From contig NZ_JASHHX010000019.1 of NCBI RefSeq assembly GCF_030056575.1, positions 1-64,000 of the forward strand: 64,000 nucleotides of DNA, given 5' to 3'. The position numbers and the translations under genes are program-made. The stretch comes from Rhodoblastus sp. 17X3. GTDB lineage: Bacteria > Pseudomonadota > Alphaproteobacteria > Rhizobiales > Beijerinckiaceae. Positions 1-64,000 of this stretch are shown here, in pieces. Position 1 is the stretch's first letter, and each line of letters opens with the position of its first letter. The notes below the pieces were generated by a model. The model saw only the letters and a list, made by a program, of their open reading frames with translations, made no database searches and was not told where the DNA came from.

Positions 1-53
1 TGTTCAGTCTTGAGCTTGCCGATCGCATTTTCGAAAATCTGCCGATACTGCAT
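1..53 (-). CDS. hemA: 5-aminolevulinate synthase, N-terminal fragment (cut by window edge)
   Basis: Reading leftwards from an ATG at 53-51, the 17 visible codons give MQYRQIFENAIGKLKTE. This resembles the conserved start of alphaproteobacterial 5-aminolevulinate synthases (M-x-Y-x-x-F-x-x-A-x-x-x-L-x-x-E). That enzyme condenses glycine and succinyl-CoA in the first step of the C4 haem pathway. An AGAGGA ribosome site lies just upstream of the ATG. Only the start is in the window, so no catalytic residue can be checked. The family call rests on a short match and is moderate. Confidence 0.6.
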   Translation of the reverse strand, partial: MQYRQIFENAIGKLKTE

Positions 54-510
54 CTTCGCTGTCCTCTGGACCCCACGCGCCGCGCGGGCGCGCCCCGTCG
101 CGGCTGAACATTCCCTCAAGCGACGGCCTGCTATACAGGCTTTTTTTCGCTCCGGCGAGCGTCACTTTGTCGCAACTTGATTGCATCTTCCGGCAAGGGC
201 GAACGCTTCCCCGGATGGGACACCAAACCATGGAACGGTGGGCGGCTTCCTTGCGCTGGATCACTTTTGGCGTTTTTTTCGGCATTGGCAAGTTTCACGG
301 ATTAGGACCTTGGCGCCGACGCGGCGCGGTTCCGCCCAAAACGGCTGAAATTGCGGCAAAAGCTTCGGGAACGCGCGCCAGTTGAAATGAATTCTAAGAG
401 TTCCATCCGCCAAAATCGGCGGATTGGACCGCGATCTCGTGAATTCGAAACCGGGCAACCCCATCTTCGACGACGATTGTCGGCTTTGCTCCGGAGGGTC
501 CAGTCAAGCC
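54..510. other. Intergenic region between divergent hemA and CFA-synthase genes
   Basis: This stretch separates two divergent genes and should hold both promoters. I see no convincing ORF in it. A small hairpin (ATCCGCC, six-base loop, GGCGGAT) sits at 405-424 without a T-tract. A TTGAT at 178-182 recalls half of an FNR/FixK box but lacks the matching half. No riboswitch or operator could be identified. Confidence 0.5.
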
Positions 511-1797
511 ATGTCCTGGTTGCTTCGACATTTTTTGCGACGGCTCATTCGAAAGGGATCGTTGGAGATCCGCCCGTCCATGGGGCCCGCCTATATCGTC
601 GGCGACGGCGGGCCGCCTTTCTGCGGCCTTCGGTTCATGGACAAGGCCGCCGAATGGGAATTGTTCCGCGATCCCGAAATGGGTCTGGGCGAACTTTACG
701 CCGATGGGCGGTTCGAGCTGACCCAGGGCGATCTCTATGACCTGCTGGCGCTGGGCGCGAGGAACATTGTCGCCCCCGGAGGCCCGGGACTTCTGACCGT
801 GCAGCGGAGGCTGCAGAGCCTGTGGCAAAGGTTGGGCCCCGGCGTCGCGCCGGTCCGCGCCCGCGCCAACGCCTCCCATCATTACGATCTCGACGCGCGG
901 TTCTACCGGCTGTTTCTCGACGACGACCTGCAATATTCCTGCGCTTATTTCGAGACGCCAGCCGCCGGCCTCGAGGACGCGCAACTGGCCAAGAAGCGCC
1001 ATATCTCCGCCAAGCTCGCGCTCTCCTCCGGCCAGAAGGTTCTGGATATCGGTTGCGGCTGGGGCGGACTGGCGCTTTATCTCGCAGAAAACTGCGGCGC
1101 CGAAGTCCTCGGCGTGACCCTGGCGCGCGAGCAGCTCCAGCTCGCCAGGCAAAGGGCGCAAACCGCAGGCGTGACGGACGCGGTTCAATTCGCGCTCAAG
1201 GATTATCGCGAAGTCGAGGGGCGCTTCGACCGGGTGGTGTCAATCGGCATGTTCGAGCACGTCGGCCCGAGAAACTACGACGCCTTTTTCACACGGGTCG
1301 CCGGACTGCTGGCGGAAGATGGCGTCGCCTTGATCCACACCATCGGCCATTTGGGAACCCCCGCGCCGACAAGCTCCTGGTTGCGCAAATATATCTTCCC
1401 GGATGGCTATATTCCGGCCCTGATGGAAATTGCGCCATCGCTCGCGCGCGCCGGTCTCGCCGTGGCGGACCTGGAAGTTCTGCGCGACCATTACGCGCTG
1501 ACCCTCCGACATTGGCGAACTCGCTTCAAGGCGAACCGCGACGAGGCGCGCGCTATCTTTGGCGAGCGGTTCTGCAGGATCTGGGAATTCTATCTCTCCG
1601 CCTCGGAATGCGCCTTTCGCTACGAGGGATGCGTCGTCCTCCAATTTCAGCTCGTCAGGAAATTCGACGCCTTGCCGATCACGCGGGACTATCTTTTCCA
1701 CCGGGAGACGGAGCTGCGGGCCGCGGGGGAAAGGCGCGGCTCCGGCGGCCAAAAGCTCAGCCGCGCCCGCGACATGGGCGCGGCCCCGGAAAAGTGA
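511..1797 (+). CDS. Cyclopropane-fatty-acyl-phospholipid synthase family SAM methyltransferase
   Basis: The 428-residue protein has the length and layout of CFA synthases. These cytosolic, membrane-associated enzymes use S-adenosylmethionine to add a methylene or methyl group to unsaturated acyl chains of phospholipids. The SAM-binding motif VLDIGCGWGGLALYLAE lies near residues 177-193. FEHVG, the HTIG stretch and the WLRKYIFPDGY motif follow, all typical of the family. The N-terminal region (about 1-120) matches the family's variable lipid-binding part. I chose ATG 511, preceded by GGAGGG, over an in-frame TTG at 424 that would add 29 unlike residues. It is transcribed alone, divergent from hemA. 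It could instead be a methyltransferase making a branched or 10-methyl fatty acid. Confidence 0.9.
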   Translation: MSWLLRHFLRRLIRKGSLEIRPSMGPAYIVGDGGPPFCGLRFMDKAAEWELFRDPEMGLGELYADGRFELTQGDLYDLLALGARNIVAPGGPGLLTVQRRLQSLWQRLGPGVAPVRARANASHHYDLDARFYRLFLDDDLQYSCAYFETPAAGLEDAQLAKKRHISAKLALSSGQKVLDIGCGWGGLALYLAENCGAEVLGVTLAREQLQLARQRAQTAGVTDAVQFALKDYREVEGRFDRVVSIGMFEHVGPRNYDAFFTRVAGLLAEDGVALIHTIGHLGTPAPTSSWLRKYIFPDGYIPALMEIAPSLARAGLAVADLEVLRDHYALTLRHWRTRFKANRDEARAIFGERFCRIWEFYLSASECAFRYEGCVVLQFQLVRKFDALPITRDYLFHRETELRAAGERRGSGGQKLSRARDMGAAPEK

Positions 1798-2058
1798 CAA
1801 CCCCTCATATCGTGATATCAAGAGCGCATTCTTGCGAGTCGTCGCGCTGGCCCGGATCGGCCGCTCCGCATCATTCATTGCGGCGCAAAAAAGAATTTCC
1901 GCAGATGCGAAAGGAGTGATCGGCCTCTCTTTTGCAACCTTTGCAGGATGAAAATTCTCCTTTATGGCTGTTCGACTTGAGTATAGAAATGAAAGAAGTA
2001 CAATTGACAAGTGTTGTTCCGGCCGATGCGCGCCAGCGCTGGTTGGAGATAATGTCTC

Positions 2059-2751
2059 GTGCCTGAGGTGAGAAGAGTGGAGCATCAGACAACGCGTATT
2101 TTGATCGCAGATGATCACCCTCTGGTTCGGGGAGCCTTGCGACAGGCTGTCGCCAACGCGGTGGCGGGGGCGGAAATTGTCGAGTGCGGCGCGCTTGAAG
2201 GCGTGACCAAGGCCCTTGAGGCCAATTCGGAAGTCGACCTCATCCTGCTGGACCTCGCCATGCCCGGCGTGCGCGGCTATTCCGGCCTGATGATGTTGCG
2301 CGCGCAATATCCGGGCGTGCCGGTCGTCGTGGTGTCCGGCCGCGAAGAACGCAACGTCATTCGCCTGTGCATTGATTTCGGCGCATCCGGCTTCATTCCG
2401 AAGAGCACAGACATGGAGACGATGCAATCGGCGATCCGCGCCGTTCTCGCGGGCGATCTGTGGGCGCCGTCCGACGTCGATCTGAACGGGCCGGTCGATC
2501 GCGACACGGCTGACAGCGTGCGCCGTCTCGCCTCGCTGACGCCGCAGCAGGTGCGGGTGCTGATGATGCTGTCGGAAGGCCTGCTCAACAAGCAGATCGC
2601 TTATGAGCTTTCGGTGTCCGAGGCGACCGTGAAGGCCCATGTCTCGGCGATCCTGCAAAAGCTCGGCGTCGAAAGCCGCACCCAGGCCGTGATCGCCGCC
2701 GCCCGCATCGAGGCGATGAGCGATATTTCAGCCGGCGCGATGGGCGATTAA
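2059..2751 (+). CDS. Two-component response regulator, LuxR/NarL-FixJ type
   Basis: The 230-residue protein has an N-terminal receiver domain and a C-terminal LuxR-type helix-turn-helix. In the receiver, the acidic pair is in ILIADDHPLVRGA, the phosphoacceptor Asp in ILLDLAMPG, and the conserved Lys in GFIPKS. The output domain begins with LTPQQVRVLMMLSEG and contains NKQIAYELSVSEATVKAHVS. Phosphorylation by a histidine kinase is expected to let it bind promoter DNA as a dimer. No kinase is encoded next to it, so the partner is unknown. The start is uncertain: GTG 2059 is used here (GGAGA 9 nt upstream), but GTG codons at 2068 and 2077 are possible. The 260 bases upstream hold no gene I can support. 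Confidence 0.9.
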   Translation: MPEVRRVEHQTTRILIADDHPLVRGALRQAVANAVAGAEIVECGALEGVTKALEANSEVDLILLDLAMPGVRGYSGLMMLRAQYPGVPVVVVSGREERNVIRLCIDFGASGFIPKSTDMETMQSAIRAVLAGDLWAPSDVDLNGPVDRDTADSVRRLASLTPQQVRVLMMLSEGLLNKQIAYELSVSEATVKAHVSAILQKLGVESRTQAVIAAARIEAMSDISAGAMGD

Positions 2752-2882
2752 ATTTCGGCCATCCTCTGGCGCCGGGCCTGCGGCAGCCTATTTCAAGCCG
2801 GGAATTCGTCCCGCCGGCGCCCGATTTCCGCTTTGGACGCCGGGCCGCAAGGCTGGCGCGAACAGGCCGGAAAGGCGCGAGC

Positions 2883-3407
2883 ATGAGGAAAGCCCAGGCT
2901 GAGACCTTCCGGCGCGGCGTCGCGCCGATGGCGGCGTTGCTGGCGTTCGGGCTCGCCGCAACAACATTGTCGGCGCGCGCAGAGCCAGCGCCTGTTTCCG
3001 CGGCGGCGCCTGCTGATGCTCCGCCGGGGGCTGCCGCCGCGACTTCTGACGCCGCCGACTCCGCCAATGGCCGTTTCGCCATGACGCCGACCGTAGACGG
3101 TTTCTTGCGGCTCGACACCCGCACCGGGCAGGTTTCGCTCTGCACTCTGGCGTCCGGCCAGGTCCAGTGCCGCGCCAGCGCCGACGAGCGCGCCGCGCTT
3201 GAGGCGGAGATCGACCGGCTCGCGAGCGAAAACAAGCGATTGAAAGCCGCTGCGCCCGCCCCGCCGCAAGCGGCCGAGGTCGAGGAGGAGCGCCGTTTCG
3301 ACCGTGCGCTTGACCGCGCCGAACGCTTCATGCGCAGGATGATGCAATTGTTCCGCGATCCCGGCGCCAAAGACTCAGGCTCAAAGACGCCGCCCTCCAC
3401 GCTCTGA
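2883..3407 (+). CDS. Exported hypothetical protein with short coiled coil
   Basis: The 174-residue protein begins with a signal peptide (basic start, hydrophobic PMAALLAFGLAATTLSARA, cleavage probable near residue 34). An Ala/Pro-rich linker follows. A compact segment MTPTVDGFLRLDTRTGQ with two cysteines (SLCTL, VQCRA) then leads into a charged helix that can form a coiled coil (about 105-145). It is probably periplasmic or tethered to the inner membrane. The next gene starts 29 bases downstream on the same strand and encodes a membrane protein, so the two are probably cotranscribed. I do not recognise a function. Confidence 0.75.
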   Translation: MRKAQAETFRRGVAPMAALLAFGLAATTLSARAEPAPVSAAAPADAPPGAAAATSDAADSANGRFAMTPTVDGFLRLDTRTGQVSLCTLASGQVQCRASADERAALEAEIDRLASENKRLKAAAPAPPQAAEVEEERRFDRALDRAERFMRRMMQLFRDPGAKDSGSKTPPSTL

Positions 3408-3436
3408 ACCGATCCTTTTCCTGCGAGAAGACCGCC

Positions 3437-3784
3437 ATGACCGAAAACAACAGCCCGGCGCGCCATCCGTTCGAGCCCCGCGAGTCCGATCTCGCGGCGG
3501 CGCAACGTCGCGAGCCGAATGATCTGGAGCGTTTTCTCGGCGGATCGCCGTCCTCGGTCGCGGTGCGCCTGCTCTTTCTCTCGCTGATCGTCGGCTTTTT
3601 CCTGATCTGGCTCGATATCCGACCCATCGACGTCCTCGTCGGCCTGCGCCATATCGTCGAGCGCTTCTGGAACATGGGCTTCGAGGCGATTCGAGACATC
3701 GCGGAATATCTGGCGGCGGGCGCGGCCATCGTGCTTCCGGTCTGGCTGGCGCTTCGGCTGCTCAATATGCGGGGCAAGAACTGA
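3437..3784 (+). CDS. Small inner-membrane protein (DUF6460-like)
   Basis: The 115-residue protein has a polar N-terminus of about 35 residues. Two hydrophobic segments follow, VRLLFLSLIVGFFLIWLDI and AAGAAIVLPVWLALRLLNM, separated by an amphipathic loop, and the end is short and basic. The pattern RFLGGSP followed by a helix and IRPIDVLVGL is one I associate with small rhizobial membrane proteins of DUF6460; that assignment is from memory. It lies 29 bases after the exported protein and is probably in the same transcript. No catalytic motif is visible. Confidence 0.75.
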   Translation: MTENNSPARHPFEPRESDLAAAQRREPNDLERFLGGSPSSVAVRLLFLSLIVGFFLIWLDIRPIDVLVGLRHIVERFWNMGFEAIRDIAEYLAAGAAIVLPVWLALRLLNMRGKN

Positions 3785-3957
3785 GGCTTTTCGCCGTTTC
3801 CTGACACGTTCGAACGGGCGAGCCGGTTTTTTATTAAATCGGTCACATCGAATTGCTACGGGGGCTGCATGAGCCATGGCGAACCCGAGATTGAATTGCG
3901 TCGCGGCGCCGGCCGCAGCCGGCGCCTTCCGCGCCTCTCTTCCGGGGGGCGCCCTTC

Positions 3958-4995
3958 ATGAAGATCTGCATCGTCACGGACGCCTGGCGTCCGCAGGTCA
4001 ATGGCGTCGTCGTGACGCTCTCGAACCTGATCGCGGCGGGCGAAAAGCTCGGCCATGAATTCGTGGTGATCGGCCCGGACCAGTTCCACACCATCGCGGC
4101 GCCGTCCTATCCGGAAATCCGGCTCGCCCTTACCAGCGCCAAGGCGGTCGGCGAGTTGATCCGCGCGCATCGGCCCGATCACGTCCATATCGCCACCGAA
4201 GGCCCGCTCGGCGTCGCAGCGACCTATTGGTGCCCGCGCAACGGCGAAATCTTCACCACCTCCTATCACACCCGCTTCCCGGAATATGTCGAGGCGCGCT
4301 GGCCTATTCCCGCGGCCTGGTCCTATGCCGCCCTGCGCCGGTTCCATGCCGGCAGCGCGGGCCTCATGGTCGCCACCCAGACCCTTGCCGACGATCTCGC
4401 CGCGCGCGGCTTCCAGCCGCCAATGCTGTGGCCGCGCGGCGTGGACCAGAGTCTGTTCCGCCCCATCGATGAATTGCCGCGCGAACTGGCCGGCCTGCCG
4501 CGCCCATTCTTTCTCTATTGCGGCCGCGTCGCGCCGGAGAAGAACATCGAGGCCTTCCTCGCCCTCGACCTGCCGGGGTCGAAAATCGTGGTCGGCGACG
4601 GCCCCTCGCGGCCCCTGCTGCAGGAGCGTTTTCCCAAAGCCCGTTTCGTCGGGGTGAAAGCGCGCCACGAGCTTGCAGGCTATTATTCGGCGGCGGATGT
4701 TTTCGTCTTTCCCAGCCGCACCGACACGTTCGGCAATGTGATGATCGAGGCGCTGGCCTGCGGCGCGCCAGTCGCGGCCTTTCCTGTGCCAGGTCCGCTG
4801 GACGTCGTCACCGATCCGCGCATCGGCGTCTTGAGCGAGGATCTGCGCGCGGCCTGCCTCGGGGCCCTGGCGCTCTCGCGCGAGGCGTGCCGCGTCCACG
4901 CCGCGCGCTATACTTGGCCCGAGAGCGCGCGCCTGTTCATCGACAACGTCATTCGCGCCAGAAGCGCCGCGCTTGCGCGGCGCGTCTACGCCTAG
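3958..4995 (+). CDS. Glycosyltransferase family 4 (GT-B fold)
   Basis: The 345-residue protein looks like a retaining GT-B glycosyltransferase. The N-terminal domain starts MKICIVTDAWRPQVNGVV, whose N-G loop near residue 15 is characteristic. The C-terminal donor-binding domain contains LYCGRVAPEKNIEAFL, VVGDGPSRPLL and the acidic signature FPSRTDTFGNVMIEALACG. This subtype (PxxNGV start, E-x7-E-like end) includes mannosyltransferases that act on diacylglycerol or phosphatidylinositol and sulfolipid-type transferases, so a membrane lipid acceptor is plausible but unproven. ATG 3958 begins at the family's usual first residue. The stop codon lies inside the first copy of a 38-bp tandem repeat. 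Confidence 0.88.
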   Translation: MKICIVTDAWRPQVNGVVVTLSNLIAAGEKLGHEFVVIGPDQFHTIAAPSYPEIRLALTSAKAVGELIRAHRPDHVHIATEGPLGVAATYWCPRNGEIFTTSYHTRFPEYVEARWPIPAAWSYAALRRFHAGSAGLMVATQTLADDLAARGFQPPMLWPRGVDQSLFRPIDELPRELAGLPRPFFLYCGRVAPEKNIEAFLALDLPGSKIVVGDGPSRPLLQERFPKARFVGVKARHELAGYYSAADVFVFPSRTDTFGNVMIEALACGAPVAAFPVPGPLDVVTDPRIGVLSEDLRAACLGALALSREACRVHAARYTWPESARLFIDNVIRARSAALARRVYA

Positions 4996-5059
4996 AAACG
5001 TGCGCCGCGCTTGCGCGGCGGGTCTATGCCTAGAAAGGTGCGCCGCGCTGGCGCCTAAA
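4964..5059. repeat. 38-bp tandem repeat, 2.5 copies, each with a GC hairpin
   Basis: Copies lie at 4964-5001 and 5002-5039, and a partial copy at 5040-5059. Each full copy starts with a near-perfect palindrome (GCGCCGCGC, TT, GCGCGGCGC in copy 1) and carries CTAGAAA about 27 bases in. The glycosyltransferase stop codon is inside copy 1, so its last codons are duplicated in another frame. The array lies between two convergent genes and could act as a bidirectional terminator, although T-tracts are weak. Confidence 0.8.
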
Positions 5060-5657
5060 TTCGTCGGAAGGTCACGCTTAATTTGTCGCCCGGCATTTCG
5101 ACAATGGCCGGCGCGGAAAAGTCGTTGGCGCGCGCCGCCGCCGTGATTGCGGCCAGATCGCGCAATCCCCATTCCGGATTTTGCGCGCGCAGTCTGGCGT
5201 CAAAAGCGAGATTGCTCCTTGCTGTCTCGACGCCCTCGCGCAGAAGCGGCCCATAGAGATAAAGCGCGCCGCCTGGCTGGAGCAAGTCATAAGCCTGATA
5301 AAACAGGCCTTCTGTCGCAGCCCAGGGCGCGACGTGGAGCATGTCGATGCAGAGGATGGCGTCGGCCCAGCACACCGGCCGAGGCGGGCGCGCGGCGTCG
5401 AGGGCGACGGCGGCATGGACGTTCTGCAAGCGCCTCCTGGCCGCCCATGCGTCGATGCTCGCCCGCGCGTTCAGATCAATGTCGGATGGTTGAAAAGTCA
5501 GGCGCGGAAGGGCGGCGGCGAAATGGGCGGCATGTTCGCCGGAGCCGCTGCCGATTTCGAGCACGAGCCCTCTTGTCGGCAATATGCCGCGCAGAACCTC
5601 GAGAATGGCGTCGCGATTGCGGGCGACGGCGGGAGCATGGAGGCGGGGATCGATCAT
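5055..5657 (-). CDS. DUF938-family SAM-dependent methyltransferase
   Basis: The 200-residue protein matches the DUF938 family of predicted class I methyltransferases. It begins with R-N-R-D-A-I-L-E-V-L. The SAM loop LVLEIGSGSGEHAAHFA lies near residues 31-47, followed by FQPSDIDLN, INMIH-type ILCIDMLHVAPW and GGALYLYGPL. Members are stand-alone cytosolic proteins of about 200 residues with no agreed substrate. It ends next to the hairpin array, convergent with the glycosyltransferase. Confidence 0.85.
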   Translation of the reverse strand: MIDPRLHAPAVARNRDAILEVLRGILPTRGLVLEIGSGSGEHAAHFAAALPRLTFQPSDIDLNARASIDAWAARRRLQNVHAAVALDAARPPRPVCWADAILCIDMLHVAPWAATEGLFYQAYDLLQPGGALYLYGPLLREGVETARSNLAFDARLRAQNPEWGLRDLAAITAAARANDFSAPAIVEMPGDKLSVTFRRI

Positions 5658-5930
5658 GGATCCTTCATAATCGAGAGGCCGCTCATTTGGGAGACCGTTG
5701 ATCGCAAAGCGAAATCAGCCCGAAACGCCCGTTTGGTCCGCGCCTTGCTGCGCTCCATGCGCGACATGCGGCTCAGCTATGCAATTTTCGCACTGCAAAA
5801 TTCGTGCTGCACTGCAATATCATAGACCTTAGTATAGACGTCGCTCCTCGCGCGGCGCCGACCGGAGGTCCGGCTACGCGGACTGACCGGCTCATCCAAT
5901 CGGATGTAGAGATTTCGAAGGGATCGAACA

Positions 5931-6323
5931 ATGCAGAAAGCACGTCGCCTCACCGCCGTCATTCTCGCCGCCGCCGGCCTCGTCGCTTCGGCCGGCTTCG
6001 CCGCCGCTGAAGATACGATGGTTCGTACGGTCAAGCCTTATCAGGGCATCATGCTCGACGTCGGCTCCAAGCAGCTCGGCGGTTACTTTTCGCAAGCCGA
6101 CGGCCGCTGCAAGCTGAACGTGATCGTCGCCGACGCCTATAGCGAAGATCGTGCGCCGTCGGCCAATGCGTCCATGCGCGTCCAGCTGACGGTGGACGTC
6201 GACAAGCCCGCCCGTCTGGACACGGCGGAAGGCAAGCTCGTCCAGTTCGACTGCCTGAACGGCGCGCAGGCGATGAAGGCCACGGTGCTCGACCGCGTCG
6301 CCCTTAACGATCTGGTCAAGTAA
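5931..6323 (+). CDS. Small exported hypothetical protein
   Basis: The 130-residue protein has a signal peptide (MQKARRLTAVILAAAGLVA..., with AAAED as a likely cleavage point near residue 26). The mature part is about 100 residues and has two cysteines (GRCKLN, FDCLNG) that could form a disulfide in the periplasm. The remainder looks like a beta-rich single domain. It starts with ATG after a GAAGGGAT ribosome site. It is followed by a strong terminator at 6349-6384, so it forms its own transcript. I do not recognise the family. Confidence 0.8.
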   Translation: MQKARRLTAVILAAAGLVASAGFAAAEDTMVRTVKPYQGIMLDVGSKQLGGYFSQADGRCKLNVIVADAYSEDRAPSANASMRVQLTVDVDKPARLDTAEGKLVQFDCLNGAQAMKATVLDRVALNDLVK

Positions 6324-6348
6324 GGCCCGAGCGGCAGTTTTGGAATGA

Positions 6349-6384
6349 AAAAGGCGCGGCGGATTTTTTGCCGCGCCTTTTTTT
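6349..6384 (+). terminator. Rho-independent terminator after the exported protein gene
   Basis: The stem AAAGGCGCGGC pairs with GCCGCGCCTTT around a short T-rich loop and is followed by a run of T. It lies 26 bases beyond the stop at 6323. The A-rich left side and T-rich right side mean it could also stop pyrD transcription from the other strand. Confidence 0.85.
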
Positions 6385-6415
6385 GCGTTGAGGTTTGGCG
6401 ACGCCTTGGCCGCGC

Positions 6416-7486
6416 TTAAAGCCAGTCCTTGACGCCGCTGCCCACCGCCGGGCCGATTTGCCGCAATTTTCGCGCGCGTAAATGCTCGACCAACCCGTCC
6501 TTGATCCGGTCGACCAGCCCGAGGCCCTCATAAACCAGCGCGGAATAGAGCTGGATGAGGGTGGCGCCGGCCTCGATCTTGGCCCAGGCGGCCTCGGGCG
6601 AATCCACGCCGCCGACGCCGACCAGCGGGAATTGCCCTTCGACGCGCGCAAAAGTCTGGGCGAGCATGTGCGTCGAGAGCGCGAACAGAGGCGCGCCGGA
6701 AAGTCCCCCGCTTTCCTTGCGGGCGTCGTCGCGCAGCGTGTCGGGCCTCGAAATCGTGGTGTTGGAGACGATCATGCCGTCCACGCCGCGCGCGCGGGCG
6801 ACGCGGACGATGTCGTCGAGATCGGCGAGGGCGACGTCCGGCGCGATCTTCAGCAACACCGGGCGGCGCGGTCCGCTCGCGGCGAAGGCGTCGCGGGCGT
6901 CGAGCACGCGGGCGAGCAGGTCATCGAGCGCCGCCGCCTGCTGCAGGTCGCGCAGGCCGGGCGTATTGGGCGACGAAATATTCACCGTGAAAAACGAGGC
7001 GAGATCGGCGAAGGCCTCGATCCCGGCGACATAATCGCCGGCGCGGTCGGTGGAATCCTTGTTGGCGCCGATATTGACCCCGACGATCCCGCCTCTGCCG
7101 CTGCGCTTCAACAGGCGCTCCCGCGCCGCGGCATGCCCGCCATTGTTGAAGCCGAAGCGGTTGACGACGCCGCGATCCTCATGGAGCCGGAACAGGCGCG
7201 GCTTGGGATTGCCCGGCTGGGGGCGTGGCGTCAGCGTGCCGACTTCCGTGAAGCCGAAGCCCATGTGAAGCAAGGCGTCCGGGACGCGGGCGTCCTTGTC
7301 GAAGCCCGCCGACATGCCGAGCGGATTGGGGAAATCGAGCCCGAAGACGTTTTGCGCGAGAACGCCGTCGTCCGTCGGCAATGGCGGCAGCGGCATGCGC
7401 TCCAGCGCAAAGACCGTCATCTGATGCGCGCGCTCGGCGTCGATGGAATGCAGCAGGGGAAGCGCAAGGGAATCGAAAAAGCCCAT
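6416..7486 (-). CDS. pyrD: Dihydroorotate dehydrogenase (quinone), class 2
   Basis: The 356-residue enzyme oxidises dihydroorotate to orotate in pyrimidine synthesis. It passes electrons through FMN to membrane quinones. The N-terminal helical extension ([20 protein letters not shown]) is the quinone and membrane-binding part that marks class 2. FMN and substrate motifs are present: [52 protein letters not shown] with the class 2 catalytic Ser, and GVGGV near the end. The start codon shares one base with the stop of the upstream DUF952 gene (TAATG), so the pair is translationally coupled. Confidence 0.97.
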
Positions 7487-7830
7487 TATTCCACCAGTCC
7501 GGCAAAATCGAGCGCACCATCGGCGCGGCGGTTGAGGGGAAGCGCGAATTTCGCCAGAGCTGTGGGCAAGGGCGCGTAAAGATGCGGGAACAGCGCGCCG
7601 CCGCGCGAAACTTCATAAACCAGCTTGTCGCCGAGCTTTTCCCCTTCGACCGCGACGAGCAGGAGATCGTCCTGACCCGCGAAATGCCGGGCCGCCGTCT
7701 CCTCGACCTGGGCTGCGGTCGAGAAATGGATATAGCCATCGGCGACATCGATTCCGGCACCCTCGAAAGCGCCGCGCGCAACAGCCGCGCGCCAGACTTC
7801 CGCGTTCAGGATTTTGTAAATCAGCGCCAA
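7486..7830 (-). CDS. DUF952 family protein
   Basis: The 114-residue protein begins [16 protein letters not shown] and contains [16 protein letters not shown], both hallmarks of DUF952. This small family resembles an enzyme fold but has no established activity. I chose TTG 7830 because GGGGGAG lies six bases upstream and the family starts at this point; the frame is open far upstream only as a shadow of lysS. It overlaps pyrD by one base. The DUF952-pyrD pairing is, from memory, frequent in alphaproteobacteria. Confidence 0.85.
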
Positions 7831-7971
7831 ATGCGTCTCCCCCGGGACCGGCCGATTTACAGCATTTTTTTTGCCCTTCCGCCAGCGGCGCTCAACAGCT
7901 AAAAGCGGACCTTTCCGAAAGAACAGCAACGGCGGTGCGCCCGTCGGGGAATGAAGGCGGGGAATCCAGGA

Positions 7972-9651
7972 ATGAACGAGATCGCATCCCAACTCGCCGC
8001 TTTCGCCAGCCAATCGAACGCCTGGCCGTTCGAGGAGGCGAAGAAGCTCGTGGCCAGGGTGGAGCGCACCGGGCAGAAACAAGTGCTGTTCGAAACCGGC
8101 TACGGCCCGTCGGGCCTGCCCCATATCGGAACCTTCGGCGAGGTCGCGCGCACGACCATGGTGCGCCACGCCTTCGAGACGCTGACCGAAGGCCGGATCG
8201 CCACGCGCCTTCTGGCCTTTTCCGACGATCTCGACGGCTTGCGCAAGGTGCCGGAAAACATTCCCAACAAGGAGCTGGTCGGCGCGCATCTCGGCAAGCC
8301 GCTGACCCAGGTGCCGGACCCGTTCGGCGAATATCCGAGCTTCGGCGAACACAATAACGCGCGGCTGCGCGCCTTTCTCGACGCCTTCGGCTTCGACTAT
8401 GAATTCGCCTCCGCCACGCAATATTACCAGTCCGGTCGATTCGACGCGACGCTGCTGAAAATGCTCGCGCGCTATGACGCGATCCAGGAAATCATGCTGC
8501 CCTCGCTGCGGGCCGAGCGCGCCGCTTCCTACGCGCCCTTCCTGCCGATCCATCCGCGGACTGGCCATGTGATGCAGGTTCCGCTCGACGAAATCGACGT
8601 CGCGCGCGGCCTTGTCGCGTGGCGCGATGCCGAGACCGGCGAGCGTTTCGAGACGCCCGTGACGGGCGGCCATTGCAAGCTGCAATGGAAGCCGGACTGG
8701 GCGATGCGCTGGTGCGCGCTCGGCGTCGATTACGAAATGGCCGGCAAGGACCTGATCGATTCCGTCAAGCTGTCGAGCGAGATCGCCCGCGCGCTGGATG
8801 GCGCGCCGCCGGAAGGTTTTAATTACGAGCTGTTCCTCGACGAGAACGGCCAGAAGATCTCGAAGTCCAAGGGCAATGGCTTGACCATTGACGAATGGCT
8901 GCGCTACGCCAGCCCGGAATCGTTGGCCTTCTTCATGTATTGGAAGCCGCGCGAGGCGAAGCGGCTCTATTTCGACGTCATTCCCAAGGCGGTGGACGAA
9001 TATCTCGCCTTCCTCGACGCTTATCCGCGTCAGGACTGGAAATTGCGGCTGGGCAATCCGGCCTGGCATATCCATGCCGGCGATCCGCCGCCGCCCGAAT
9101 TCATCCACCATGGCGCGGACGCCAAGGGTGCGGCTATTTCGTTCGGCATGCTGCTGAATCTTGCAGCCGTGGCCAATAGCGAGGACCCTGCCGTGCTATG
9201 GGGCTTCCTGCGCCGTTACGCGCCCGAGGCGACGCCGGAGAAATTCCCGCGCCTCGACCGCATGATCCATTACGCCGTGGTTTATTTCCGCGATTTCGTG
9301 CGGCCCAAAAAGGTCTATCGCGCCGCCGACGAGGTGGAGCGCGAGGCGCTGGAGCAGCTTTCTACGGCTCTCGCGGCCCTGCCGCCGGGGCCGAGCGCCG
9401 AAGACGTCCAGACCTTGCTCTATGACGTGGCGCGTCCGATCCCGCGCTACCAGAATTTCGCCGCCAAGGGCGCGACGCCGGAAAAGCCGGGCGTGTCGAA
9501 CGACTGGTTCGCCATGCTCTATCAGATCCTTCTCGGCGAGGCGCGCGGCCCGCGCTTCGGCTCCTTCGTGGCGCTTTACGGCGTGGACAATACGCGCGCC
9601 TTGATAGCCGACGCGCTGGCCGGCAAGTTTTTGGCCGCCGCCCCCGTCTGA
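7972..9651 (+). CDS. lysS: Lysyl-tRNA synthetase, class I
   Basis: The 559-residue cytosolic enzyme charges tRNA-Lys with lysine. It is the class I (archaeal-type) form, also called LysK, and not the common class II enzyme. The HIGH motif is HIGT at residues 51-54 in [13 protein letters not shown]. The KMSKS motif is KISKS near 295-299, followed by GNG. The C-terminal helical anticodon-binding part fills the last 200 residues. ATG 7972 fits the family start and has GGCGGGG upstream; ATG 7951 is an alternative. Its last 76 bases overlap the end of the convergent glycosyltransferase gene. Confidence 0.95.
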
Positions 9652-11513
9652 GGGGCGTCCGCAGCTTGAGGGATTTGCGGGCGGGGAAGATGGGCGGTCT
9701 TGTTCCAGACGAAGGGCTTGCGCGTCCATTCCCATAGCGCCAGCCATGAGGCGAGGCTCAGCAAGGCGAAATAGACCGGCGCGAGCAGGAGGTGCGGATT
9801 GGCCTTCATGCCGCGCCGTTTCATGCCGAGCAGCGGCGGCAGGATAAAGGCCAGCGTCCCGAACAGAGCGATGACGAGGCTGAAGCTCGCCACGGTGAAC
9901 TGTTCGAAAGTCTGCGGCGCCAGCAGCTCTCCCGAAAGCGCATCCTGGGCGAGGCGCAGGCCGTAGAGGGGTCCAAATAATGGCCCCGCCAGCAGGCTCG
10001 ACATGGCGCAAAGCGCGGCGAAGGTCTGGACGGCGCCGATCTCGCGGTAATGGCGGCGCGGCGTGCGCAGGAAGACCGCCAGCGTCTGCATCCAGCCCTT
10101 CATCCAGCGCGATCGCTGGCCCATCCAATTGTTCAGTTCCGTCGGGGCGTCCTCATAAGTGGTGGCCTCGATCGCGCCGACGAGATAGCCGAAGCGGGCG
10201 AAGCGCAGGCCAAGATCGGCGTCCTCGGTGACATTCCAGGCGTCCCAGCCGACGACGCGGCGCAGGATGTCGGTGCGGAAATGATTGGAGGTGCCTCCGA
10301 GCGGCATCGGCAGGCCGAGCGCGGCGAGGCCCGGATTGAGGACGTCGAACAAAGCCGCATAGCCGATGGCGAAGAAATAGGGCAGCCAGCCCTCATGGCC
10401 GTTGTCGATGGCGAGCCGGGCCTGCAGGCAGGCGAGGCGCGGCCCGGCGGCGGCGAAAGCCGCGGCGGCCAGCCTCAATTGCCCCGGCTCGGGCCGGTCC
10501 TCGGCGTCGAAAATGGCGAGCAGCCGCCCCCGCGCCAGCGGCAGGGCGACATTGAGCGCGCGCGGCTTGGTGCGCGGCGCGCCGGGTGGGGCGACGACGA
10601 TCTCGACATAGGCCGGCGGCGCGGCGGCGCGCAGGGCTTCGGCGGTTTCCAGATCGTCGTGCTCCAGCACGATTTTCACGTCGAGCTTGGCGGCGGGATA
10701 GTCGATCGCCTTGAGCGCGGCCAGCAATTGCGCCGCGACGCTGGCCTCGCGATACATCGGCACGATGATCGAATAGACCGGCAGGGCGCGTTCGCTCAGG
10801 CTCGGCCGCGCGCCGCGCTGCGGCTTCAGGCTGGCGGCGAAGGCGCAGAGGCGGATGTAGATCCCGCCCAGGAACAGAATGGAGAGCAGGGGCGAGGCGA
10901 CGGCGAGCAGCGCCGGGGACAAGGCCGAAAGCCCCGCGATCACGGCGAGGCAGAGGACGACGCTGAAAAGATTGCTCCAGCGCAATTGCGGCGCATTGGC
11001 GCTGAGGCGGGAATCGGCGCGCGAGAGGGCGAAGCTGGCGTCGTCGGAAAGCGCGCGCCGGCCCTTGGCGCGAACGAGCGCGGAAAAGATTTTTGGCGCG
11101 CAGATTGCGATCCGCCGTCCGCCTTGCGCGCCCAGGGCGAGGAGGGCGCGGACCTGCGCCCCGCGCGGCGCCATCAGCCAGTCGAACTCCTCAAGCGCCG
11201 GATCGGCGCGGGCGACGCTGGCGCGCAAGGCGGCGCGATAATCGAAGCCCGGCGCGAGCGAGGTCGCGCGTTCGACATAGGGGCAGTTGAGCCGCCGGGC
11301 GAGGGCCGAGTAATAGAGGGCCTCCTCGACCAGCCCCTCGGCGATCAGGACCTCGTCGGCGCCGACGCCAAGTTCGCGGGCCCGCCGCGCCGCGTAAGCC
11401 AGAACGGAGGAATCGACGCCAGCGGCCGCGAGAAAGGCGATTTCGGGAAGCGATTCAGCGCCATCGGCGGGTTCAAAACTCCCTCCGCTGCGGTATAAAG
11501 AGCCAGAACTCAT
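9576..11513 (-). CDS. Membrane GT2 glycosyltransferase with N-terminal MshEN-like domain
   Basis: The 645-residue protein has three parts. Residues about 25-170 resemble the N-terminal domain of type II secretion ATPases ([21 protein letters not shown]), which in other proteins binds cyclic di-GMP. Membrane segments follow. A processive-type GT2 domain then shows [11 protein letters not shown], the DAED acidic motif, VTEDADLG and QRSRWMKGW, the D/DxD/TED/QxxRW set of cellulose- and hyaluronan-type synthases. Further membrane helices end the protein. It probably makes an exported polysaccharide under c-di-GMP control, which is inference. ATG 11513 is used without a clear ribosome site; the frame is open to 11771. 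The start shares CATG with the divergent gene and the tail overlaps lysS. Confidence 0.85.
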
Positions 11514-12450
11514 GAGCGGATCGGAACGGGACTTGACCACGCGCGGGCGCAATTTCTTTTTTCGACAAGCAGGGTTCTTTATCCGACACTTCAAGGTCAA
11601 GGCCAAGCTATTTTGGCTCTGCCGTTGGTCTCTGGCGGTTTTGCAACTTGCCGCTTTCCCGGCCCAGGCCGCGGGGCAGGGACCGGACGTCTTCCTGCCG
11701 AGCCTGTTCGATCCCCATAACCGTCCCGCGGCGCCCGGTCCCGACGCGCCAAAGCAGATCCGCTTCCTCACATCCGACGATTATCCGCCCTTCGAATTCC
11801 TGAACGCCGACGGGGCGCTGGCGGGCTTCAATATCGACCTCGCGCGCGCCATCTGCGCGGAATTGAAGGTCAACTGCACGATTCAGCCGCGCCGCTGGGA
11901 CAATCTGCTCGATGCGCTCGAAGCGAAAGAGGGCGACGCTATCGTCGCCTCGCTGCGCGAGACGCCGGCGATCCGGGCGCGGGTCAGTTTCACCGCGCCT
12001 TATTACCTCACGCCCGCCCGTTTCGTGTCGCTCGCCCGCGCGAAGGAGTTTGACGCCCGGCCCGAGGGCTTGCGGCAGGCGACGATCGGCGTCGAGGCGG
12101 GCGGCGCGCATGAGGCCTATCTGAAGGTCTTTTTCGCCCGCTCCACGATCCGGAGCTTCCCCGACCGCGCCGCGATGATGGCGGCCTTGCGCGACAAGAG
12201 CATCGATCTCGCCTTCGGGGACGCGGTCAGCCTCGCGCTATGGATGAATGATCCGCGCTCCGGCGACTGTTGCCGGTTCCAGGGCGGGCCTTATCTCGAA
12301 CCTGCTTTTTTTGGCGAGGGCGTCGGCATCGCCCTGCGGCCCGACGACGATACCCTGAGGCGCAGCCTCAACTGGGCGCTGCAAAGCCTCGACGAGCGCG
12401 GCGCGCTGACCGAGCTTTATCTGAAATATTTTCCGATCGGCTTTTACTGA
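11512..12450 (+). CDS. Periplasmic solute-binding protein, family 3 type
   Basis: The 312-residue protein has an unusually long basic N-terminus, then a hydrophobic signal segment (LAVLQLAAFPAQAAG), so it is exported. The mature part has the amino-acid-binding fold of SBP family 3: IRFLTSDDYPPFEFLNADG, LAGFNIDLARAICAEL, a lobe-crossing VSFTAPYYLTPARFVS, and a C-terminal WALQSLDERGALTELYLKYF. No ABC permease or ATPase lies next to it. It may serve a distant transporter or be an orphan receptor. The ATG at 11512 overlaps the divergent gene's start; a later start nearer the signal segment is possible. It converges on and overlaps the SCO1 gene by seven bases. Confidence 0.85.
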   Translation: MSGSERDLTTRGRNFFFRQAGFFIRHFKVKAKLFWLCRWSLAVLQLAAFPAQAAGQGPDVFLPSLFDPHNRPAAPGPDAPKQIRFLTSDDYPPFEFLNADGALAGFNIDLARAICAELKVNCTIQPRRWDNLLDALEAKEGDAIVASLRETPAIRARVSFTAPYYLTPARFVSLARAKEFDARPEGLRQATIGVEAGGAHEAYLKVFFARSTIRSFPDRAAMMAALRDKSIDLAFGDAVSLALWMNDPRSGDCCRFQGGPYLEPAFFGEGVGIALRPDDDTLRRSLNWALQSLDERGALTELYLKYFPIGFY

Positions 12451-13064
12451 GCCGCGAGCGTGGAGCGCAGCTCCGCCGCCGCCTGTTCCGGCGCGCGCTC
12501 GATGTTGAAGCCGCGCAGGAATCGTCCATTGCGGTCCATCAGATAGACCAGCGCGCTGTGATCCATTGAATATTCGCCCGCCTTGCCGGGGGCCTTGCGG
12601 GCATAGACGCGATATTCGGCCATGACCTTGTCGATCGCGGCGCGGTCGCCGGACAGGCCGATGATGCGCGGGTCGAAGCTGCCGACATAATCCTGCATCA
12701 GTTGCGGAGTGTCGCGTTCCGGATCGACGGTGACGAACAGGGCCTTGATCTTCGCGTCAGGTCCCAGCGCGCGCAAAATCTCGGAAATCTGGAACAGGGT
12801 CGTCGGGCAGACGTCGGGGCAGTGGTTGTATCCGAAGAAGACCAGGAAGGGCGCGCCGCGCAGGTCAGCGTCGGACACCTTCCGGCCCTCGCCGGTCTCC
12901 AGAACGAAGGGCCCGCCAATGGCGGCAGGCGCGGGCGCGCCCGGCTTTTCGGGCGTCAGCAGGGAAAGGCCGGCCGCGGACAACGCGAGGACCGCCGCGA
13001 CGCCGGCTAGAAGCCAGATCAGCGTGCGCGGCCGGGTGGAGGGGGCGTCCTTGGTCGCGGCCAT
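12444..13064 (-). CDS. SCO1/SenC family copper chaperone
   Basis: The 206-residue protein has an N-terminal membrane anchor (IWLLAGVAAVLALSAAGLSLL) and a periplasmic thioredoxin-like domain. The copper ligands are all present: CPDVC (in FGYNHCPDVCPTT) and the distal His in YSMDHSALVYLMD. SCO proteins deliver copper to, or keep reduced, the CuA centre of cytochrome c oxidase; some act more broadly in copper or redox homeostasis. A 45-residue membrane peptide gene lies 41 bases upstream on the same strand. No oxidase gene is in the window. Confidence 0.93.
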   Translation of the reverse strand: MAATKDAPSTRPRTLIWLLAGVAAVLALSAAGLSLLTPEKPGAPAPAAIGGPFVLETGEGRKVSDADLRGAPFLVFFGYNHCPDVCPTTLFQISEILRALGPDAKIKALFVTVDPERDTPQLMQDYVGSFDPRIIGLSGDRAAIDKVMAEYRVYARKAPGKAGEYSMDHSALVYLMDRNGRFLRGFNIERAPEQAAAELRSTLAAQ

Positions 13065-13105
13065 GATCTTCCCGAGACTTTCTTATAAGCAGGTCCAGGA
13101 CTTTA

Positions 13106-13243
13106 CTAGAAACAAGTCCAGGCGGCGTTGAGAGCGCTGACGAAAACCAGCGGCCCGTAGATCGCCCAGAGCGCCAGCGCGGCGCCGGCGAGAAGGACCG
13201 ACAGTCCGCCCGCCAGCCAGAGCCAGATTTGGTCACGCGCCAT
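13106..13243 (-). CDS. 45-residue single-pass membrane protein
   Basis: From ATG 13243, this short frame encodes MARDQIWLWLAGGLSVLLAG and continues through a hydrophobic helix to a Trp/Cys end (AAWTCF). It has one strong membrane segment and a charged N-terminus. It precedes the SCO1 gene by 41 bases on the same strand and is probably cotranscribed. It may be an accessory peptide for copper or oxidase assembly, but that is inference from position. Short length keeps the confidence moderate. Confidence 0.6.
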   Translation of the reverse strand: MARDQIWLWLAGGLSVLLAGAALALWAIYGPLVFVSALNAAWTCF

Positions 13244-13304
13244 CGTCGAGCCCTGCGGGTGATTGCGCCCCGACGTCAAGGCGCAATCCCCTAAATGGCG
13301 CGCG

Positions 13305-16300
13305 TCAGGCCGTATGTCCAGCCTGCTCCGGCCGCTTGATGCGGAACCAGGCCAGATAGAGCGCCGGCAGGAACAGCAGGGTCAGAGCCGTGCCGACCAC
13401 AATTCCGCCCATCATCGCATAAGCCATCGGACCCCAGAAGATCTCGCGCGAGATCGGGATGAGGGCCAGCGTCGCGGCGGCGGCGGTGAGCATGATGGGC
13501 CGCATGCGGTGCTGGGTCGCCTCGCGCACGGCGTCCCAGGGCGCGACGCCCTCCTTCAGCAAGGTCTCGATCTGGACGATCAGGATGACCGAGTTGCGGA
13601 TGAGAATGCCGATCAGGGCCAGGACGCCGAGCGTGGCGACGAAGCCCATCGGCGAATGGCTCGACAGCAAGGCCACGACGACGCCGATAATGGCGAGCGG
13701 GGCGACGGCAAAGACCAGGAACAGGCGGCTGAAAGATTGAAGCTGGATCATCAGGATCGTCGCCATGATGAACAGCATCAGCGGCATGACCGCATTGATC
13801 GGGCCCTCCGCCTTGGCGCTTTCCTCGACCGCGCCGCCGACCTCGACCTTGTATTCCGGCGGCAGCGTCTCGGCGAATGTCTTCACCTCCGGCGCCAGCT
13901 CCTTGACGACCGTCGCGGGCTGCACGCTGTCGCTGACCGCGACCTTGATCGTGATCGTCGGCAGGCGCGAGCGCCGCCAGATCGTCGGCTGCTCCAGCCC
14001 ATAGGTGAAATTGGCCACGGCGGCGAGCGGCACCGACTGGCCATTGGCGGCGGGCAATTGCAGGTTCTGGAGCGTTTCGACAGAGGCGCGCTCGTCGTCG
14101 CGGGCGCGGGCGATGACGTCGACAAGATAGATGTCGTCGCGCACCTGGGTCACGGTCGCGCCGTTGACGATGCTGTTGAGGGTCGTGGCGATGTCCTGCG
14201 ACGACACGCCGAGCGTGCGCGCCTTGTCCTGCAGCACATTGACGCGGACCATGCGCGCCGGCTCCATCCAGTCGAAGGTCACGTCGCCGAGATGACGATT
14301 CTTCGCGACGATATTGCCGAGCGCCTGGGCGTAATCGCGCACCTTGCCAATGTCCGGCCCGCTGACGCGATATTGCACGGGGCGGCCGACCGGCGGCCCG
14401 ATATCCAGCAGATGGACGAAGGCGTCCGTGCCGGGAAAGGCGTTGCGCAGCCAGGCCTGATATTTCGCGCGCAGTTTGTCGCGGGCCTCGATGCTCCTGG
14501 TCAGGATGACCATTTGGCCGAAAGCGATATTGGCCGGCTGAACGTCGAAGGACAGCACGAAGCGCTTGGCGCCCTCGCCGACATAAGTGGACCAGTGATC
14601 GATATCAGGATCGCTGGCCAGAATTTCGCGCTCGAAACGGGCCATCTGGTCGTTGGTGTCCTGAATCGAGGCGTTCTGCGGCAGGTTCCAGTCGATGATG
14701 AGTTCGGGCCGGTCGGAGCTGGGGAAGAATTGCTGCTGCACGAAGCCCATTCCGAAAATCGAAAGGGCGAACACGGCGAGCGTCGCCCCGATCGTCAGCC
14801 ATCGATGGTTCATGCAGAAGTCGAGCGCATGGTCGAATCCCCGGCCCAACAAGCCCTTGCCCGTTTCGTGGTGGCCTTTCATCTGCGCCGGCAGCAGGGT
14901 CACGCCGAGCAAGGGCGTGAACAGCACCGCGACGAACCATGACACGATCAGCGAAACGGCGATGACGACGAACAGAGTGAAGGTGAATTCGCCCGCCGCG
15001 CTGCTGTTGAGGCCCACCGGGATGAAGCCCGCCACCGTCACCAGCGTGCCGGTCAGCATGGGGAAGGCGGTGCTGGTATAGACATAGGTCGCGGAGGTGC
15101 GCAGGTCGTCGCCGGCCTCCAGCCGCGCCACCATCATTTCGACCGCGATCATGGCGTCGTCGACGAGCAGGCCGAGCGCGATGATCAGCGCGCCGAGCGA
15201 GATGCGCTGCAAGGAAATATCGGTCGTGCGCATGACCAGGAAGGTGATGGCGAGCACCAGCGGAATGGCGATGGCTACCACCAGGCCCGCGCGCCAGCCG
15301 AGGCTGATGAAGCTGATGCCGAGCACGATGATCACGGCCTCGAACAGGCCGCGGGTGAAGCCGGACACGGCTTCGTCCACCACGGAGGGCTGGTCGGAGA
15401 CGCGAGAGACATCCACGCCGACCGGCAGATCCGACTTGATATGTTCGATCTTCTTTTCCAGCGCGGCGCCGAACTCCAGCAGATTGGCGCCCTGTTTCAT
15501 GCCGATGGCGAGGCCGATCGCCGGCTCGCCCTTATAGCGGAACAATTTGGTTGGCGGATCGATATAGCCGCGCCGGACGGTCGCCACGTCGGTGAGCGGG
15601 AAGAAGCGGTCGTTGATGCGCAGGTTGATCGCGCGCAGGCTTTCCTCGGATGTGAATTGCCCGCTCACCCGCACGGCGATCCGTTCCGGGCCAGCCTGTA
15701 CGAAGCCAGACGGCGTCACCGCGTTCTGCGCCGCGAGCGTGTTTGTGATCGCTTGCAGATCAAGGCCGAGCGCGGCGACCTTGCGGGTGGAGAATTCCAG
15801 ATAGATTGCTTCGTTCTGCTCCCCGATCAAATCGACGCGGCCGACATTTGGAACGGTGAGGATCTGCGAGCGCGCGAATTCCACCTGGTCGCGCAATTGC
15901 CGCAGCGACAGTCCATCGGCCGTGAAAGCGTAAATGTTGCCGAACACGTCGCCGAAGCGGTCGTTGAAAAAGGGCCCCTGAACGCCCGCCGGAAACTGGC
16001 CCTTGATATCCGCGATCATGTTGCGCACGCGGACCCAGATTCCCTCCACATCGCGCGCCTTGGTCGTCGGCAGCAGGTTGACGAAGACGATGGTGTCGCC
16101 AGCGGTGGTGATGGAGCGGGTGAAATCGAGCGATTCAAGCTCTTCGAGCTTGCGCTCGATCCGTTCGGTGACCTGCAACGTCACTTCGTCCGCGGTGGCG
16201 CCGGGCCAGCTGGCCTGGATCACCATGGTCTTGATGGTGAAGTTCGGGTCTTCCTCGCGGCCGAGCTTGAGATAGGAGAAAAAGCCCGCCAGCAGGAAGA

Positions 16301-16367
16301 CGAGCATGAAATACCAGATCAGTGAGCGGCGATCGAGCGCCCAGTCGGACAAGTTGAAAGGGCTCAA
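13305..16367 (-). CDS. RND efflux pump inner-membrane subunit (AcrB family)
   Basis: The 1020-residue protein has the full RND layout: a helix at the start (SLIWYFMLVFLLAGFFSYL), a large periplasmic porter domain, a helix block containing the proton-relay DD in LGLLVDDAMIAVEMM, a second periplasmic half, and a second helix block ending with the GGIVVGTALTLLFLPALY motif. It exports drugs or other amphiphiles using the proton gradient. I chose TTG 16367: it overlaps the adaptor's stop by four bases (TTGA) with GGGAGCG upstream. It is the last gene of a three-gene operon and the substrate cannot be predicted. Confidence 0.95.
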   Translation of the reverse strand: MSPFNLSDWALDRRSLIWYFMLVFLLAGFFSYLKLGREEDPNFTIKTMVIQASWPGATADEVTLQVTERIERKLEELESLDFTRSITTAGDTIVFVNLLPTTKARDVEGIWVRVRNMIADIKGQFPAGVQGPFFNDRFGDVFGNIYAFTADGLSLRQLRDQVEFARSQILTVPNVGRVDLIGEQNEAIYLEFSTRKVAALGLDLQAITNTLAAQNAVTPSGFVQAGPERIAVRVSGQFTSEESLRAINLRINDRFFPLTDVATVRRGYIDPPTKLFRYKGEPAIGLAIGMKQGANLLEFGAALEKKIEHIKSDLPVGVDVSRVSDQPSVVDEAVSGFTRGLFEAVIIVLGISFISLGWRAGLVVAIAIPLVLAITFLVMRTTDISLQRISLGALIIALGLLVDDAMIAVEMMVARLEAGDDLRTSATYVYTSTAFPMLTGTLVTVAGFIPVGLNSSAAGEFTFTLFVVIAVSLIVSWFVAVLFTPLLGVTLLPAQMKGHHETGKGLLGRGFDHALDFCMNHRWLTIGATLAVFALSIFGMGFVQQQFFPSSDRPELIIDWNLPQNASIQDTNDQMARFEREILASDPDIDHWSTYVGEGAKRFVLSFDVQPANIAFGQMVILTRSIEARDKLRAKYQAWLRNAFPGTDAFVHLLDIGPPVGRPVQYRVSGPDIGKVRDYAQALGNIVAKNRHLGDVTFDWMEPARMVRVNVLQDKARTLGVSSQDIATTLNSIVNGATVTQVRDDIYLVDVIARARDDERASVETLQNLQLPAANGQSVPLAAVANFTYGLEQPTIWRRSRLPTITIKVAVSDSVQPATVVKELAPEVKTFAETLPPEYKVEVGGAVEESAKAEGPINAVMPLMLFIMATILMIQLQSFSRLFLVFAVAPLAIIGVVVALLSSHSPMGFVATLGVLALIGILIRNSVILIVQIETLLKEGVAPWDAVREATQHRMRPIMLTAAAATLALIPISREIFWGPMAYAMMGGIVVGTALTLLFLPALYLAWFRIKRPEQAGHTA

Positions 16368-17452
16368 GGCGCTTCGCTCCCATAAATGCGCACGACTTCG
16401 CCTTCCTTGAGGCGGTGGACGCCGGCGGTGACGATCCGTTCGCCGGGTTGAAGGCCGGCGCGCACGATCCAGCGCCCTTCCTCGCGGTCTGGCGCGATCT
16501 CGACATCGCGCAGCGCTACTTTCGAACTCGCCGGATCGACCACGAAGACGCGCGCCTTGTCGCCCTCGCGCAGCAGCGCGGAGTCCGGAATGCGGATGGC
16601 GGCGCTGGCCTCATTGGCGAGGCGGGCGTAGATCGTGGCGCCAATGCGGAAGGAATCCGGCGGGTTGTCCAGAGCGATCTTCACGCGCCGGCTGCGCGTC
16701 ACGGCATCGGATTCAGGCGCGATTTCACGAATGGCTCCCGAAACGGTCGCGGCCGGATTGATCTGTAGCGACACGTTGAATTTCTGACCGAGCCACAAGG
16801 CGTCGACAATGGTGTCGGTGGCGTCGATCACCGCGTCGCGCCGGGTCGGTTCGGCCAGCGTCACGATCGCCTGGCCGGGTGAAACAGTCTGGCCCACTTC
16901 GGCAGAGGTCGCCGTCACGACGCCGGAATAATCGGCTTTCAGGATGGCGTAGGAGAGCTGCTCCCGCGCCTTGGCGAGATTGGCCTCGGCCTGCGTCATG
17001 TTGGCCTGGGCCGCGGCGCGCTCCTGTTCGGCCGTGTCGAAGGCGGCCTGCGAAGTGGTCTTCTTTTCGAGCAACGCCGCCTGGCGGGCTTCCGTCGAAC
17101 TGGCGTTGTCGAATTGCGCGCGGGCGCTGGCGAGATTGGCGGTCGCCGCGCGAGCGGCCATTTCGAGCGACAGCGGATCGATCGCCGCCAGAGTCTGGCC
17201 CGCCTCGACGCGGTCGCCGACCTTGACCGGGCGCGCGATCATGCGGCCGATGACGCGAAAGCCGAAGGGCGTTTGCACCTGCGGCTCGACCGTGCCGGAC
17301 AGCACCATGTCGAAGGCGGGGCTGGGCTCCGCCAGCAGGGTGATCGCCGGGCGGGGTGGGGGCGGCGGCTCCGATTTCTTGCCGCAGCCAGTGAGCGCCG
17401 CGGCGAGGGCCAGCGGCAGAACGGGCAGGAAATGCGCAAGCCTGGCCATCAT
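16364..17452 (-). CDS. RND efflux periplasmic adaptor lipoprotein
   Basis: The 362-residue protein begins with a lipoprotein signal (LALAAALTGCGK, acylated Cys near 23). It then shows the adaptor layout: a lipoyl half (GRMIARPVKVGDRVEAGQ), an alpha-helical hairpin (about 85-165), the second lipoyl half, a beta-barrel and a membrane-proximal domain (GERIVTAGVHRLKEGE). It would link the pump to an outer-membrane channel. It starts at ATG 17452, overlapping the stop of the other adaptor gene, and its own stop overlaps the pump start. No TolC-type gene is nearby. Confidence 0.93.
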   Translation of the reverse strand: MMARLAHFLPVLPLALAAALTGCGKKSEPPPPPRPAITLLAEPSPAFDMVLSGTVEPQVQTPFGFRVIGRMIARPVKVGDRVEAGQTLAAIDPLSLEMAARAATANLASARAQFDNASSTEARQAALLEKKTTSQAAFDTAEQERAAAQANMTQAEANLAKAREQLSYAILKADYSGVVTATSAEVGQTVSPGQAIVTLAEPTRRDAVIDATDTIVDALWLGQKFNVSLQINPAATVSGAIREIAPESDAVTRSRRVKIALDNPPDSFRIGATIYARLANEASAAIRIPDSALLREGDKARVFVVDPASSKVALRDVEIAPDREEGRWIVRAGLQPGERIVTAGVHRLKEGEVVRIYGSEAP

Positions 17453-18531
17453 GAATGCTCCGCCTGACGAGGGGCGACGCTCTGGCCCTCACGCAGGAAT
17501 TTGCCGCCATCGATCACGACGTTTTCGCCGGGCTTGAGCCCGCCGCCGATGACGATCCGCTCCTTGTCATAGCGCGCGACGTCGACCGCCCGCAGATGGA
17601 CAGTCTTGTCGGCAGGATCGATGATCCACACGGCGGGCTTGCCATCCTTCGCGCTCATCGCCGTCCACGGAAGAATCACGACGTCGTCGAGGCGGAGCCT
17701 TCCCGCGCCGGTGACAGCTGCGCCGAGCGGCAGGACCGGGCCGTTGGGATCGATCTCGACCTTCACCTGCACCGTCCCGGTCTTGGCGTCCACGACGGGC
17801 GAGACTTCGCGGATCTTGCCCGACGTCTTCACGGACGTGTCGCCGACCATGACGAGGGAAATTTGCGGCGCGCTGAGCTTGCGGGAGAAGGCGGACTCAT
17901 AAACGGCGAAGACCGCGTCGCGCGGGCCGTCCTGCGCCAGCACGAAGGTCATCTGCGCGGCCTGCGCGACCTGGCCGACTTCGATGTTACGCGCCGTAAT
18001 CACGCCCGGATGGCCGGCGCGCAGATAAGTATAGGAGAGGGCGTCCTGCGCTGTCGCGACCTGCGCCTGGGCGACGTCGAGCGAACCGGCGGCGGTGCGC
18101 TGCGCCCGCTCCGCGAGGTCATAGGCCGCCTGGGTGGCGTAGCCATTGGCGAGTAGGGCCTTCTGCCGCTCATAGGCGGCGTCGAGCTGGCGCTTGGTCG
18201 CCTGCGCGCCTGCAAGTCCGGCCTCCGCCGACTTGAGATCGGCCTCCTGTTCGGTCGGATCAAGCCGCGCCAGAATGTCGTCGGCGCCGACATGCTGGCC
18301 GATGTCGGCCTTGCGCTCGATCACACGGCCGCTGATGCGGAACGAGAGTTCGCTTTGCACCAGGGCGCGCACCGTTCCCGTCAGGGTGATGTCGCTGTCG
18401 TAGGATTGCGGCTGCACGATTTGCGCGACGACGGGGAAGGGCGCCCGCGGCGCAGGCGCCGCCGTTTCGCCGCAGCCGGCGAGCGGCAGGGCGGCCAGGA
18501 GGAGAACGGCGAGACGGGGGAGTGCCGTCAT
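17449..18531 (-). CDS. Second RND efflux periplasmic adaptor lipoprotein
   Basis: The 360-residue protein has a lipobox (LAALPLAGCGE) and the same adaptor layout as its neighbour: SGRVIERKADIGQHVGADD, a helical hairpin, VVDAKTGTVQVKVEIDP in the barrel, and a C-terminal GGGLKPGENVVIDGGKFL. ATG 18531 is preceded by AAGGAG. It is the first gene of the pump operon. Two adaptors for one pump suggest either a heteromeric adaptor ring or an adaptor shared with another pump. The operon promoter lies in the interval holding the inverted-repeat operator at 18593-18618. Confidence 0.93.
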   Translation of the reverse strand: MTALPRLAVLLLAALPLAGCGETAAPAPRAPFPVVAQIVQPQSYDSDITLTGTVRALVQSELSFRISGRVIERKADIGQHVGADDILARLDPTEQEADLKSAEAGLAGAQATKRQLDAAYERQKALLANGYATQAAYDLAERAQRTAAGSLDVAQAQVATAQDALSYTYLRAGHPGVITARNIEVGQVAQAAQMTFVLAQDGPRDAVFAVYESAFSRKLSAPQISLVMVGDTSVKTSGKIREVSPVVDAKTGTVQVKVEIDPNGPVLPLGAAVTGAGRLRLDDVVILPWTAMSAKDGKPAVWIIDPADKTVHLRAVDVARYDKERIVIGGGLKPGENVVIDGGKFLREGQSVAPRQAEHS

Positions 18532-18592
18532 AAAGACTCCTTGCGACCGGGCCATGAAGAATTTGCTGGGCTTTTGGCCAGTATCAGGATTA

Positions 18593-18618
18593 TTATTGAC
18601 TGACTGGAAAGTCAATAA
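18593..18618. promoter_or_regulatory. Inverted-repeat operator between the pump operon and its TetR gene
   Basis: TTATTGACT (18593-18601) and AGTCAATAA (18610-18618) are perfect 9-bp inverted halves around an 8-base spacer. The site lies 61 bases before the adaptor start and 21 bases before the regulator start, where a TetR repressor that controls both itself and the pump would bind. Confidence 0.8.
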
Positions 18619-18639
18619 GGATGAGGTTGCGAGGAGACG

Positions 18640-19311
18640 ATGATGAAGGAGCGGGCGCGCCGCAAGGCGCAAAGGCCTGGAGAAATTCTCGAAGCCGCCT
18701 TCGACGCCTTCGCCGAGCGCGGCTTCGCCGCCACGCGCATGGAGGACATCGCCGCGCGCGCAGGGGTCACCAAGGGCGCGATCTATTGCTATTTCGAGAC
18801 CAAGGAGCGCCTCTTCGAGGAAATGGTGGATCATTTCTCGCAGGACATCCTGTCGGACGCGGGCGCCATGCTCGCGGCGGCGCAAGGCAGTTGCGCCGAA
18901 AAGCTCAAGGCCTATCTCGTCTATATGTATTGTCGCTGCGCGCGGGATCGCTACGGGCGCGAAATGATTCGCTTCATGGTGTCGGACGGCAAGAGCTTCC
19001 CGCAGCTTGTGGAGCACCATTACCGGGATTTTTTCGCGCCGGCGATGCGCATGGTCTCCGATCTGCTCGCTGCCGGCATAGCAAGCGGCGAATTCCGCCC
19101 CGAGATCGCGAAACATGGCGCCGAAATCGTCGTGGCGCCCTCGGTTTTCCTGACCCTGATGCGCCTGATCTTCGACCAGAGTCTCGAGATCGACGACGAG
19201 GCCTATATCGCCGCGCACGCCGACCTTTTGCTCAATGGCCTGTTGACGCCAGCGGCGCGCGAAAACTTGTTGGCGGGAAAGACTTGCGGCGGCGGCCTAG
19301 CCCCGATATAG
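18640..19311 (+). CDS. TetR/AcrR family transcriptional repressor of the adjacent RND pump
   Basis: The 223-residue protein has an N-terminal TetR helix-turn-helix: ILEAAFDAFAERGFAATRME then IAARAGVTKGAIYCYFETKE, residues about 15-62. A helical ligand-binding and dimerisation domain follows, with the region LLAAGIASGEFRP typical of the AcrR group. GGAGACG lies before two possible ATGs (18640 and 18643). It is divergent from the pump operon and shares a 9-bp inverted repeat with it, so it very likely represses the pump until a substrate binds. Its stop lies 16 bases before tRNA-Glu. Confidence 0.93.
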   Translation: MMKERARRKAQRPGEILEAAFDAFAERGFAATRMEDIAARAGVTKGAIYCYFETKERLFEEMVDHFSQDILSDAGAMLAAAQGSCAEKLKAYLVYMYCRCARDRYGREMIRFMVSDGKSFPQLVEHHYRDFFAPAMRMVSDLLAAGIASGEFRPEIAKHGAEIVVAPSVFLTLMRLIFDQSLEIDDEAYIAAHADLLLNGLLTPAARENLLAGKTCGGGLAPI

Positions 19312-19327
19312 AACGATTCTCCGCGCT

Positions 19328-19403
19328 GCTCCCTTCGTCTAGCGGTCTAGGACGTCGCCCTCTCACGGCGAAAACAGGGGTTCGAGTCCCCTAGGGAGCG
19401 CCA
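19328..19403 (+). tRNA. tRNA-Glu (anticodon CTC)
   Basis: The acceptor stem GCTCCCT (19328-19334) pairs with AGGGAGC (19393-19399), and CCA is encoded at 19401-19403. The anticodon stem GTCGCC/GGCGAA region carries the loop CTCTCAC with anticodon CTC. The T arm AGGGG-TTCGAGT-CCCCT is intact. It is the likely integration site of the accessory region that follows. Confidence 0.95.
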
Positions 19404-19706
19404 ATAAAATCAATAACTTAGGTTTTTCGGGCGGCTTAAAAAGCCGTTTTTGGGAAACTTTTGGGAAGAATCCGTCGGCGTTCGCTGGCGTTCTCCAGTG
19501 TCCGGGCGACCAATTTTTGGAGGCCGCCGAGGGCCGCCTAGCCGGCGACGAAGAACCGGGCTTTGGCAGGCGTAAATTGCCGATTCTGCTTATGGCTTCG
19601 GTCCCGGAAAAGGCCTCGACTGCGAACGCGCTAGCGGCGCGATCCCACCAAATGGACTTGAGAACTTCGTGGTCGCGGGCGATCCGAGCATTTTTAATCG
19701 AATTAT
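19404..19706. other. Probable left junction of the accessory island
   Basis: The stretch between tRNA-Glu and the hipBA control region has no supported gene. It holds the tRNA terminator and a short direct repeat (GGGAAACTT, then TTGGGAAGAA). Gene content changes here from housekeeping to defence-type genes, so the left attachment site probably lies at or just inside the tRNA 3' end. No second copy of the tRNA end was noticed in the window. Confidence 0.5.
19432..19451 (+). terminator. Terminator after tRNA-Glu
   Basis: CGGCTT, an AAA loop and AAGCCG are followed by TTTTT. It lies 28 bases beyond the tRNA CCA end. It may have arrived with the inserted DNA or belong to the original tRNA transcript. 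Confidence 0.75.
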
Positions 19707-19767
19707 GTTACCGAACGGGTACAATTGGCGCAATATAGGTTGACGTTCCCGATCGGGAACATATAGG
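19707..19767 (+). promoter_or_regulatory. hipBA control region with two matching operators
   Basis: Two 16-bp sites share the pattern GTTNCCGANCGGGNAC: 19707-19722 (imperfect palindrome) and 19745-19760 (perfect palindrome GTTCCCGATCGGGAAC). Their centres are 38 bases apart. A promoter TTGACG (19740-19745), 16-base spacer, TATAGG (19762-19767) overlaps the second site, so a bound HipB-type antitoxin would block it. Confidence 0.75.
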
Positions 19768-19809
19768 CTCTGGTCTCAATTTGTGATCGATCGGTAACTC
19801 GAGGCCCCC

Positions 19810-20082
19810 ATGCTGCGCAACGCTGAAGATTTCGGCCGTCTCATCCGTGAGCGCCGGCGCGCTGAAGGCCTGACTCAGGACCAACTCGCCGCGCGCTGCG
19901 GCGTGGCCCGGCGTTTCATCGTCGAATTGGAGGGTGGAAAGTCCACTTGCCAGCTCGGCAAGGCGCTCACCGCCGCGCTCGAACTTGGCGTCCACCTTGG
20001 CGATCTCGCCGCGGTCGAGGGAAAGCGTTCACAGGCTGATGAGGATCGCGACGATCCGCTCGGCGCGTTGCCTCGTTTCTGA
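19810..20082 (+). CDS. hipB: HipB-like antitoxin, XRE family DNA-binding protein
   Basis: The 90-residue protein has an XRE helix-turn-helix at residues about 8-62: FGRLIRERRRAEGLTQDQLA followed by RCGVARRFIVELEGGKSTC. In hipBA systems the antitoxin binds operators as a dimer, represses the operon and holds the HipA kinase inactive. Two matching 16-bp operators lie upstream, and hipA starts eight bases after the stop. The C-terminal tail is longer and more charged than in short HipB proteins. Confidence 0.9.
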   Translation: MLRNAEDFGRLIRERRRAEGLTQDQLAARCGVARRFIVELEGGKSTCQLGKALTAALELGVHLGDLAAVEGKRSQADEDRDDPLGALPRF

Positions 20083-20089
20083 GGCGCCG

Positions 20090-21403
20090 ATGACGCTCGA
20101 TCTGTTCTTTGAAGACTTCCGGGTCGCCACGCTTCGCGAGGGTTCCGCAGGGATCGAACTCGCCTACGATCCCGCCTGGCTTGCCCGCCCCAACGCATTT
20201 CCGATCTCACTTTCCATGCCCCTGGTCGCCGAGGCCTACGGCGCTGAAAAAATCCTGCCTTGGCTCGCCAACCTGCTGCCCGAGTCGCATCTTAGCGAAA
20301 TTGGCCAGCTGATCGGCGTTTCGCCGCAGGACGTCATCGGCCTAATTCGCCGAATGGGTCGCGATACCGCAGGAGCGATATCCATTGGCGCGCCGCGCGG
20401 CGACTGCAATGAAAGCCGCATTGTCGGCGGGGAGGCGCAGCTCGAGCGGATCATCGAAGAATTGCCACACAGGCCCTTCCTTGTCGGTGACGAAGGCGTT
20501 TCCATGTCATTGGCCGGCGCCCAGGAGAAGCTCGGCGTCGTTCTCGTCGACGGTGAAATCGCCATCCCACTCAATGGCTCGGCGTCGACCCATATCTTGA
20601 AGCCTGATATCAGGCGGCTTCCAGGCAGCGTTCAAAACGAGGCCTTTTGCCTCACGCTGGCTCGCCTGGTCGGTCTTGACGCGGCGCGGGTTACGACCGG
20701 CGTCGCCGGTGCGCGTTCCTACCTTCTGGTTGAGCGCTTCGATCGGCAGATGACACCGCATGGTGTCGGCCGAATTCACCAGGAAGACCTGGCGCAGACC
20801 TTGGGCGTCTTTCCCAAGGACAAGTACGAATTCGGATCAATGGGCGAAAAGATCGGGCCGGGGCTCCGGCAATTGTTCAATGCCGTCGCTGAGCGCATTT
20901 CGCCAGGTGCGCGCCTCTCTCTGCTCGACGATCTGATCTTCAATGTTGCGGTCGGGAATTCCGACGCGCATGCGAAAAATTACGCGATCCTGATCGGCGC
21001 GGGCGGCACGACGAAACTTGCCCCGATTTACGACGTCTTGTCTGGCCTGGTTTGGCCGCGGGTGACCAAGTTGTTGCCACAGGCCATAAACAGCCAACGC
21101 GATCCCGCTAATTTGCAAGGGGCCGACTGGCAAGCGCTCGCGAAGGAAATCGGGTTGAGTCCTGCGCGGACCGTCAAACGTGTCGAAGCAATCTGCGGCC
21201 TCGTCAAAAAACATGCCGATGAAGCGCTCGGCATTGTTGCTTCCATGCCTGCTGGCGGACACCCCATTATGGAACAGGCCTGCCACGAGGCAAAAAAGAG
21301 GGGCCGTCGCCTTTTGCGGCAACTGGCTGGATCGTCAATCACGAAAGGCGACAACCTAACGGAAGACGATGGCGGCGTCACGATGGATGCCGAGTCGAAT
21401 TAA
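20090..21403 (+). CDS. hipA: HipA-like serine/threonine kinase toxin
   Basis: The 437-residue protein has the HipA layout: an N-terminal couple_hipA-type domain (about 1-105) and a kinase core. MSLAGAQEKLGVVL is the HipA nucleotide-loop signature. THILKPD (Lys near 170) is the ATP-binding strand. GNSDAHAKNYAIL (about 288-300) carries the catalytic Asp and metal-binding Asn, and APIYDVLS is the metal-binding Asp region. E. coli HipA phosphorylates glutamyl-tRNA synthetase and halts growth; the target here is unknown. ATG 20090 has GAGG five bases upstream and removes a shadow extension over hipB. All key residues look intact. Confidence 0.92.
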   Translation: MTLDLFFEDFRVATLREGSAGIELAYDPAWLARPNAFPISLSMPLVAEAYGAEKILPWLANLLPESHLSEIGQLIGVSPQDVIGLIRRMGRDTAGAISIGAPRGDCNESRIVGGEAQLERIIEELPHRPFLVGDEGVSMSLAGAQEKLGVVLVDGEIAIPLNGSASTHILKPDIRRLPGSVQNEAFCLTLARLVGLDAARVTTGVAGARSYLLVERFDRQMTPHGVGRIHQEDLAQTLGVFPKDKYEFGSMGEKIGPGLRQLFNAVAERISPGARLSLLDDLIFNVAVGNSDAHAKNYAILIGAGGTTKLAPIYDVLSGLVWPRVTKLLPQAINSQRDPANLQGADWQALAKEIGLSPARTVKRVEAICGLVKKHADEALGIVASMPAGGHPIMEQACHEAKKRGRRLLRQLAGSSITKGDNLTEDDGGVTMDAESN

Positions 21404-21419
21404 CGCGTCAGCTCGCCCT

Positions 21420-21869
21420 TCAACCGCTGCCATTGATCCTTTCCCCGCTACGATAGTGCGGGTCGCCGGCAACCGACACACGTTTTGGACGAATATTGAA
21501 CCGCTCGCAGATTTCCTTGATAGCCGCGTCATTCATGAGTTTGCGGTCAGCATAAAGAACAAAGTGATCCGCCGGGGCGTCGAAAACAATTCGGCCACGC
21601 GGCCAGTCTTCATATTCATAGTCGCAGGCCACAGCCCGCACAGTAGGCTCCAAAGCGCGTGATCGGCGCCAGTTTCCCCATATCTCATAATGGCCGGGGC
21701 CGTAGGTGCGGCAATCGCCATAGGGCTCGGCCTCGGACAGCGGACAGGAAGCGGCAAGCAGACGTGTTCCGGTTGCGGTCAGGATCATCCAGAAAATGCC
21801 GACATGCGGCTCGTCGCTCGGCTTATTGCGTCCAATTTTGTCGCTTGTGTCCGGCATGTTCATTTCCAT
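21420..21869 (-). CDS. Hypothetical protein of an island/plasmid-associated family
   Basis: The 149-residue protein contains LSEAEPYGDCRTYGPGHYEI and YEDWPRGRIVFDAPADHFVLYADRKL. This pattern recurs, in my memory, in small proteins on proteobacterial plasmids and integrative elements. No signal peptide, membrane segment or catalytic motif is visible. ATG 21869 is chosen, with 21863 as an alternative; the frame continues upstream to 21935 over the divergent gene. The function is unknown. Confidence 0.65.
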   Translation of the reverse strand: MEMNMPDTSDKIGRNKPSDEPHVGIFWMILTATGTRLLAASCPLSEAEPYGDCRTYGPGHYEIWGNWRRSRALEPTVRAVACDYEYEDWPRGRIVFDAPADHFVLYADRKLMNDAAIKEICERFNIRPKRVSVAGDPHYRSGERINGSG

Positions 21870-21893
21870 TGACAGGACATTTGGGGAAACCGA

Positions 21894-22277
21894 ATGCGTG
21901 ACAAGAAAAGTGACCGGACGTTTCCTGCGCTTCATTTAGCCGAGGCGCCTGAAGCGGACGATCCAGCGGTGGTTCACATGCGCATGCTTGAGGAACTGGC
22001 CGGCCGGCTGGATCAGTACAACGTCTTTGCCAAAGGCCAGTTCGTGATGTGGAAACCGGGGCTGAAAAACCGCAAGTTTCCGGATTATGGCGAGCCTGCG
22101 ATCGTGACGGCGGTTTTGGTGGCCCCGATCTTCGACCCCAGCGAAAACGCCGCCGGCAGCCCCTATTTTCAGGAACTGCTTTCGCTGGTGATCGGCGTCT
22201 TCTGCGACGACGACTTCGTCGAATATCGCGTCGACGGAAGACGCTTCGAGCCGGTTGAAGCTGGCTCTTCGACATAA
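21894..22277 (+). CDS. Hypothetical protein, mobile-element associated
   Basis: The 127-residue protein has a central block FAKGQFVMWKPGLKNRKFPD with the following GEPAIVTAVL, and a C-terminal block with CDDDFVEYRVDGRRFEPVE. The K-G-Q-x-V-x-W-K-P-G-L-K-N motif looks like a small beta-barrel (SH3-like) surface, which is inference. Related sequences accompany integrative elements. It is divergent from the preceding small gene, and its last 109 bases overlap the end of the WYL regulator gene. Confidence 0.65.
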   Translation: MRDKKSDRTFPALHLAEAPEADDPAVVHMRMLEELAGRLDQYNVFAKGQFVMWKPGLKNRKFPDYGEPAIVTAVLVAPIFDPSENAAGSPYFQELLSLVIGVFCDDDFVEYRVDGRRFEPVEAGSST

Positions 22278-23248
22278 TGTCGGTACAGCGCCTTCACCTG
22301 CTCGCACATGATCTCCTGCAATCGGAGCGGCGCAACGATCGTGACAGTCGGCCCCCAAGTGAGCAGGTGGTGAACGATCTGCAACAAGGCGCCTGCGTGG
22401 AAGCGCACAACAAGGGCGCCGTCCGGCTCATCCGTCAATGTTTGCGATGGGTGGAAAAGATATCCGCGCGCATCTCGCGCCGCTGACGCCTCAAAGCGCA
22501 AGACCACGTCATGCGGCTCCTCCTGAAAGACTCCGAAGGAACGTTCGGCATAATTTTTCAGATCGAAAATTTCCGGCCGGACGCCCAGCTCATCCGTCAC
22601 CTTGACGTCGTCAATCAAATCCAGCCGATACAGGAAGGGATCCGGGCCCGGCTTGATGCTAGCGACGAGGTAATATCTCGGCCCGAAAATCAGGCCGTAG
22701 GGAATGACCTTGCGCCACCGACGATTGCCCTCCTCGTCCCGATAATAGAACCTGATCTTCTTTCCGCCTAACATCGCCTCTCGCAAGGCCGACAGCACGG
22801 AAGGGTCCTGTACGGGGCGCGGGCCGACCTGGCAGGCCAGCGTCTCAAAACATAATTGATCAGCGACATTGCGGCTCAGTTTCCGGCGGTCGTCCTCGCG
22901 AAGGCTGGCGCCAATCTTCGCACGCAGCGAATGGAGATATTTCGCGCGATCCGGCGCCTGTGACGCCTCCAAGGCGCGCGCTGCGTTCTCCAGTTCCGTA
23001 AGCTCAGCGACGGTCGGAATTGTCGCGAAATTGCCAAGGCCGCGCGTCGTCAAACGGAACCGGCGTTTGCGCCCATCCTCAATGTGGTCCAGCGCGCCAA
23101 AGGTTGTCTCAACCGTGTCCCGCATTCGCTCCGCGGTCCGCCGTTTCACGTCGAGACGCTCGCATATGTCATCCAGCGTAAGGCCGTCGAAATTGCTGGC
23201 GAGTAGCTGCGCCAGATAGAGAATTTTTTCGGCTTTGTCGAAACGCAT
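22169..23248 (-). CDS. WYL-domain transcriptional regulator
   Basis: The 359-residue protein begins with a winged helix (RFDKAEKILYLAQLLASN, LTLDDICERLDVKRRTAERM). The WYL domain follows: IRFYYRDEEGNRRWRKVIPY and YYLVASIKP, residues about 165-240. A WCX-type C-terminal part contains LRLQEIMCEQVKALY. WYL regulators often control phage-defence operons and sense nucleic acids or nucleotides. ATG 23248 fits the family start; TTG 23272 is an alternative. It is divergent from the AAA+ gene, with an ACGTC-N7-GACGT inverted repeat (23272-23288) between them. Its 3' end overlaps the convergent small gene. Confidence 0.88.
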   Translation of the reverse strand: MRFDKAEKILYLAQLLASNFDGLTLDDICERLDVKRRTAERMRDTVETTFGALDHIEDGRKRRFRLTTRGLGNFATIPTVAELTELENAARALEASQAPDRAKYLHSLRAKIGASLREDDRRKLSRNVADQLCFETLACQVGPRPVQDPSVLSALREAMLGGKKIRFYYRDEEGNRRWRKVIPYGLIFGPRYYLVASIKPGPDPFLYRLDLIDDVKVTDELGVRPEIFDLKNYAERSFGVFQEEPHDVVLRFEASAARDARGYLFHPSQTLTDEPDGALVVRFHAGALLQIVHHLLTWGPTVTIVAPLRLQEIMCEQVKALYRHYVEEPASTGSKRLPSTRYSTKSSSQKTPITSESSS

Positions 23249-23327
23249 CGAAATATCCAAATCACAATTCAACGTCCGATATTGACGTATTCATCCCGCA
23301 TAAAATCGTCCTGTCAAGCAGGAGAAA

Positions 23328-25361
23328 ATGATGCATTCCTACGAACGCTGGGCGGTTCTCCAATATTTTTGCGCACTACTGCGGATCAAGAGTTTTGAAA
23401 AGCCCCCCAGTCCAACCGCTGACATCCATTTGTGGATCGAGTCACACGGCCGGGCATTGGGGCTTCCCCCTGTGCAATTGCCGGATGACAAGACCGATCT
23501 CCTTGGCTTCGGAATGAAAGCGAGGGAGGCGACCGGCGTCTGGAGGTCCTGGCGAGCCGAGGTTCTCGCTCGGGGCGCTCGCCCTGCGCCGCCGCCTTCG
23601 AAGCTTCAAAAGCGGATCGAATGGCTTGCCGACAGCTGCGGCCTGCAAGCGGCGCAAAGGGTCGTTCTTGGCCTGCTGACGCGACTTGCGCAAAATTCTG
23701 CGTGCGCGGAATTGGTCGCGGCCGGCAACGACCAGCTGAATTACCGCTCCGTGGAGCCGGCCTTCGATCTCAATGAGTTGCGGCGATTCTTTCCCCCGAA
23801 GACACCGACCGTCGGCTTGCGCAATGGCGGCCTTCTCAAGCAATTCGGCTTGATCCAGCTCGACCACGGCGACAACATGCGCCTGACCGAGGTGGTCGAG
23901 AGGCTTCTTTCCGTTCCTCGGCTTCGCGCCAGGGAAGTTCGCGAATTGCTCCTCGGAACATCGGACGCCGCTTCCCTTGTTTGGGATGATTTCGACCACA
24001 TCGGCGCGGAAACTGATCTGGCGGCCCGCCTCGTTGCCTCCAGCACCGGCGCGCGTGGCGCGAATATCCTGCTCTACGGCCCGCCCGGTACGGGCAAGAG
24101 CGAGTTCGCACGGACGCTTGGCGCCCGTGTCCGTCACGACGTTTATTTCGTCGGCGAAAAGGACGACCGTGAATCCGAGCCCGACCGGCGCGAACGCGTC
24201 GCCGCGCTCATCATCGCCAACGAGCTGGGCCTAGCCGCAGGCAAGATGATCCTCGTCGTGGACGAGGCAGACGATCTGTTCGCGGGCGTCGACGAGGACG
24301 ACGCCTCGACGCGTCATGGCTCGAAAGTCTTCATGAACCGCCTTGTCGAGAGGGTGCGGGTTCCGACGATCTGGATCACGAACGACCTGTCCCGGCTCGG
24401 GCCCGCCGTCATCCGGCGCATGAATCTGGTCATCCGGTTCCCGAAGCCTGGCGAGGCGATCCGTCGCACGATCGTCGAAAGAGTCGCGGCGCGGAACGAT
24501 TTTGCGCTCGACCAGCAGGCTGTCGGCAAACTGGCGCATGTCCCCGCCGCGCCGGCCTTGATCGAAAACGCAATCTCCTCCGCTGCGCGCATCAAGGGCA
24601 CGGGCGAGGATGCGCTGAAGATCCTCGATGGCGGCATGAAGGCGATGGGTCATTCGCCGGCGCCCGCTGCGCCGACGCCGATCGCCTTTGACGCGGCGCT
24701 GAACCGGGCGGATGTCGATCTCTGGGCCTTGGCAGAGAAGATCAAGGCGGCGCCATCCAGGGCGCTTTCCTTCTGCCTTTCCGGGCCGCCCGGTGCCGGC
24801 AAATCGGCCTATGCGCGCTTCCTTGCGAAGGAGATGGGGCTCGAGGTTCTGGAAAAGCGCTATTCCGATATCATCTCCTGCTATCTCGGCGCGTCCGAGA
24901 AGGCGATCGCCGCCGCCTTCGAGGAGGCGGCCGATCTCGGCGCCTTTCTCATCCTCGACGAAGCGGACTCGCTCCTGCGCGATCGCGCCGCCGCGCGCTA
25001 TTCCTGGGAGGTCACGCAAGTCAACGAAATGCTGACCTGGATGGAGCGGCACCCCCTGCCCTTCGCCTGCACGACCAATGCGGCCGACGCGCTCGACCCG
25101 GCCACCGCGCGGCGTTTCCTCTTCAAGATCCGCTTCCTGCCGATGGACGAGAGACAAATCGCCACAGCCTTTTTTCGGGCTTTCGGAATCGAGGCGCCGC
25201 GGTCTATCCTCAAGCTTGACCGTTTGACCCCCGGCGATTTTGCCGTTGTTGCGCGAAAGGCGGAGGTTTTGGGCGAACGCGATTCCCTGCGGCTGGCGCG
25301 TTGGCTGGAAGCAGAGGTGGCAGCGAAGCCGGGAGGGAAAAAGATCAGGATTGGATTCTAG
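23328..25361 (+). CDS. Double AAA+ ATPase
   Basis: The 677-residue protein has an N-terminal region of about 230 residues I do not recognise, with some winged-helix-like predicted helices, and two AAA+ modules. Module 1 has Walker A GPPGTGKSEFAR near residue 250 and Walker B ILVVDEADDLF. Module 2 has GPPGAGKSAYAR near 486, LILDEADSLL and an arginine-finger region (DPATARRFLFKIRF). Both ATP sites look active. Such proteins remodel protein or nucleic-acid complexes. Divergent WYL control and location in a defence-type island suggest a defence role, which is inference. AGGAG lies before ATG 23328. A degraded copy of its 3' third lies at 26197-26494. Confidence 0.88.
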   Translation: MMHSYERWAVLQYFCALLRIKSFEKPPSPTADIHLWIESHGRALGLPPVQLPDDKTDLLGFGMKAREATGVWRSWRAEVLARGARPAPPPSKLQKRIEWLADSCGLQAAQRVVLGLLTRLAQNSACAELVAAGNDQLNYRSVEPAFDLNELRRFFPPKTPTVGLRNGGLLKQFGLIQLDHGDNMRLTEVVERLLSVPRLRAREVRELLLGTSDAASLVWDDFDHIGAETDLAARLVASSTGARGANILLYGPPGTGKSEFARTLGARVRHDVYFVGEKDDRESEPDRRERVAALIIANELGLAAGKMILVVDEADDLFAGVDEDDASTRHGSKVFMNRLVERVRVPTIWITNDLSRLGPAVIRRMNLVIRFPKPGEAIRRTIVERVAARNDFALDQQAVGKLAHVPAAPALIENAISSAARIKGTGEDALKILDGGMKAMGHSPAPAAPTPIAFDAALNRADVDLWALAEKIKAAPSRALSFCLSGPPGAGKSAYARFLAKEMGLEVLEKRYSDIISCYLGASEKAIAAAFEEAADLGAFLILDEADSLLRDRAAARYSWEVTQVNEMLTWMERHPLPFACTTNAADALDPATARRFLFKIRFLPMDERQIATAFFRAFGIEAPRSILKLDRLTPGDFAVVARKAEVLGERDSLRLARWLEAEVAAKPGGKKIRIGF

Positions 25362-25377
25362 CAAGACGAGAATCACA

Positions 25378-26175
25378 ATGTCGATCAAAAGCAGAAGAGC
25401 GGAAACACCAGAGCAATTTGTTTATCTTTACAGGGATAAAAACGGCATCCCCCTCTATATCGGTCGCGGTAAAAGCACCGCCAGATCGTTAAGTCATACC
25501 GGTCCACACGCCCACAACGACCAACTGACAGAAACGCTGCGCAATCTAAAAGACTTCTCGATTGAGATTGCCGGGCCGTTCGGCGACGAGGAGACGGCGG
25601 CGCTCGTTGAGGGGGCGCTGATTTCAGCGTTCCAACGCACCCCGTGCGTCAAAATCCGCAACGAGATCAACGGGCCATCGATAGCCAATTTCCGCCCGAT
25701 CGGGGTGCCGCAAGAGTTTTCGTCGCGCGCTTCGGAAGCCCCACTCGGAGCCGACGACCTCAGACGAGTGTCCGGCGGCAAAACGGCGCTGGTCGTCATT
25801 GTTAAGGATAAGGCTTTCGCAGACGGTCGGGTCGGCGTCGACTTGGCAAACCCGCCCACGGACGCTGAAATTCAAGAACGCATCGATCGGTGGTGGCAAC
25901 TACGTGGCAAGATGGAGCAATGGCAAGGGAATTCGGCCCTAGCGCCGTCCGCATTGATTGCTGTCTCCGGCACGCCGAAGCACCGGATAGTTGTGGGATC
26001 GCTCGAAATCGATCGCAGAGCAACGTTTCCGTGGGAGACTAAGAAAGGTGGTTTGTGTCGGGTGCCCGTTGTTGATCACTCCAAACTGGACTTCGGAGGG
26101 ATTCGCGGTCGTAGGGTTTCGTCGGGTGTCCTTCAGTTTGGCGGGGTTAGATCGCAGTTTTTCAATATCGTCTGA
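25378..26175 (+). CDS. GIY-YIG-like nuclease domain protein
   Basis: The 265-residue protein opens with EQFVYLYRDKNGIPLYIGRG, a GIY-YIG signature of the LEM-3-like type (first strand YLY, second LYIGRG, Arg at GRGKSTAR). An acidic GDEETAALVEGALISAF follows, whose Glu could be the metal ligand. The second half (about 130-265) is unrecognised; it contains RWWQLRGKME and may bind the target. It starts 16 bases after the AAA+ stop and is probably cotranscribed with it. Its end abuts the fragment of a second AAA+ gene, so this 3' end may have been reshaped by recombination. Confidence 0.75.
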   Translation: MSIKSRRAETPEQFVYLYRDKNGIPLYIGRGKSTARSLSHTGPHAHNDQLTETLRNLKDFSIEIAGPFGDEETAALVEGALISAFQRTPCVKIRNEINGPSIANFRPIGVPQEFSSRASEAPLGADDLRRVSGGKTALVVIVKDKAFADGRVGVDLANPPTDAEIQERIDRWWQLRGKMEQWQGNSALAPSALIAVSGTPKHRIVVGSLEIDRRATFPWETKKGGLCRVPVVDHSKLDFGGIRGRRVSSGVLQFGGVRSQFFNIV

Positions 26176-26196
26176 TGAAGGCTTCCGGTTGATCGG

Positions 26197-26494
26197 CACC
26201 CGCTGCCATTCGCCTGCACAACCAATGCAGCCGACATGCTCGACCCGGCGAAGGCGCGGCGCTTCCTCTTCAAAATCAGGTGCTTTCCGATGGATTAAGG
26301 TCAAATCGCCACAGCCTTTTTGCGGAGGCGTCCCGGTCTATCCTCAAGCTTGACCTTTTGACCCCCCGGCGAATTCGCCTTCGTCGCCCAAGGCGGAGAT
26401 TTTGGGCGAGCGCGATCCGGTTCGGCTGGCGCTGTGGCTGAAGGAGGAGGTAGCGGTGAAGGCGGAAGGGAAGCCGGTGAGAATGTGGTTTTGA
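26197..26494 (+). pseudogene. Degraded 3' fragment of a second copy of the AAA+ gene
   Basis: From CACCCGCTGCCATTCGCCTG at 26197 to the TGA ending at 26494, the DNA parallels the last 310 bases of the AAA+ gene (about 25051-25361). It includes exact runs such as AATCGCCACAGCCTTTTT and TCTATCCTCAAGCTTGACC. It has an in-frame TAA just after PMD, a deletion of about ten bases and other frameshifts. The final codons still read KPVRMWF-stop against KKIRIGF-stop in the intact gene. It shows that a paralogous AAA+ gene once lay downstream of the GIY-YIG gene. Confidence 0.85.
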
Positions 26495-26601
26495 TTCTGG
26501 GGCGAGTCGCTGAAAATCTCTTTTCGTCCTGCTGGCAGCCCCGTCGAAAATGCAGTTATTCCGATGTGCCCGCGGCCAGAAACATTTGGAGAGTGTGTCG
26601 C

Positions 26602-27513
26602 ATGCTAAGTGCCATTTTGCGCGGGAAAAGTCGTCGTATTCCCGATTCCGTGACGCCGGGCGCGTCATTAAAAAGCGTATTTAAAAGCAGTGAGGACCTG
26701 CTAACAGCGACCGTATTTGAACGTCTTTCTTACCTGCCAGGCGAGATACTATGGCAAATTCTTTGTGAAACTTTCAAGCCACCTCTGCTCCAAAGTCGAA
26801 AGGTTGCAACTCTGGAAGAACTGGAATTCTGGCCTTACTGGAACAAGGCGAACGAAACGTTGAAAAAGGACGTCGAACCAGACGTCGTCATGAGATTTTC
26901 GATCGGCGACCCAGCGAAATGCGTGACTCTAATCATAGAGTGTAAGCTGGGAGGTGCACAGCACCCAAACCAATGGGCTGAACAATGGATCGCCCACGCT
27001 GAAGAGTTCCGAGGAGACGAGGCTCCCGACGAATGCTTTTTCTTGGCGTTAGGTGGACTTCGAAACCGAGCGGCCGAAACGGTTGCAATTTTCTGCGACG
27101 AAATTACCAGGCTGCATGGCCAAATCGGAATACAAGCTTCGGCTGCTGACTGGTTGGATCTGCTGGGTGCGCTGAGAAACGTCAACGAGCAGTCGTCGTC
27201 TCTACGGCGAATAATCGCGGATATCCAGGAGGGGCTGGCTCTTTGCGACATCCGTCGAACAGAAGCACTTTCCGATCTTGTCTCCTATGCAGCGCGTTAT
27301 CGCGGGACATTCGCAACCTCGGAAGAAACGTTGCGGCTCGATCGTGGCGAGGTCGGCGTCCGAGCCGAGCAAAAAGATTTAGCGCTGCTTGCCGAGTCAA
27401 ACGGGAACGTCCTTCAGCGGGATCTAATTGACGATTGGTGCCACGTGGCGGCTAAATTTCGGCCGATCAATACGAAACCGAATACTTTTACTGAACTGGA
27501 GCCTTTGGCATGA
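26602..27513 (+). CDS. PD-(D/E)XK nuclease-like protein
   Basis: The 303-residue protein carries a possible PD-(D/E)XK core. EPDVVMRF near residues 93-100 supplies an Asp, and LIIECKLG near 111-118 supplies the E-x-K pair. Upstream lies a helix with FERLSYLP and ILWQILCETF, like the helical start of restriction-type nucleases. The second half is helical and unrecognised. GGAGAG lies ten bases before ATG 26602. It overlaps the next gene by four bases (ATGA), so the pair is coupled. Base composition is noticeably richer in A and T than its neighbours, a sign of separate acquisition. Confidence 0.7.
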   Translation: MLSAILRGKSRRIPDSVTPGASLKSVFKSSEDLLTATVFERLSYLPGEILWQILCETFKPPLLQSRKVATLEELEFWPYWNKANETLKKDVEPDVVMRFSIGDPAKCVTLIIECKLGGAQHPNQWAEQWIAHAEEFRGDEAPDECFFLALGGLRNRAAETVAIFCDEITRLHGQIGIQASAADWLDLLGALRNVNEQSSSLRRIIADIQEGLALCDIRRTEALSDLVSYAARYRGTFATSEETLRLDRGEVGVRAEQKDLALLAESNGNVLQRDLIDDWCHVAAKFRPINTKPNTFTELEPLA

Positions 27514-28145
27514 CGGGAAATAGCGAACTTTCTTTGGCCCTATTGGACGTACGGCGCGCATACAGGCTCCTATGGTCTTACCAGCGGCGTATGCTCGATA
27601 TGATGTGCGTGATCGCGGACGCGTTCGAAGAACATGAGTTTTACGTCTGGGAGCCGTCGTATTTTGAACCGCCCTGCAAGCGCACTAGAGACCCGAGTAA
27701 GCACTGGGCTTGGGACATGTTGCCCATGGTCAACATGGCTTATCTTTGTTTACCTGAAGGGGCCGATCGGAACCACCCGAAAAAGGGACAATGGATGCTC
27801 GAAATCCTGCTAACATCGGATTCGGGATTCGAGCTATCCGAGACTGAAAATGAGCCGGATTCGAAAACTTTTGCCCCAGCTGAAAATGCAGAGTCGACGC
27901 TAACTTTGCTAGCGTGGCAATGCACCGCCGACACCGACCTTAATTGGCACGCCAAAATGTGGGCAGCCCATGATTACCCTGAGGGTGATGATGTTTTAAC
28001 TGATTTAGATGAGATGCCGTTTCGTGTCCTAAGTAAGACGTTTGAACTTTCGACGCTCGCGGATCGAAACGCCGTTCGAGCGGCCGTTGCTCAGTTTCAG
28101 GCATTGGTCGACGAAAAAATGGGGATCCAAACTTTCAGTGAGTGA
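27510..28145 (+). CDS. Hypothetical partner of the PD-(D/E)XK-like protein
   Basis: The 211-residue acidic protein starts with a helix LALLDVRRAYRLLWSYQRRM and contains YVWEPSYFEPPCKRT, the aromatic stretch WAWDMLPMVNMAYLCLP, and WMLEILLTSDSGFEL. There are no membrane segments and no motif I can assign. The four-base overlap with the nuclease-like gene says the products are made together and may form a complex, for example as an inhibitor, sensor or specificity subunit. The composition is also AT-richer than the surroundings. Confidence 0.7.
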   Translation: MTGNSELSLALLDVRRAYRLLWSYQRRMLDMMCVIADAFEEHEFYVWEPSYFEPPCKRTRDPSKHWAWDMLPMVNMAYLCLPEGADRNHPKKGQWMLEILLTSDSGFELSETENEPDSKTFAPAENAESTLTLLAWQCTADTDLNWHAKMWAAHDYPEGDDVLTDLDEMPFRVLSKTFELSTLADRNAVRAAVAQFQALVDEKMGIQTFSE

Positions 28146-28358
28146 TACTGGGTGCGGTACGCACAGACACAGTAACGGACCGCAGATAAAACGTCCGAAA
28201 TTGACGCAGCTGGGGCGTGTATATCCATTGCGCGGCGCGTTGTCGCGCTACGGTGAAGAAGCCATGACCTAAATCATCCTCCCTCTGCCTGCGACCCGAA
28301 ACGCGCGAGCGATGGCGCTTGCGCGGAATTCGGTCGTTTTGAGCCAGAGGAGGCCATC

Positions 28359-28664
28359 TTGCCTGAGATCACCATACGTTTGCACCCGGACCTCGCCGAA
28401 CAACTTCTGGCCGCGGGGCCGGAGGGCGGGCGATCTCTCTCGGCCCTGTGGCGCCAGGCCGGGAACGCAATCAGGTCGCATGGGCGGCATATCGCCTATG
28501 CGCCCGCAGTGCTCCCCGATGGATTGAATTGCGCCATGAGCGTCCATGTCGGACTTCGCGGCATGGTCATCGAGGTCGACCGCCCCGGAACGCTGATCCC
28601 GGGACGGGATGTGGTTCCGGACCGGCGCGAACCCATCAAACGCACGACGCCAAAACGGCGCTGA
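28359..28664 (+). CDS. Small hypothetical protein
   Basis: The 101-residue protein starts MPEITIRLHPDLAEQLLAAG and contains LSALWRQAGNAIRSHGRHI and VHVGLRGMVIEVDRPGTLIPG. TTG 28359 is favoured because GAGGAGG lies seven bases upstream. A perfect hairpin follows the stop. No function is recognised. The 213 bases before it hold no gene I can support. Confidence 0.55.
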   Translation: MPEITIRLHPDLAEQLLAAGPEGGRSLSALWRQAGNAIRSHGRHIAYAPAVLPDGLNCAMSVHVGLRGMVIEVDRPGTLIPGRDVVPDRREPIKRTTPKRR

Positions 28665-28667
28665 AAT

Positions 28668-28690
28668 TCGGGCGGGATTTTCCCGCCCGA
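28668..28690 (+). terminator. Hairpin after the small hypothetical gene
   Basis: TCGGGCGGG (28668-28676) and CCCGCCCGA (28682-28690) pair perfectly around ATTTT, four bases after the stop. No T-tract follows, so it may pause rather than fully terminate transcription. Confidence 0.6.
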
Positions 28691-28899
28691 CCCCTCTCCT
28701 TGGGAAATGGCGCCGCAAGCACCCTGATCGCTCCTCCCCGGAAAAACGACCTCCGCGGCAGAAAAAAATCCGACTCGATAGGAAGGGACGTCCGTTTCTG
28801 ACGGACCGCCCGCTTATTTCTTTTCGAGGCAAAGAGATGACGGCGCCCGCCATTCCGGGCCCGCTTCCGCTGCACCGACAAGACATCCGGAGACAGATC

Positions 28900-29106
28900 A
28901 TGGCCATCGGGAATGCCGTTCAGCGCAGTTCGTTCATCTATGTCTACGATGAAAAAGGCCATCAGATTGCGACCATTCCAGCCGGATCCGGACCGAAGGA
29001 TGGCCTGACCGGCTACACCTCCTCGACCGTCAATGTCCGGCGTGGGTCGTTCATCTACACCTATGACGCGAAAGGCAGGCAAATCGCCTCCACCCCGGCG
29101 CGTTGA
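28900..29106 (+). CDS. Small protein with two copies of a beta-strand motif
   Basis: The 68-residue protein carries an internal repeat: RSSFIYVYDEKGHQIATIPA near residues 9-28 and RGSFIYTYDAKGRQIASTPA near 48-67. The linker is GPKDGLTGYTSSTVNVR. Each unit resembles a two-strand hairpin, so the protein may be a small beta-sandwich. Similar two-repeat proteins of about 70 residues occur in proteobacterial accessory DNA, from memory. ATG 28900 follows GGAGACAGATC. It lies just before an ADP-ribosylglycohydrolase gene. No activity is known to me. Confidence 0.7.
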   Translation: MAIGNAVQRSSFIYVYDEKGHQIATIPAGSGPKDGLTGYTSSTVNVRRGSFIYTYDAKGRQIASTPAR

Positions 29107-29150
29107 GGCGTCGGCCTCGCTTTTCCCCGTTCCAAATCGAGAGACCAAAA

Positions 29151-30104
29151 TTGTCCGATTGCCCATCGCAAAATTGCGTCGATGAAACCACGCAAGACCG
29201 CGCCTTCGGCGCCTTGGTGGGGCTGGCCGTCGGCGACGCCCTCGGCACGACGCTGGAATTCAGCAAACGTGACACTCAATCGCCCGTCGTCGACATCGTC
29301 GGTGGCGGCCCGTTCCGCCTCAGGCCCGGCGAATGGACCGACGACACCAGCATGGCGCTATGCCTCGCGGATTCCCTGGTCGCGAACAACGGCCTCAGCG
29401 AACGCGACTTGCTGGGTCGTTTCCTGCGCTGGTGGGAACTGGGGGAGAACAGCGTCAATGGCCGCTGTTTCGACATCGGCAATACGACGCGGCAGGCGCT
29501 CGCTTTCTTCAAGCGCCACGGGCGATGGGTTGGCCAGGGACCCGATGACAAATATCAGGCGGGCAATGGTTCGCTGATGCGATTGGCGCCGGCGGCGATC
29601 TTCGCCACGGGCGTTCTAGAAATGGCGAAGGAACTGGCGGAGCGCCAGAGCCTGACGACGCATGGATCCTCCCTTGCGGCGGAAGCCTGTGCGCTCTTCG
29701 CGCAGATGCTGGTGGAGGCGATTGACGGACAAACCAAGGACGAGGTTTTGCGGCAGCGCGCCGTCAACCACAGAGACCTTGCCGACGTCGCCGCAGGCGA
29801 GTGGCGTGAAAAGGCGCGTCACGAAATTTCTTCGTCGGGCTATGTCGTCGACACTCTCGAAGCCGCGCTTTGGAGCGTCGGCCGAACCGATAATTTCGCC
29901 GACGCCCTCATCCTCGCCGTCAATCTCGGTGGCGACGCCGACACGGTGGGAGCGGTGACCGGCCAGATCGCCGGCGCGATCTATGGGCGAAGCGGCATCC
30001 CGTCGCACTGGTTGAAGGCCTTGGCATGGCGGGATCGGATCGAGCAGCGGGCGATCGACCTGCTCCGCTCGGGCTTAGGCGCTCGCAGCAACGTCACCGC
30101 TTGA
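29151..30104 (+). CDS. ADP-ribosylglycohydrolase family protein
   Basis: The 317-residue protein has the DraG/ARH metal-binding signatures: GLAVGDALGTTLEF near the N-terminus, WTDDTSMALCLADSL, QAGNGSLMRLAPAAI, and NLGGDADTVGAVTGQIAGAIYG near the C-terminus. The paired Asp residues in WTDDTS and GGDADT bind the two magnesium ions. These enzymes remove ADP-ribose from proteins or nucleic acids. In an island it could be an immunity enzyme or a defence effector; no ADP-ribosyltransferase is visible nearby. TTG 29151 with GAGAG upstream is preferred; TTG 29103 is also open. Confidence 0.88.
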   Translation: MSDCPSQNCVDETTQDRAFGALVGLAVGDALGTTLEFSKRDTQSPVVDIVGGGPFRLRPGEWTDDTSMALCLADSLVANNGLSERDLLGRFLRWWELGENSVNGRCFDIGNTTRQALAFFKRHGRWVGQGPDDKYQAGNGSLMRLAPAAIFATGVLEMAKELAERQSLTTHGSSLAAEACALFAQMLVEAIDGQTKDEVLRQRAVNHRDLADVAAGEWREKARHEISSSGYVVDTLEAALWSVGRTDNFADALILAVNLGGDADTVGAVTGQIAGAIYGRSGIPSHWLKALAWRDRIEQRAIDLLRSGLGARSNVTA

Positions 30105-30200
30105 GCGGACGCAGAGGCTTTTATCGACGATTCCTTCACCTTGGCAGTTTAACCTCGTGCTGCATATTGGCTCGAGGTCATTTTCAGAAGGCCATTTTCT

Positions 30201-31469
30201 TTGAATTCTGCTGATAGGCATGTGTTTCAAGCTCGGATTCATCGCGGAGCGGACCAGATCGGGGGAACCTGCGTCGAGCTGTCCTGCGATGGCGCGCGCA
30301 TTCTGCTGGAACTTGGAAAGCCGCTGGACGCGGAGGAAAGCGATCCTTCTCTACTCCCTGCCGTGAACGGCCTGCGCGGGTCGCCGGATGCGGGTCTGCT
30401 AGCGATCGTGATTTCGCATGGACACATCGATCACTGGGGCCTGACGCCGCTGATCGATGGGCAGATCAAGCTGGCGATGGGCGCGGCGACCCAGCGCATT
30501 TTGAAGGCTGCGGCGCCATTCGTGCCCAACGGATTTGCGCCAGAAAATGTCTTGCCTCTGGCAAACCGTCACGAACTGCAGATCGGGCCGTTCAAGATCA
30601 CACCCTATCTCGTCGATCATTCGGCTTACGACGCCTATGCTATGGTCATCGACGCCGGGGGCCGCCGGCTGTTTTATTCCGGGGACATTCGCGGCCATGG
30701 CCGCAAGAGCAAATTGTTCGACGCGCTGGCACACCACCCGCCCAGAAGCATTGATACGATGCTGATGGAGGGATCGAGCCTCGGGCGGCTCGATGCGGAG
30801 GCACGTTTTCCGACGGAAGCCGAAGTCGAAGAGCGTTTCGTCGACGAGCTTTCGGTGCCCGGCTTCGTTATCGTCTCTGCTTCGGCCCAGAATATCGACC
30901 GGATCGTCAGCCTTTACCGCGCCTGCAAACGGACCGGTCGCACCCTTGTGCTCGATCTCTATGCCATGGAAATTTTGCGTTCGACCGAAAACCAGCATCT
31001 GCCGCAGGCAGGCTGGTCCAATCTCGCTGTCTATGTGCCCGAATATCAGCGCCGCCAGATCGTCCGCTCAAAACAGTTCGATTTGCTCGATCCATACAAG
31101 ACCTCACGGATTTTTCGCGACAAACTCACGAAGCTCGGCCCAAAGGCGGTGATGCTGTTTCGGCCCGCAATGTGGGACGATGTCGAGAAGGCGGGCTTAT
31201 GGTCGGGCGCTCGTGCAGTTTGGTCACAATGGAGTGGCTATCTCAAGGATGGCGCCGGCGCGAAACTCAAATCGGATTGGGCGGCGCGAAACGTGCCCAT
31301 GACGATCATTCATACGTCAGGTCACGCCGATATCGCGGATCTCAGGCGGCTGGCCGAAGCGATCGCTCCGAAGCGGCTGGTGCCGATCCACACGTTCGAG
31401 GGCGACCGTTTCCCGGAGTATTTTTCCAATGTTGTTCGCCGCAAGGACGGCGAGTGGTGGGGGGTTTGA
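30201..31469 (+). CDS. MBL-fold metallohydrolase, RNase J-like
   Basis: The 422-residue protein has a metallo-beta-lactamase core: the signature SHGHIDHWG near residues 71-79, LVDHSAYDAYAMVI, and GRRLFYSGDIRGHG with the bridging Asp. A C-terminal TIIHTSGHADIADL and LVPIHTFEGDRFPEYF resemble motifs B and C of beta-CASP or RNase J enzymes, which cut RNA. ATP is not needed. TTG 30201 follows AGAAGG by nine bases; GTG 30222 is an alternative. The next gene starts one base after the stop, so the two are coupled. Confidence 0.87.
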   Translation: MNSADRHVFQARIHRGADQIGGTCVELSCDGARILLELGKPLDAEESDPSLLPAVNGLRGSPDAGLLAIVISHGHIDHWGLTPLIDGQIKLAMGAATQRILKAAAPFVPNGFAPENVLPLANRHELQIGPFKITPYLVDHSAYDAYAMVIDAGGRRLFYSGDIRGHGRKSKLFDALAHHPPRSIDTMLMEGSSLGRLDAEARFPTEAEVEERFVDELSVPGFVIVSASAQNIDRIVSLYRACKRTGRTLVLDLYAMEILRSTENQHLPQAGWSNLAVYVPEYQRRQIVRSKQFDLLDPYKTSRIFRDKLTKLGPKAVMLFRPAMWDDVEKAGLWSGARAVWSQWSGYLKDGAGAKLKSDWAARNVPMTIIHTSGHADIADLRRLAEAIAPKRLVPIHTFEGDRFPEYFSNVVRRKDGEWWGV

Positions 31470-31470
31470 T

Positions 31471-32493
31471 ATGGCACTATTTGTCCGCTCGGTTGACCCA
31501 AAGGCTATGCAGAGCCTGCGCGCTCTCGCACAGGCGCCCAGAGACAATTGGTGGAAACAATTGTTGGCGGAATGGCGACCGAGCGGCCAGGGACTAGGTC
31601 TTCGATTGGCGATTCGTGAAAACACGATCGACTTTTATTGTGATGGCTGGCGCGTTGCTCACGTCGGCTTCAGCCACGCGCAACGCGACCAACTTCCAAC
31701 GCCGTACATGTCCACGCATGTCAAATATCTAGACCGCGCCAACGAATTGAACAAGGTCGTCAAGTTCAACGCTCCCGGCGACGACGCCATTCTTACTCAT
31801 GATGGCAAGATATTTTCGATCGGCGAGATCATCAAAAATATCCGGGCGCGCATGGCGGATATTCGCGCAGGCAAATATGCACGCAAGGGCCTTGAGAAGG
31901 AGGGAGTCGATCGGGTCGTCGGCAAAAACGCGACGGCGATCGATCTGGAAATAGGGATGTCCATCGACCTGTCCATTGCTCAGCAATACCCGAAAAAGGA
32001 TGGAACGCCGTCGGGTGCGCCGCGGATCGATATCGTCTCGCTGGAACGCAGCCCGCTCGGCGCCAATCTTGTGTTTTGGGAGGCCAAGACACTTGACGAT
32101 CCTCGCCTGCGCGCTGCCGACGCGGTCATTAGCGAGGTCATCACTCAAATGGAAATTTACGGAAAATATCTAGAGAACGACGAGCGGCGTGAGGCTATCG
32201 AAGCGGCCTATGGGGAGACGTGCAAAAAGCTGGTCGAATTGAACGAAATGCGCCCGCACCATGAGCCTCTCGACCAGATTGTCGTCGATGTCGCTGCAGG
32301 GAGAATCAACCCAAAGGTCGACCTGAATCCGCGCTTGATCATATTCGGCCAGAAGAACAATAAGAGCGCCTTCGACGACACGTATTGGAAGCCACACGCG
32401 ACCAAAATCGTCGCAAAGGGCATTTGGGCGACTTATGAGGTTCGTCCCGACGAAATCGACCTGGCCGCCGAGCCCCGGCCAATCTACGGCTAA
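31471..32493 (+). CDS. PD-(D/E)XK nuclease-like protein
   Basis: The 340-residue protein has a likely PD-(D/E)XK core in its second half: PRIDIVSLER near residues 183-192 with the Asp, and LVFWEAKTLDD near 199-209 with E-A-K. Upstream is a charged helical region (IGEIIKNIRARMADIRAGKY). Downstream are ISEVITQMEIYGKYL and a C-terminal strand LNPRLIIFGQKN. Its start is one base after the MBL gene's stop with TGGGGGG upstream, so the two proteins are made together. It may act on DNA or RNA; the target is unknown. Confidence 0.75.
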   Translation: MALFVRSVDPKAMQSLRALAQAPRDNWWKQLLAEWRPSGQGLGLRLAIRENTIDFYCDGWRVAHVGFSHAQRDQLPTPYMSTHVKYLDRANELNKVVKFNAPGDDAILTHDGKIFSIGEIIKNIRARMADIRAGKYARKGLEKEGVDRVVGKNATAIDLEIGMSIDLSIAQQYPKKDGTPSGAPRIDIVSLERSPLGANLVFWEAKTLDDPRLRAADAVISEVITQMEIYGKYLENDERREAIEAAYGETCKKLVELNEMRPHHEPLDQIVVDVAAGRINPKVDLNPRLIIFGQKNNKSAFDDTYWKPHATKIVAKGIWATYEVRPDEIDLAAEPRPIYG

Positions 32494-32626
32494 ACGCCTA
32501 GCGCATTCAGAATAAGTCGTTTTTTATTGGCGAAGCGTCCGACCTTGATGGTCGCCGCCACCGAGCTGACTCGGATGCGCTAGCTCACGCGCAGCTTTGG
32601 AAACTTGTTATGAAAGGTGGGGCCGA

Positions 32627-33562
32627 GTGAACGCGAAGGCTTACGACATTATCGGCGATGTGCATGGGCAGGCCGAAAAGCTCGTCGGCCTGTTGCGAAA
32701 GCTAGATTATGCCGAGAGCGGCGGCGTCTGGCGTCATCCTGAGCGAACGGCGATCTTCGTCGGTGACCTCATCGATCGAGGCCCGCACCAGGTGGCGACG
32801 GTCGAGATCGCGCGGCGAATGGTCGACGGCGGCGCTGGTTACTGCATCATGGGCAACCATGAATTCAATGCGATCGCATGGGCGACGCCCGATCCGGAGG
32901 CTCCTGGAGAATATCTCCGTCGGCACGGCAAGCCGAACAACTACAATCAGCACAAGGCCTTTCTGGCCGAGGTCGAAAACACGCCGCTTCACGGCGAGCT
33001 GATATCCTGGTTCCGAACATTGCCACTGTGGCTCGATTTCGGCGACTTGCGCGTTATCCACGCCTGTTGGAACGACGGCTGCGTTGCCCAACTCGATACA
33101 GCACTCGGGCCGGAAGCCCTCCTGACTGACGAGATGCTCGTCGTCGCCAACCGAAAGGGCCATTGGGCTTACAATGCGGTCGAAACGCTGTGCAAGGGGC
33201 TTGAGATCGACCTGCCTGATGGAGCCTCCTTTCAGGACAAGGACGGCCATATCCGACATTCGGCGCGCATCAAATGGTGGAACAAGGATTTTGCATCACT
33301 GCGCCATTCCGCGATCGCGCCGAAAAGCGTTCTGGACGAAATGCCCGACATTTCTCTCGACCGCGGGGAAATGCTCAAACCCTATACCGGCCCGCCTGTC
33401 TTTTTCGGCCATTATTGGCTCAAGGGTTCACGGCAGGTCAGGTCGGAGCAATGCGCTTGCGTGGATTACAGCGCGGGTGCTGGCGGACCGCTCGTCGCCT
33501 ATCGCTGGAAGGGGGAGTCCAGATTGCGGAACGAAGGCTTCGTGGCCTTTCCAGCCGATTGA
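32627..33562 (+). CDS. Metallophosphoesterase (PPP-type phosphatase fold)
   Basis: The 311-residue protein has all the metallophosphoesterase motifs: GDVHG near residues 9-13, GDLIDRGP near 45-52, GNHEF near 75-79, and GHYW near the C-terminus with a metal-binding His. The insert LIDRGPHQVATVEIARR is like ApaH or PrpE bacterial phosphatases. Possible substrates are dinucleoside polyphosphates, phosphoproteins or cyclic nucleotides. GTG 32627 is chosen from GGTGGGG upstream and the family start (AYDIIGDVHGQ). It lies 133 bases after the nuclease-like gene and 69 before the HEPN gene. Confidence 0.88.
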   Translation: MNAKAYDIIGDVHGQAEKLVGLLRKLDYAESGGVWRHPERTAIFVGDLIDRGPHQVATVEIARRMVDGGAGYCIMGNHEFNAIAWATPDPEAPGEYLRRHGKPNNYNQHKAFLAEVENTPLHGELISWFRTLPLWLDFGDLRVIHACWNDGCVAQLDTALGPEALLTDEMLVVANRKGHWAYNAVETLCKGLEIDLPDGASFQDKDGHIRHSARIKWWNKDFASLRHSAIAPKSVLDEMPDISLDRGEMLKPYTGPPVFFGHYWLKGSRQVRSEQCACVDYSAGAGGPLVAYRWKGESRLRNEGFVAFPAD

Positions 33563-33631
33563 TCTCGGACCTTTCCTTCGCCAAAATGGGCCTCGTATTG
33601 CGATAATTGGTTTCAAGACGAGAGCCGTTGG

Positions 33632-34312
33632 ATGACGCAGGCGACCACCACGAATGCACCGGTTCTCGACGCCGCGTCATTGAAAACCAAACAGCGGGCG
33701 CTTCGAGAGGGGTTCAAGCCTGCGTTGGCTCTGCGCGTCCACCGCGCCATCAGCTGGCTGGGCCGAGCAGAGGCCGCGGAAGACGATCACGATTTGCGAT
33801 TCATCCTCCTCTGGGTCGGGTTCAACGCGGCCTATGCCCGCGATATCGGTCTGGAAACAGCGGGCGAGCGCGAAAGATTTGCGGCGTTCTTCAACAGGCT
33901 GGTGAAATTCGACAAGACCAATCGGATCTACAACGGCATCTGGAAGCGGTTCCCCCACGAGATTCGGCTGCTGCTCGACAATCGCTATGTCTTCGCGCCG
34001 TTCTGGGCGCATCATAACGGTTACGTCGGCTTCGATGATTGGGAGGCGCGCCTCAGCCGGAGCAAGCAGGCCATCGGCGCGGCAATGGCGCGGCAGGACA
34101 CGCCGACGATCCTGTCCATTCTGTTCGATCGGCTTTATGTGCTGCGCAACCAGTTGGTGCATGGCGGCGCGACCTGGAGCAGCTCCGTGAATCGTCATCA
34201 AGTCAATGACGGCTCCGCCGTGCTGAGCTGGCTGCTACCGATATTCATTGATCTGCTCATGGACAATCCCGACTATGAATGGGGCAAACCGTTTTATCCG
34301 GTCGTCGAGTAA
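33632..34312 (+). CDS. HEPN-domain protein
   Basis: The 226-residue helical protein carries RNQLVHGG near residues 172-179, the R-x4-H motif of HEPN proteins. The neighbouring LFDRLYVLRNQLVHGGATWS is typical of HEPN-like families with an Apea-type C-terminus. The N-terminal half contains RVHRAISWLGRAE and FILLWVGFNAAYAR. HEPN proteins are often RNases that cut tRNA or other RNA in toxin-antitoxin and abortive-infection systems, but some are inactive scaffolds. It ends a run of same-strand genes. Confidence 0.78.
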   Translation: MTQATTTNAPVLDAASLKTKQRALREGFKPALALRVHRAISWLGRAEAAEDDHDLRFILLWVGFNAAYARDIGLETAGERERFAAFFNRLVKFDKTNRIYNGIWKRFPHEIRLLLDNRYVFAPFWAHHNGYVGFDDWEARLSRSKQAIGAAMARQDTPTILSILFDRLYVLRNQLVHGGATWSSSVNRHQVNDGSAVLSWLLPIFIDLLMDNPDYEWGKPFYPVVE

Positions 34313-34335
34313 TGTTGTTGGAATGGGACCGATGG

Positions 34336-34764
34336 TCATAGGCCGGCATCACGGTCTCGAGGTTCGTCCATGCAATCGCGCTTCTCAGCACAGGGATCGC
34401 AAAGAGTCTTGACCCACCTGGCCGGTCGGAGACGTCCCTTGTTGCCGCACCTCTCGCAGATCTTCGCGCTTAACGCACCCGCAAAACCGATCATCGCCCG
34501 CGCCTCATCCGATGCAGGATCTGCATAGAAACGCAGCGTTCCGAACTTCTGTTTGACCTGCCGCGCGCGAAGCCGCTGAACCTCGCCGCCGCTTTCGGTA
34601 TGATCGAGCGCCACCAGTTGAGAACATAAGGTATCCAGAAGATCGAACCAACCGTCGCCGCAATCGAACCCGAACGCCATGGCCGACTGGCTCGGGTCGG
34701 CTCCGTAATCGACGAAAAGCGTGGGATATTTATCGACGAGCTGCCGTTCCAATTCCGGGCTCAT
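34336..34764 (-). CDS. Hypothetical protein with C-terminal zinc-binding cysteines
   Basis: The 142-residue protein contains AFGFDCGDGWFDLLDTLCSQ and VKQKFGTLRFYAD. It ends with a four-cysteine set, ICERCGNKGRLR and KTLCDPCAEK, fit to bind zinc. The family is, from memory, common on phages and mobile elements, with no defined function. ATG 34764 is chosen; the frame is open upstream into the IS remnant. It is convergent with the HEPN gene. Confidence 0.75.
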   Translation of the reverse strand: MSPELERQLVDKYPTLFVDYGADPSQSAMAFGFDCGDGWFDLLDTLCSQLVALDHTESGGEVQRLRARQVKQKFGTLRFYADPASDEARAMIGFAGALSAKICERCGNKGRLRPARWVKTLCDPCAEKRDCMDEPRDRDAGL

Positions 34765-35027
34765 GATGAAGCGCCATTGACGTGGGGTGCACCCCGTTTG
34801 GCCGGACGCATGGCGGGCCGGGGTAAGCACTCGGGCGGATGAACCTCTTCAAGTTGCCGTAGGCGCTTCATCTCGGACGGCATGAGGCCGGAGTACTTCT
34901 TGCGCCAGTGGTAGAACGTCGCGTCACTGATGTTGAACTTTCGGCAGACCTCGGCGACCGGAACGCCGTCCTCCACCTGCTTAAAAACAAAAGCAATTTT
35001 CGCCTCCGAAGACTTCGGCGCCTTCAT
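34761..35027 (-). pseudogene. Truncated IS3-family transposase OrfA
   Basis: The frame begins MKAPKSSEAKIAFVFKQVED and continues VPVAEVCRKFNISDATFYHW, the HTH of IS3-family OrfA proteins. The match runs to RLRQLEE near residue 61 and then stops; the remaining residues are unrelated. No OrfB with a DDE catalytic core follows. It is therefore the left piece of a lost insertion sequence, fused to the DNA next to the zinc-protein gene. The IS end probably lies shortly right of 35027. Confidence 0.85.
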
Positions 35028-35152
35028 GGAACTCTCCTCTCTCCCGAACAGGGATCATGATTGGAAAATTCTTGTTCCGTTTGGCCGAATTTGCCGGGAG
35101 CACGTCATCTCCTCATGGCTTCGCCACAACTGCGCGCACTGGGGCCGGTGAA

Positions 35153-37711
35153 TTATCCGGCTTGTTGATTGAACTGAACGACGGACAGGTTATCAGAAAG
35201 GTAGGACAGCGGCCGGCCATCCTTCGTGAGCCTTATGAGCGAAATCTGCTTGTTGTTCTGACTTCTGACAATACGGAGATCCCAAGGCCTGATCGTACGG
35301 TGAACAGCAATATAACCTGGCTCGGCCATTTGTGAGGGCAGGAGATTGGTGGGGTTTTCAAGCAAAGTATCGCATTGCGTGGCGAGGGTGTGTATCGCCT
35401 CCAGCCAATCCAGCTCACTAGAGGTCAGGCTACCGATGCTTTGCTGCGCTTCGTCCAGGACGACCTCGTCTCGTCGGATCAGCTGCGCGAGAGCGAGCAC
35501 CATCGCATTTCCTTGAAGACGATTCTGCAGGTCTTCCGGGCTCTCCATGAATGGCTTTTGCAAATCGAGTGTAAGGCCGCAGTCCCACGCCAACCACAGC
35601 ACCAATCCCTTAAGGCGTGCAATATCATCGCTGTCCCGAAAGGCTTCGTCGGCCTGTCGGAGATCAAGCAGGGACAGCCCCTTGGCGTTACGCTCGAAGA
35701 GCGTGAACATGATTGCCTGCAGCAGTTTGCGGCGCTCCTCCTGCGGAACGGTCGTCTTACCCTTTTCAACCCAGGCAGCCCGCCCATCGCATCGCCGCAG
35801 TTCCCGCAGCACGGCAAGAACGCCAAGCAGACGGATTGCCACTGCAGGAAAAGGCTGTTTGCCTTCAGCGCAGGCGGTAAGTTGGGTCGTAATGCGCCTT
35901 ACGATCGTTCTGACCTTGGAATGGCAGATGTCCAGGAGCTCTGCCTGCTTTTCAGGTGAGATCGGATCAACCTCGGTAACAGGATCGTCGTCAGTACCCA
36001 CCCGTTCTTCTTCATTGCGGCCGAAGCGGTCCAAATCCTCTTGGGGTTTATCCTCGCGCATTCCAAGATGATATATTAATGCGTCTAAGAGATAGCCGAA
36101 GTCGCTTGAGTGATGCAGGCGCTGTTTCCCACCGGGCTTTTTCATCTCATCGACACTGATCATAAGAGTGCCTTTATCTTCGGGATCGTTGGCTTTTGCC
36201 TGGTCGTCACCGCCAGCATTTTTTTTGATCGTCGGTTGCGATGGCTGATCGTCACCGAACACGATCTTGTCGAGGCACTGCACTAGCAGTTCTATATTCG
36301 GCGTATCGGTATCGAGGCTTTGGAGAGCATCCTTTAAACGTCTTTGGTTGCCGGTCCGGGCATGCTCTTCGACGAGCCCTGCGTGATGGATCAGAAGCTT
36401 CAGCGAATGGACATCACGGTGATAGCCGTCAAGGAAAGTGGCGGCGGCTGGAACGCTCGGAAACTCGACAACAAACATTGCCCCTTCAATTCTGTGGGTG
36501 GTTGTCCGCGAAATCTCGGCGCCATTCTCATTGCACAGCGTGAATACCATACTGGTCGATCCTTCGCAGAGCTGCGAATCAAACTCGATCCGGTCGCGTT
36601 CAGCTAAAGCAACGCCAGTCTGCGGACCTTCCGCTTTGGAATCCGCCTCAGCCTCCAATGTTTCCGCAATCGTTTGCCAGCCTGCCTCGTCGAGCAATGG
36701 CAGGGCGTGTACTGTATCCAATCCGGTTGCATTCGCCGCAGCGCGGGCATCATCCCCACGATACGCCAGCATCAGCTCGACATTTCCTCCATCGGCGTCT
36801 GCAAGCCAGGCCGGTCGGCTCGGATTTGCGCTTCCCACCGCAAATACAGAATTCCCGTTCCCGCTTTCGACATAGATGCTCTTGGCATGAAGATAGCCGC
36901 CAGTGTCGTTTTCATTTTCGAGGCCGAGTTTTGCCGCATCCGCAAACGAGACGCCCACGAGCGATTTCGCACTCTGATCCAGCTCCACGGTGGCCGGATC
37001 AACCGCGACCGTAAGGCGCTTGGGCTTCAGATCGTCTTTCACGCGAGCAATGAAGCCTAGTTTGCGATCAAAGAATGCGCCGCTGACACCCACGCGCTCG
37101 GTATCGCCTTCGAGAAGCTGCTTGAACTGATCCCACAACAGAGCCCCTCCGGGATGGCCAGCGAGCAGCCGAAGTTCGGCATTGGGCGAGGCCTCGTTCT
37201 TCAGCCAGGGCGCAAAGTCCCGCACGCGCTGGACCATTTTGCGAGTATGTTCAGGGAGGCCCCGCGTGAAATTTTGCAGCCAATACTCCACTGCGGCGAG
37301 CGCGTCGTTGGCGAGCGCAATTCCGGGCGCATCTTTTTCTCCCTCAATTCTGACCAGACCCGTGAGTTCGCGGTTAAATCCGAAGCCGGCGACGGTCATG
37401 TTGTGGCTCCCGATCAGGATCAGGCCTTTGTTTTTCCCAGCGAGAAAGATCAGTTTTGGATGGAAAGCGCCTTGAACCGTCATCGGCAAGAGGCTGTACT
37501 GACGCCCTGCAAGGCGCGGGGGATTGCCTTTCAGGCTGAGCGCATACTGCGCAGCATCCATCAGCAAGACGTTGTGGCGGATACCAGCACCGACCATGCG
37601 GCGCAGGACCACCTCTTCATAGAAAGGCAGATAGGCATTATAGGTCGTGATAAGCGACGCTTCGAAACCGCCCTTCTTGAGTTCTTCCAGCAGGGAAATT
37701 CTATGGAGCAT
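35153..37711 (-). CDS. Large PLD-superfamily nuclease-like protein
   Basis: The 852-residue protein has two phospholipase-D-type motifs. FHPKLIFL (His84, Lys86) with GSHNMTVAGF comes first, and YLHAKSIYV with VGSANPSRPAW near residues 278-300 second. This layout is shared by restriction-associated PLD nucleases. The remaining 500 residues are unrecognised and contain an acidic linker (near 530-620) and a helical C-terminus. It starts inside the end of the upstream gene (11-base overlap, GGAG before ATG 37711), so it is coupled to the 550-residue protein. Its role as a nuclease effector is inferred. Confidence 0.8.
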   Translation of the reverse strand: MLHRISLLEELKKGGFEASLITTYNAYLPFYEEVVLRRMVGAGIRHNVLLMDAAQYALSLKGNPPRLAGRQYSLLPMTVQGAFHPKLIFLAGKNKGLILIGSHNMTVAGFGFNRELTGLVRIEGEKDAPGIALANDALAAVEYWLQNFTRGLPEHTRKMVQRVRDFAPWLKNEASPNAELRLLAGHPGGALLWDQFKQLLEGDTERVGVSGAFFDRKLGFIARVKDDLKPKRLTVAVDPATVELDQSAKSLVGVSFADAAKLGLENENDTGGYLHAKSIYVESGNGNSVFAVGSANPSRPAWLADADGGNVELMLAYRGDDARAAANATGLDTVHALPLLDEAGWQTIAETLEAEADSKAEGPQTGVALAERDRIEFDSQLCEGSTSMVFTLCNENGAEISRTTTHRIEGAMFVVEFPSVPAAATFLDGYHRDVHSLKLLIHHAGLVEEHARTGNQRRLKDALQSLDTDTPNIELLVQCLDKIVFGDDQPSQPTIKKNAGGDDQAKANDPEDKGTLMISVDEMKKPGGKQRLHHSSDFGYLLDALIYHLGMREDKPQEDLDRFGRNEEERVGTDDDPVTEVDPISPEKQAELLDICHSKVRTIVRRITTQLTACAEGKQPFPAVAIRLLGVLAVLRELRRCDGRAAWVEKGKTTVPQEERRKLLQAIMFTLFERNAKGLSLLDLRQADEAFRDSDDIARLKGLVLWLAWDCGLTLDLQKPFMESPEDLQNRLQGNAMVLALAQLIRRDEVVLDEAQQSIGSLTSSELDWLEAIHTLATQCDTLLENPTNLLPSQMAEPGYIAVHRTIRPWDLRIVRSQNNKQISLIRLTKDGRPLSYLSDNLSVVQFNQQAG

Positions 37712-39353
37712 CGCTATGCTCCATTATGGCTAAGCCGATGGAGCTCAGTTGCCAGGAACCCGTTGGATCTCGCTTGAGAGCGCCAATGTCTTTCAAAACG
37801 CGCAACGCCTGCGCAAAGCGCGGACGGGTGTGAACGGCGGGCGGGATAGCGACAACCTCCATGCCACGGTCCGAAGGTCTAATTCTGAAGGTCGATTGCG
37901 ACTGACCGCGCAATTTCCGAAGGGCGACGCGGAGGTGCATTTCGATCCCCCAGTTCAATAATAACCAGCGAAGAAGTTGAGGCATGCGTAGGGACGCCCA
38001 ATTGTCGGAGGCTCGCTGAGCGAAGGACTGGAGATTTATCGGGTAGTAGCGAAAATAATCCGCCTCAAAAATCAGGTCGGAATATTGATTGCCGTCCTGT
38101 CCGCCTCTTGCCGCCAAGGCAAGAATAGTCCTCAAGGCCGCCACGACAATCGCTTGGCGGCTTTCGGGGGTTTTCTCGCGATGGGAAAGCGCAAAGATTT
38201 CCTCGGTGAGTTGGACCTCATGCATTTGCGAGGTCCAACTGGAAAACTCCGGCAACCAGTTGGGGGCCACCGCTACAAGATCCGCGAATGTCTCTTGGCT
38301 TCCGAGCTGTTCGAGTGCGTCGATCGCTTCGGGTTGGGTCAAATACCAGTCGGCGATATCCGCACTCGTCTCTAAGCGAAGGCCCGACGCTGCGTATGCA
38401 TCAAGCACTACATAGAAGAGCCCTTGGACAGCCAAGGAAAGCAATTCATTGCGAGCGTATGTGGCCCATCGCCCGCGGTTGCGCATCAGAACGTCCGGTA
38501 TCTGCCAGCTTTGCCCGCTTGGCAGGCTTTGCGTATAGCAACATGCGCGGAAACGTTCTTCCGTGCATTCGTGGTTTTCCTGGCCGAGAGCCTGAGCAAG
38601 ATTCAGAATCAAATGTAGCGTCCGGCGCCGTGGCAGGGCTTCGCTGTCTTCGAATGGGCCGCGCGCGAAGAAAAGGTCGCTTAGGATTTTCTGCTCTTCA
38701 GGTCGTTCGGCGATATGGCAAGGGCAAAAGGAATGTAGTTGATCGAGTTCCGCTGCGGTCACAGAGTCGGCGTCGACGACTTTCATGAAAAGGGTCCGGT
38801 CAACACTCGCGTCCATTTTCTCGGCGATGGCCTGACCGATTTCCCGCGTGTAGTTTATGCCGCGCGATGTGTCTCCGTCGAGAATGCGCAATTCCCTCAG
38901 GACACCAAGATAGTACTGGCCTAGCCCCCCCAGCCAATTCGCAAAATAGCGCTTCGTTGCGCCGCTTCTGAGGGAATAATCCGAGAGTCTTACTGTCGCA
39001 CCATCGGCTATGGACCGCGCCACGCTTGATAGAGTTATGCTGCCGACCATTGCTGCAGCGTGATCATCTGCCTCACCGTCAGATACCGATGCATGGCGAA
39101 GAGCAATCAGGGAAAAAAGACAGTCTGCGCGACGAAAGCGTTCAATAAATTCATCGTCGTATTTCGTGTGGCCGGCTTTGCCGAAAGCCCAAATAAGCCA
39201 CGGATAGAACGAATAGTAACGCGCCCGGTCGGTTACATTTGTGATCCCGGGAAGCATGCGGCTGTAAATATTGATGCAGGTCGCCTGCACAGCGAGGTGG
39301 TCGAGGCCGCCGATTTGCGGTGGAGGTTTTACCCAAGCCATCTGTACTAGCAT
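37701..39353 (-). CDS. Hypothetical protein paired with the PLD-type nuclease
   Basis: The 550-residue protein starts MLVQMAWVKPPPQIGGLDHL and has a conserved-looking block SRMLPGITNVTDRARYYSFY followed by PWLIWA. A zinc-like FCPCHIAE lies near residue 210. The rest is mostly helical (RRTLHLILNLAQALG, LLRWLLLNWGIEMHLRVALR), ending in a possible winged helix (FAQALRVLKDIGALKRDPTGSW). No nuclease or ATPase motif is visible. AGGAATT lies before ATG 39353. The tight overlap with the PLD gene suggests a two-protein system in which this protein may be the sensor. Confidence 0.75.
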   Translation of the reverse strand: MLVQMAWVKPPPQIGGLDHLAVQATCINIYSRMLPGITNVTDRARYYSFYPWLIWAFGKAGHTKYDDEFIERFRRADCLFSLIALRHASVSDGEADDHAAAMVGSITLSSVARSIADGATVRLSDYSLRSGATKRYFANWLGGLGQYYLGVLRELRILDGDTSRGINYTREIGQAIAEKMDASVDRTLFMKVVDADSVTAAELDQLHSFCPCHIAERPEEQKILSDLFFARGPFEDSEALPRRRTLHLILNLAQALGQENHECTEERFRACCYTQSLPSGQSWQIPDVLMRNRGRWATYARNELLSLAVQGLFYVVLDAYAASGLRLETSADIADWYLTQPEAIDALEQLGSQETFADLVAVAPNWLPEFSSWTSQMHEVQLTEEIFALSHREKTPESRQAIVVAALRTILALAARGGQDGNQYSDLIFEADYFRYYPINLQSFAQRASDNWASLRMPQLLRWLLLNWGIEMHLRVALRKLRGQSQSTFRIRPSDRGMEVVAIPPAVHTRPRFAQALRVLKDIGALKRDPTGSWQLSSIGLAIMEHSDAP

Positions 39354-39633
39354 TTAATCAATTCCTGGATGGAAATACGCCGTTGCCGGATTTTAAAACA
39401 GTCGTGCAGCGCCTACGCACTGCTGTTGAAGAGAATAAAATGAAACGCGCTAATCGTACGCCCCACCTCCTGTTCGATCGAACGCCTTATCTCGGTGTCC
39501 ACGACCTGAGCCAGCAGCGCATCGGAAAATCGGCGACAACCAGTCCTCCTACCGCCAGTCGGACCTCAAGCAAGCGTGGCTGCGATGTTACTTCAGTCGT
39601 GGCGAAATGCCCAAGGGAACTCTGGCCATTTCA

Positions 39634-40104
39634 TTAGCTTATGAGTTCGTAATCCTCTCCGCCAATCCGCTGCAAGGCCGACCGCATGTCACTAAAAACG
39701 CCGGCGAGTTTCGCCTCGCAATCGGTACAGCCACCCGTTCTTTCGACGACGACTACGAGTGACTTGCCGTTGCTAGTTAGGTGTCCAATGAATAGGTCAG
39801 GATAATATTCATTTTCACCAGCATCTGAAATAATAAAGTCTTTAAGCAATTTTGAATCGTGACTGCTAAGTTTATGTGTTTTGTCATAAAGCGTCATTTT
39901 CGCCTCATGGTCATCGTAAATTCGCTCAAAGAAATCTTCTATCACGCTTCGGTCTGGCGCATTCCAATTGTCACTAGGTATTACGATTCCATAATACTCA
40001 TCGGCGTTCTCGAAAAGGTCGAACCCTAGCCTGGATAGCTCTTTTGCCTGCTGTTGAGTCGTTAATTCCAACATTCTATCGAAGGTTCTTCTGTCTATTT
40101 CCAT
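39634..40104 (-). CDS. Hypothetical protein, AT-rich gene
   Basis: The 156-residue acidic protein begins MEIDRRTFDRMLELTTQQQA and contains FENADEYYGIVIPSDNWNAP, IEDFFERIYDDHEAKM and SLVVVVERTGGCTDCEAKLA. The CTDC pair is the only notable motif. There is no membrane segment and no known family. Its DNA is markedly AT-richer than its neighbours. It lies between the PLD system and metK on the same strand. The 280 bases before the PLD operon hold no supported gene, only a broken frame ending near GEMPKGTLAIS at 39636. Confidence 0.65.
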   Translation of the reverse strand: MEIDRRTFDRMLELTTQQQAKELSRLGFDLFENADEYYGIVIPSDNWNAPDRSVIEDFFERIYDDHEAKMTLYDKTHKLSSHDSKLLKDFIISDAGENEYYPDLFIGHLTSNGKSLVVVVERTGGCTDCEAKLAGVFSDMRSALQRIGGEDYELIS

Positions 40105-40168
40105 TTGCGGTCTCCGAAAAAGGGGAAGCTACCATTCAAAGCCTGTTTGCCGTCGAAAAATGGCAAAC

Positions 40169-41317
40169 TTAGATCGTTCGCTCCCAGGGGAACTCAATGT
40201 CACGCCGTCCGAAATGCCCATAAGCCGCGGTCGGAAAATAGATAGGACGTTTGAGATCGAGAGTTTCAATGATCCCCTGTGGGCGCAGATCGAACTCTTG
40301 AGCCAAGTCTGCCGCAAGATCTCGTTTCGGTTCGGCCGCTGTTTCGAAGGTTTCAACGGCGAAACTGACGGGTTCCGCGACGCCGATGGCGTAAGCAAGC
40401 TGAACCAGCGCCCTGGAGGCCCAGCCCCGGGCGACGATTTGTTTGGCTAGGAATCGCGCCATATAAGCCGCCGACCGGTCGACCTTGGATGGATCCTTGC
40501 CGGAAAATGCGCCGCCCCCGTGGGGCGCCGCGCCGCCATAGGTGTCAACGATAATTTTTCGGCCAGTGACGCCGGTGTCGCCCTTCGGTCCTCCCGTCAC
40601 GAAGCGCCCCGTCGGATTGATGAGGGTTTTGAAGCTGCGTGCGCGAAGCTCTCGCGGAACGATCGGATCGATGATGTGTGCTTCGACCGCTTGCCTGACC
40701 TCATCGAGCTTCATGCCGGCGTCGTGTTGGGTTGACAGGACGACGGCTTCGATTTCGGTCGGCCGGCCATCGACATACCTGAACGTGACCTGGGATTTCG
40801 CATCGGGTTGCAGCCACGGCAGGGCGCCGTTCTTTCGGACTTCCGCCTGTCGGCGGACGAGCCGGTGGGCATATGCAATCGGCGCTGGCATCAACTCCGG
40901 CGTCTCATCGCTCGCGTAGCCGAACATCAGCCCTTGATCGCCGGCGCCCAGGACGCCATCGGCTCGATCGACGCCTTGATTGATGTCCTGAGACTGGCCG
41001 TTGAAATGAATCTGAACCAGGCAGCGATCAGGATCGATGCCAGTCGACGCATCCCGGTATCCGACATCGTGCAGAACCCGACGGACCAAGCCGACTGCGC
41101 TATCGCGAACGGCTTGGAAATCCTGGATCTTGCGGGTCTTGAACTCGCCGGCGACCACGACGCATTGATCGGCCAGCAGTGTCTCGCAGGCGACGCGAGC
41201 GTTCGGGTCGAGCGTCAGGAACGCGTCGAGCACCTTATCGGAGATTTGATCCGCGAGTTTGTCGGGGTGGCCTTCCGAAACCGATTCCGATGAAAAAAGC
41301 CCGTTGCGAATGGTCAT
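40169..41317 (-). CDS. metK: S-adenosylmethionine synthetase
   Basis: The 382-residue enzyme makes S-adenosylmethionine from methionine and ATP. Diagnostic motifs are intact: [18 protein letters not shown] at the N-terminus, [20 protein letters not shown] near 115, and [20 protein letters not shown] near 255. ATG 41317 has GAGGG upstream and gives the usual family length. Its place inside defence-type accessory DNA is odd. It may be a second copy supplying SAM to methyltransferases of the island, or the only copy if the chromosome core is interrupted here; the window cannot tell. I found no recognisable SAM riboswitch in the 92-base interval upstream. Confidence 0.96.
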
Positions 41318-41409
41318 GTCATTTTCCCTCTTTAGCCTCGTTCGACCGAATGTCGGGGCAGGCAATTCGGATCAAATCCCCCCGGCCTGTTGCTCGGCCA
41401 AGCAATAAA

Positions 41410-41898
41410 TCAGCGTAACAAGATCAGTTTCGGCGTTGCCTCTTCGCCCGTCCAGACGACAGCATCCTGACTCCAGCGCTTTCCCAGGATGCATGCTGCT
41501 TCGTGATCAATTCCAAGCGCGAGGTAGCTTTTTTCTGGCGGCCAGAGCCCATTCAAGTCCGCCCCTTCGCCTTCGACGACACAAGCTGAAATGGTGCGAA
41601 GGTCTTTCCCCAACAGCCTATGTGCGGCTTCGTTGGCCGCTTCGCTTTGTGCTTGTCCAAACGGATTGAATGCGGTGATGAAAAGACCGCAATTTCGGTC
41701 GCTCGAAACGTACAGCCTTGCCAACTCAGGCGAGTACTGGCCGATGCGCAGCGTGAAACTTTCCGCGCCTGTTCCGACGCGGTAGAGGGTCGCGAAATAT
41801 GCGGCGACCTTGTCTGGTGCAATTTCGGAATCCGCCAACAAAAAACCCTCCGAAAACGGAGGGTCGACGCATCCCGTTTCATTGCTCTTGCGAGCCAC
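41410..41898 (-). CDS. DUF3293 family protein
   Basis: The 162-residue protein matches DUF3293 in its core: LFITAFNPFGQAQSEAANEA, LNGLWPPEKSYLALGID and RWSQDAVVWTGE. Members are small cytosolic proteins with no known activity. GTG 41898 has AGGAG five bases upstream, which decides the start. It lies 92 bases before metK on the same strand and may be cotranscribed with it. Confidence 0.8.
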   Translation of the reverse strand: MARKSNETGCVDPPFSEGFLLADSEIAPDKVAAYFATLYRVGTGAESFTLRIGQYSPELARLYVSSDRNCGLFITAFNPFGQAQSEAANEAAHRLLGKDLRTISACVVEGEGADLNGLWPPEKSYLALGIDHEAACILGKRWSQDAVVWTGEEATPKLILLR

Positions 41899-42239
41899 AT
41901 CTCCTTGCGGAAACCACCTTGCCTGGGGAGGCCGGTTGGTTTGGGCGTCGACCCAATCTGGATGCTGTAGGAACCGTAGCTTTCGGTTCGGAACCTGTCA
42001 ATCAGCCGGGTCGTCTGGTCAGCGCCTGCGGCAAGTTTTTTAGAATCGCGCCAATGCAAGCCGTCGAATGCGCGATCAGATTTCTGATGGTTCGTGATCT
42101 TTTGGAGGCGCCTTCCAACAACGATTCAGGCTGGCTATGATCCGGCTTGTGCGCGTGGCGACGGAGAATCTGTCGCAAGGGATGTGAGCAGGGCGTGATA
42201 GCGTCTCCATTGTGCGGGCAGCCAAATGAGGATCTCGCG
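41899..42239. other. Intergenic stretch with no supported gene
   Basis: Between the divergent DUF3293 gene and the next small gene I see no frame with a ribosome site or protein-like composition. It should hold both promoters. No terminator or strong inverted repeat was noticed. Confidence 0.4.
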
Positions 42240-42500
42240 ATGGCTCTCCAATTGTGGATTGGAAATGGCGGTCACTGGTTCTTCGACACCAGCCTAGGCG
42301 TGCAGGTGGGGCAAGCTGATCAACGGCCTGATGGTTCTTGGGACGTTGAGGTTTCCGATGAGGTATTTCGCGCCAGGGATCTCGAGGCCGCGAAACGAAT
42401 TTTTCTGGAAAATTATGATCCCAAAAAGGTGGCGCTAAGTCCCTTGTCGGATGATGGCGAGATCGAGGAAGACGAATTTGAGATCATCACGCTCGCCTAG
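42240..42500 (+). CDS. Small acidic hypothetical protein
   Basis: The 86-residue protein starts MALQLWIGNGGHWFFDTSLG and contains QVGQADQRPDGSWDVEVSDE and a very acidic C-terminus (SDDGEIEEDEFEIITLA). GAGGA lies nine bases before ATG 42240. The frame is open to 42147 but the extension is unlike protein. It may be a DNA mimic or an antitoxin-like protein given its charge, but nothing firm supports this. Confidence 0.6.
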   Translation: MALQLWIGNGGHWFFDTSLGVQVGQADQRPDGSWDVEVSDEVFRARDLEAAKRIFLENYDPKKVALSPLSDDGEIEEDEFEIITLA

Positions 42501-42724
42501 CGTCCGCTTTGCGAGATTGCGATGATGCCGACGTCTTTCGTTCGGAGCGTTTCGTTCAGTTGTGGTCTGCGAAGAAGGGGTTGATCGTCGTTCGGAAAAC
42601 AACCAAAGGTGCGTTCCTTTGCGGTCCGGCCTCGCGTCTCGCGATGTTCTGGCAGGGGGCGTTCGATCGAACGCGCGGACGCCTTGTGCGCGCGCCCCTT
42701 CGTCTGATGTTGGTTTTGCGCTAG

Positions 42725-42940
42725 CTAACGCTCATCGCGCGCGGATTGGCGATGGGACATGATGAATACATCGAACGCAGCCAGCGCTTCATAAATTGCG
42801 CCGGCGACCTCGACGAAGTCTGGCCCAGGTGCTGGGTCGTCGGCGTTCTCGATAATTTCGAGGGCGCGGGTTAAGCGCTCGTGTGTGCGAACAAGTAAGC
42901 GCATGATCAAATTGTTCAATTCTTGATTATTTTGCTTCAT
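42725..42940 (-). CDS. Small helical hypothetical protein
   Basis: The 71-residue protein is helical: NNQELNNLIMRLLVRTHERL, RALEIIENADD, FVEVAGAIYEALAAFDVFIM. An AAGGA ribosome site precedes ATG 42940, in a locally AT-rich interval (42941-43071) that also serves the divergent DUF429 gene. No family is recognised. Confidence 0.55.
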   Translation of the reverse strand: MKQNNQELNNLIMRLLVRTHERLTRALEIIENADDPAPGPDFVEVAGAIYEALAAFDVFIMSHRQSARDER

Positions 42941-43071
42941 TGGTTTTTCCTTGGGTTTTGTGTGTTGGTTTTTTTATTTTATAGTCAGATATTGAAGTTC
43001 AATTATACATGTCTAAGTGCATAAAATATTAGATGCGGTTGAGGTGTCTGAATGGAGAGACAGGAAATTCG

Positions 43072-43917
43072 ATGATCCACGGCTTGCCAATTCTTGGAAT
43101 CGATTTTTCGGGAGACCACAGCAAGTGGTCCGCGCGATGCTCGAATTCGAACGTCTGGATCGCGCAGGGGCTGCTTCGTTCGGAGACGATCTCGCTTCAG
43201 AAACTGCAGCGGGTGCAAGGCCTGGCGGGTCGGGGCGATCCGTTCCAGCGATTGTCCAATCTGTTGAATTCAGAGGTCGCGGGTGTTGCGGCGATCGACG
43301 CTCCCTTCAGCCTGCCAGCCGAAAATGTGAACGACGCTCCAGAGAAGATTTGGCTTGCCTGCCGGAGACTTGCCTGCGACGGGCGTGCATTTTGTCGGGG
43401 GAGCGACCTGGTGCAAACTTTCGCGCCCGAATTGGGCGCGCGAGGGAAAAAGCTACTTCGCGAAACCGAACGCTATTGGCAGGGCAGGCGTGTCAATGTT
43501 CGCTCGACGACCTGGTCTGGGCCAAGGGGCGGGGCGCCATTTGCTGCGGCCTGCATGACGCTGCTGTCACTTCACAAGGGGGCCGTATGGCCTCTGACGG
43601 ATCACCCTTCAGAGGCGAAGATGACACTGGTTGAGGCCTTTCCCGCGGCCCAGCTTCGACATTGGGAATTGCCTTACGTGAAATACAATGGCGCGACGGA
43701 GACTGAACACAACCAACGAGCGATCATCATCGAGGGGTTGAAAAGGAAGGGCCTGGTCGCCGCAAGCGAGGATGATATCGACTTGTGCCGGAATTCGGCG
43801 GATGCCCTCGATGCGGTCATCTGTCTGTTTGCCGCTGCAGCATTCGCGAGGGGGCGTCTCGCAGTTATGCCTGGCGCATCCTCGAGAGCCGAAGGGCATA
43901 TTGCGGTCCATGAATGA
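43072..43917 (+). CDS. DUF429 predicted RNase H-like nuclease
   Basis: The 281-residue protein matches DUF429. The first strand is ILGIDFSGDHSKW with an Asp at the RNase H position, the second acidic strand is VAAIDAPFSLP, and the C-terminal ADALDAVICLFAAAAFARG supplies the last Asp pair. The centre has VEAFPAAQLRHWELPYVKY, the family's V-E-x-F/Y-P motif. Members are predicted metal-dependent nucleases with no assigned substrate. ATG 43072 follows GGAGAGACAGGA, deciding the start against an upstream TTG. Confidence 0.8.
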   Translation: MIHGLPILGIDFSGDHSKWSARCSNSNVWIAQGLLRSETISLQKLQRVQGLAGRGDPFQRLSNLLNSEVAGVAAIDAPFSLPAENVNDAPEKIWLACRRLACDGRAFCRGSDLVQTFAPELGARGKKLLRETERYWQGRRVNVRSTTWSGPRGGAPFAAACMTLLSLHKGAVWPLTDHPSEAKMTLVEAFPAAQLRHWELPYVKYNGATETEHNQRAIIIEGLKRKGLVAASEDDIDLCRNSADALDAVICLFAAAAFARGRLAVMPGASSRAEGHIAVHE

Positions 43918-44060
43918 TCTCGCAAAGCGCCGCGCGGAGATGGCATTGCTTATGAACAGAGTCCGCTCGGCCTCTCTTCTGCCGTCGTTGGTGAGCGTTT
44001 CTGCTGTGGGCCGGTCGATGACATGGCCTTCGTCTCAGATCGCGAGCGAATCAAGGCCAG

Positions 44061-44879
44061 CTAGCCGACCATGCCGACTAACTGAAGGATAAGATGTTCA
44101 ATCGCGGCAACCAGCCGGTCCGTATCTCGGGTAGGCCGAAAGATGTACAGTTCCTTGGCCAAGCTGATCCGGGAAGTGCCGCCGAACCGATAATCGGTGT
44201 AGCGCTGGGCAATGGTGGGATCGAGGCGAAGCTTCGCCATGTGGCTGCGCCCCTCGTCTGTGGTTGCCCAACTTGCCAGTGAAACACTTTCGAGGGCTTG
44301 ATGGAGGCGCGCTTCGAAGGTCTCGATCGTGACGCCCACCGGCAGTCGGACGGCAATTGCGCGCGGTTCGATAGTGATTGGCGCCGATCTCGTCGCTTGT
44401 TTCATGCAGCTCAGTTGGGCGGCAATGAAAGTATTGAAGCCATCCTCCTTCATAAAGCCTGACGGCCCCCGAACAAGGCTTCCATAGCCGTCACGCGAAA
44501 GCTCGTCGATGCGCTTTCTGACGTCATGGTTCTCGGTGACCCCGAGCTTTCGCAACGGAAGGCAAAGCTGTTTCGAAAGCGTCTGTAGCCCTATCGAGCC
44601 AGCCGCATAGACCCTGGCGAGAGATCCAGGGACGAAGCGCTCCCGGAATTCCGCGCTCTCGAACATTCCGGCAGACACGGCTTCCAGACCTTCGCCGCCC
44701 AGCAATGGCCAGACGGTCGGAATGTGACCGAAAACGGCGCCTCCTGCGCCCAGCGGCGACGACGCCGGCATGACAGGTTTGGGGGCGTTGTCCAGCCGCG
44801 CGAGAATCATGCGGAGCGCGTCGCAAAGAGCGCGACGATCTTCGGCCTTGTCGAGATCGATGGTGTCGATGTCAAGCAA
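44061..44879 (-). CDS. Hypothetical protein, possibly N-terminally truncated
   Basis: The 272-residue protein from TTG 44879 (AAAGGA upstream) is mostly helical, with RRALCDALRMILARLDNAP, a winged-helix-like SKQLCLPLRKLGVTENHDVR and VGVTIETFEARLHQALESV. No family is recognised. The same frame stays open about 36 codons further upstream with protein-like, Lys/Glu-rich codons (SKPDFEKELEEKKEKPQ) but no normal start codon. So the N-terminus may be longer, use a rare start, or have been broken by a frameshift near 44975. Confidence 0.65.
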   Translation of the reverse strand: MLDIDTIDLDKAEDRRALCDALRMILARLDNAPKPVMPASSPLGAGGAVFGHIPTVWPLLGGEGLEAVSAGMFESAEFRERFVPGSLARVYAAGSIGLQTLSKQLCLPLRKLGVTENHDVRKRIDELSRDGYGSLVRGPSGFMKEDGFNTFIAAQLSCMKQATRSAPITIEPRAIAVRLPVGVTIETFEARLHQALESVSLASWATTDEGRSHMAKLRLDPTIAQRYTDYRFGGTSRISLAKELYIFRPTRDTDRLVAAIEHLILQLVGMVG

Positions 44880-45373
44880 TTGAAAATCCTTTACTTGTTT
44901 TTGGGGTTTCTCTTTCTTCTCTTCCAGCTCTTTCTCAAAATCGGGCTTGCTAAGGGGCGTGTCGATCGGATCGCGCGCAGGTCGTCATTGAGGCCGGGAC
45001 CTGATCGTGCGGCGCACAAGATTGGTTCTTTGGCGATTGGCGGAACGAGTGAATCCTGACCCGCGTGTGGCCTGCGCGACGCAGAGCGTGCCGCCACGCC
45101 TGACATCGCCGCTACAAATTGCGCCCGGCGAGGGTAAGGTTGAAACGGCGAAGCCCATGAGCTCGGTCGCGACAATGGCCGACTTGAGAGCGATAGGCGG
45201 GGCCTGAAACAGAATTTGCCGATCAGGGCGCGCGACGAGGGCAGCCAGTCAAAGGCAGCAAAATCAAAAAGCGTTCGGTCCCCAAATTGGGATCAGTTCG
45301 AAAATGCAGGCTGCAGGCTTCCCGTCCATGAGGGCGTGATAAATTCAAGCACCGCTTGCAGGAAAGCAGCTCG
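44880..45373. other. Stretch between two same-strand genes without a supported gene
   Basis: The right half shows no credible frame. The left part (to about 44985) holds the open upstream extension of the 272-residue protein's frame. A 285-base frame on the minus strand (44891-45175) might be the other half of a frameshifted gene. Otherwise nothing is seen. Confidence 0.4.
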
Positions 45374-47374
45374 TCATTCGTCAACGGCGAAAAAGCCGAG
45401 AGACAGCTGTTGGAGGCTTAAGCCTCTGTCCTGATCACGAAGCTCGATCCAGTCCTGGTAGTCGATCTGGGAGTCGAGATTGGACTGATGCAGGCGGCGG
45501 GCCGTCGCCTGGCGATCACCGATGAGTTCGGTGCCGTGCAACTTTCTGACCAGGTGAGGGTAGATCCGAAAACCGAAAATAGCCTTGGTGAAAGCCGGCA
45601 GGGCTCGCCCGAATCCGCTACGTGACAGCGGCTTTCCCTCGTCGGAAATGAAAACGGCGGAGGGATCCGGCCGGTCGCCAAGGAGCGCCGGTCGCACTTC
45701 GTCGAACCAGGCGTCAAAGAGGATGGAAAGATCTTCATACATGGTTCTGGCATACCGCATGCCGCCCTTGGTGAGCGATCCAGGAACGGCGACTTCACGG
45801 GATAAAGGCGTTTCGGAAGACTTCCGAATTGGAGCGGCTCGAGGTTTTTCCACGTGTTCCTTCTGCAGCGACGCGAGCGTTCGCAAACGGACCGGATGAT
45901 CCGCCAGAAACGCCACGATCAGAGCCGTTCGATATTGTCTGGCGAGCTGCTTGGGATCGCGATAAGGCAAGGGCGACTTTCTGAGATCGCGGAACCTTTT
46001 GAGCGCTCGCTCGGCAAATTCGCGGCAGCGGCGGCCGAGTTCTTCCGTCGAGGGCGGCTCGACGGGTTCAGAATCCTCGCCAAGGTCGGGATTGCCGGCG
46101 GCGCGCAGGTCGAAACCCAGGTCATTGTCGTCGATCAGGCGGCGAAGCGCATTCAGGCGATTGATTTCGCGCCGCTCGCGGACAAACAGTTGACGTTCCG
46201 AATCGCCGAAAATCGCGCGCAACGCCGATACCAGTTCCTCGAGACGTGAGGTTTGAGTGACGAAATCAGAATTCGCATAGAACTCCTGGTAATAGCGGAT
46301 CGGGTCGGCGTCGCCCCAATGCGTGAACTCGTCCGCGGCGGGAGAATTCCGGTCGCGCAGGATTGTGAAGTGATGGCGCAGCGCCATCTGCATTGCCTTG
46401 ATGTGGTTTGGCGAAAATTCGCGACCGTTGCGTCGCCGCGCCTTGGGCAGGCGGATTTCGTGAGTGTTGAAGGTGAAGACGGATTTGCCATCATAGGTGG
46501 TGACGAATATGAAGCGCTGCTTGACCGCTTCAGGCAATGTTTCGAAGTCGAGCGCGCGGCGCTCCATGCGGCCTGGATGATTGGACGAGGCCTTGCGGAT
46601 TTGCCTGACCCGCTCAAAAATGGGCCCGACGTCGCAGCCAAGGTCAGCGGCCTTGAGCATGCAGCCAAGCGCGTTCAGCCGCTGTACGAGATCCTTGGAT
46701 GAGATCGTTCGCTCGAAATTGGCGATCGCCACATTGGTGACGAGAAAACTGGCGTCGATCGCGGTGAGGTCGACGCCGGCGAGTTTCTGCGCGCCAAGAT
46801 AGCGTCGGAATTCGCCCGCATAGGTCTTGTCATCCCGTGCGTCGAGCTTGTCGTAATGCTTCTTGAATTGGGGCGCCTCGGACATGTCGATGGCGTAGCT
46901 GGATTTGGTTTTGGGGGCGAGCTTGGCTCTGGCCTCGAATTCCTGCGCTCTTTTTCGAAGATACGAGGTATCGACCAGCGGCGCGACGTGGTTTGCGAAT
47001 CCGATCAGGTTGCGCAAGTGCGTGGCCATGGACCTGGCCGAAAGGCGAGCCTGGTGGGTCTCGATCAGCAGGTTGATCTTGCGGGGCGTGTAATGCGCCG
47101 TGACGTAATTTTGCCTTTCGAATGCCGCGGGCTCCGTCTCCAATGGCGCAACGTTGTCGTCGACGCTGACGCGGAGGAGGAGCCGATGCGCGTTGAGATA
47201 GTTCAATCGTTTTTGTTCCGCCCGCTTCAGCATTCTGGCGCGCTTGACGGGGTCTCGCTCCTCCAAGGCGGGGGCGGCGAGGATGTCGCCGAGCGCGATC
47301 GCCGCGTCGTGATCGGCGTCGGAGAAAAGGTCGCAGTCGAGCGCATAAGCGGAGACGTCAGGGTTTTTAGCCAC
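45374..47374 (-). CDS. Tyrosine recombinase (large, divergent)
   Basis: The 666-residue protein has a C-terminal domain that fits the tyrosine recombinase active site. Arg lies in DHPVRLRTLASLQ (near residue 495), a Lys-bearing hairpin PGSLTKGG follows, then PHLVRKLHG as the H-x-x-R box (near 605-608), and RLHQSNLDSQIDYQDW with a His ten residues before the probable nucleophile Tyr (near 637). These spacings match XerD-type enzymes. The 490-residue N-terminal part is far longer than in common integrases. GTG 47374 has GGGAGG six bases upstream. It overlaps the upstream partner by eight bases. It probably integrates and excises the island. Confidence 0.78.
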   Translation of the reverse strand: MAKNPDVSAYALDCDLFSDADHDAAIALGDILAAPALEERDPVKRARMLKRAEQKRLNYLNAHRLLLRVSVDDNVAPLETEPAAFERQNYVTAHYTPRKINLLIETHQARLSARSMATHLRNLIGFANHVAPLVDTSYLRKRAQEFEARAKLAPKTKSSYAIDMSEAPQFKKHYDKLDARDDKTYAGEFRRYLGAQKLAGVDLTAIDASFLVTNVAIANFERTISSKDLVQRLNALGCMLKAADLGCDVGPIFERVRQIRKASSNHPGRMERRALDFETLPEAVKQRFIFVTTYDGKSVFTFNTHEIRLPKARRRNGREFSPNHIKAMQMALRHHFTILRDRNSPAADEFTHWGDADPIRYYQEFYANSDFVTQTSRLEELVSALRAIFGDSERQLFVRERREINRLNALRRLIDDNDLGFDLRAAGNPDLGEDSEPVEPPSTEELGRRCREFAERALKRFRDLRKSPLPYRDPKQLARQYRTALIVAFLADHPVRLRTLASLQKEHVEKPRAAPIRKSSETPLSREVAVPGSLTKGGMRYARTMYEDLSILFDAWFDEVRPALLGDRPDPSAVFISDEGKPLSRSGFGRALPAFTKAIFGFRIYPHLVRKLHGTELIGDRQATARRLHQSNLDSQIDYQDWIELRDQDRGLSLQQLSLGFFAVDE

Positions 47375-48740
47375 GGCGGCCTCCCTTCGCCTCGGCGATC
47401 GCGTCGAGCATGGGTTTGAAATAGTGCCTCACATAATCCGGGCTGAGGCGCGTCGCCTTCGCGATATCCTCGATCAGATCCTCGCCATTGGTCTCCTCCG
47501 CCGCCCAGGCCACGCGATAGACGCCCAGGTCGCGCAAGCTCCTGGCGGTGAACGGCGCCTCAATCCGGGCTAGGAGCCTCGTGACGGCGCTGACGGCGCC
47601 CTTCGCCAACTGGCCGTCCTTGCCTGGCGTCAGGGATTTCGGCGGAAAGCCGTAGGCCCGTTCAAAGCCGAGATAGAACGAGCCGATGAGATCACGCAGC
47701 GGAGGCGTCAGCTGATTTTCGAGGGAGCCATATTTTTTCGAAAACAGCATCGGCCGGCGGGACCATGTCGGTTCTCCGGAGAACGTGCAGTGTGTGATGA
47801 TTTCGAAGGACGCCGGAGCCGAAACCGCCACAAGCGCGCCAAGGGCGCTGCTGACCCGGACGAGGACGGTGAGTTTCTTCAGGTCGTCGGGTTCGGCAAA
47901 CTGCGCATTCTGGACCAGGGTCGCGCCGAACTCTTGGAATTTCCCGATGTCCCGGTAGGACTGAAAACTCCGCACGACGGCGGCGCTGATGACGCCCAGA
48001 TCATGATCGTGGGCGATCTGTGCGGCCAGCGCATTGAGCTCGTTGGCGGCGCCATAGTCATGATGGAATTGCGCCAGCTGCGAGAGCGATCTCAAGGCCT
48101 GGATGGAGCGGCCCGTCGAGTCGGCCTTGGCAGCCGGCGTGATGATCGCCATGGCCGTCTCGCCGTACAAATCGGTGAGGCGATCGATCGTGACGCCGTC
48201 CGCGGCGAGATAGTTCTTGGCGTTGACGAGGCCGTTGATGATCCCGTTCCTGTTTTCCTCTGAAATCGGGACGCGACCCTTTTGGGCGATTTTTTCGAGC
48301 ATGGCTTCGGTGGCATGGATCGCCGGCAGGCGGTAGGTTTTGAACAACGCCGCCAGCTCCACCGCGAAGCGCTTCTCGAACGCTGCCCGATCGGCTTCTG
48401 CCTGCGCGTCGACGCTCGGGATTGCATCGAGCAGGGGAAGATCCATGCCCGTCCGCTTCCTGATATCGGCCAGGGCGTGGATGAGTGCGTTGGCCGCATA
48501 GCGGGCGATCATGTCGGGCTGCCGGAAATAGGCCTTCGCCGCGTCCTCCGGCAGGGCAGCGAGGATGTTGCTCAAGAGAGCGGCGTCGACCTCCGACGGC
48601 GCGACGCCACGTTCTATGAAATAGAGCTTGAAGAAGCGCAGGATCCGGCGCTGTCGTTTTGTTCCTTTTTTGACAACGTCATCCCATTGCTGGGCCAGGT
48701 CGACATTGCCGAGTTTTTCAGGGTTTTGAATCTGGTTCAT
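47367..48740 (-). CDS. Partner of the tyrosine recombinase, possibly a degenerate recombinase
   Basis: The 457-residue protein begins with a helical DNA-binding-like part (KGTKRQRRILRFFKLYFIER). Its C-terminus, FTARSLRDLGVYRVAWAAEE and then ATRLSPDYVRHYF, resembles the second-Arg to Tyr segment of tyrosine recombinases. The usual His before the Arg and the G-H motif are replaced, so it may be an inactive or altered subunit. It overlaps the recombinase gene by eight bases and must be made with it. A helper that shapes the synapse or directs target choice is the simplest guess. Confidence 0.65.
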   Translation of the reverse strand: MNQIQNPEKLGNVDLAQQWDDVVKKGTKRQRRILRFFKLYFIERGVAPSEVDAALLSNILAALPEDAAKAYFRQPDMIARYAANALIHALADIRKRTGMDLPLLDAIPSVDAQAEADRAAFEKRFAVELAALFKTYRLPAIHATEAMLEKIAQKGRVPISEENRNGIINGLVNAKNYLAADGVTIDRLTDLYGETAMAIITPAAKADSTGRSIQALRSLSQLAQFHHDYGAANELNALAAQIAHDHDLGVISAAVVRSFQSYRDIGKFQEFGATLVQNAQFAEPDDLKKLTVLVRVSSALGALVAVSAPASFEIITHCTFSGEPTWSRRPMLFSKKYGSLENQLTPPLRDLIGSFYLGFERAYGFPPKSLTPGKDGQLAKGAVSAVTRLLARIEAPFTARSLRDLGVYRVAWAAEETNGEDLIEDIAKATRLSPDYVRHYFKPMLDAIAEAKGGRRG

Positions 48741-48955
48741 CGTGATCCCGTTCCCTTGGTCACATCATTTATGGCCGCCGCGGCGGCCGTGATCGTGATG
48801 AGGCCGGCGATCGGGGTTTTGGCGTCACCGTGACGAGTGACAGCGGCGTCGCCATCGGCGCCGTAGTCGTGGCTCGCGGCAGGCGGAGTCTTTTCGTGGC
48901 CGGCCGGTGTTGGCGGTGAGCGGTGGAATAGGTGGAGCGCTTTGGTTTTCATCAT
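48737..48955 (-). CDS. Possible small leader gene of the recombinase operon
   Basis: The 72-residue frame from ATG 48955 (or the next ATG) reads MMKTKALHLFHRSPPTPAGH and ends in an ATGA overlap with the partner gene start. The overlap suggests translational coupling. Composition is low in complexity (Ala, Thr, His) and the ribosome site is weak. It could be chance. Confidence 0.35.
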   Translation of the reverse strand: MMKTKALHLFHRSPPTPAGHEKTPPAASHDYGADGDAAVTRHGDAKTPIAGLITITAAAAAINDVTKGTGSR

Positions 48956-49106
48956 TTCGGAATTCCAAAAATCGGCCGCAGGGCGCCGATCGCGCGACGG
49001 GTGTCGCGCGCTGGATGCAGAGCGGATCGTGGGGGTGGATTAGAACGGCGGCGGCGGGAGGCGCGTTGTCGAGTCGATCGATTTCCTTGTCATGGGGGAG
49101 GCTGGA

Positions 49107-49289
49107 TCAGATGCGTTCGAGAGAGTCGATGAAGTCCATCAGGTCATCGTGGGCGACGACCGTCCTGCGCCCACATTTCCGCGCCCGCAGCTTGCCGGTG
49201 GAAATGGCGTCGTAAATCGTAGTGCGGCTGAGGCCGGTCAGTTCGACGACCTCGTCGATCGAGTAGAGGAATTTGAGCTTCAGCGGCAT
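49107..49289 (-). CDS. AlpA/excisionase-type helix-turn-helix protein
   Basis: The 60-residue protein is a single MerR-like winged helix of the HTH_17 kind: LYSIDEVVELTGLSRTTIYD, AISTGKLRARKCGRRTVV, HDDLMDFIDSL. Such proteins act as excisionases (recombination directionality factors) or as activators of integrase genes, as AlpA does. It lies upstream of the recombinase operon on the same strand and next to the 12-bp repeat cluster, which it may bind. ATG 49289 gives the usual length; the frame is open to 49427. Confidence 0.82.
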   Translation of the reverse strand: MPLKLKFLYSIDEVVELTGLSRTTIYDAISTGKLRARKCGRRTVVAHDDLMDFIDSLERI

Positions 49290-49688
49290 TTTCAATTTCG
49301 ATCGTGGTTTTGGCGCAGAGGTTTTCGGTTGAAACTCTGTTCCTGATATTCGAACCCGATCATCGTCCCTGGTCAAATGCGACAAGAAAACACGAAGAAG
49401 TGCGACACTGCGCAGGCAGAACGCCATCTAGAAGGCGCGGAACTCGTCATCGGCGACGCCAACGCGGCGTCGGGCATGGCGGCTGATGGGTTTTCGACTT
49501 TTCGGCTTCTCATGCCGCGCTGCGCGGGGTGTTGGCGGCCTCGGGTTTTCGGCGCCGCGTCGCGTCCGGGCTGGATTCCCGCTTTTTTGCTGCCTGAGCC
49601 GCGGCCTGCAGTTCTCGATGACCGCCGGATCGTTTCGGCGACATCGCTTTTTCGTCCGGCGCTGGCGCGGATCGCGGCGACCGCGGAA
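49290..49688. other. Non-coding stretch left of the repeat cluster
   Basis: Several long frames cross this GC-rich interval on both strands, but none has a ribosome site or protein-like composition. It probably holds the promoter of the excisionase-recombinase operon. Confidence 0.4.
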
Positions 49689-49931
49689 GGTTTTCCAACA
49701 ACAGACGACGACCGCGTCGATATTTTGTTGGAAAACCTCATTCGCATCCTGCGGCAGGGGCGCAGACAGCGATTTCGTGAAATGGTCCGGTCCGCCATTC
49801 ATCGCTACTTTTTCCAACAGGAAAATCTCGGATTTCGCGAAAGTGTTGGAAAACCAATCAGCCGTCGGCGCCGATCAGCGCGGTGGCGGTGTCGACGAAT
49901 TCGACCGAAAGCCTGCAGGTGTTGGAAAACC
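49689..49931. repeat. Cluster of 12-bp repeats TGTTGGAAAACC in two inverted pairs plus one single
   Basis: Copies are at 49689-49700 (reverse), 49726-49737 (forward), 49810-49819 (reverse, ten bases matching), 49844-49855 (forward) and 49920-49931 (forward). Pair one has a 25-base spacer and pair two a 24-base spacer. The repeats fall in different reading frames, so the repetition is at DNA level. A second repeat, GATTTCGYGAAA, occurs at 49771 and 49831. This looks like a binding array for the nearby recombinase or excisionase, or an origin-like site. Confidence 0.75.
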
Positions 49932-50095
49932 ATCGCGACATCTGTTCGCCTTCGCCATTTCCTTGCTGATCGAAATCGTCAACCCAGGCTCTTGGTCGAC
50001 GGGACGGCGCTGTTAGCGGGTTAGCTGGGAATGACCATCACCGCCTTCGTCGCGCCGATCGCCCGCCGTCGCTCAGATTTCAGAACCTAGAATTT

Positions 50096-51112
50096 TTGGT
50101 GGACACGAAACGGTCAGAACGCGACCATTTCAGAAGGCTTCGTTTTGGTGACGGCATGAAAATGTTTCGAGCTTTCGACAGGCAGCAGAGCGTTGCGCTT
50201 GACGCGACGGAGGAAAGCTGGCGCGGGTTGATCGCAGCGGAAGACCATTACAGGCGGCGCCGTGGCAGCGTGGTCCTGGATCACAAGGGCCGTGTCCTCG
50301 AAAGCTCCTATCCCGGAGGTTGGCCCCCTCGTCGGCAGGAACAGATCTATCCGGATGATCCGGCCGCATACAAGAAGGAGTTTGACGACAGACGGGAAGC
50401 AGCAAAACAGGCCTTGCAGGAGGCAAAAGCAATCGTCGCCCGCCAGGCGCGGATCAACGTCGCGCTCGAAATCAATCGGGCGCCGACCTCCCTCTGCGAT
50501 GTGCTCCGGACGCTGGAAAGATGCGGCGTCATCGATGATTTTGTCATCAAGAGCAGGCACGCCGTCCTTGGCTATGAGGTCGCGGCCAAGGGCTGCGTTG
50601 GCCTGAACATCCTCCGCGACAATCCGCCGATCGAATTCCTGGCGCGACGTTCGCTTTCGGAAGAGGAGTTGCTGGGCGTCTTGCAATTTGGCGACAAGAC
50701 CTTCGATTTGCGGGAGGGCCCTTCGCCGACCGCCGTCAATTCGGCCGGTTGCGTGGTGGTCATGTCGAATCTCCCTCCAGGCGGCGTGATTGACGAGGAG
50801 CCGATGCTGGATGACGAGGCCGCCCCTCACTGGGGCGCGGTCGAAGCGATCGTCATCGATCGAAAGGGATACCCAGCGCGCATGCGTGCGATCGATCCTC
50901 GGAAATTCGCCAGGAATTTGTGGATCAAGTCGATCGTGGACGGCAACACCCCGGAGGGCCGTCACGCGTTGGAACGCGAATTCCGAGAGCTGTGCGCCCT
51001 GGTGTTCGGCGAGCTACAGACGCCAATAGACCGGGCGAATTTTGCGAATCTTTTTTTACGCGATGGAGACCGGATGTTGGACAGCTTCCTGCAAGCCTTG
51101 CATGGCGGCTGA
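50096..51112 (+). CDS. Possible nucleotidyltransferase-fold protein (GSU2403-like)
   Basis: The 338-residue protein has a long helical N-terminal part (AAKQALQEAKAIVARQARIN) and a centre with FVIKSRHAVLGYEVAAKGCV, which resembles the G-x-H-A-x-x-Y element of nucleotidyltransferase-like folds. The C-terminus has VEAIVIDRKGYPARMRAIDP followed by RKFARNLW, much like the GSU2403 family. The catalytic G-S and D-x-D residues are not clear, so activity is doubtful. TTG 50096 is used; ATG 50156 is an alternative. It is convergent with the AddA-like gene. Family assignment is from memory. Confidence 0.6.
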   Translation: MVDTKRSERDHFRRLRFGDGMKMFRAFDRQQSVALDATEESWRGLIAAEDHYRRRRGSVVLDHKGRVLESSYPGGWPPRRQEQIYPDDPAAYKKEFDDRREAAKQALQEAKAIVARQARINVALEINRAPTSLCDVLRTLERCGVIDDFVIKSRHAVLGYEVAAKGCVGLNILRDNPPIEFLARRSLSEEELLGVLQFGDKTFDLREGPSPTAVNSAGCVVVMSNLPPGGVIDEEPMLDDEAAPHWGAVEAIVIDRKGYPARMRAIDPRKFARNLWIKSIVDGNTPEGRHALEREFRELCALVFGELQTPIDRANFANLFLRDGDRMLDSFLQALHGG

Positions 51113-51180
51113 AGCGGCGTGCTCTTCGAGCCGCGCGAATGTAGTCGTTGGTCTTGACCTCGACCGACTGATTTGAACAG

Positions 51181-51207
51181 AAAATCCGGCCAATCGTTTG
51201 GCCGGAT
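51181..51207 (-). terminator. Terminator of the AddB/AddA-like operon
   Basis: ATCCGGCCAA and TTGGCCGGAT pair perfectly over ten bases around TCGT. On the minus strand a TTTT run follows, so it ends transcription of the operon whose last stop is at 51285. On the plus strand it may also help the convergent gene. Confidence 0.8.
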
Positions 51208-51284
51208 CTGGATCGCTTCAGCGAATTGTACGTGCTGTTCGGAGCTGACGGCGCGTTGGCGCGACGCCATCGGCTGTCCTTCAA

Positions 51285-54200
51285 TCAAGCCGCCGCTGGC
51301 CGGGCCGTCGGCGCGACAGGGATCACCATGCCGGAGGTCATCAGAACGATCAGCCCACGCTCTGCGCCGGTCATATCGACATAGGCCCGGACCTGAGCGC
51401 GATAATGATCGAGCGTTCCAGGGGGCGGCGCCACGTCGCTCTTCCAATCCACGATTACGGCAGGACGGCCCTCGGCCGTCAGGGTCAGCGCATCCGCGAT
51501 CCCGGCCGTTGCGGTTTCCGCCCCGTCGACCGCATGCGCGGCATAGACCGGAAGCTCGGCCAGAAGACCTGGCCGCAAGGCCGAAACGTCGGGCAACGCT
51601 AAGGTTCGGATGACACAGCCCGCGAGTTCCTCGGCTGACAGTCCGGCAGCCGGATCGGTGATCGGGGACCGACCGAGGGCGCGAATGAGTTCAGCAGCCC
51701 GTTCGGCAAGGGCGGCCTCCGCCTCATCGGTTTCTCCGGTCAGCACTTCTTCCATGAGCTTGTGGAGCACAAGGCCGCGCTCGCGGCCTCCCTGAACCGG
51801 GGCAGCGGGTTCTTGCTCGTGCGGCTGGTCATCGACCGAGCCGGTCCAGATCCCGGCTTCTTCCTGCTGAAGCACGGCCCCTGCGGCATTCTCGTCGCGG
51901 CTCGGCGCAAGCCAGGTTAGCTGCGTCTGTCGGGTGGCGATGGCTTCGGCTTCCGAGGCGAAGGATGCGCGCGTCTGCACATTGCCAACGCCAGTTCCGT
52001 CCGTTTTGATGTCGGCAGGCAGGTGGGAGACGTCCAGGCTGGGCAGATCGGCGAGCGACAGGTCGACGAGACCGATCCAGGCCGATTTCGACGGCGTTGT
52101 GTCGAGCCGCGGCAGGACGAGGAGTTCGCGGGCGCGCGTGGCGGCGACGTACCAGAGCCGGATACGCTCGCGATCCAGTTCGTCCTTTTCCGCCTGACGC
52201 GCCGCCTCGTAGCCATCGGGCGTCACGCCCAGGACCGGACAATAGAAGGTGTCCGTCTGGCGGTCGACGATCGCGCTGTCGGGGGCCATGACGCCGGTCA
52301 TGGTGTTGACCGGAATGACGATCGGCCATTCGAGTCCTTTTGCCGCGTGCATGGTGAAGAGCGCGACGGCTTCTTCCTGTGCGTCGGGACGGCCCTCGAC
52401 AGCGCGCGCCTCGTCGGTCCATGCCGCCGTCATCGCCTCGGCGAAAGCGCGGAGGCCGCGCACGGCGTAGCCCGTCGACAGGCTGAGATAGAGATCGACG
52501 TTGGCGAGCGCGCGTTCGGCTTGACCGCGGTGGCGCTCAAGGAGGAGCGGACGAACCCGCATGACGTCGACGGCCTGCGAGAGCAGTTCGTGCGGGGTCG
52601 TGCTTCTGGCGCGACGGTAGAGCGATTGCAGCCTCTCGATGATCTCGCGCAAAAGGGGATGTTCGATCACAGCGGCATCGACGCCGAGGTCGAGGCGCGG
52701 GATTCGGGCGGACGCTTCCGCGGAGCGGGGAAGCCGCCAGATGGCATCCAGCAGCTCTTCTTCCGTGAGGCCCACGAGCGGTCCGCGCAGAAGCGCGCCG
52801 AGCGCGAGCGTGTCGCGCCGATCAGCGAGCACGCGGGTGAGCGCGATCAGGTCCTGGATCTCCTGCCGGCGGAAAAGGCCCTTGCCGGCCTGGGTCGCCA
52901 CGGGAATTCCCCGGCGTTCCAGTGCTTCCTCATAGCGCCACAGCTCCGCGCCTGTCGGCGCCAGCAAGGCGATGTCACCTGGTTGGCAAGGACGTTCCGC
53001 CCCGCCGCGCCGGTCGATAACAGCCTGGCTGCCGATCAAGCGCGCGCATAGTTCGGCGACGGCGTCGGCTTCGGCATCGCGCTGCCGCTCGGCGCTGGCC
53101 TTGCCTTTCTCATCCGCCACAGCGATGTCGATGGCCGCGACACACAGGCTGTCGCGATCGTCATGAAACGGATCGAGAGCGGTGAAGCCGGGCTGTCCAT
53201 CAGCCGAGAGCACGGCCTCGAACCGTTCGTTGACGAAGGTGAGGATCGAGGCGCGTGAGCGGAAATTGGTGGAGATCGACAGGAGACTGCCGGGGTCCTG
53301 GGCGCGAAAGGCGTCACGGGACTGCACATAGGCGCCGACATCAGCGCCCCGAAAGCGATAGATCGCCTGCTTGGGATCGCCGACCAGGAAGAGCGCCCCG
53401 GGCCGGATCCGGAAGCGGATCCAGTCCTCGTCGCCATCGACCGGATCGCCGCACAGCCGCCAGAAGATCTCGGCTTGCAGGGGATCGGTGTCCTGGAACT
53501 CATCGACGAGGACATGGGCGAAGCGCTGCCCCAGCGCGCGCCGGACGTCGTCATGGTCGCGCAGCAGATTGCGCGCGGCGAAAATCAGATCGTCGAAGTC
53601 GAGTTGGGCGCTCCCGCGCTTGTGGTCGCGGTAGCGTTTTAGGATCGGGCGCGCCTCTTCGATCAGCGCGGCCAGAACCTGGCTGGCCGCGGATTGAAGA
53701 AGAGAAACCCAAGCATCGCAGCATGAGGTGTAGTGAACCTCGGCCGTTTCGTTCAACCGATCGCCATCGGCTTTGGAAAGACCAGCCTGTTTAACTGCGA
53801 CAGCCCATTTGCCTTTCTTGCGATAGGCGGCGAAGTCGCCGGCCTTGGTGCAAAGGTCCGGGTGGGGACGAGAAGTCAGGAGCCAGACCAGGCCGGCGGC
53901 CGTCGCTGGATCGGGTCCGGTCGAGAGCGCGGTCGCCATCTCGACCAGCCGCTCGACAATCGCCACTGTTTCCGGCTCGGTCGCCGCCGTCCCGCGCATG
54001 AAGGCAGCGAAATTCGCCGTGGCCTGCCGGAACGCTGTCAGATGACCGTCAATGGGGGAGATGGGCGGCGTCGCGAGCGTGCGGCGGCGGCGCAGATTTT
54101 CGGCGATCTTGCGGACAAGCGCGACGGTTTCGCCGGGGCTGTGCAGCACCATTTCGGGGAGGATGCCGCCGTGATCGCCGGACAGGCGTTCGCGCAGCCA

Positions 54201-54680
54201 GCCGTCGACAATTTCAAGGAACGTGAGATCCGCCTGACTGCGATCCATGACGCCGGCGCCAGGATCGATATCAGCCTCCGCGGGATAGGGCTTGATCAGG
54301 CGCTGGCAGAAGCCGTGGATGGTTGAGCAGGTGATTTCGTCGATTGCGGCGCTCGCGGTGGCGAGATTGTCCCGTTGGGCCTGCGATAAACCATCGGGCA
54401 GCGCCACCTGCAGCTCGGCTGCGATCGTGCCAGCCGAGAGCTCGGCGACAAATTCACGGACACGGGACAGCAGCTCGCTCGCGGCGAGTTCGGTGAAGGT
54501 AACGGCGGCGATGGAGCGCGGCGAAACGCCTTCGGCGAGCATGACGGCGATGCGCCCGGCCATGACGGCGGTCTTGCCCGAGCCTGCGCCGGCTTCCACC
54601 AGGATCGACCGATCATGAAGGCCGATCGCGTCGCGGCGGGCGCCGTCATCCTTCAGAACTTTGGACACGCTGCTCATCAT
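51285..54680 (-). CDS. AddA/RecB-like UvrD-type helicase-nuclease
   Basis: The 1131-residue protein has superfamily 1 helicase motifs in order. Walker A GAGSGKTAV lies at residues 31-39, FTELAASELLSRVREF and STIHGFCQRLI follow, and then DEFQDTDPLQAEIFW near 393 (motif II), LVGDPKQAIYRFRGAD (motif III), and TMHAAKGLEWPIVIPV and WYVAATRARELLVL (motifs V-VI). A C-terminal RecB-type nuclease follows, with the D-x-K in VIVDWKSDV near 1077. ATG 54680 overlaps the AddB-like stop (GGAGGCGG upstream). Chromosomal AddAB repairs double-strand breaks. This pair lies among defence genes and may be a separate DNA-degrading system. Confidence 0.9.
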   Translation of the reverse strand: MMSSVSKVLKDDGARRDAIGLHDRSILVEAGAGSGKTAVMAGRIAVMLAEGVSPRSIAAVTFTELAASELLSRVREFVAELSAGTIAAELQVALPDGLSQAQRDNLATASAAIDEITCSTIHGFCQRLIKPYPAEADIDPGAGVMDRSQADLTFLEIVDGWLRERLSGDHGGILPEMVLHSPGETVALVRKIAENLRRRRTLATPPISPIDGHLTAFRQATANFAAFMRGTAATEPETVAIVERLVEMATALSTGPDPATAAGLVWLLTSRPHPDLCTKAGDFAAYRKKGKWAVAVKQAGLSKADGDRLNETAEVHYTSCCDAWVSLLQSAASQVLAALIEEARPILKRYRDHKRGSAQLDFDDLIFAARNLLRDHDDVRRALGQRFAHVLVDEFQDTDPLQAEIFWRLCGDPVDGDEDWIRFRIRPGALFLVGDPKQAIYRFRGADVGAYVQSRDAFRAQDPGSLLSISTNFRSRASILTFVNERFEAVLSADGQPGFTALDPFHDDRDSLCVAAIDIAVADEKGKASAERQRDAEADAVAELCARLIGSQAVIDRRGGAERPCQPGDIALLAPTGAELWRYEEALERRGIPVATQAGKGLFRRQEIQDLIALTRVLADRRDTLALGALLRGPLVGLTEEELLDAIWRLPRSAEASARIPRLDLGVDAAVIEHPLLREIIERLQSLYRRARSTTPHELLSQAVDVMRVRPLLLERHRGQAERALANVDLYLSLSTGYAVRGLRAFAEAMTAAWTDEARAVEGRPDAQEEAVALFTMHAAKGLEWPIVIPVNTMTGVMAPDSAIVDRQTDTFYCPVLGVTPDGYEAARQAEKDELDRERIRLWYVAATRARELLVLPRLDTTPSKSAWIGLVDLSLADLPSLDVSHLPADIKTDGTGVGNVQTRASFASEAEAIATRQTQLTWLAPSRDENAAGAVLQQEEAGIWTGSVDDQPHEQEPAAPVQGGRERGLVLHKLMEEVLTGETDEAEAALAERAAELIRALGRSPITDPAAGLSAEELAGCVIRTLALPDVSALRPGLLAELPVYAAHAVDGAETATAGIADALTLTAEGRPAVIVDWKSDVAPPPGTLDHYRAQVRAYVDMTGAERGLIVLMTSGMVIPVAPTARPAAA

Positions 54681-57331
54681 TCCGCCTCCCATACACGAGC
54701 GACCTCGCCCAGCCGCTCCGTCGCGGCCGGGAGCTTGCGTTTGCAATAGGTGGCGCTGGCATTCGCAGGCAGGGCAAAGGCGAGCTCGTCATAATCGCCG
54801 CCTGTGTCCGGGCCGGGCAGAGCCGCGCCGCCGGCGAGGCTCGTCCGTGCCGCGCGGAGATAGCCTGTGACTTCCGCGAGCACGGCATCAGGGTCGGCAA
54901 GCTGGAGGTCAACCGGCTCACGCGGATAGAGCAGAGAGGCGCTGATCGCCACATCGTCGCCGAGGAGCGCCTTCACCGCGAACGCGTAAAGACAGCGCTG
55001 AAGTTCGCGACCGCCATTGATCCGGATATCGTCTCGTGGCGGGCGGCCGGTCTTGTAGTCACGGACGAGCGCGCGCTTGCCGTCCCCAGAAATGTCGAGC
55101 CGATCGATATAGCCGGCGATATTGAAGCCGGTATCGGGAATCGTAACCTGCGCGCTCGCATCCCACGGCGTCTCCGTGTCGGATTTCGGCTCCAAGCCGC
55201 CGAAAGGCACTTCGCCATAAGAGCGCGCTTCTGGCAGAGGATGGTCGCGATAGGACAGGGCGCGGATCGCCATCAGGCGGGCGTCGTCGAGCGTGCGCCC
55301 CCAGATGACGGCCGGCGGGATCGGCCGCTCGCTTTCCCATTCAGCAGCGACAAATTGCGCGGCGCGGTCCACAGCTGCTTCGATCGCATCCCTGTCGGCG
55401 GACGCCAGCCCGCATTCGGCTTCGAGATCGCGCAAGGCACGGTCGAGAACGATGTGGATCAGGTCGCCGATACCGAGCGCGTCGAGCACCAACGGCTCGG
55501 CGCTGCTCTGCGGTTCGCGCCATCCGAACGCATAGAGCCACACGAAGCTGAGTGGATTGCGCAGCAGACGGCGAAGCGAACTCGCGGATTGGGTGCGGTT
55601 GAGGATCGCGAGAACGAGCGGATGATCCGCTCGAACGAGCCCGTCGTGGGGGGTGATCTCTGCGCGCCGCCAGTCGCGCCAGCAGCCTTGTGCGCTGACC
55701 GCCTGCGGATCGGCCGCGAACTCCAGCGGCCGGGCCATGAGGCGGTCGGTTTCACTGAAGGCATGCACCGGCGTCGCGTTGCGGCGGAGGTAGGCTTCAT
55801 CGCCCTGTTCGCCGAGCAGCGGGCTGCGTCCGAGAAGGCGCCCATCGCTGGCGCGTCGGGCTCGCGAGAGGATGACTTCGTCGGCCGTCGTGGCGAGGAT
55901 CGTTTCAAAGTCCCGACGGTCGGCGAGGCTCACCGGAAGCGGATCGAGCACGGGGGTCGGAATGATATGGTCGGGGATCAGGCGGTCTTCGGCAATCCCG
56001 CGCGGCCAGCGCGAGGAGTTGAGTCCCAGCAGCCGCACGAAGCGGCGGGGCGACGCCGCGAGCGCACTGGCAGGCATCCAGGCGACGGAGACGCACGCTT
56101 CCAATCCGTCGTCCTGCTTCAGGGTCTCCAGTGTTGCGTCGATCGAGGCGGCAGGTCCGGCAAGCAGGGCCTTCCGCCAGATCGCGAGCGCTCGACCCTT
56201 GAGGTAGGCCTCACCGATCTCTGCTGCAACGTCCGGACCTTTCGCGAGTGATTCTGCGATCGCGCGCAGGGCCGGGGCGTGATCCACGCCGTCGGGCCAG
56301 TCCTCGGGCCGCAGTCGAGCCAGCAAGCGGTTCCAGGCGCTGGGCGTCGACAAAGGGGCATCGGTCGGCAGGACGCGCAGCCAGTCTTCTGGCAGCGCCG
56401 CCAAAGGGCCAGCGTCCCGGCACAGTGTCGCGAGACGGCGCAGGCGGGACTGAGACAAGCCGCGAACGACGATGTCGGCGAGCGCCGCTGCCGCCTGTCC
56501 ATCACGGGTGGTGACGGTCTTGACGCCGTGGACGAAGTGCAGATCGATATTCGCGTCGGCGCGCAGGGCGAGGAAATAATCGTCATAGTCGGCGGGAGAC
56601 GCGGCCGCGATGGCGATCTCCGAGGACGACACACCCGAGGCCAGCAGGTTCCGCACCCAGCGCATCGCCTCGATGGCCTCGTGAAAGGCAGTCGCGGCGC
56701 TGACGGTCATGATCCGCGGTGTTGCGGCCGACGAACGCGAAACGCTGACGCCAGCGCCCTCCAGCCAGGCAGGGACTGCCCTTGGCCCGGCCGTCCATTG
56801 CACTGGGATATGGGCGGTAAGAGCCTTCAGAAGCGGTCTCCAGCAAGGCGAAAGTTCGGTGAGGCCGACAATCTCCATGGGACCCAGAGCAGCCGGCGCA
56901 TGGGCAATCCGGCTGGTTGCGGCGGCGACGATGTCGATCGGCCGCATCATGCCAGGCGCAAGCTGATCAAGGACCGCTGCTTCCAGCCTGGCGATGGCGT
57001 CGAGGCGCGGATGGTCAGCAGCGCAAGCTGAGAGGTCGACGCCGGCGCGCCAGGCCTTGTAAAGCGTGTCGGCAGCCGCGCTGATCATCCCAGGCAGGGC
57101 CTTGATATTTTCGAGTTCTCCCATCTCCGTCGCCGGCAAAACGGCTTGGATCGCGGCGCGCAGGGTTTCGTCGTCAATGGGCTGAGAGAAGCCGCCGGCG
57201 AGGCGAGTCGCCGCTTGTTCAAAGGTCATGATTTGCAGGCCATGACGGCCGTCGCGCGCGGCGGCCAGACGAGCCTCGCGCATAGCGAGGCGGCCATGAA
57301 CAATTAGGGTCGATCTGCCGGAAATTGTCAT
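54677..57331 (-). CDS. AddB-like nuclease with inactivated helicase domain
   Basis: The 884-residue protein begins MTISGRSTLIVHGRLAMREA without an intact Walker A motif, as in the AddB group. Its middle keeps helicase-like blocks (FVRLLGLNSSRWPRG, TTADEVILSRARRASDGR). The C-terminal PD-(D/E)XK nuclease has YIDRLDISGDGKRALVRDYK with TGRPP near residues 735-760, and GGRELQRCLYAFAVKALL with the motif Q. The four iron-sulfur cysteines of AddB are not evident. ATG 57331 has AGGAG upstream. It overlaps the AddA-like gene by four bases. It is shorter than usual AddB and may be a specialised defence version. Confidence 0.82.
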   Translation of the reverse strand: MTISGRSTLIVHGRLAMREARLAAARDGRHGLQIMTFEQAATRLAGGFSQPIDDETLRAAIQAVLPATEMGELENIKALPGMISAAADTLYKAWRAGVDLSACAADHPRLDAIARLEAAVLDQLAPGMMRPIDIVAAATSRIAHAPAALGPMEIVGLTELSPCWRPLLKALTAHIPVQWTAGPRAVPAWLEGAGVSVSRSSAATPRIMTVSAATAFHEAIEAMRWVRNLLASGVSSSEIAIAAASPADYDDYFLALRADANIDLHFVHGVKTVTTRDGQAAAALADIVVRGLSQSRLRRLATLCRDAGPLAALPEDWLRVLPTDAPLSTPSAWNRLLARLRPEDWPDGVDHAPALRAIAESLAKGPDVAAEIGEAYLKGRALAIWRKALLAGPAASIDATLETLKQDDGLEACVSVAWMPASALAASPRRFVRLLGLNSSRWPRGIAEDRLIPDHIIPTPVLDPLPVSLADRRDFETILATTADEVILSRARRASDGRLLGRSPLLGEQGDEAYLRRNATPVHAFSETDRLMARPLEFAADPQAVSAQGCWRDWRRAEITPHDGLVRADHPLVLAILNRTQSASSLRRLLRNPLSFVWLYAFGWREPQSSAEPLVLDALGIGDLIHIVLDRALRDLEAECGLASADRDAIEAAVDRAAQFVAAEWESERPIPPAVIWGRTLDDARLMAIRALSYRDHPLPEARSYGEVPFGGLEPKSDTETPWDASAQVTIPDTGFNIAGYIDRLDISGDGKRALVRDYKTGRPPRDDIRINGGRELQRCLYAFAVKALLGDDVAISASLLYPREPVDLQLADPDAVLAEVTGYLRAARTSLAGGAALPGPDTGGDYDELAFALPANASATYCKRKLPAATERLGEVARVWEAE

Positions 57332-57537
57332 AAAAACAAGCTCCTGAAAATCCGGGTATGCGAAACTTCCTACCATCGCCGGTTCACCAGCTCGGCGATT
57401 AGGACAATTAATATTCCCATCTAGGAAATATGTCCATATATTTTTTATTCTAATAAGCCATTTTTTGGAAGCGCAGTGCTACGAGCAGCCCCGCGTAGCG
57501 GTGCGCGCCCAATTCAAACGGTGAAAAACCAAGGACG

Positions 57538-58470
57538 TCAGAAAATCTCACTTGAACCATTGGCGTTGAATCGAACTGCCCGACCTACCCTTGCATAAAC
57601 TGTAGAGGTCGAAGCAAACCGGCCGCGGAGCCGTTGGGCGTGTGTGATGTCGAGAAGAGTAAAGGTGGCCGTCTGTGCGGATGCCTCTGCTGAAAGGCCT
57701 GCGCCTATCATCAGCCCGCCGACATCGGCCAGAAAGAAGCGGTCATGAAAGTCCTCGCCTCCCGCGATTTCGGACCACTCATAGAGTTCAAGGCGATAGC
57801 CGGGCGGGAGAATTCCGTTGACCCGAGCACCTGCATCCCGCGCAAGAATTTCTGCTGGCGGCCGCGAAGGGTGCGACCGAAAATGCACCCTGATAACTTT
57901 CGGATTCGACGAAGCCCTAGCAAGCTTCCCGAATAAGGATGCTAAGGGGCCGATGTAGTCGCCCACTCCAGCCCGCAAATCGAAAAACGGATCTACAATG
58001 TCGATTTCTCGGGCGGCCAACGCGAGCAAAAGCAAGGCCCCAGAAATATCGGCGGCGCTTCTTGGGATATCTCGACTTATCGGCGCATTGAAGAGTGGGT
58101 GGTCTTCGGAGCAGTCGCTTGGCGCTAAGGCCTGAGCGGAGCCAGTTGCGCCTTCCCGGCAGATTATGGCGCGGAACGCCCTGATGCCGTGTTCGCGCAC
58201 GGCGTTCGCAATCCAGTCCGCGTCGTGGTTATACGTTCGATTAAAATCGACAATTGCGTGCTTGGTGCGATGCAGACGGTCGATGATGCTAGCCATCCGA
58301 ACATCGGGAATACCTGCGGCTTTTGCCGACTCAATAACTTTTTTTTCCCATTTGTTTGGAAATCGCGAGATCAATCTGCCTTTGTCAGAACCGAACTTCT
58401 CGATCAAATAGCGGAATGTGTTCCAATCTGCACCGATAGCTGCAGGTTCGACGGCGTATTCCGAGAGCAT
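57538..58470 (-). CDS. PLD-like protein in the type I RM operon
   Basis: The 310-residue protein has an N-terminal helical part with NKWEKKVIESAKAAG and LHRTKHAIVDFNRTYNHD. A C-terminal PLD-like half holds IDIVDPFFD and FHDRFFLADVGGLMIGAGLS near residues 245-265, an H-x-R variant of the PLD H-x-K motif. A single motif suggests a dimeric active site or an inactive fold. Its ATG overlaps the stop of the AAA ATPase gene by one base (TGATG), so it is coupled to it. The function is inferred to be an effector or partner of the ATPase. Confidence 0.7.
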   Translation of the reverse strand: MLSEYAVEPAAIGADWNTFRYLIEKFGSDKGRLISRFPNKWEKKVIESAKAAGIPDVRMASIIDRLHRTKHAIVDFNRTYNHDADWIANAVREHGIRAFRAIICREGATGSAQALAPSDCSEDHPLFNAPISRDIPRSAADISGALLLLALAAREIDIVDPFFDLRAGVGDYIGPLASLFGKLARASSNPKVIRVHFRSHPSRPPAEILARDAGARVNGILPPGYRLELYEWSEIAGGEDFHDRFFLADVGGLMIGAGLSAEASAQTATFTLLDITHAQRLRGRFASTSTVYARVGRAVRFNANGSSEIF

Positions 58471-60269
58471 CAGAACAGCTCCTCGGCTCGTTCGTCGAAA
58501 AATCCCCGAGGCCAGCGATCGAGGAATTCTCCTTCTTCATCGACGCGGAGCGAATGAAAACGAACTCCCTCGGTGGAGCCCTCAACATAGATGACGGCGA
58601 GATCGTTCGGTTCTATTGCTTCTGCGCCAGGCGGGAGATCGTTCTCATGCTTTTCGCGAATACGGCGTAGCAGGCGCAGCATGATGTGCTCGCTGTGGGT
58701 TTCGACGAGCAGCGACTTCCCAGATCCGAAGCCGAAACCATCGCCCTTGATGGCTTTAATGAACAGGTCGCCCATGCCGACCTGAATGGCGGGATGAATG
58801 TGCAGTTCCGGCTGTTCGATCGCCAAGAGTCCTTGCGCGTCGCGTAGGCAGCCGACAACGACGGGCACCATTTGCGACACTCCGACACCGACATCACTAG
58901 GCGCAACCAAAATCCCGCGCTCGACGTCCTTCAGGCCGATTTCGGACCTTGCTTTTAGAGAGGCGTAAATCTCCTCAAGCTCTCCCAAATCGTCCTCTTC
59001 CAGACCTTTTTGAAATAGCAGGTGGAAAGCGCTCGGGACTGGAACTTCCTTGAATTCCATTTTTTCAAGGCGATAGCCGGTCCGCAGGCGGTCTTCAGAT
59101 GAAAGCCACGCATTGACCTCATTCAGCAGGTCGTCTTTCGAGGCCGTATAGAGCAAGTCCCATGCGGCCAGGCCTTGAGCCCAACGATTTTCATCGGGCG
59201 AAAGGCGCGGGCGATAATTCCGGGTCGGAATTTCACGCAGGGGCCCGATATAGGTCATCGTGCTGAGGTAGTCTCGGACGATCCGCATCGGTCCGAGCAT
59301 GAGTTCGTCGAGCAGGGACGTGAGGCCTGATCGGCGTCGTTTTTCCATTTCAAACGTATTGGCAGCCGCAAGCTGACCCTTCTCGTTCAGGTTGAGATTG
59401 AGAACCGCCGAACCGACGCGCAAATTCGTAGAAGTCGTATCGAATTCGACGAGGTCGGGCTTCAGTGTTCGATCCAGATTCGGCAGAGCGCCTACGCTGG
59501 TTTCAACGGCGATGCGGAAGTCGGATGTGTTATTGCCTGCTGCGTCGGCTGAAAGTTCTCGCGAAAGCTCCCAAATCTCGCTGCCGAGCGGCGTCGAGAA
59601 CGGATCCCCGACGAAGCCCGCCGCGTCGGTTTCGTCCTGGGCTGATGATGTTTCAACATCCGATTCGAGATCGCTATCGGGATCGGTTATCGGCCGCAGG
59701 AGAGGATGAGCAAAATTGAACGCGGTGAGTTGCGCGCGGCCCTGTTGCGGCGGTGAATGAAATTCGGCGATCGGTCCGCCGTCGAGGTCCACGAGTACCT
59801 TGGCGACATAAGGACTTTGGAGCGCATGGCTCCAGCGGATTTCGACGCCGAGGGCGACTTCCTGAACTACGGCGTATTCCTTAAGTTCGGTGTTTTCTCC
59901 CACGAGGTAGCGGATGCCGAGATTGCTGAAATCGGGGTCTCCAAGACTCCCGCCGGAATTTAGCGGCAACCATTCGCAGCCCTGATCATCTGAGACATCG
60001 ATGCAGACCTTGATTTTTATGGCGCGACTGAGATCGTGACCATGAACGAGGGTTGCGAACCCACCCAGATCGATCAGCCCGCCGGCGATGGTTTGATCAG
60101 GGTCGACGTTTCCGCGCTCAAGGATTTCGCGCAAATAGTGCAGCGACTGCAGGATTGTGCTCTTGCCAGCACTATTCGGGCCGAATAGCAGCGTGATCGG
60201 CTTGAGGTCGATCACCTGCGATATTCCTATTCCCTTGAAATTCTCAATCTCGATTTGGCTGAGGCGCAT
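58470..60269 (-). CDS. AAA ATPase of the DUF3696/OLD-like group in the type I RM operon
   Basis: The 599-residue protein has the ABC/SMC-like ATPase layout. LSQIEIENFKGIGISQVIDL and LLFGPNSAGKSTILQSLHYL (Walker A near 29-37) open the protein. DVGVGVSQMVPVVVG supplies a signature-like motif, LLAIEQPELHIHPAIQVGMG Walker B near 495, and LVETHSEHIMLRLLRRIRE the H-loop region. The C-terminal LAVIYVEGSTEGVRFHSLRV is typical of DUF3696-bearing proteins. It starts nine bases after hsdS and overlaps the PLD-like gene, so it is part of the RM operon. Related ATPases pair with nucleases in phage defence (for example OLD, Gabija and PARIS-like ATPases). Confidence 0.85.
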   Translation of the reverse strand: MRLSQIEIENFKGIGISQVIDLKPITLLFGPNSAGKSTILQSLHYLREILERGNVDPDQTIAGGLIDLGGFATLVHGHDLSRAIKIKVCIDVSDDQGCEWLPLNSGGSLGDPDFSNLGIRYLVGENTELKEYAVVQEVALGVEIRWSHALQSPYVAKVLVDLDGGPIAEFHSPPQQGRAQLTAFNFAHPLLRPITDPDSDLESDVETSSAQDETDAAGFVGDPFSTPLGSEIWELSRELSADAAGNNTSDFRIAVETSVGALPNLDRTLKPDLVEFDTTSTNLRVGSAVLNLNLNEKGQLAAANTFEMEKRRRSGLTSLLDELMLGPMRIVRDYLSTMTYIGPLREIPTRNYRPRLSPDENRWAQGLAAWDLLYTASKDDLLNEVNAWLSSEDRLRTGYRLEKMEFKEVPVPSAFHLLFQKGLEEDDLGELEEIYASLKARSEIGLKDVERGILVAPSDVGVGVSQMVPVVVGCLRDAQGLLAIEQPELHIHPAIQVGMGDLFIKAIKGDGFGFGSGKSLLVETHSEHIMLRLLRRIREKHENDLPPGAEAIEPNDLAVIYVEGSTEGVRFHSLRVDEEGEFLDRWPRGFFDERAEELF

Positions 60270-60278
60270 AACGGGACC

Positions 60279-61469
60279 TTATAATTGACCGCGAAAAGCG
60301 CGTTGGGAAAGAGCTAAAAACAGCGTCGAAGCTTCCTGCCAGGCCCCAACCATTGCGGCTCGGACAATGTTAAATTTATTCATGATGGCCAAAAATTCTT
60401 GCTGAGCGTCGGAATCAGGAACCGTGATTGGCACTTCACCCAGGCGATCGGTGTCTAGCCGTTTTGTACCGTGCGCTGCGGTCTCAACGCGTGCGAGTAT
60501 TGCTTCATGCTGCACTTTGAGGCACCAAAAGCCAAACATTGGATCGATATCATCGTCGAAGTGAATTGCCTTCATATCTTGGTTAATAGCGACTTCTCGG
60601 GCGGTCATCGCCATCGGAACCGTGTGAACGAGGATCATTCCTCTCACTACGATGAGTGGCGTGCCAGGGGGGATTTTTTTCAAACTCGTCTGCTCAAAAA
60701 CGGTTTCTGAAACATGATCTTCGGAATCAAGAATAACATCTACTTTCATATCTTTAGGGGAGACCCAAGGAAACGCGCCGGACCAATAATCGGTCTTTGC
60801 CTTGCTCGGTGTGCCACCCGAGGAGAAGCGCGCGCATGCGGATAGCGTCCTTTGTTCAAGCCCTTTCGGATTTGTGGTGGGATCACCAAACATGTCGAGA
60901 AAGACCGCCCGAAGGAAATCATCCGCGACGATGAGGGAATGTTCGCGTTTGCGGCGGATGGCGTCGGCTTTGTCGAGAATCGTCGCAATCCGGTTTTGCT
61001 CAGTGGGCGTCACGTCCGGAAGGAACACCTTATCCAAAAAGGTTCGGCCGATGCCGCCTACGGTAGCTCCTCGGAAGTCGCTCATGATCTGCTGTTGCCC
61101 GAGCGGCGATTGCAGGTAGCGAAATACAAATCTCGGGTCAGCTTTCTTTCGGCTCACCCCCAACCGAAAAACATGTTCGTTGATAGCGGCTTCCTCATAG
61201 GGAAAGTCGCCAGTGACGAAGCTGACCTTTCCAGTCGTTGCGCCGTCCTTAACGATCAGAATATCGTTAGGCTGTATTCGGCCCTTGGTCATCGAACGAA
61301 AAAAGCCATCGGGAATTCGCTTGTCCTTGGCGAAGTTGAACCCTCCGTCATCGGACAGATGTTCAGCTCCAAGGCTCGGAATCTCGCCAGCGCCCTCTTT
61401 GATGCCGCCCTTTGGCCGCGCGCCACTTTCGAGTTCGTCTACCCATGCTGAAAGAGGAACGGTTTTCAT
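60279..61469 (-). CDS. hsdS: Type I restriction-modification specificity subunit HsdS
   Basis: The 396-residue protein has the two-half layout of HsdS: two target-recognition domains, each followed by a coiled-coil spacer helix. The first half contains [20 protein letters not shown] and ends with [20 protein letters not shown] and [11 protein letters not shown]. The second has [20 protein letters not shown] and WVSPKDMK. It sets the DNA sequence recognised by both methylase and nuclease; the target cannot be read from sequence. Its ATG overlaps the HsdM stop by four bases (ATGA). Confidence 0.93.
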
Positions 61470-62989
61470 CCGAGCAACTCCTCAAGCTCGACGAGGTCCG
61501 TTGCGATGTTGTCGTTCAACTTCTTCATCCGGTCCAAAATGACCGCAGGCGCTTCGTATTCCTCGGCGACGTGCGGGCGAACCTGGTATCTGCTGAGAGA
61601 TAGGTCATAGTTTGCCTCGCGAATTTCCTTGGTCGACACAAAGAAGGCCTTTTGCGTCCGGTCCGTATCGCGCTTTGCGTCCCGGTTCCTCCATGCCGCC
61701 AAACAGCCCGGCAGATCGTTCGCCTCGATCGGGTCACGCTTGTCATCGAGTGAGAAGCCGTCTGCCTCCACGTCGAAGAAAAACACATCGTCGGTGCGCC
61801 CGCCTTTGGTGAAGACCAGAATGCCTGTTGAAACGCCCGCATATGGTTTGAACACCCCGCTCGGAAGCGAGATCACGGCTTCCAGCTGGTTGTGATCCAG
61901 CAACAGCCGTCTCAGCGCGACATGGGCGGTGGAGGAGCCGAACAACACGCCATCCGGCACAATTGTCGCCGACCGACCGCCGACCTTCAGCATGCGCAAA
62001 ATCAGCACAAGGAAGAGCAGTTCGGTCTTCTTGGTCTTCACCTGCCGCAACAGTGACGGGTGAACGTCCTCGAAATCGAGGCTCCCCTTGAAGGGAGGGT
62101 TGGCCAGGATGACATTGAAGCCTTCCGACGCCGCTTTCGGAAACCTGTCAGTGAAGCCAGTGCTCAACGTGTCCTGATAATGGATGTCGGGATCATCGAC
62201 GCCATGCAGCATCAGGTTCATGGCGGCTATGCGGAGCATCGTCGCGTCGAAATCAAACCCATGGAACATTCGACTCCGGATATGCTCGCGGTTCTCTTCC
62301 AACAGGTCGCCGGTGTAAATTTTCTCCACCTTGCCGGTTTCGGAATCGACCTCCTTCAGCACCCCCTCCGGCGAGGTGTACGTTTCCAGCAGATACTGCA
62401 TCGTCTGAACGAGGAAGCCGCCGGTGCCGCAGGCCGGATCGCCGATCACGTCCGTTGGCTTCGGTTCCAGCATATCGACCATCAACCGGATGATGTGGCG
62501 CGGCGTACGGAACTGGCCATTGATGCCAGCCGTCGTCAGCTTGCTGAGGAGATATTCATAGAGGTCGCCTTTTGCGTCGCCTTCGGTCAGCGGCAGCTGG
62601 TCGATCATGTTGACGGCTTTGACCAGAAGGCTCTGCTTCTGGATCATCAGTTGCGCGTCTTTCATGAATTCGGAAAAGGCGGCGCCGCTGGCCGAATCTT
62701 TCCTGAAATGCGGAAATACCTTGTCGCGCACCAAAGGCAGCATGGCGTCGGCGCCGAGATGGCGGAACTGCGACCAGCGCAGTTCCTGCTCATCATCTGA
62801 AAACCGACGCTGAAACTCTTTGCCGGTCCGCTTCAGCCGGTTCTCGTCGCGCGTCTCGTTAATATCGAGCAAACGCGCAAACATCAGGAACGTGATCTGC
62901 TCGATCACCGTCAGCGGGTTTGTAATCCCGCCCTGCCAGAATTCTGTCCAGAGCGCGTCTATCCGGCGCTTGAGGTCACCTGTAATCAC
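61466..62989 (-). CDS. hsdM: Type I restriction-modification DNA methyltransferase HsdM
   Basis: The 507-residue protein is an N6-adenine methyltransferase. The N-terminal HsdM helical domain starts [16 protein letters not shown]. The SAM-binding motif is DPACGTGGF near 182-190, and the catalytic motif is NPPF near 297-300 in [32 protein letters not shown] follows. It methylates host DNA with HsdS and forms the core of the restriction complex. It overlaps the hsdR stop and hsdS start by four bases each. Confidence 0.95.
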
Positions 62990-64000
62990 AGCTGTTCCGT
63001 CCTTTCAGGGGCTTCTTTCGGCTCTGCGCGCCCAGCTTGTGGGGGCACGAAGCCATCGAGGATTTGAAGAAGGTCGTCGACCTCATTTGGGTTCACGAAG
63101 ACGCCGTCGAGTCCGTCAGCGTCGACAACCGTGAACGGTTGGTCGTAAAGACGGTCGAGCGTGATCGATCCGTATCGCGAGATGTGATTCTGAAGCAGCC
63201 CAAGAAACCGCGTCTGCTTGGCGGTAAGCTTTGGGTGCTTGACTGCAAAATCGGCGAAGCGAGCTGCCACTGCTTCGGGGTCAAGACCGATAATAGATCG
63301 GATGGCAAATTCGAGCGGAACAGCCGTATCGCTGAAAAACTCCTGGAGAACGTCACGGTTGGCATTGGGGCTCTGCACCAGGACAAGCGAGACGAGGGCG
63401 TTGATGTCCGCTTCGGAAACCGCTTCACCGACGCGAATCTTTTTCAGCGTCGGATTGGTTTCGAAATGCCGCTTAAGTTCAGCCTCTACGATTTGCTGGT
63501 ACGCTTTCATGTCGACGGTCTTGAGGCTCGTCGTTCGACGCGCCGTCTGAACTCCCGCTAGCTCTTCGGTTACATCGATCACTTTAGCGGGCAGGGGCGT
63601 CGCTGCAGACCGATCGCGGTGGTGCATGATTTCGCGCAACGGCTGACGGACCACTTCAAGATCCGCCACAGTGACGCCGCTCCAGAAATCATCTGATTTG
63701 ACCCGCTTTATGACGTCCGCCTTCTCACGAACGGGGTTCAGGTGCATTTGCAACCCAGATATGCGGTCCAGAAGCTCAATCTTCAGATCGCCGACGGCTG
63801 CCGAATTCCGGAGTACGGCGACCTGAATGCGCGCGATCAGGAGATCGAGCGAGTAGGCGTCGCTGTATCCGCGGATGTTGCGCCATTGCATGAGCGGCGC
63901 GATGATTTGGCGGAGCATCTGGACCGTCGCCGGGGCGAATGCCTGGAGAGTAGCCGGCGCGGAAACGGCGCGTTTTTCGCGCCACTTTTCCCGAACTGAG
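62986..64000 (-). CDS. hsdR: Type I restriction endonuclease subunit HsdR, C-terminal part (cut by window edge)
   Basis: The frame runs in from the right edge ([17 protein letters not shown] just before [20 protein letters not shown]) and ends at 62986, giving 337 visible residues. This is the C-terminal HsdR region that contacts HsdM/HsdS, as in EcoEI-type R subunits: [59 protein letters not shown]. The nuclease and translocase motors lie beyond the window. An ATG at 63918 is internal and not the start. The stop overlaps the hsdM start by four bases. Confidence 0.9.

Follow-up and report, generated by a model that had tools for sequence, protein, structure and literature searches.

Few bacterial defences have been studied for as long as type I restriction, yet the cargo of its operons is little charted. 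According to the respective reports, an extra defence lies inside a type I operon in at least three cases: TgvAB in Vibrio cholerae VPI-2 (PMC11411939), DarTG2 in the RptR island of EPEC (PMC12255303), and PrrC in the operon EcoprrI (PMC12707154), so that the coupling of additional modules to type I RM is already known. As described there, these operons add one or two defence genes, and sometimes a dedicated regulator, to a full hsdRMS set, the added component being a GmrSD-like enzyme (TgvAB), a toxin–antitoxin pair (DarTG2) or an anticodon nuclease (PrrC). The operon characterized here resembles them in this architecture but carries, at its 3' end, a DUF3696 ATPase and a phospholipase D (PLD)-like protein.

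Within the window, the 64,000-nucleotide stretch of DNA that was analysed, the operon occupies positions 57538-63999 of the minus strand in the order hsdR, hsdM, hsdS, DUF3696 ABC-type ATPase and 310-aa protein (Table 1), and all five ORFs read open at the positions given in the initial annotation. The hsdR and hsdM genes overlap by 4 bases, as do hsdM and hsdS; a 9-base gap separates hsdS from the ATPase gene, which overlaps the PLD-like gene by 1 base (TGATG). These spacings, and the single operon that the initial annotation had read from them, are confirmed on the ORFs. The five genes of that unit are present as stated, but a sixth, encoding the WYL regulator P0002, heads the operon just outside the window and overlaps hsdR by 4 bases. 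On the contig, the whole hsdR encodes 1139 aa (L002:987-4406) with the families ResIII, HSDR_N and EcoEI_R_C. With helicase and nuclease motifs in HsdR, N6-adenine motifs in HsdM (DPACGTG and NPPF) and target domains in HsdS, these genes constitute an EcoEI-like type I RM system. A tyrosine-integrase gene is located upstream of the operon.

Table 1. Genes of the operon inside the window, with the matches on which each call is based
Feature	Position	Strand	Evidence and remarks
hsdR, C-terminal part	62986-63999	-	EcoEI_R_C 6.2e-18; window end cuts gene
hsdM, type I DNA methyltransferase	61466-62989	-	N6_Mtase 5.1e-59; PADLOC MTase_I 2.6e-176; GTG start
hsdS, specificity subunit	60279-61469	-	Methylase_S 1.3e-17; PADLOC Specificity_I 1.2e-63
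DUF3696 ABC-type ATPase, 599 aa	58470-60269	-	AAA_15 2.1e-17; AAA_21 8.7e-16; DUF3696 2.1e-5
PLD-like protein, 310 aa	57538-58470	-	PLDc_2 profile match of C-terminal half; HDRFFLAD motif (H242, R244)

The ATPase carries the ABC motifs GPNSAGKS, VGVGVSQ, EQPELHIHP and ETHSEH, and its C-terminal DUF3696 domain scores 25.1 bits (cut-off 22). In the PDB, the family profile retrieves OLD, GajA, PtuA and a retron ATPase, plus SMC and Rad50. The initial annotation had set the protein beside OLD-like and other ABC-type ATPases; the ABC core bears this out, but a Pfam scan with E up to 1 finds no TOPRIM domain. An ABC-type ATPase core is common to this protein and to the OLD family, Gabija, Septu and PARIS, in which an ABC ATPase is combined with a nuclease; here, by contrast, there is neither a TOPRIM match nor an HNH or UvrD partner, and a PLD-like protein takes that place. 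The OLD family nucleases were rejected because the C-terminal TOPRIM is absent (Pfam, E up to 1) and DUF3696 forms the C-terminus, Gabija because the ATPase is flanked by HsdS and the PLD-like protein instead of a UvrD-like GajB, the PLD-like protein having no PADLOC match (E up to 1), and Septu because the PLD-like protein does not match the HNH protein PtuB (PADLOC; 28 members scanned). Menshen (NsnABC) shares a DUF3696-type ATPase with the operon, its NsnB being the best PADLOC match of the ATPase (1.9e-40, best stretch residues 453-598). In Menshen, as its report has it, a DUF262 protein adjoins the OLD-like ATPase (PMC10952713); this system was rejected, since DUF262 was not found in the six operon proteins. 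MADS (methylation-associated defence) likewise clusters a methyltransferase, an S subunit and an AAA ATPase, but MAD2, MAD3 and MAD5 score far under their curated cut-offs (27.3/420, 48.5/400 and 132.2/720 bits), and it was rejected as well. The initial annotation did not know the gene order as a named system, and in agreement neither PADLOC (2023) nor the literature searched holds a stand-alone system of this kind. An ATPase-PLD module in type I operons was not found in the literature searched, nor an hsd-linked PLD in the text of Makarova 2012.

The 310-aa protein has no family name in Pfam, NCBIfam or PADLOC (E up to 1 for Pfam and PADLOC), and no PADLOC model names the family when 28 members are scanned. 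R137, D160, H242 and R244, an H/R/R/D set, are invariant in 28/28 members, as is G258. The catalytic motif of the phospholipase D superfamily is HxK(x)4D. The family departs from this motif: its HKD-type site has the histidine in all 28 members, arginine in place of lysine in all 28, and the aspartate in 17. Comparison by hhalign with 27 PLDc_2 domains (27 of 30 loci, L135-L137 being left out) gave a score of 26.9, against 12.6 for the best of 60 column shuffles, at a probability of only 42%; the score was 23.9 for the Cls-like subset (shuffles 11.2) and 4.0 for the Nuc-like subset, under its shuffles (13.0), and an alignment of the ATPase, run as a control, reached 13.0, just over the best shuffle. 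Against the PDB, the best matches of the single sequence (E 0.16) and of the family profile (E 0.6) are unrelated. The designation PLD-like in the initial annotation has a moderate profile match in its favour; against it stands the arginine at the position of the HKD lysine in 28/28 members. Given this replacement, and an aspartate in only 17/28, nuclease activity may be lacking.

Relatives of the 310-aa protein were found in 38 places, and hsdS lies upstream of the pair in 28 of the 31 that are testable; the homologues of the pair are therefore not mostly away from RM genes, the finding that would have spoken against the arrangement described initially. The remaining 7 of the 38 places are cut by a contig end or have no ATPase match (L021, L022, L028, L031, L032, L049, L051), and the count omits short or repeat fetches of the same places (L001, L004, L010-L020, L043, L052). 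In two positives (L047, L050) the sequence upstream of the ATPase is shorter than 3,000 bases, and their exclusion gives 26/29; if L049, with no hsdS in its 2,859 upstream bases, is scored as a miss, the count becomes 28/32. Grouping at 90% identity, which corrects for L005 and L027, apparently one operon, and for the near-copies L023/L024, L009/L044 and L035/L041/L042, leaves hsdS upstream in 22/25 groups; at 50% identity only 5/8 testable groups carry hsd. In Pseudomonadota the proportion is 25/25, and the other 3 positives are viral-collection contigs with no host stated. The one-base ATPase/PLD overlap is present in 26 of the 32 places having both genes. The large scan was built on patterns from close relatives and so favours them. 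The arrangement recurs in distantly related bacteria, and the PLD-like protein can fall to ~20% identity (L009, L046) with the order beside hsd still preserved. Recurrence with hsdS in 28/31 testable places makes a chance neighbourhood very unlikely, and we rejected it. The ATPase-PLD pair is an embedded accessory module of the type I operon, conserved across genomes.

Pairwise identities of the PLD-like protein correlate with those of HsdM (0.72), HsdR (0.74) and the ATPase (0.79), none of 999 permutations being as high, and the correlation with HsdS is 0.03 (349 of 999 permutations as high), over a set of 22 loci, of which a length filter kept 14 to 22 for each gene. HsdR, HsdM, the ATPase and the PLD-like protein diverge together and HsdS does not; this shared divergence may stem from joint transfer rather than from function. 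In a tree of DUF3696 ATPases, a branch separates the PLD-partnered ATPases from five with other partners, with support (87/82) under the tool's star level. Twenty plasmid records match the ATPase, and all four that are covered over at least 80% also have the PLD-like gene. Phage records gave no match, the L039, L040, L046 and L009 proteins had no relatives in viral_contigs, and a plasmid search with the L039 protein returned five records, the same as in an earlier plasmid search.

We infer that a defence role of the pair is likely, and that it is probably a built-in second anti-phage weapon rather than a chance neighbour. The fuller reading, to which we give about an even chance, is that the pair forms an accessory anti-phage module of a WYL-regulated EcoEI-like type I RM operon, the ATPase being sensor or gate and the PLD-like protein the effector of a second line. 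HsdRMS would be the first line; the ABC/SMC-type ATPase would most likely serve as sensor and gate, cued by the ends of DNA, by restriction complexes that have stalled or by an anti-restriction protein of a phage, and would license the PLD-like protein. The latter is the most likely effector, probably a nuclease that has DNA or RNA as its substrate and an HKD site in the variant form HxR. The pair would then come into play if restriction is blocked or DNA without methylation is still present. The RM guardians PrrC and PARIS are activated by restriction inhibition or an anti-restriction protein, and if anti-restriction proteins trigger the pair, the ATPase-PLD type would join them. The operon, a defined and recurrent six-gene unit whose effector family lacks a name in the scanned libraries, lets a built-in second line in restriction operons be tested.

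The pair could instead be an independent defence module with its own trigger, sharing the operon only for expression and taking no cue from HsdRMS; the hsd operon would then be a regulated slot at which mobile ATPase-effector modules dock. We regard this as a serious possibility, though short of probable. Eighteen hsd loci lacking the pair were read, and three of them have a different ATPase-led defence module in or just after the operon, namely Gabija (L090), Septu (L098) and a PtuA/PDC-M01-like pair (L105). The ATPase-PLD pair itself occurs without hsd in three testable places, once next to a prokaryotic Argonaute (pAgo; L007), once next to a CARF-sigma54 regulator (L039), and once as a tandem (L040); the Argonaute neighbour is seen in Deinococcus and the CARF-sigma54 neighbour in an Anaerolineaceae bacterium. 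In keeping with such independence, TgvAB inside its type I operon is reported to give protection with the HsdR nuclease inactivated (PMC11411939). On the other hand, the unbroken association with hsdS in Pseudomonadota lies above what a freely swapping slot would lead one to expect, and the PLD-like protein follows HsdR and HsdM divergence more closely than free swapping would give. Operons of Vibrio and Azotobacter have CARF control and restriction together. It is also conceivable, though less likely than not, that the pair is a general effector cassette for varied self/non-self sensors (type I restriction in Pseudomonadota, pAgo in Deinococcus, a CARF-sigma54 regulator of the cyclic-oligonucleotide type in the Anaerolineaceae bacterium), with the PLD-like protein as a new HxR-site effector family; if it also works with Argonaute and CARF regulators, it would be an effector common to several immune systems.

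It is improbable that the pair merely aids restriction, for example by digesting the DNA that HsdR has cut or by remodelling complexes of HsdR with DNA, with no second line: the SMC/RecF-like ATPase core and the closeness of its gene to hsdS fit such a role, but 6 of 14 close HsdM relatives (at least 64% identity) lack the pair, some on short contigs (e.g., L095), and no studied type I enzyme is known to require such a helper. We give very little credence to passive passengers of a mobile island with no link to defence. The upstream integrase gene and the rarity of the element (the window's own genome is the sole positive among 60 relatives and one of 2 positives among 397 in the order) would suit passengers, whereas a gene order with hsd held to such low PLD-like identity, invariant residues in the ATPase family as in the PLD-like family, and the presence of WYL or CARF-type regulators argue against them.

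For the reading as an anti-phage module, we also counted the WYL regulator at the operon head; WYL regulators of the BrxR family are reported to accompany defence systems (PMC9122601), and P0002 matches PF13280 at 22.1 bits (cut-off 21.8). A putative operator, TATAAACTATA, upstream of the WYL gene serves as a lead only. It occurs with at most 1 mismatch in 11 of 15 loci, against 0.03 loci expected under mononucleotide shuffling, a biased figure since the motif was selected by eye in these very sequences. A WYL match is present in 19 places, and the 15 loci are those other than L005, L041, L042 and L139.

The minus strand carries hsdR, hsdM and hsdS, then genes for an ATPase of 599 aa and a protein of 310 aa, in an order that agrees exactly with the initial annotation. 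The window covers bases 1 to 64,000 of an 82,238-base contig from a 4.18-Mb genome, and its end truncates hsdR; the complete gene on the contig specifies a 1139-aa protein in which ResIII, HSDR_N and EcoEI_R_C domains are recognized. A sixth gene, for a 291-aa WYL-domain regulator, lies ahead of hsdR with a 4-base overlap, and an integrase-family gene is located farther upstream. Two paired genes directly downstream of the operon encode PDDEXK and UvrD domains, and we take them to be addBA; no tRNA genes were found in L002, the stretch of the contig carrying the full hsdR and WYL genes, or in a second locus (L003). An A+T-rich element, TATAAACTATA, shared with relatives, occurs upstream of the WYL gene and in the window genome falls within the inverted repeat TCCATATA-11-TATATGGA; it is a possible WYL operator.

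Relatives of the PLD-like 310-aa protein are rare: with the window genome counted, 1 of 60 relatives is positive, as are 2 of the 397 genomes scanned in the order and 12 of the 398 scanned in the phylum. One scan of a species-genome collection gave 20 loci, a sample that favors close relatives because the patterns were built from four fairly close members. Five plasmid records and three loci in viral contigs also carry such genes, while no relative appeared in phage records. The hosts include Rhodobacter and kin, Rhizobium, Acidomonas, Vibrio, Azotobacter and Marinicella. Among 38 places in total, 31 are testable, and in 28 of these a same-strand hsdS precedes the ATPase; hsdM and hsdR are also present in 26 of the 28, and the contig ends in the other two. 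When the places are grouped by PLD identity, hsdS is upstream in 22 of the 25 testable groups at the 90% level, in 13 of 16 at 70% and in 5 of 8 at 50%. The ATPase and PLD-like genes overlap by 1 base in 26 of the 32 places having both; five further junctions range from a 4-base overlap to a 3-base gap, and the sixth (L036) has a disrupted ATPase reading frame. The identical WYL-R-M-S-ATPase-PLD order is seen in L138 and L139, two contigs of the viral collection; long ORFs in L138 may be phage tail genes.

None of Pfam, PADLOC and NCBIfam assigns the window protein to a family, and 28 members compared with PADLOC and Pfam gave single stray matches only (best E 0.019), the NCBIfam scan covering the window protein alone. 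For a fold comparison, domains from 27 of 30 PLDc_2 loci, obtained in a search of 41 genomes, were aligned with the 28-member family by hhalign. The C-terminal half matches PLDc_2 over 125 columns with a score of 26.9 and a stated probability of 42%, against 12.6 for the best of 60 column-shuffled copies, and H242 falls on the PLDc_2 catalytic histidine. Control alignments scored -0.3 for HsdS, 1.2 for WYL, 6.2 for HsdM and 13.0 for the ATPase, which thus slightly exceeds the top shuffle. Taken separately, the Cls-like subset scores 23.9 (shuffles, 11.2) and the Nuc-like subset 4.0 (shuffles, 13.0), so the match is limited to part of the PLD superfamily; no solved structure matches the family. 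H242 and R244 occur in all 28 members, with arginine in place of the HKD-motif lysine; the third motif position is D in 17 of 28, and R137, D160 and G258 are likewise invariant. Our reading is that the protein probably adopts a PLD-like fold whose active site is altered yet conserved, and that it is likely, though not certainly, a nuclease.

The window ATPase contains a P-loop, Walker B, an H-loop and a signature of ABC type and matches AAA_15, AAA_21 and DUF3696 in Pfam, whereas TOPRIM gave no hit up to an E-value of 1. A profile of 25 family members compared with solved structures retrieves OLD, GajA, the retron Ec83 ATPase, PtuA, SMC and Rad50. In a tree with several long branches, the 16 PLD-partnered ATPases are split by a branch (87/82) from five DUF3696 ATPases with other partners. 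Twenty plasmid records match the ATPase; the PLD-like gene is present in all four that are covered to at least 80% and in the Deinococcus record, and five of the others that were examined show other or unrecognized partners. In two of these five (L140 and L141) the next gene was tested and is not PLD-like.

Pairwise identities are correlated for HsdR-HsdM (0.93), HsdR-ATPase (0.82) and HsdM-ATPase (0.77), and for PLD with HsdR (0.74), HsdM (0.72) and ATPase (0.79), with 0 of 999 permutations as high in every case. HsdS is uncorrelated with these four (0.03 to 0.15; 106 to 361 of 999 permutations), as expected if target domains swap while the remaining genes travel as a unit. WYL correlates with HsdR (0.57, 1/999), HsdM (0.41, 1/999) and weakly PLD (0.26, 18/999), and shows no correlation with the ATPase (0.00, 472/999). 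Identity to the window is lower for PLD than for the ATPase in 17 of 21 comparisons and higher in four (L023-L026); for Methylocella it is 91% for HsdM, 67% for the ATPase and 38% for PLD. The identity correlations would fit function and joint transfer alike and do not separate them.

In the most likely scheme, HsdRMS would cut unmethylated DNA, and the ATPase would sense persistent DNA ends or stalled complexes, or else a phage protein that inhibits restriction, and would then license the PLD-like effector. The gene order, motifs and co-conservation are observed here, and we infer the sensing, the trigger, the gating and the cleavage. Published precedents make this scheme plausible and prove nothing for this operon: PrrC and PARIS are termed guardians of restriction (PMC12707154), TgvAB sits within a type I operon and still protects when HsdR lacks nuclease activity (PMC11411939), DarTG2 belongs to a type I operon that RptR controls (PMC12255303), EVE-domain proteins occur with type I operons (PMC7641849), WYL regulators of the BrxR family accompany defence systems (PMC9122601), and the OLD classes have been reviewed (PMC10568477). 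Accessory modules within type I operons are a known kind. The hsd-linked ATPase-PLD module was not found in the open-licence literature among the matches listed, nor was anything on DUF3696 together with restriction-modification; a newer name may exist, the PADLOC release being from 2023 and the literature open-licence only. Given the known kind, the module not found in print and the PLD-partnered ATPase branch, we file ATPase-PLD as a variant of that known kind.

A broader reading, on which the pair is a general effector cassette plugged into different self/non-self sensors and the PLD-like protein founds a new HxR effector family, has its basis in the hsd-free Argonaute, CARF and tandem contexts, each found at one locus, and we consider it possible but rather doubtful. 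On a Deinococcus sp. AJ005 plasmid without hsd genes, the pair lies directly behind a prokaryotic Argonaute (PADLOC pAgo 7.6e-30; Pfam Piwi only below cut-off). An Anaerolineaceae contig, also without hsd, has it 18 bases after a CARF-AAA-HTH RtcR-type sigma54 regulator (2.3e-180), and an Acidobacteria contig holds two pairs in tandem, the first PLD-like protein strongly diverged. The RtcR-type regulator also replaces WYL in Vibrio and Azotobacter hsd operons.

Coordinates of features in the loci
Locus	Position	Feature
L002	about 5280-5350	A+T-rich element upstream of WYL gene
L007	7117-8874 with 9001-11876	Argonaute-associated pair
L008	1219-2691	CARF-AAA-HTH (RtcR type) sigma54 regulator heading ATPase-PLD unit
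L009	1200-2684	CARF-AAA-HTH (RtcR type) sigma54 regulator heading ATPase-PLD unit
L039	2416-6461	CARF-associated pair, Anaerolineaceae
L040	4696-10906	Tandem pairs, Acidobacteria
L090	2669-13001	hsd locus with Gabija
L098	1934-11020	hsd locus with Septu
L138	12796-18917	Six-gene unit, viral-collection contig
L026	7561-8121	Recurrent ORF, about 170-186 aa, near hsdS
L033	7645-8205	Recurrent ORF, about 170-186 aa, near hsdS
L037	7561-8121	Recurrent ORF, about 170-186 aa, near hsdS
L029	6807-7325	Recurrent ORF, about 170-186 aa, near hsdS
L099	5884-6402	Recurrent ORF, about 170-186 aa, near hsdS

HsdM was detected at E 1e-100 or better in 24 of the 398 phylum genomes, nine of them PLD-positive; at HsdM identities of at least 64%, 8 of 14 are positive, and some of the negatives are contigs of short length. 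The HsdM-bearing genomes without a PLD-like gene indicate that hsd can do without the pair. Eighteen hsd loci from genomes not found PLD-positive were examined, and three hold a different module led by an ATPase. In L090, whose HsdM is 70% identical to that of the window, Gabija lies downstream of hsdS with other ORFs in between (GajA 2.7e-217, GajB 2.8e-177); in L098, Septu and a DUF3800 gene stand between hsdS and hsdR (PtuA 1.6e-128, PtuB 1.9e-64); and in L105 a PtuA/PDC-M01-like pair comes immediately after hsdS. Additional genes occur in some of the PLD-bearing operons: L045 has an RmuC-like gene between hsdR and hsdM, and in L026, L033 and L037 hsdS and the ATPase are separated by an ORF of about 186 aa, with a similar one in L029. 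For the L026 copy, Pfam and PADLOC gave nothing significant; by eye, this recurrent ORF appears GIY-YIG-like (LYVWRV...LYVGRTGD).
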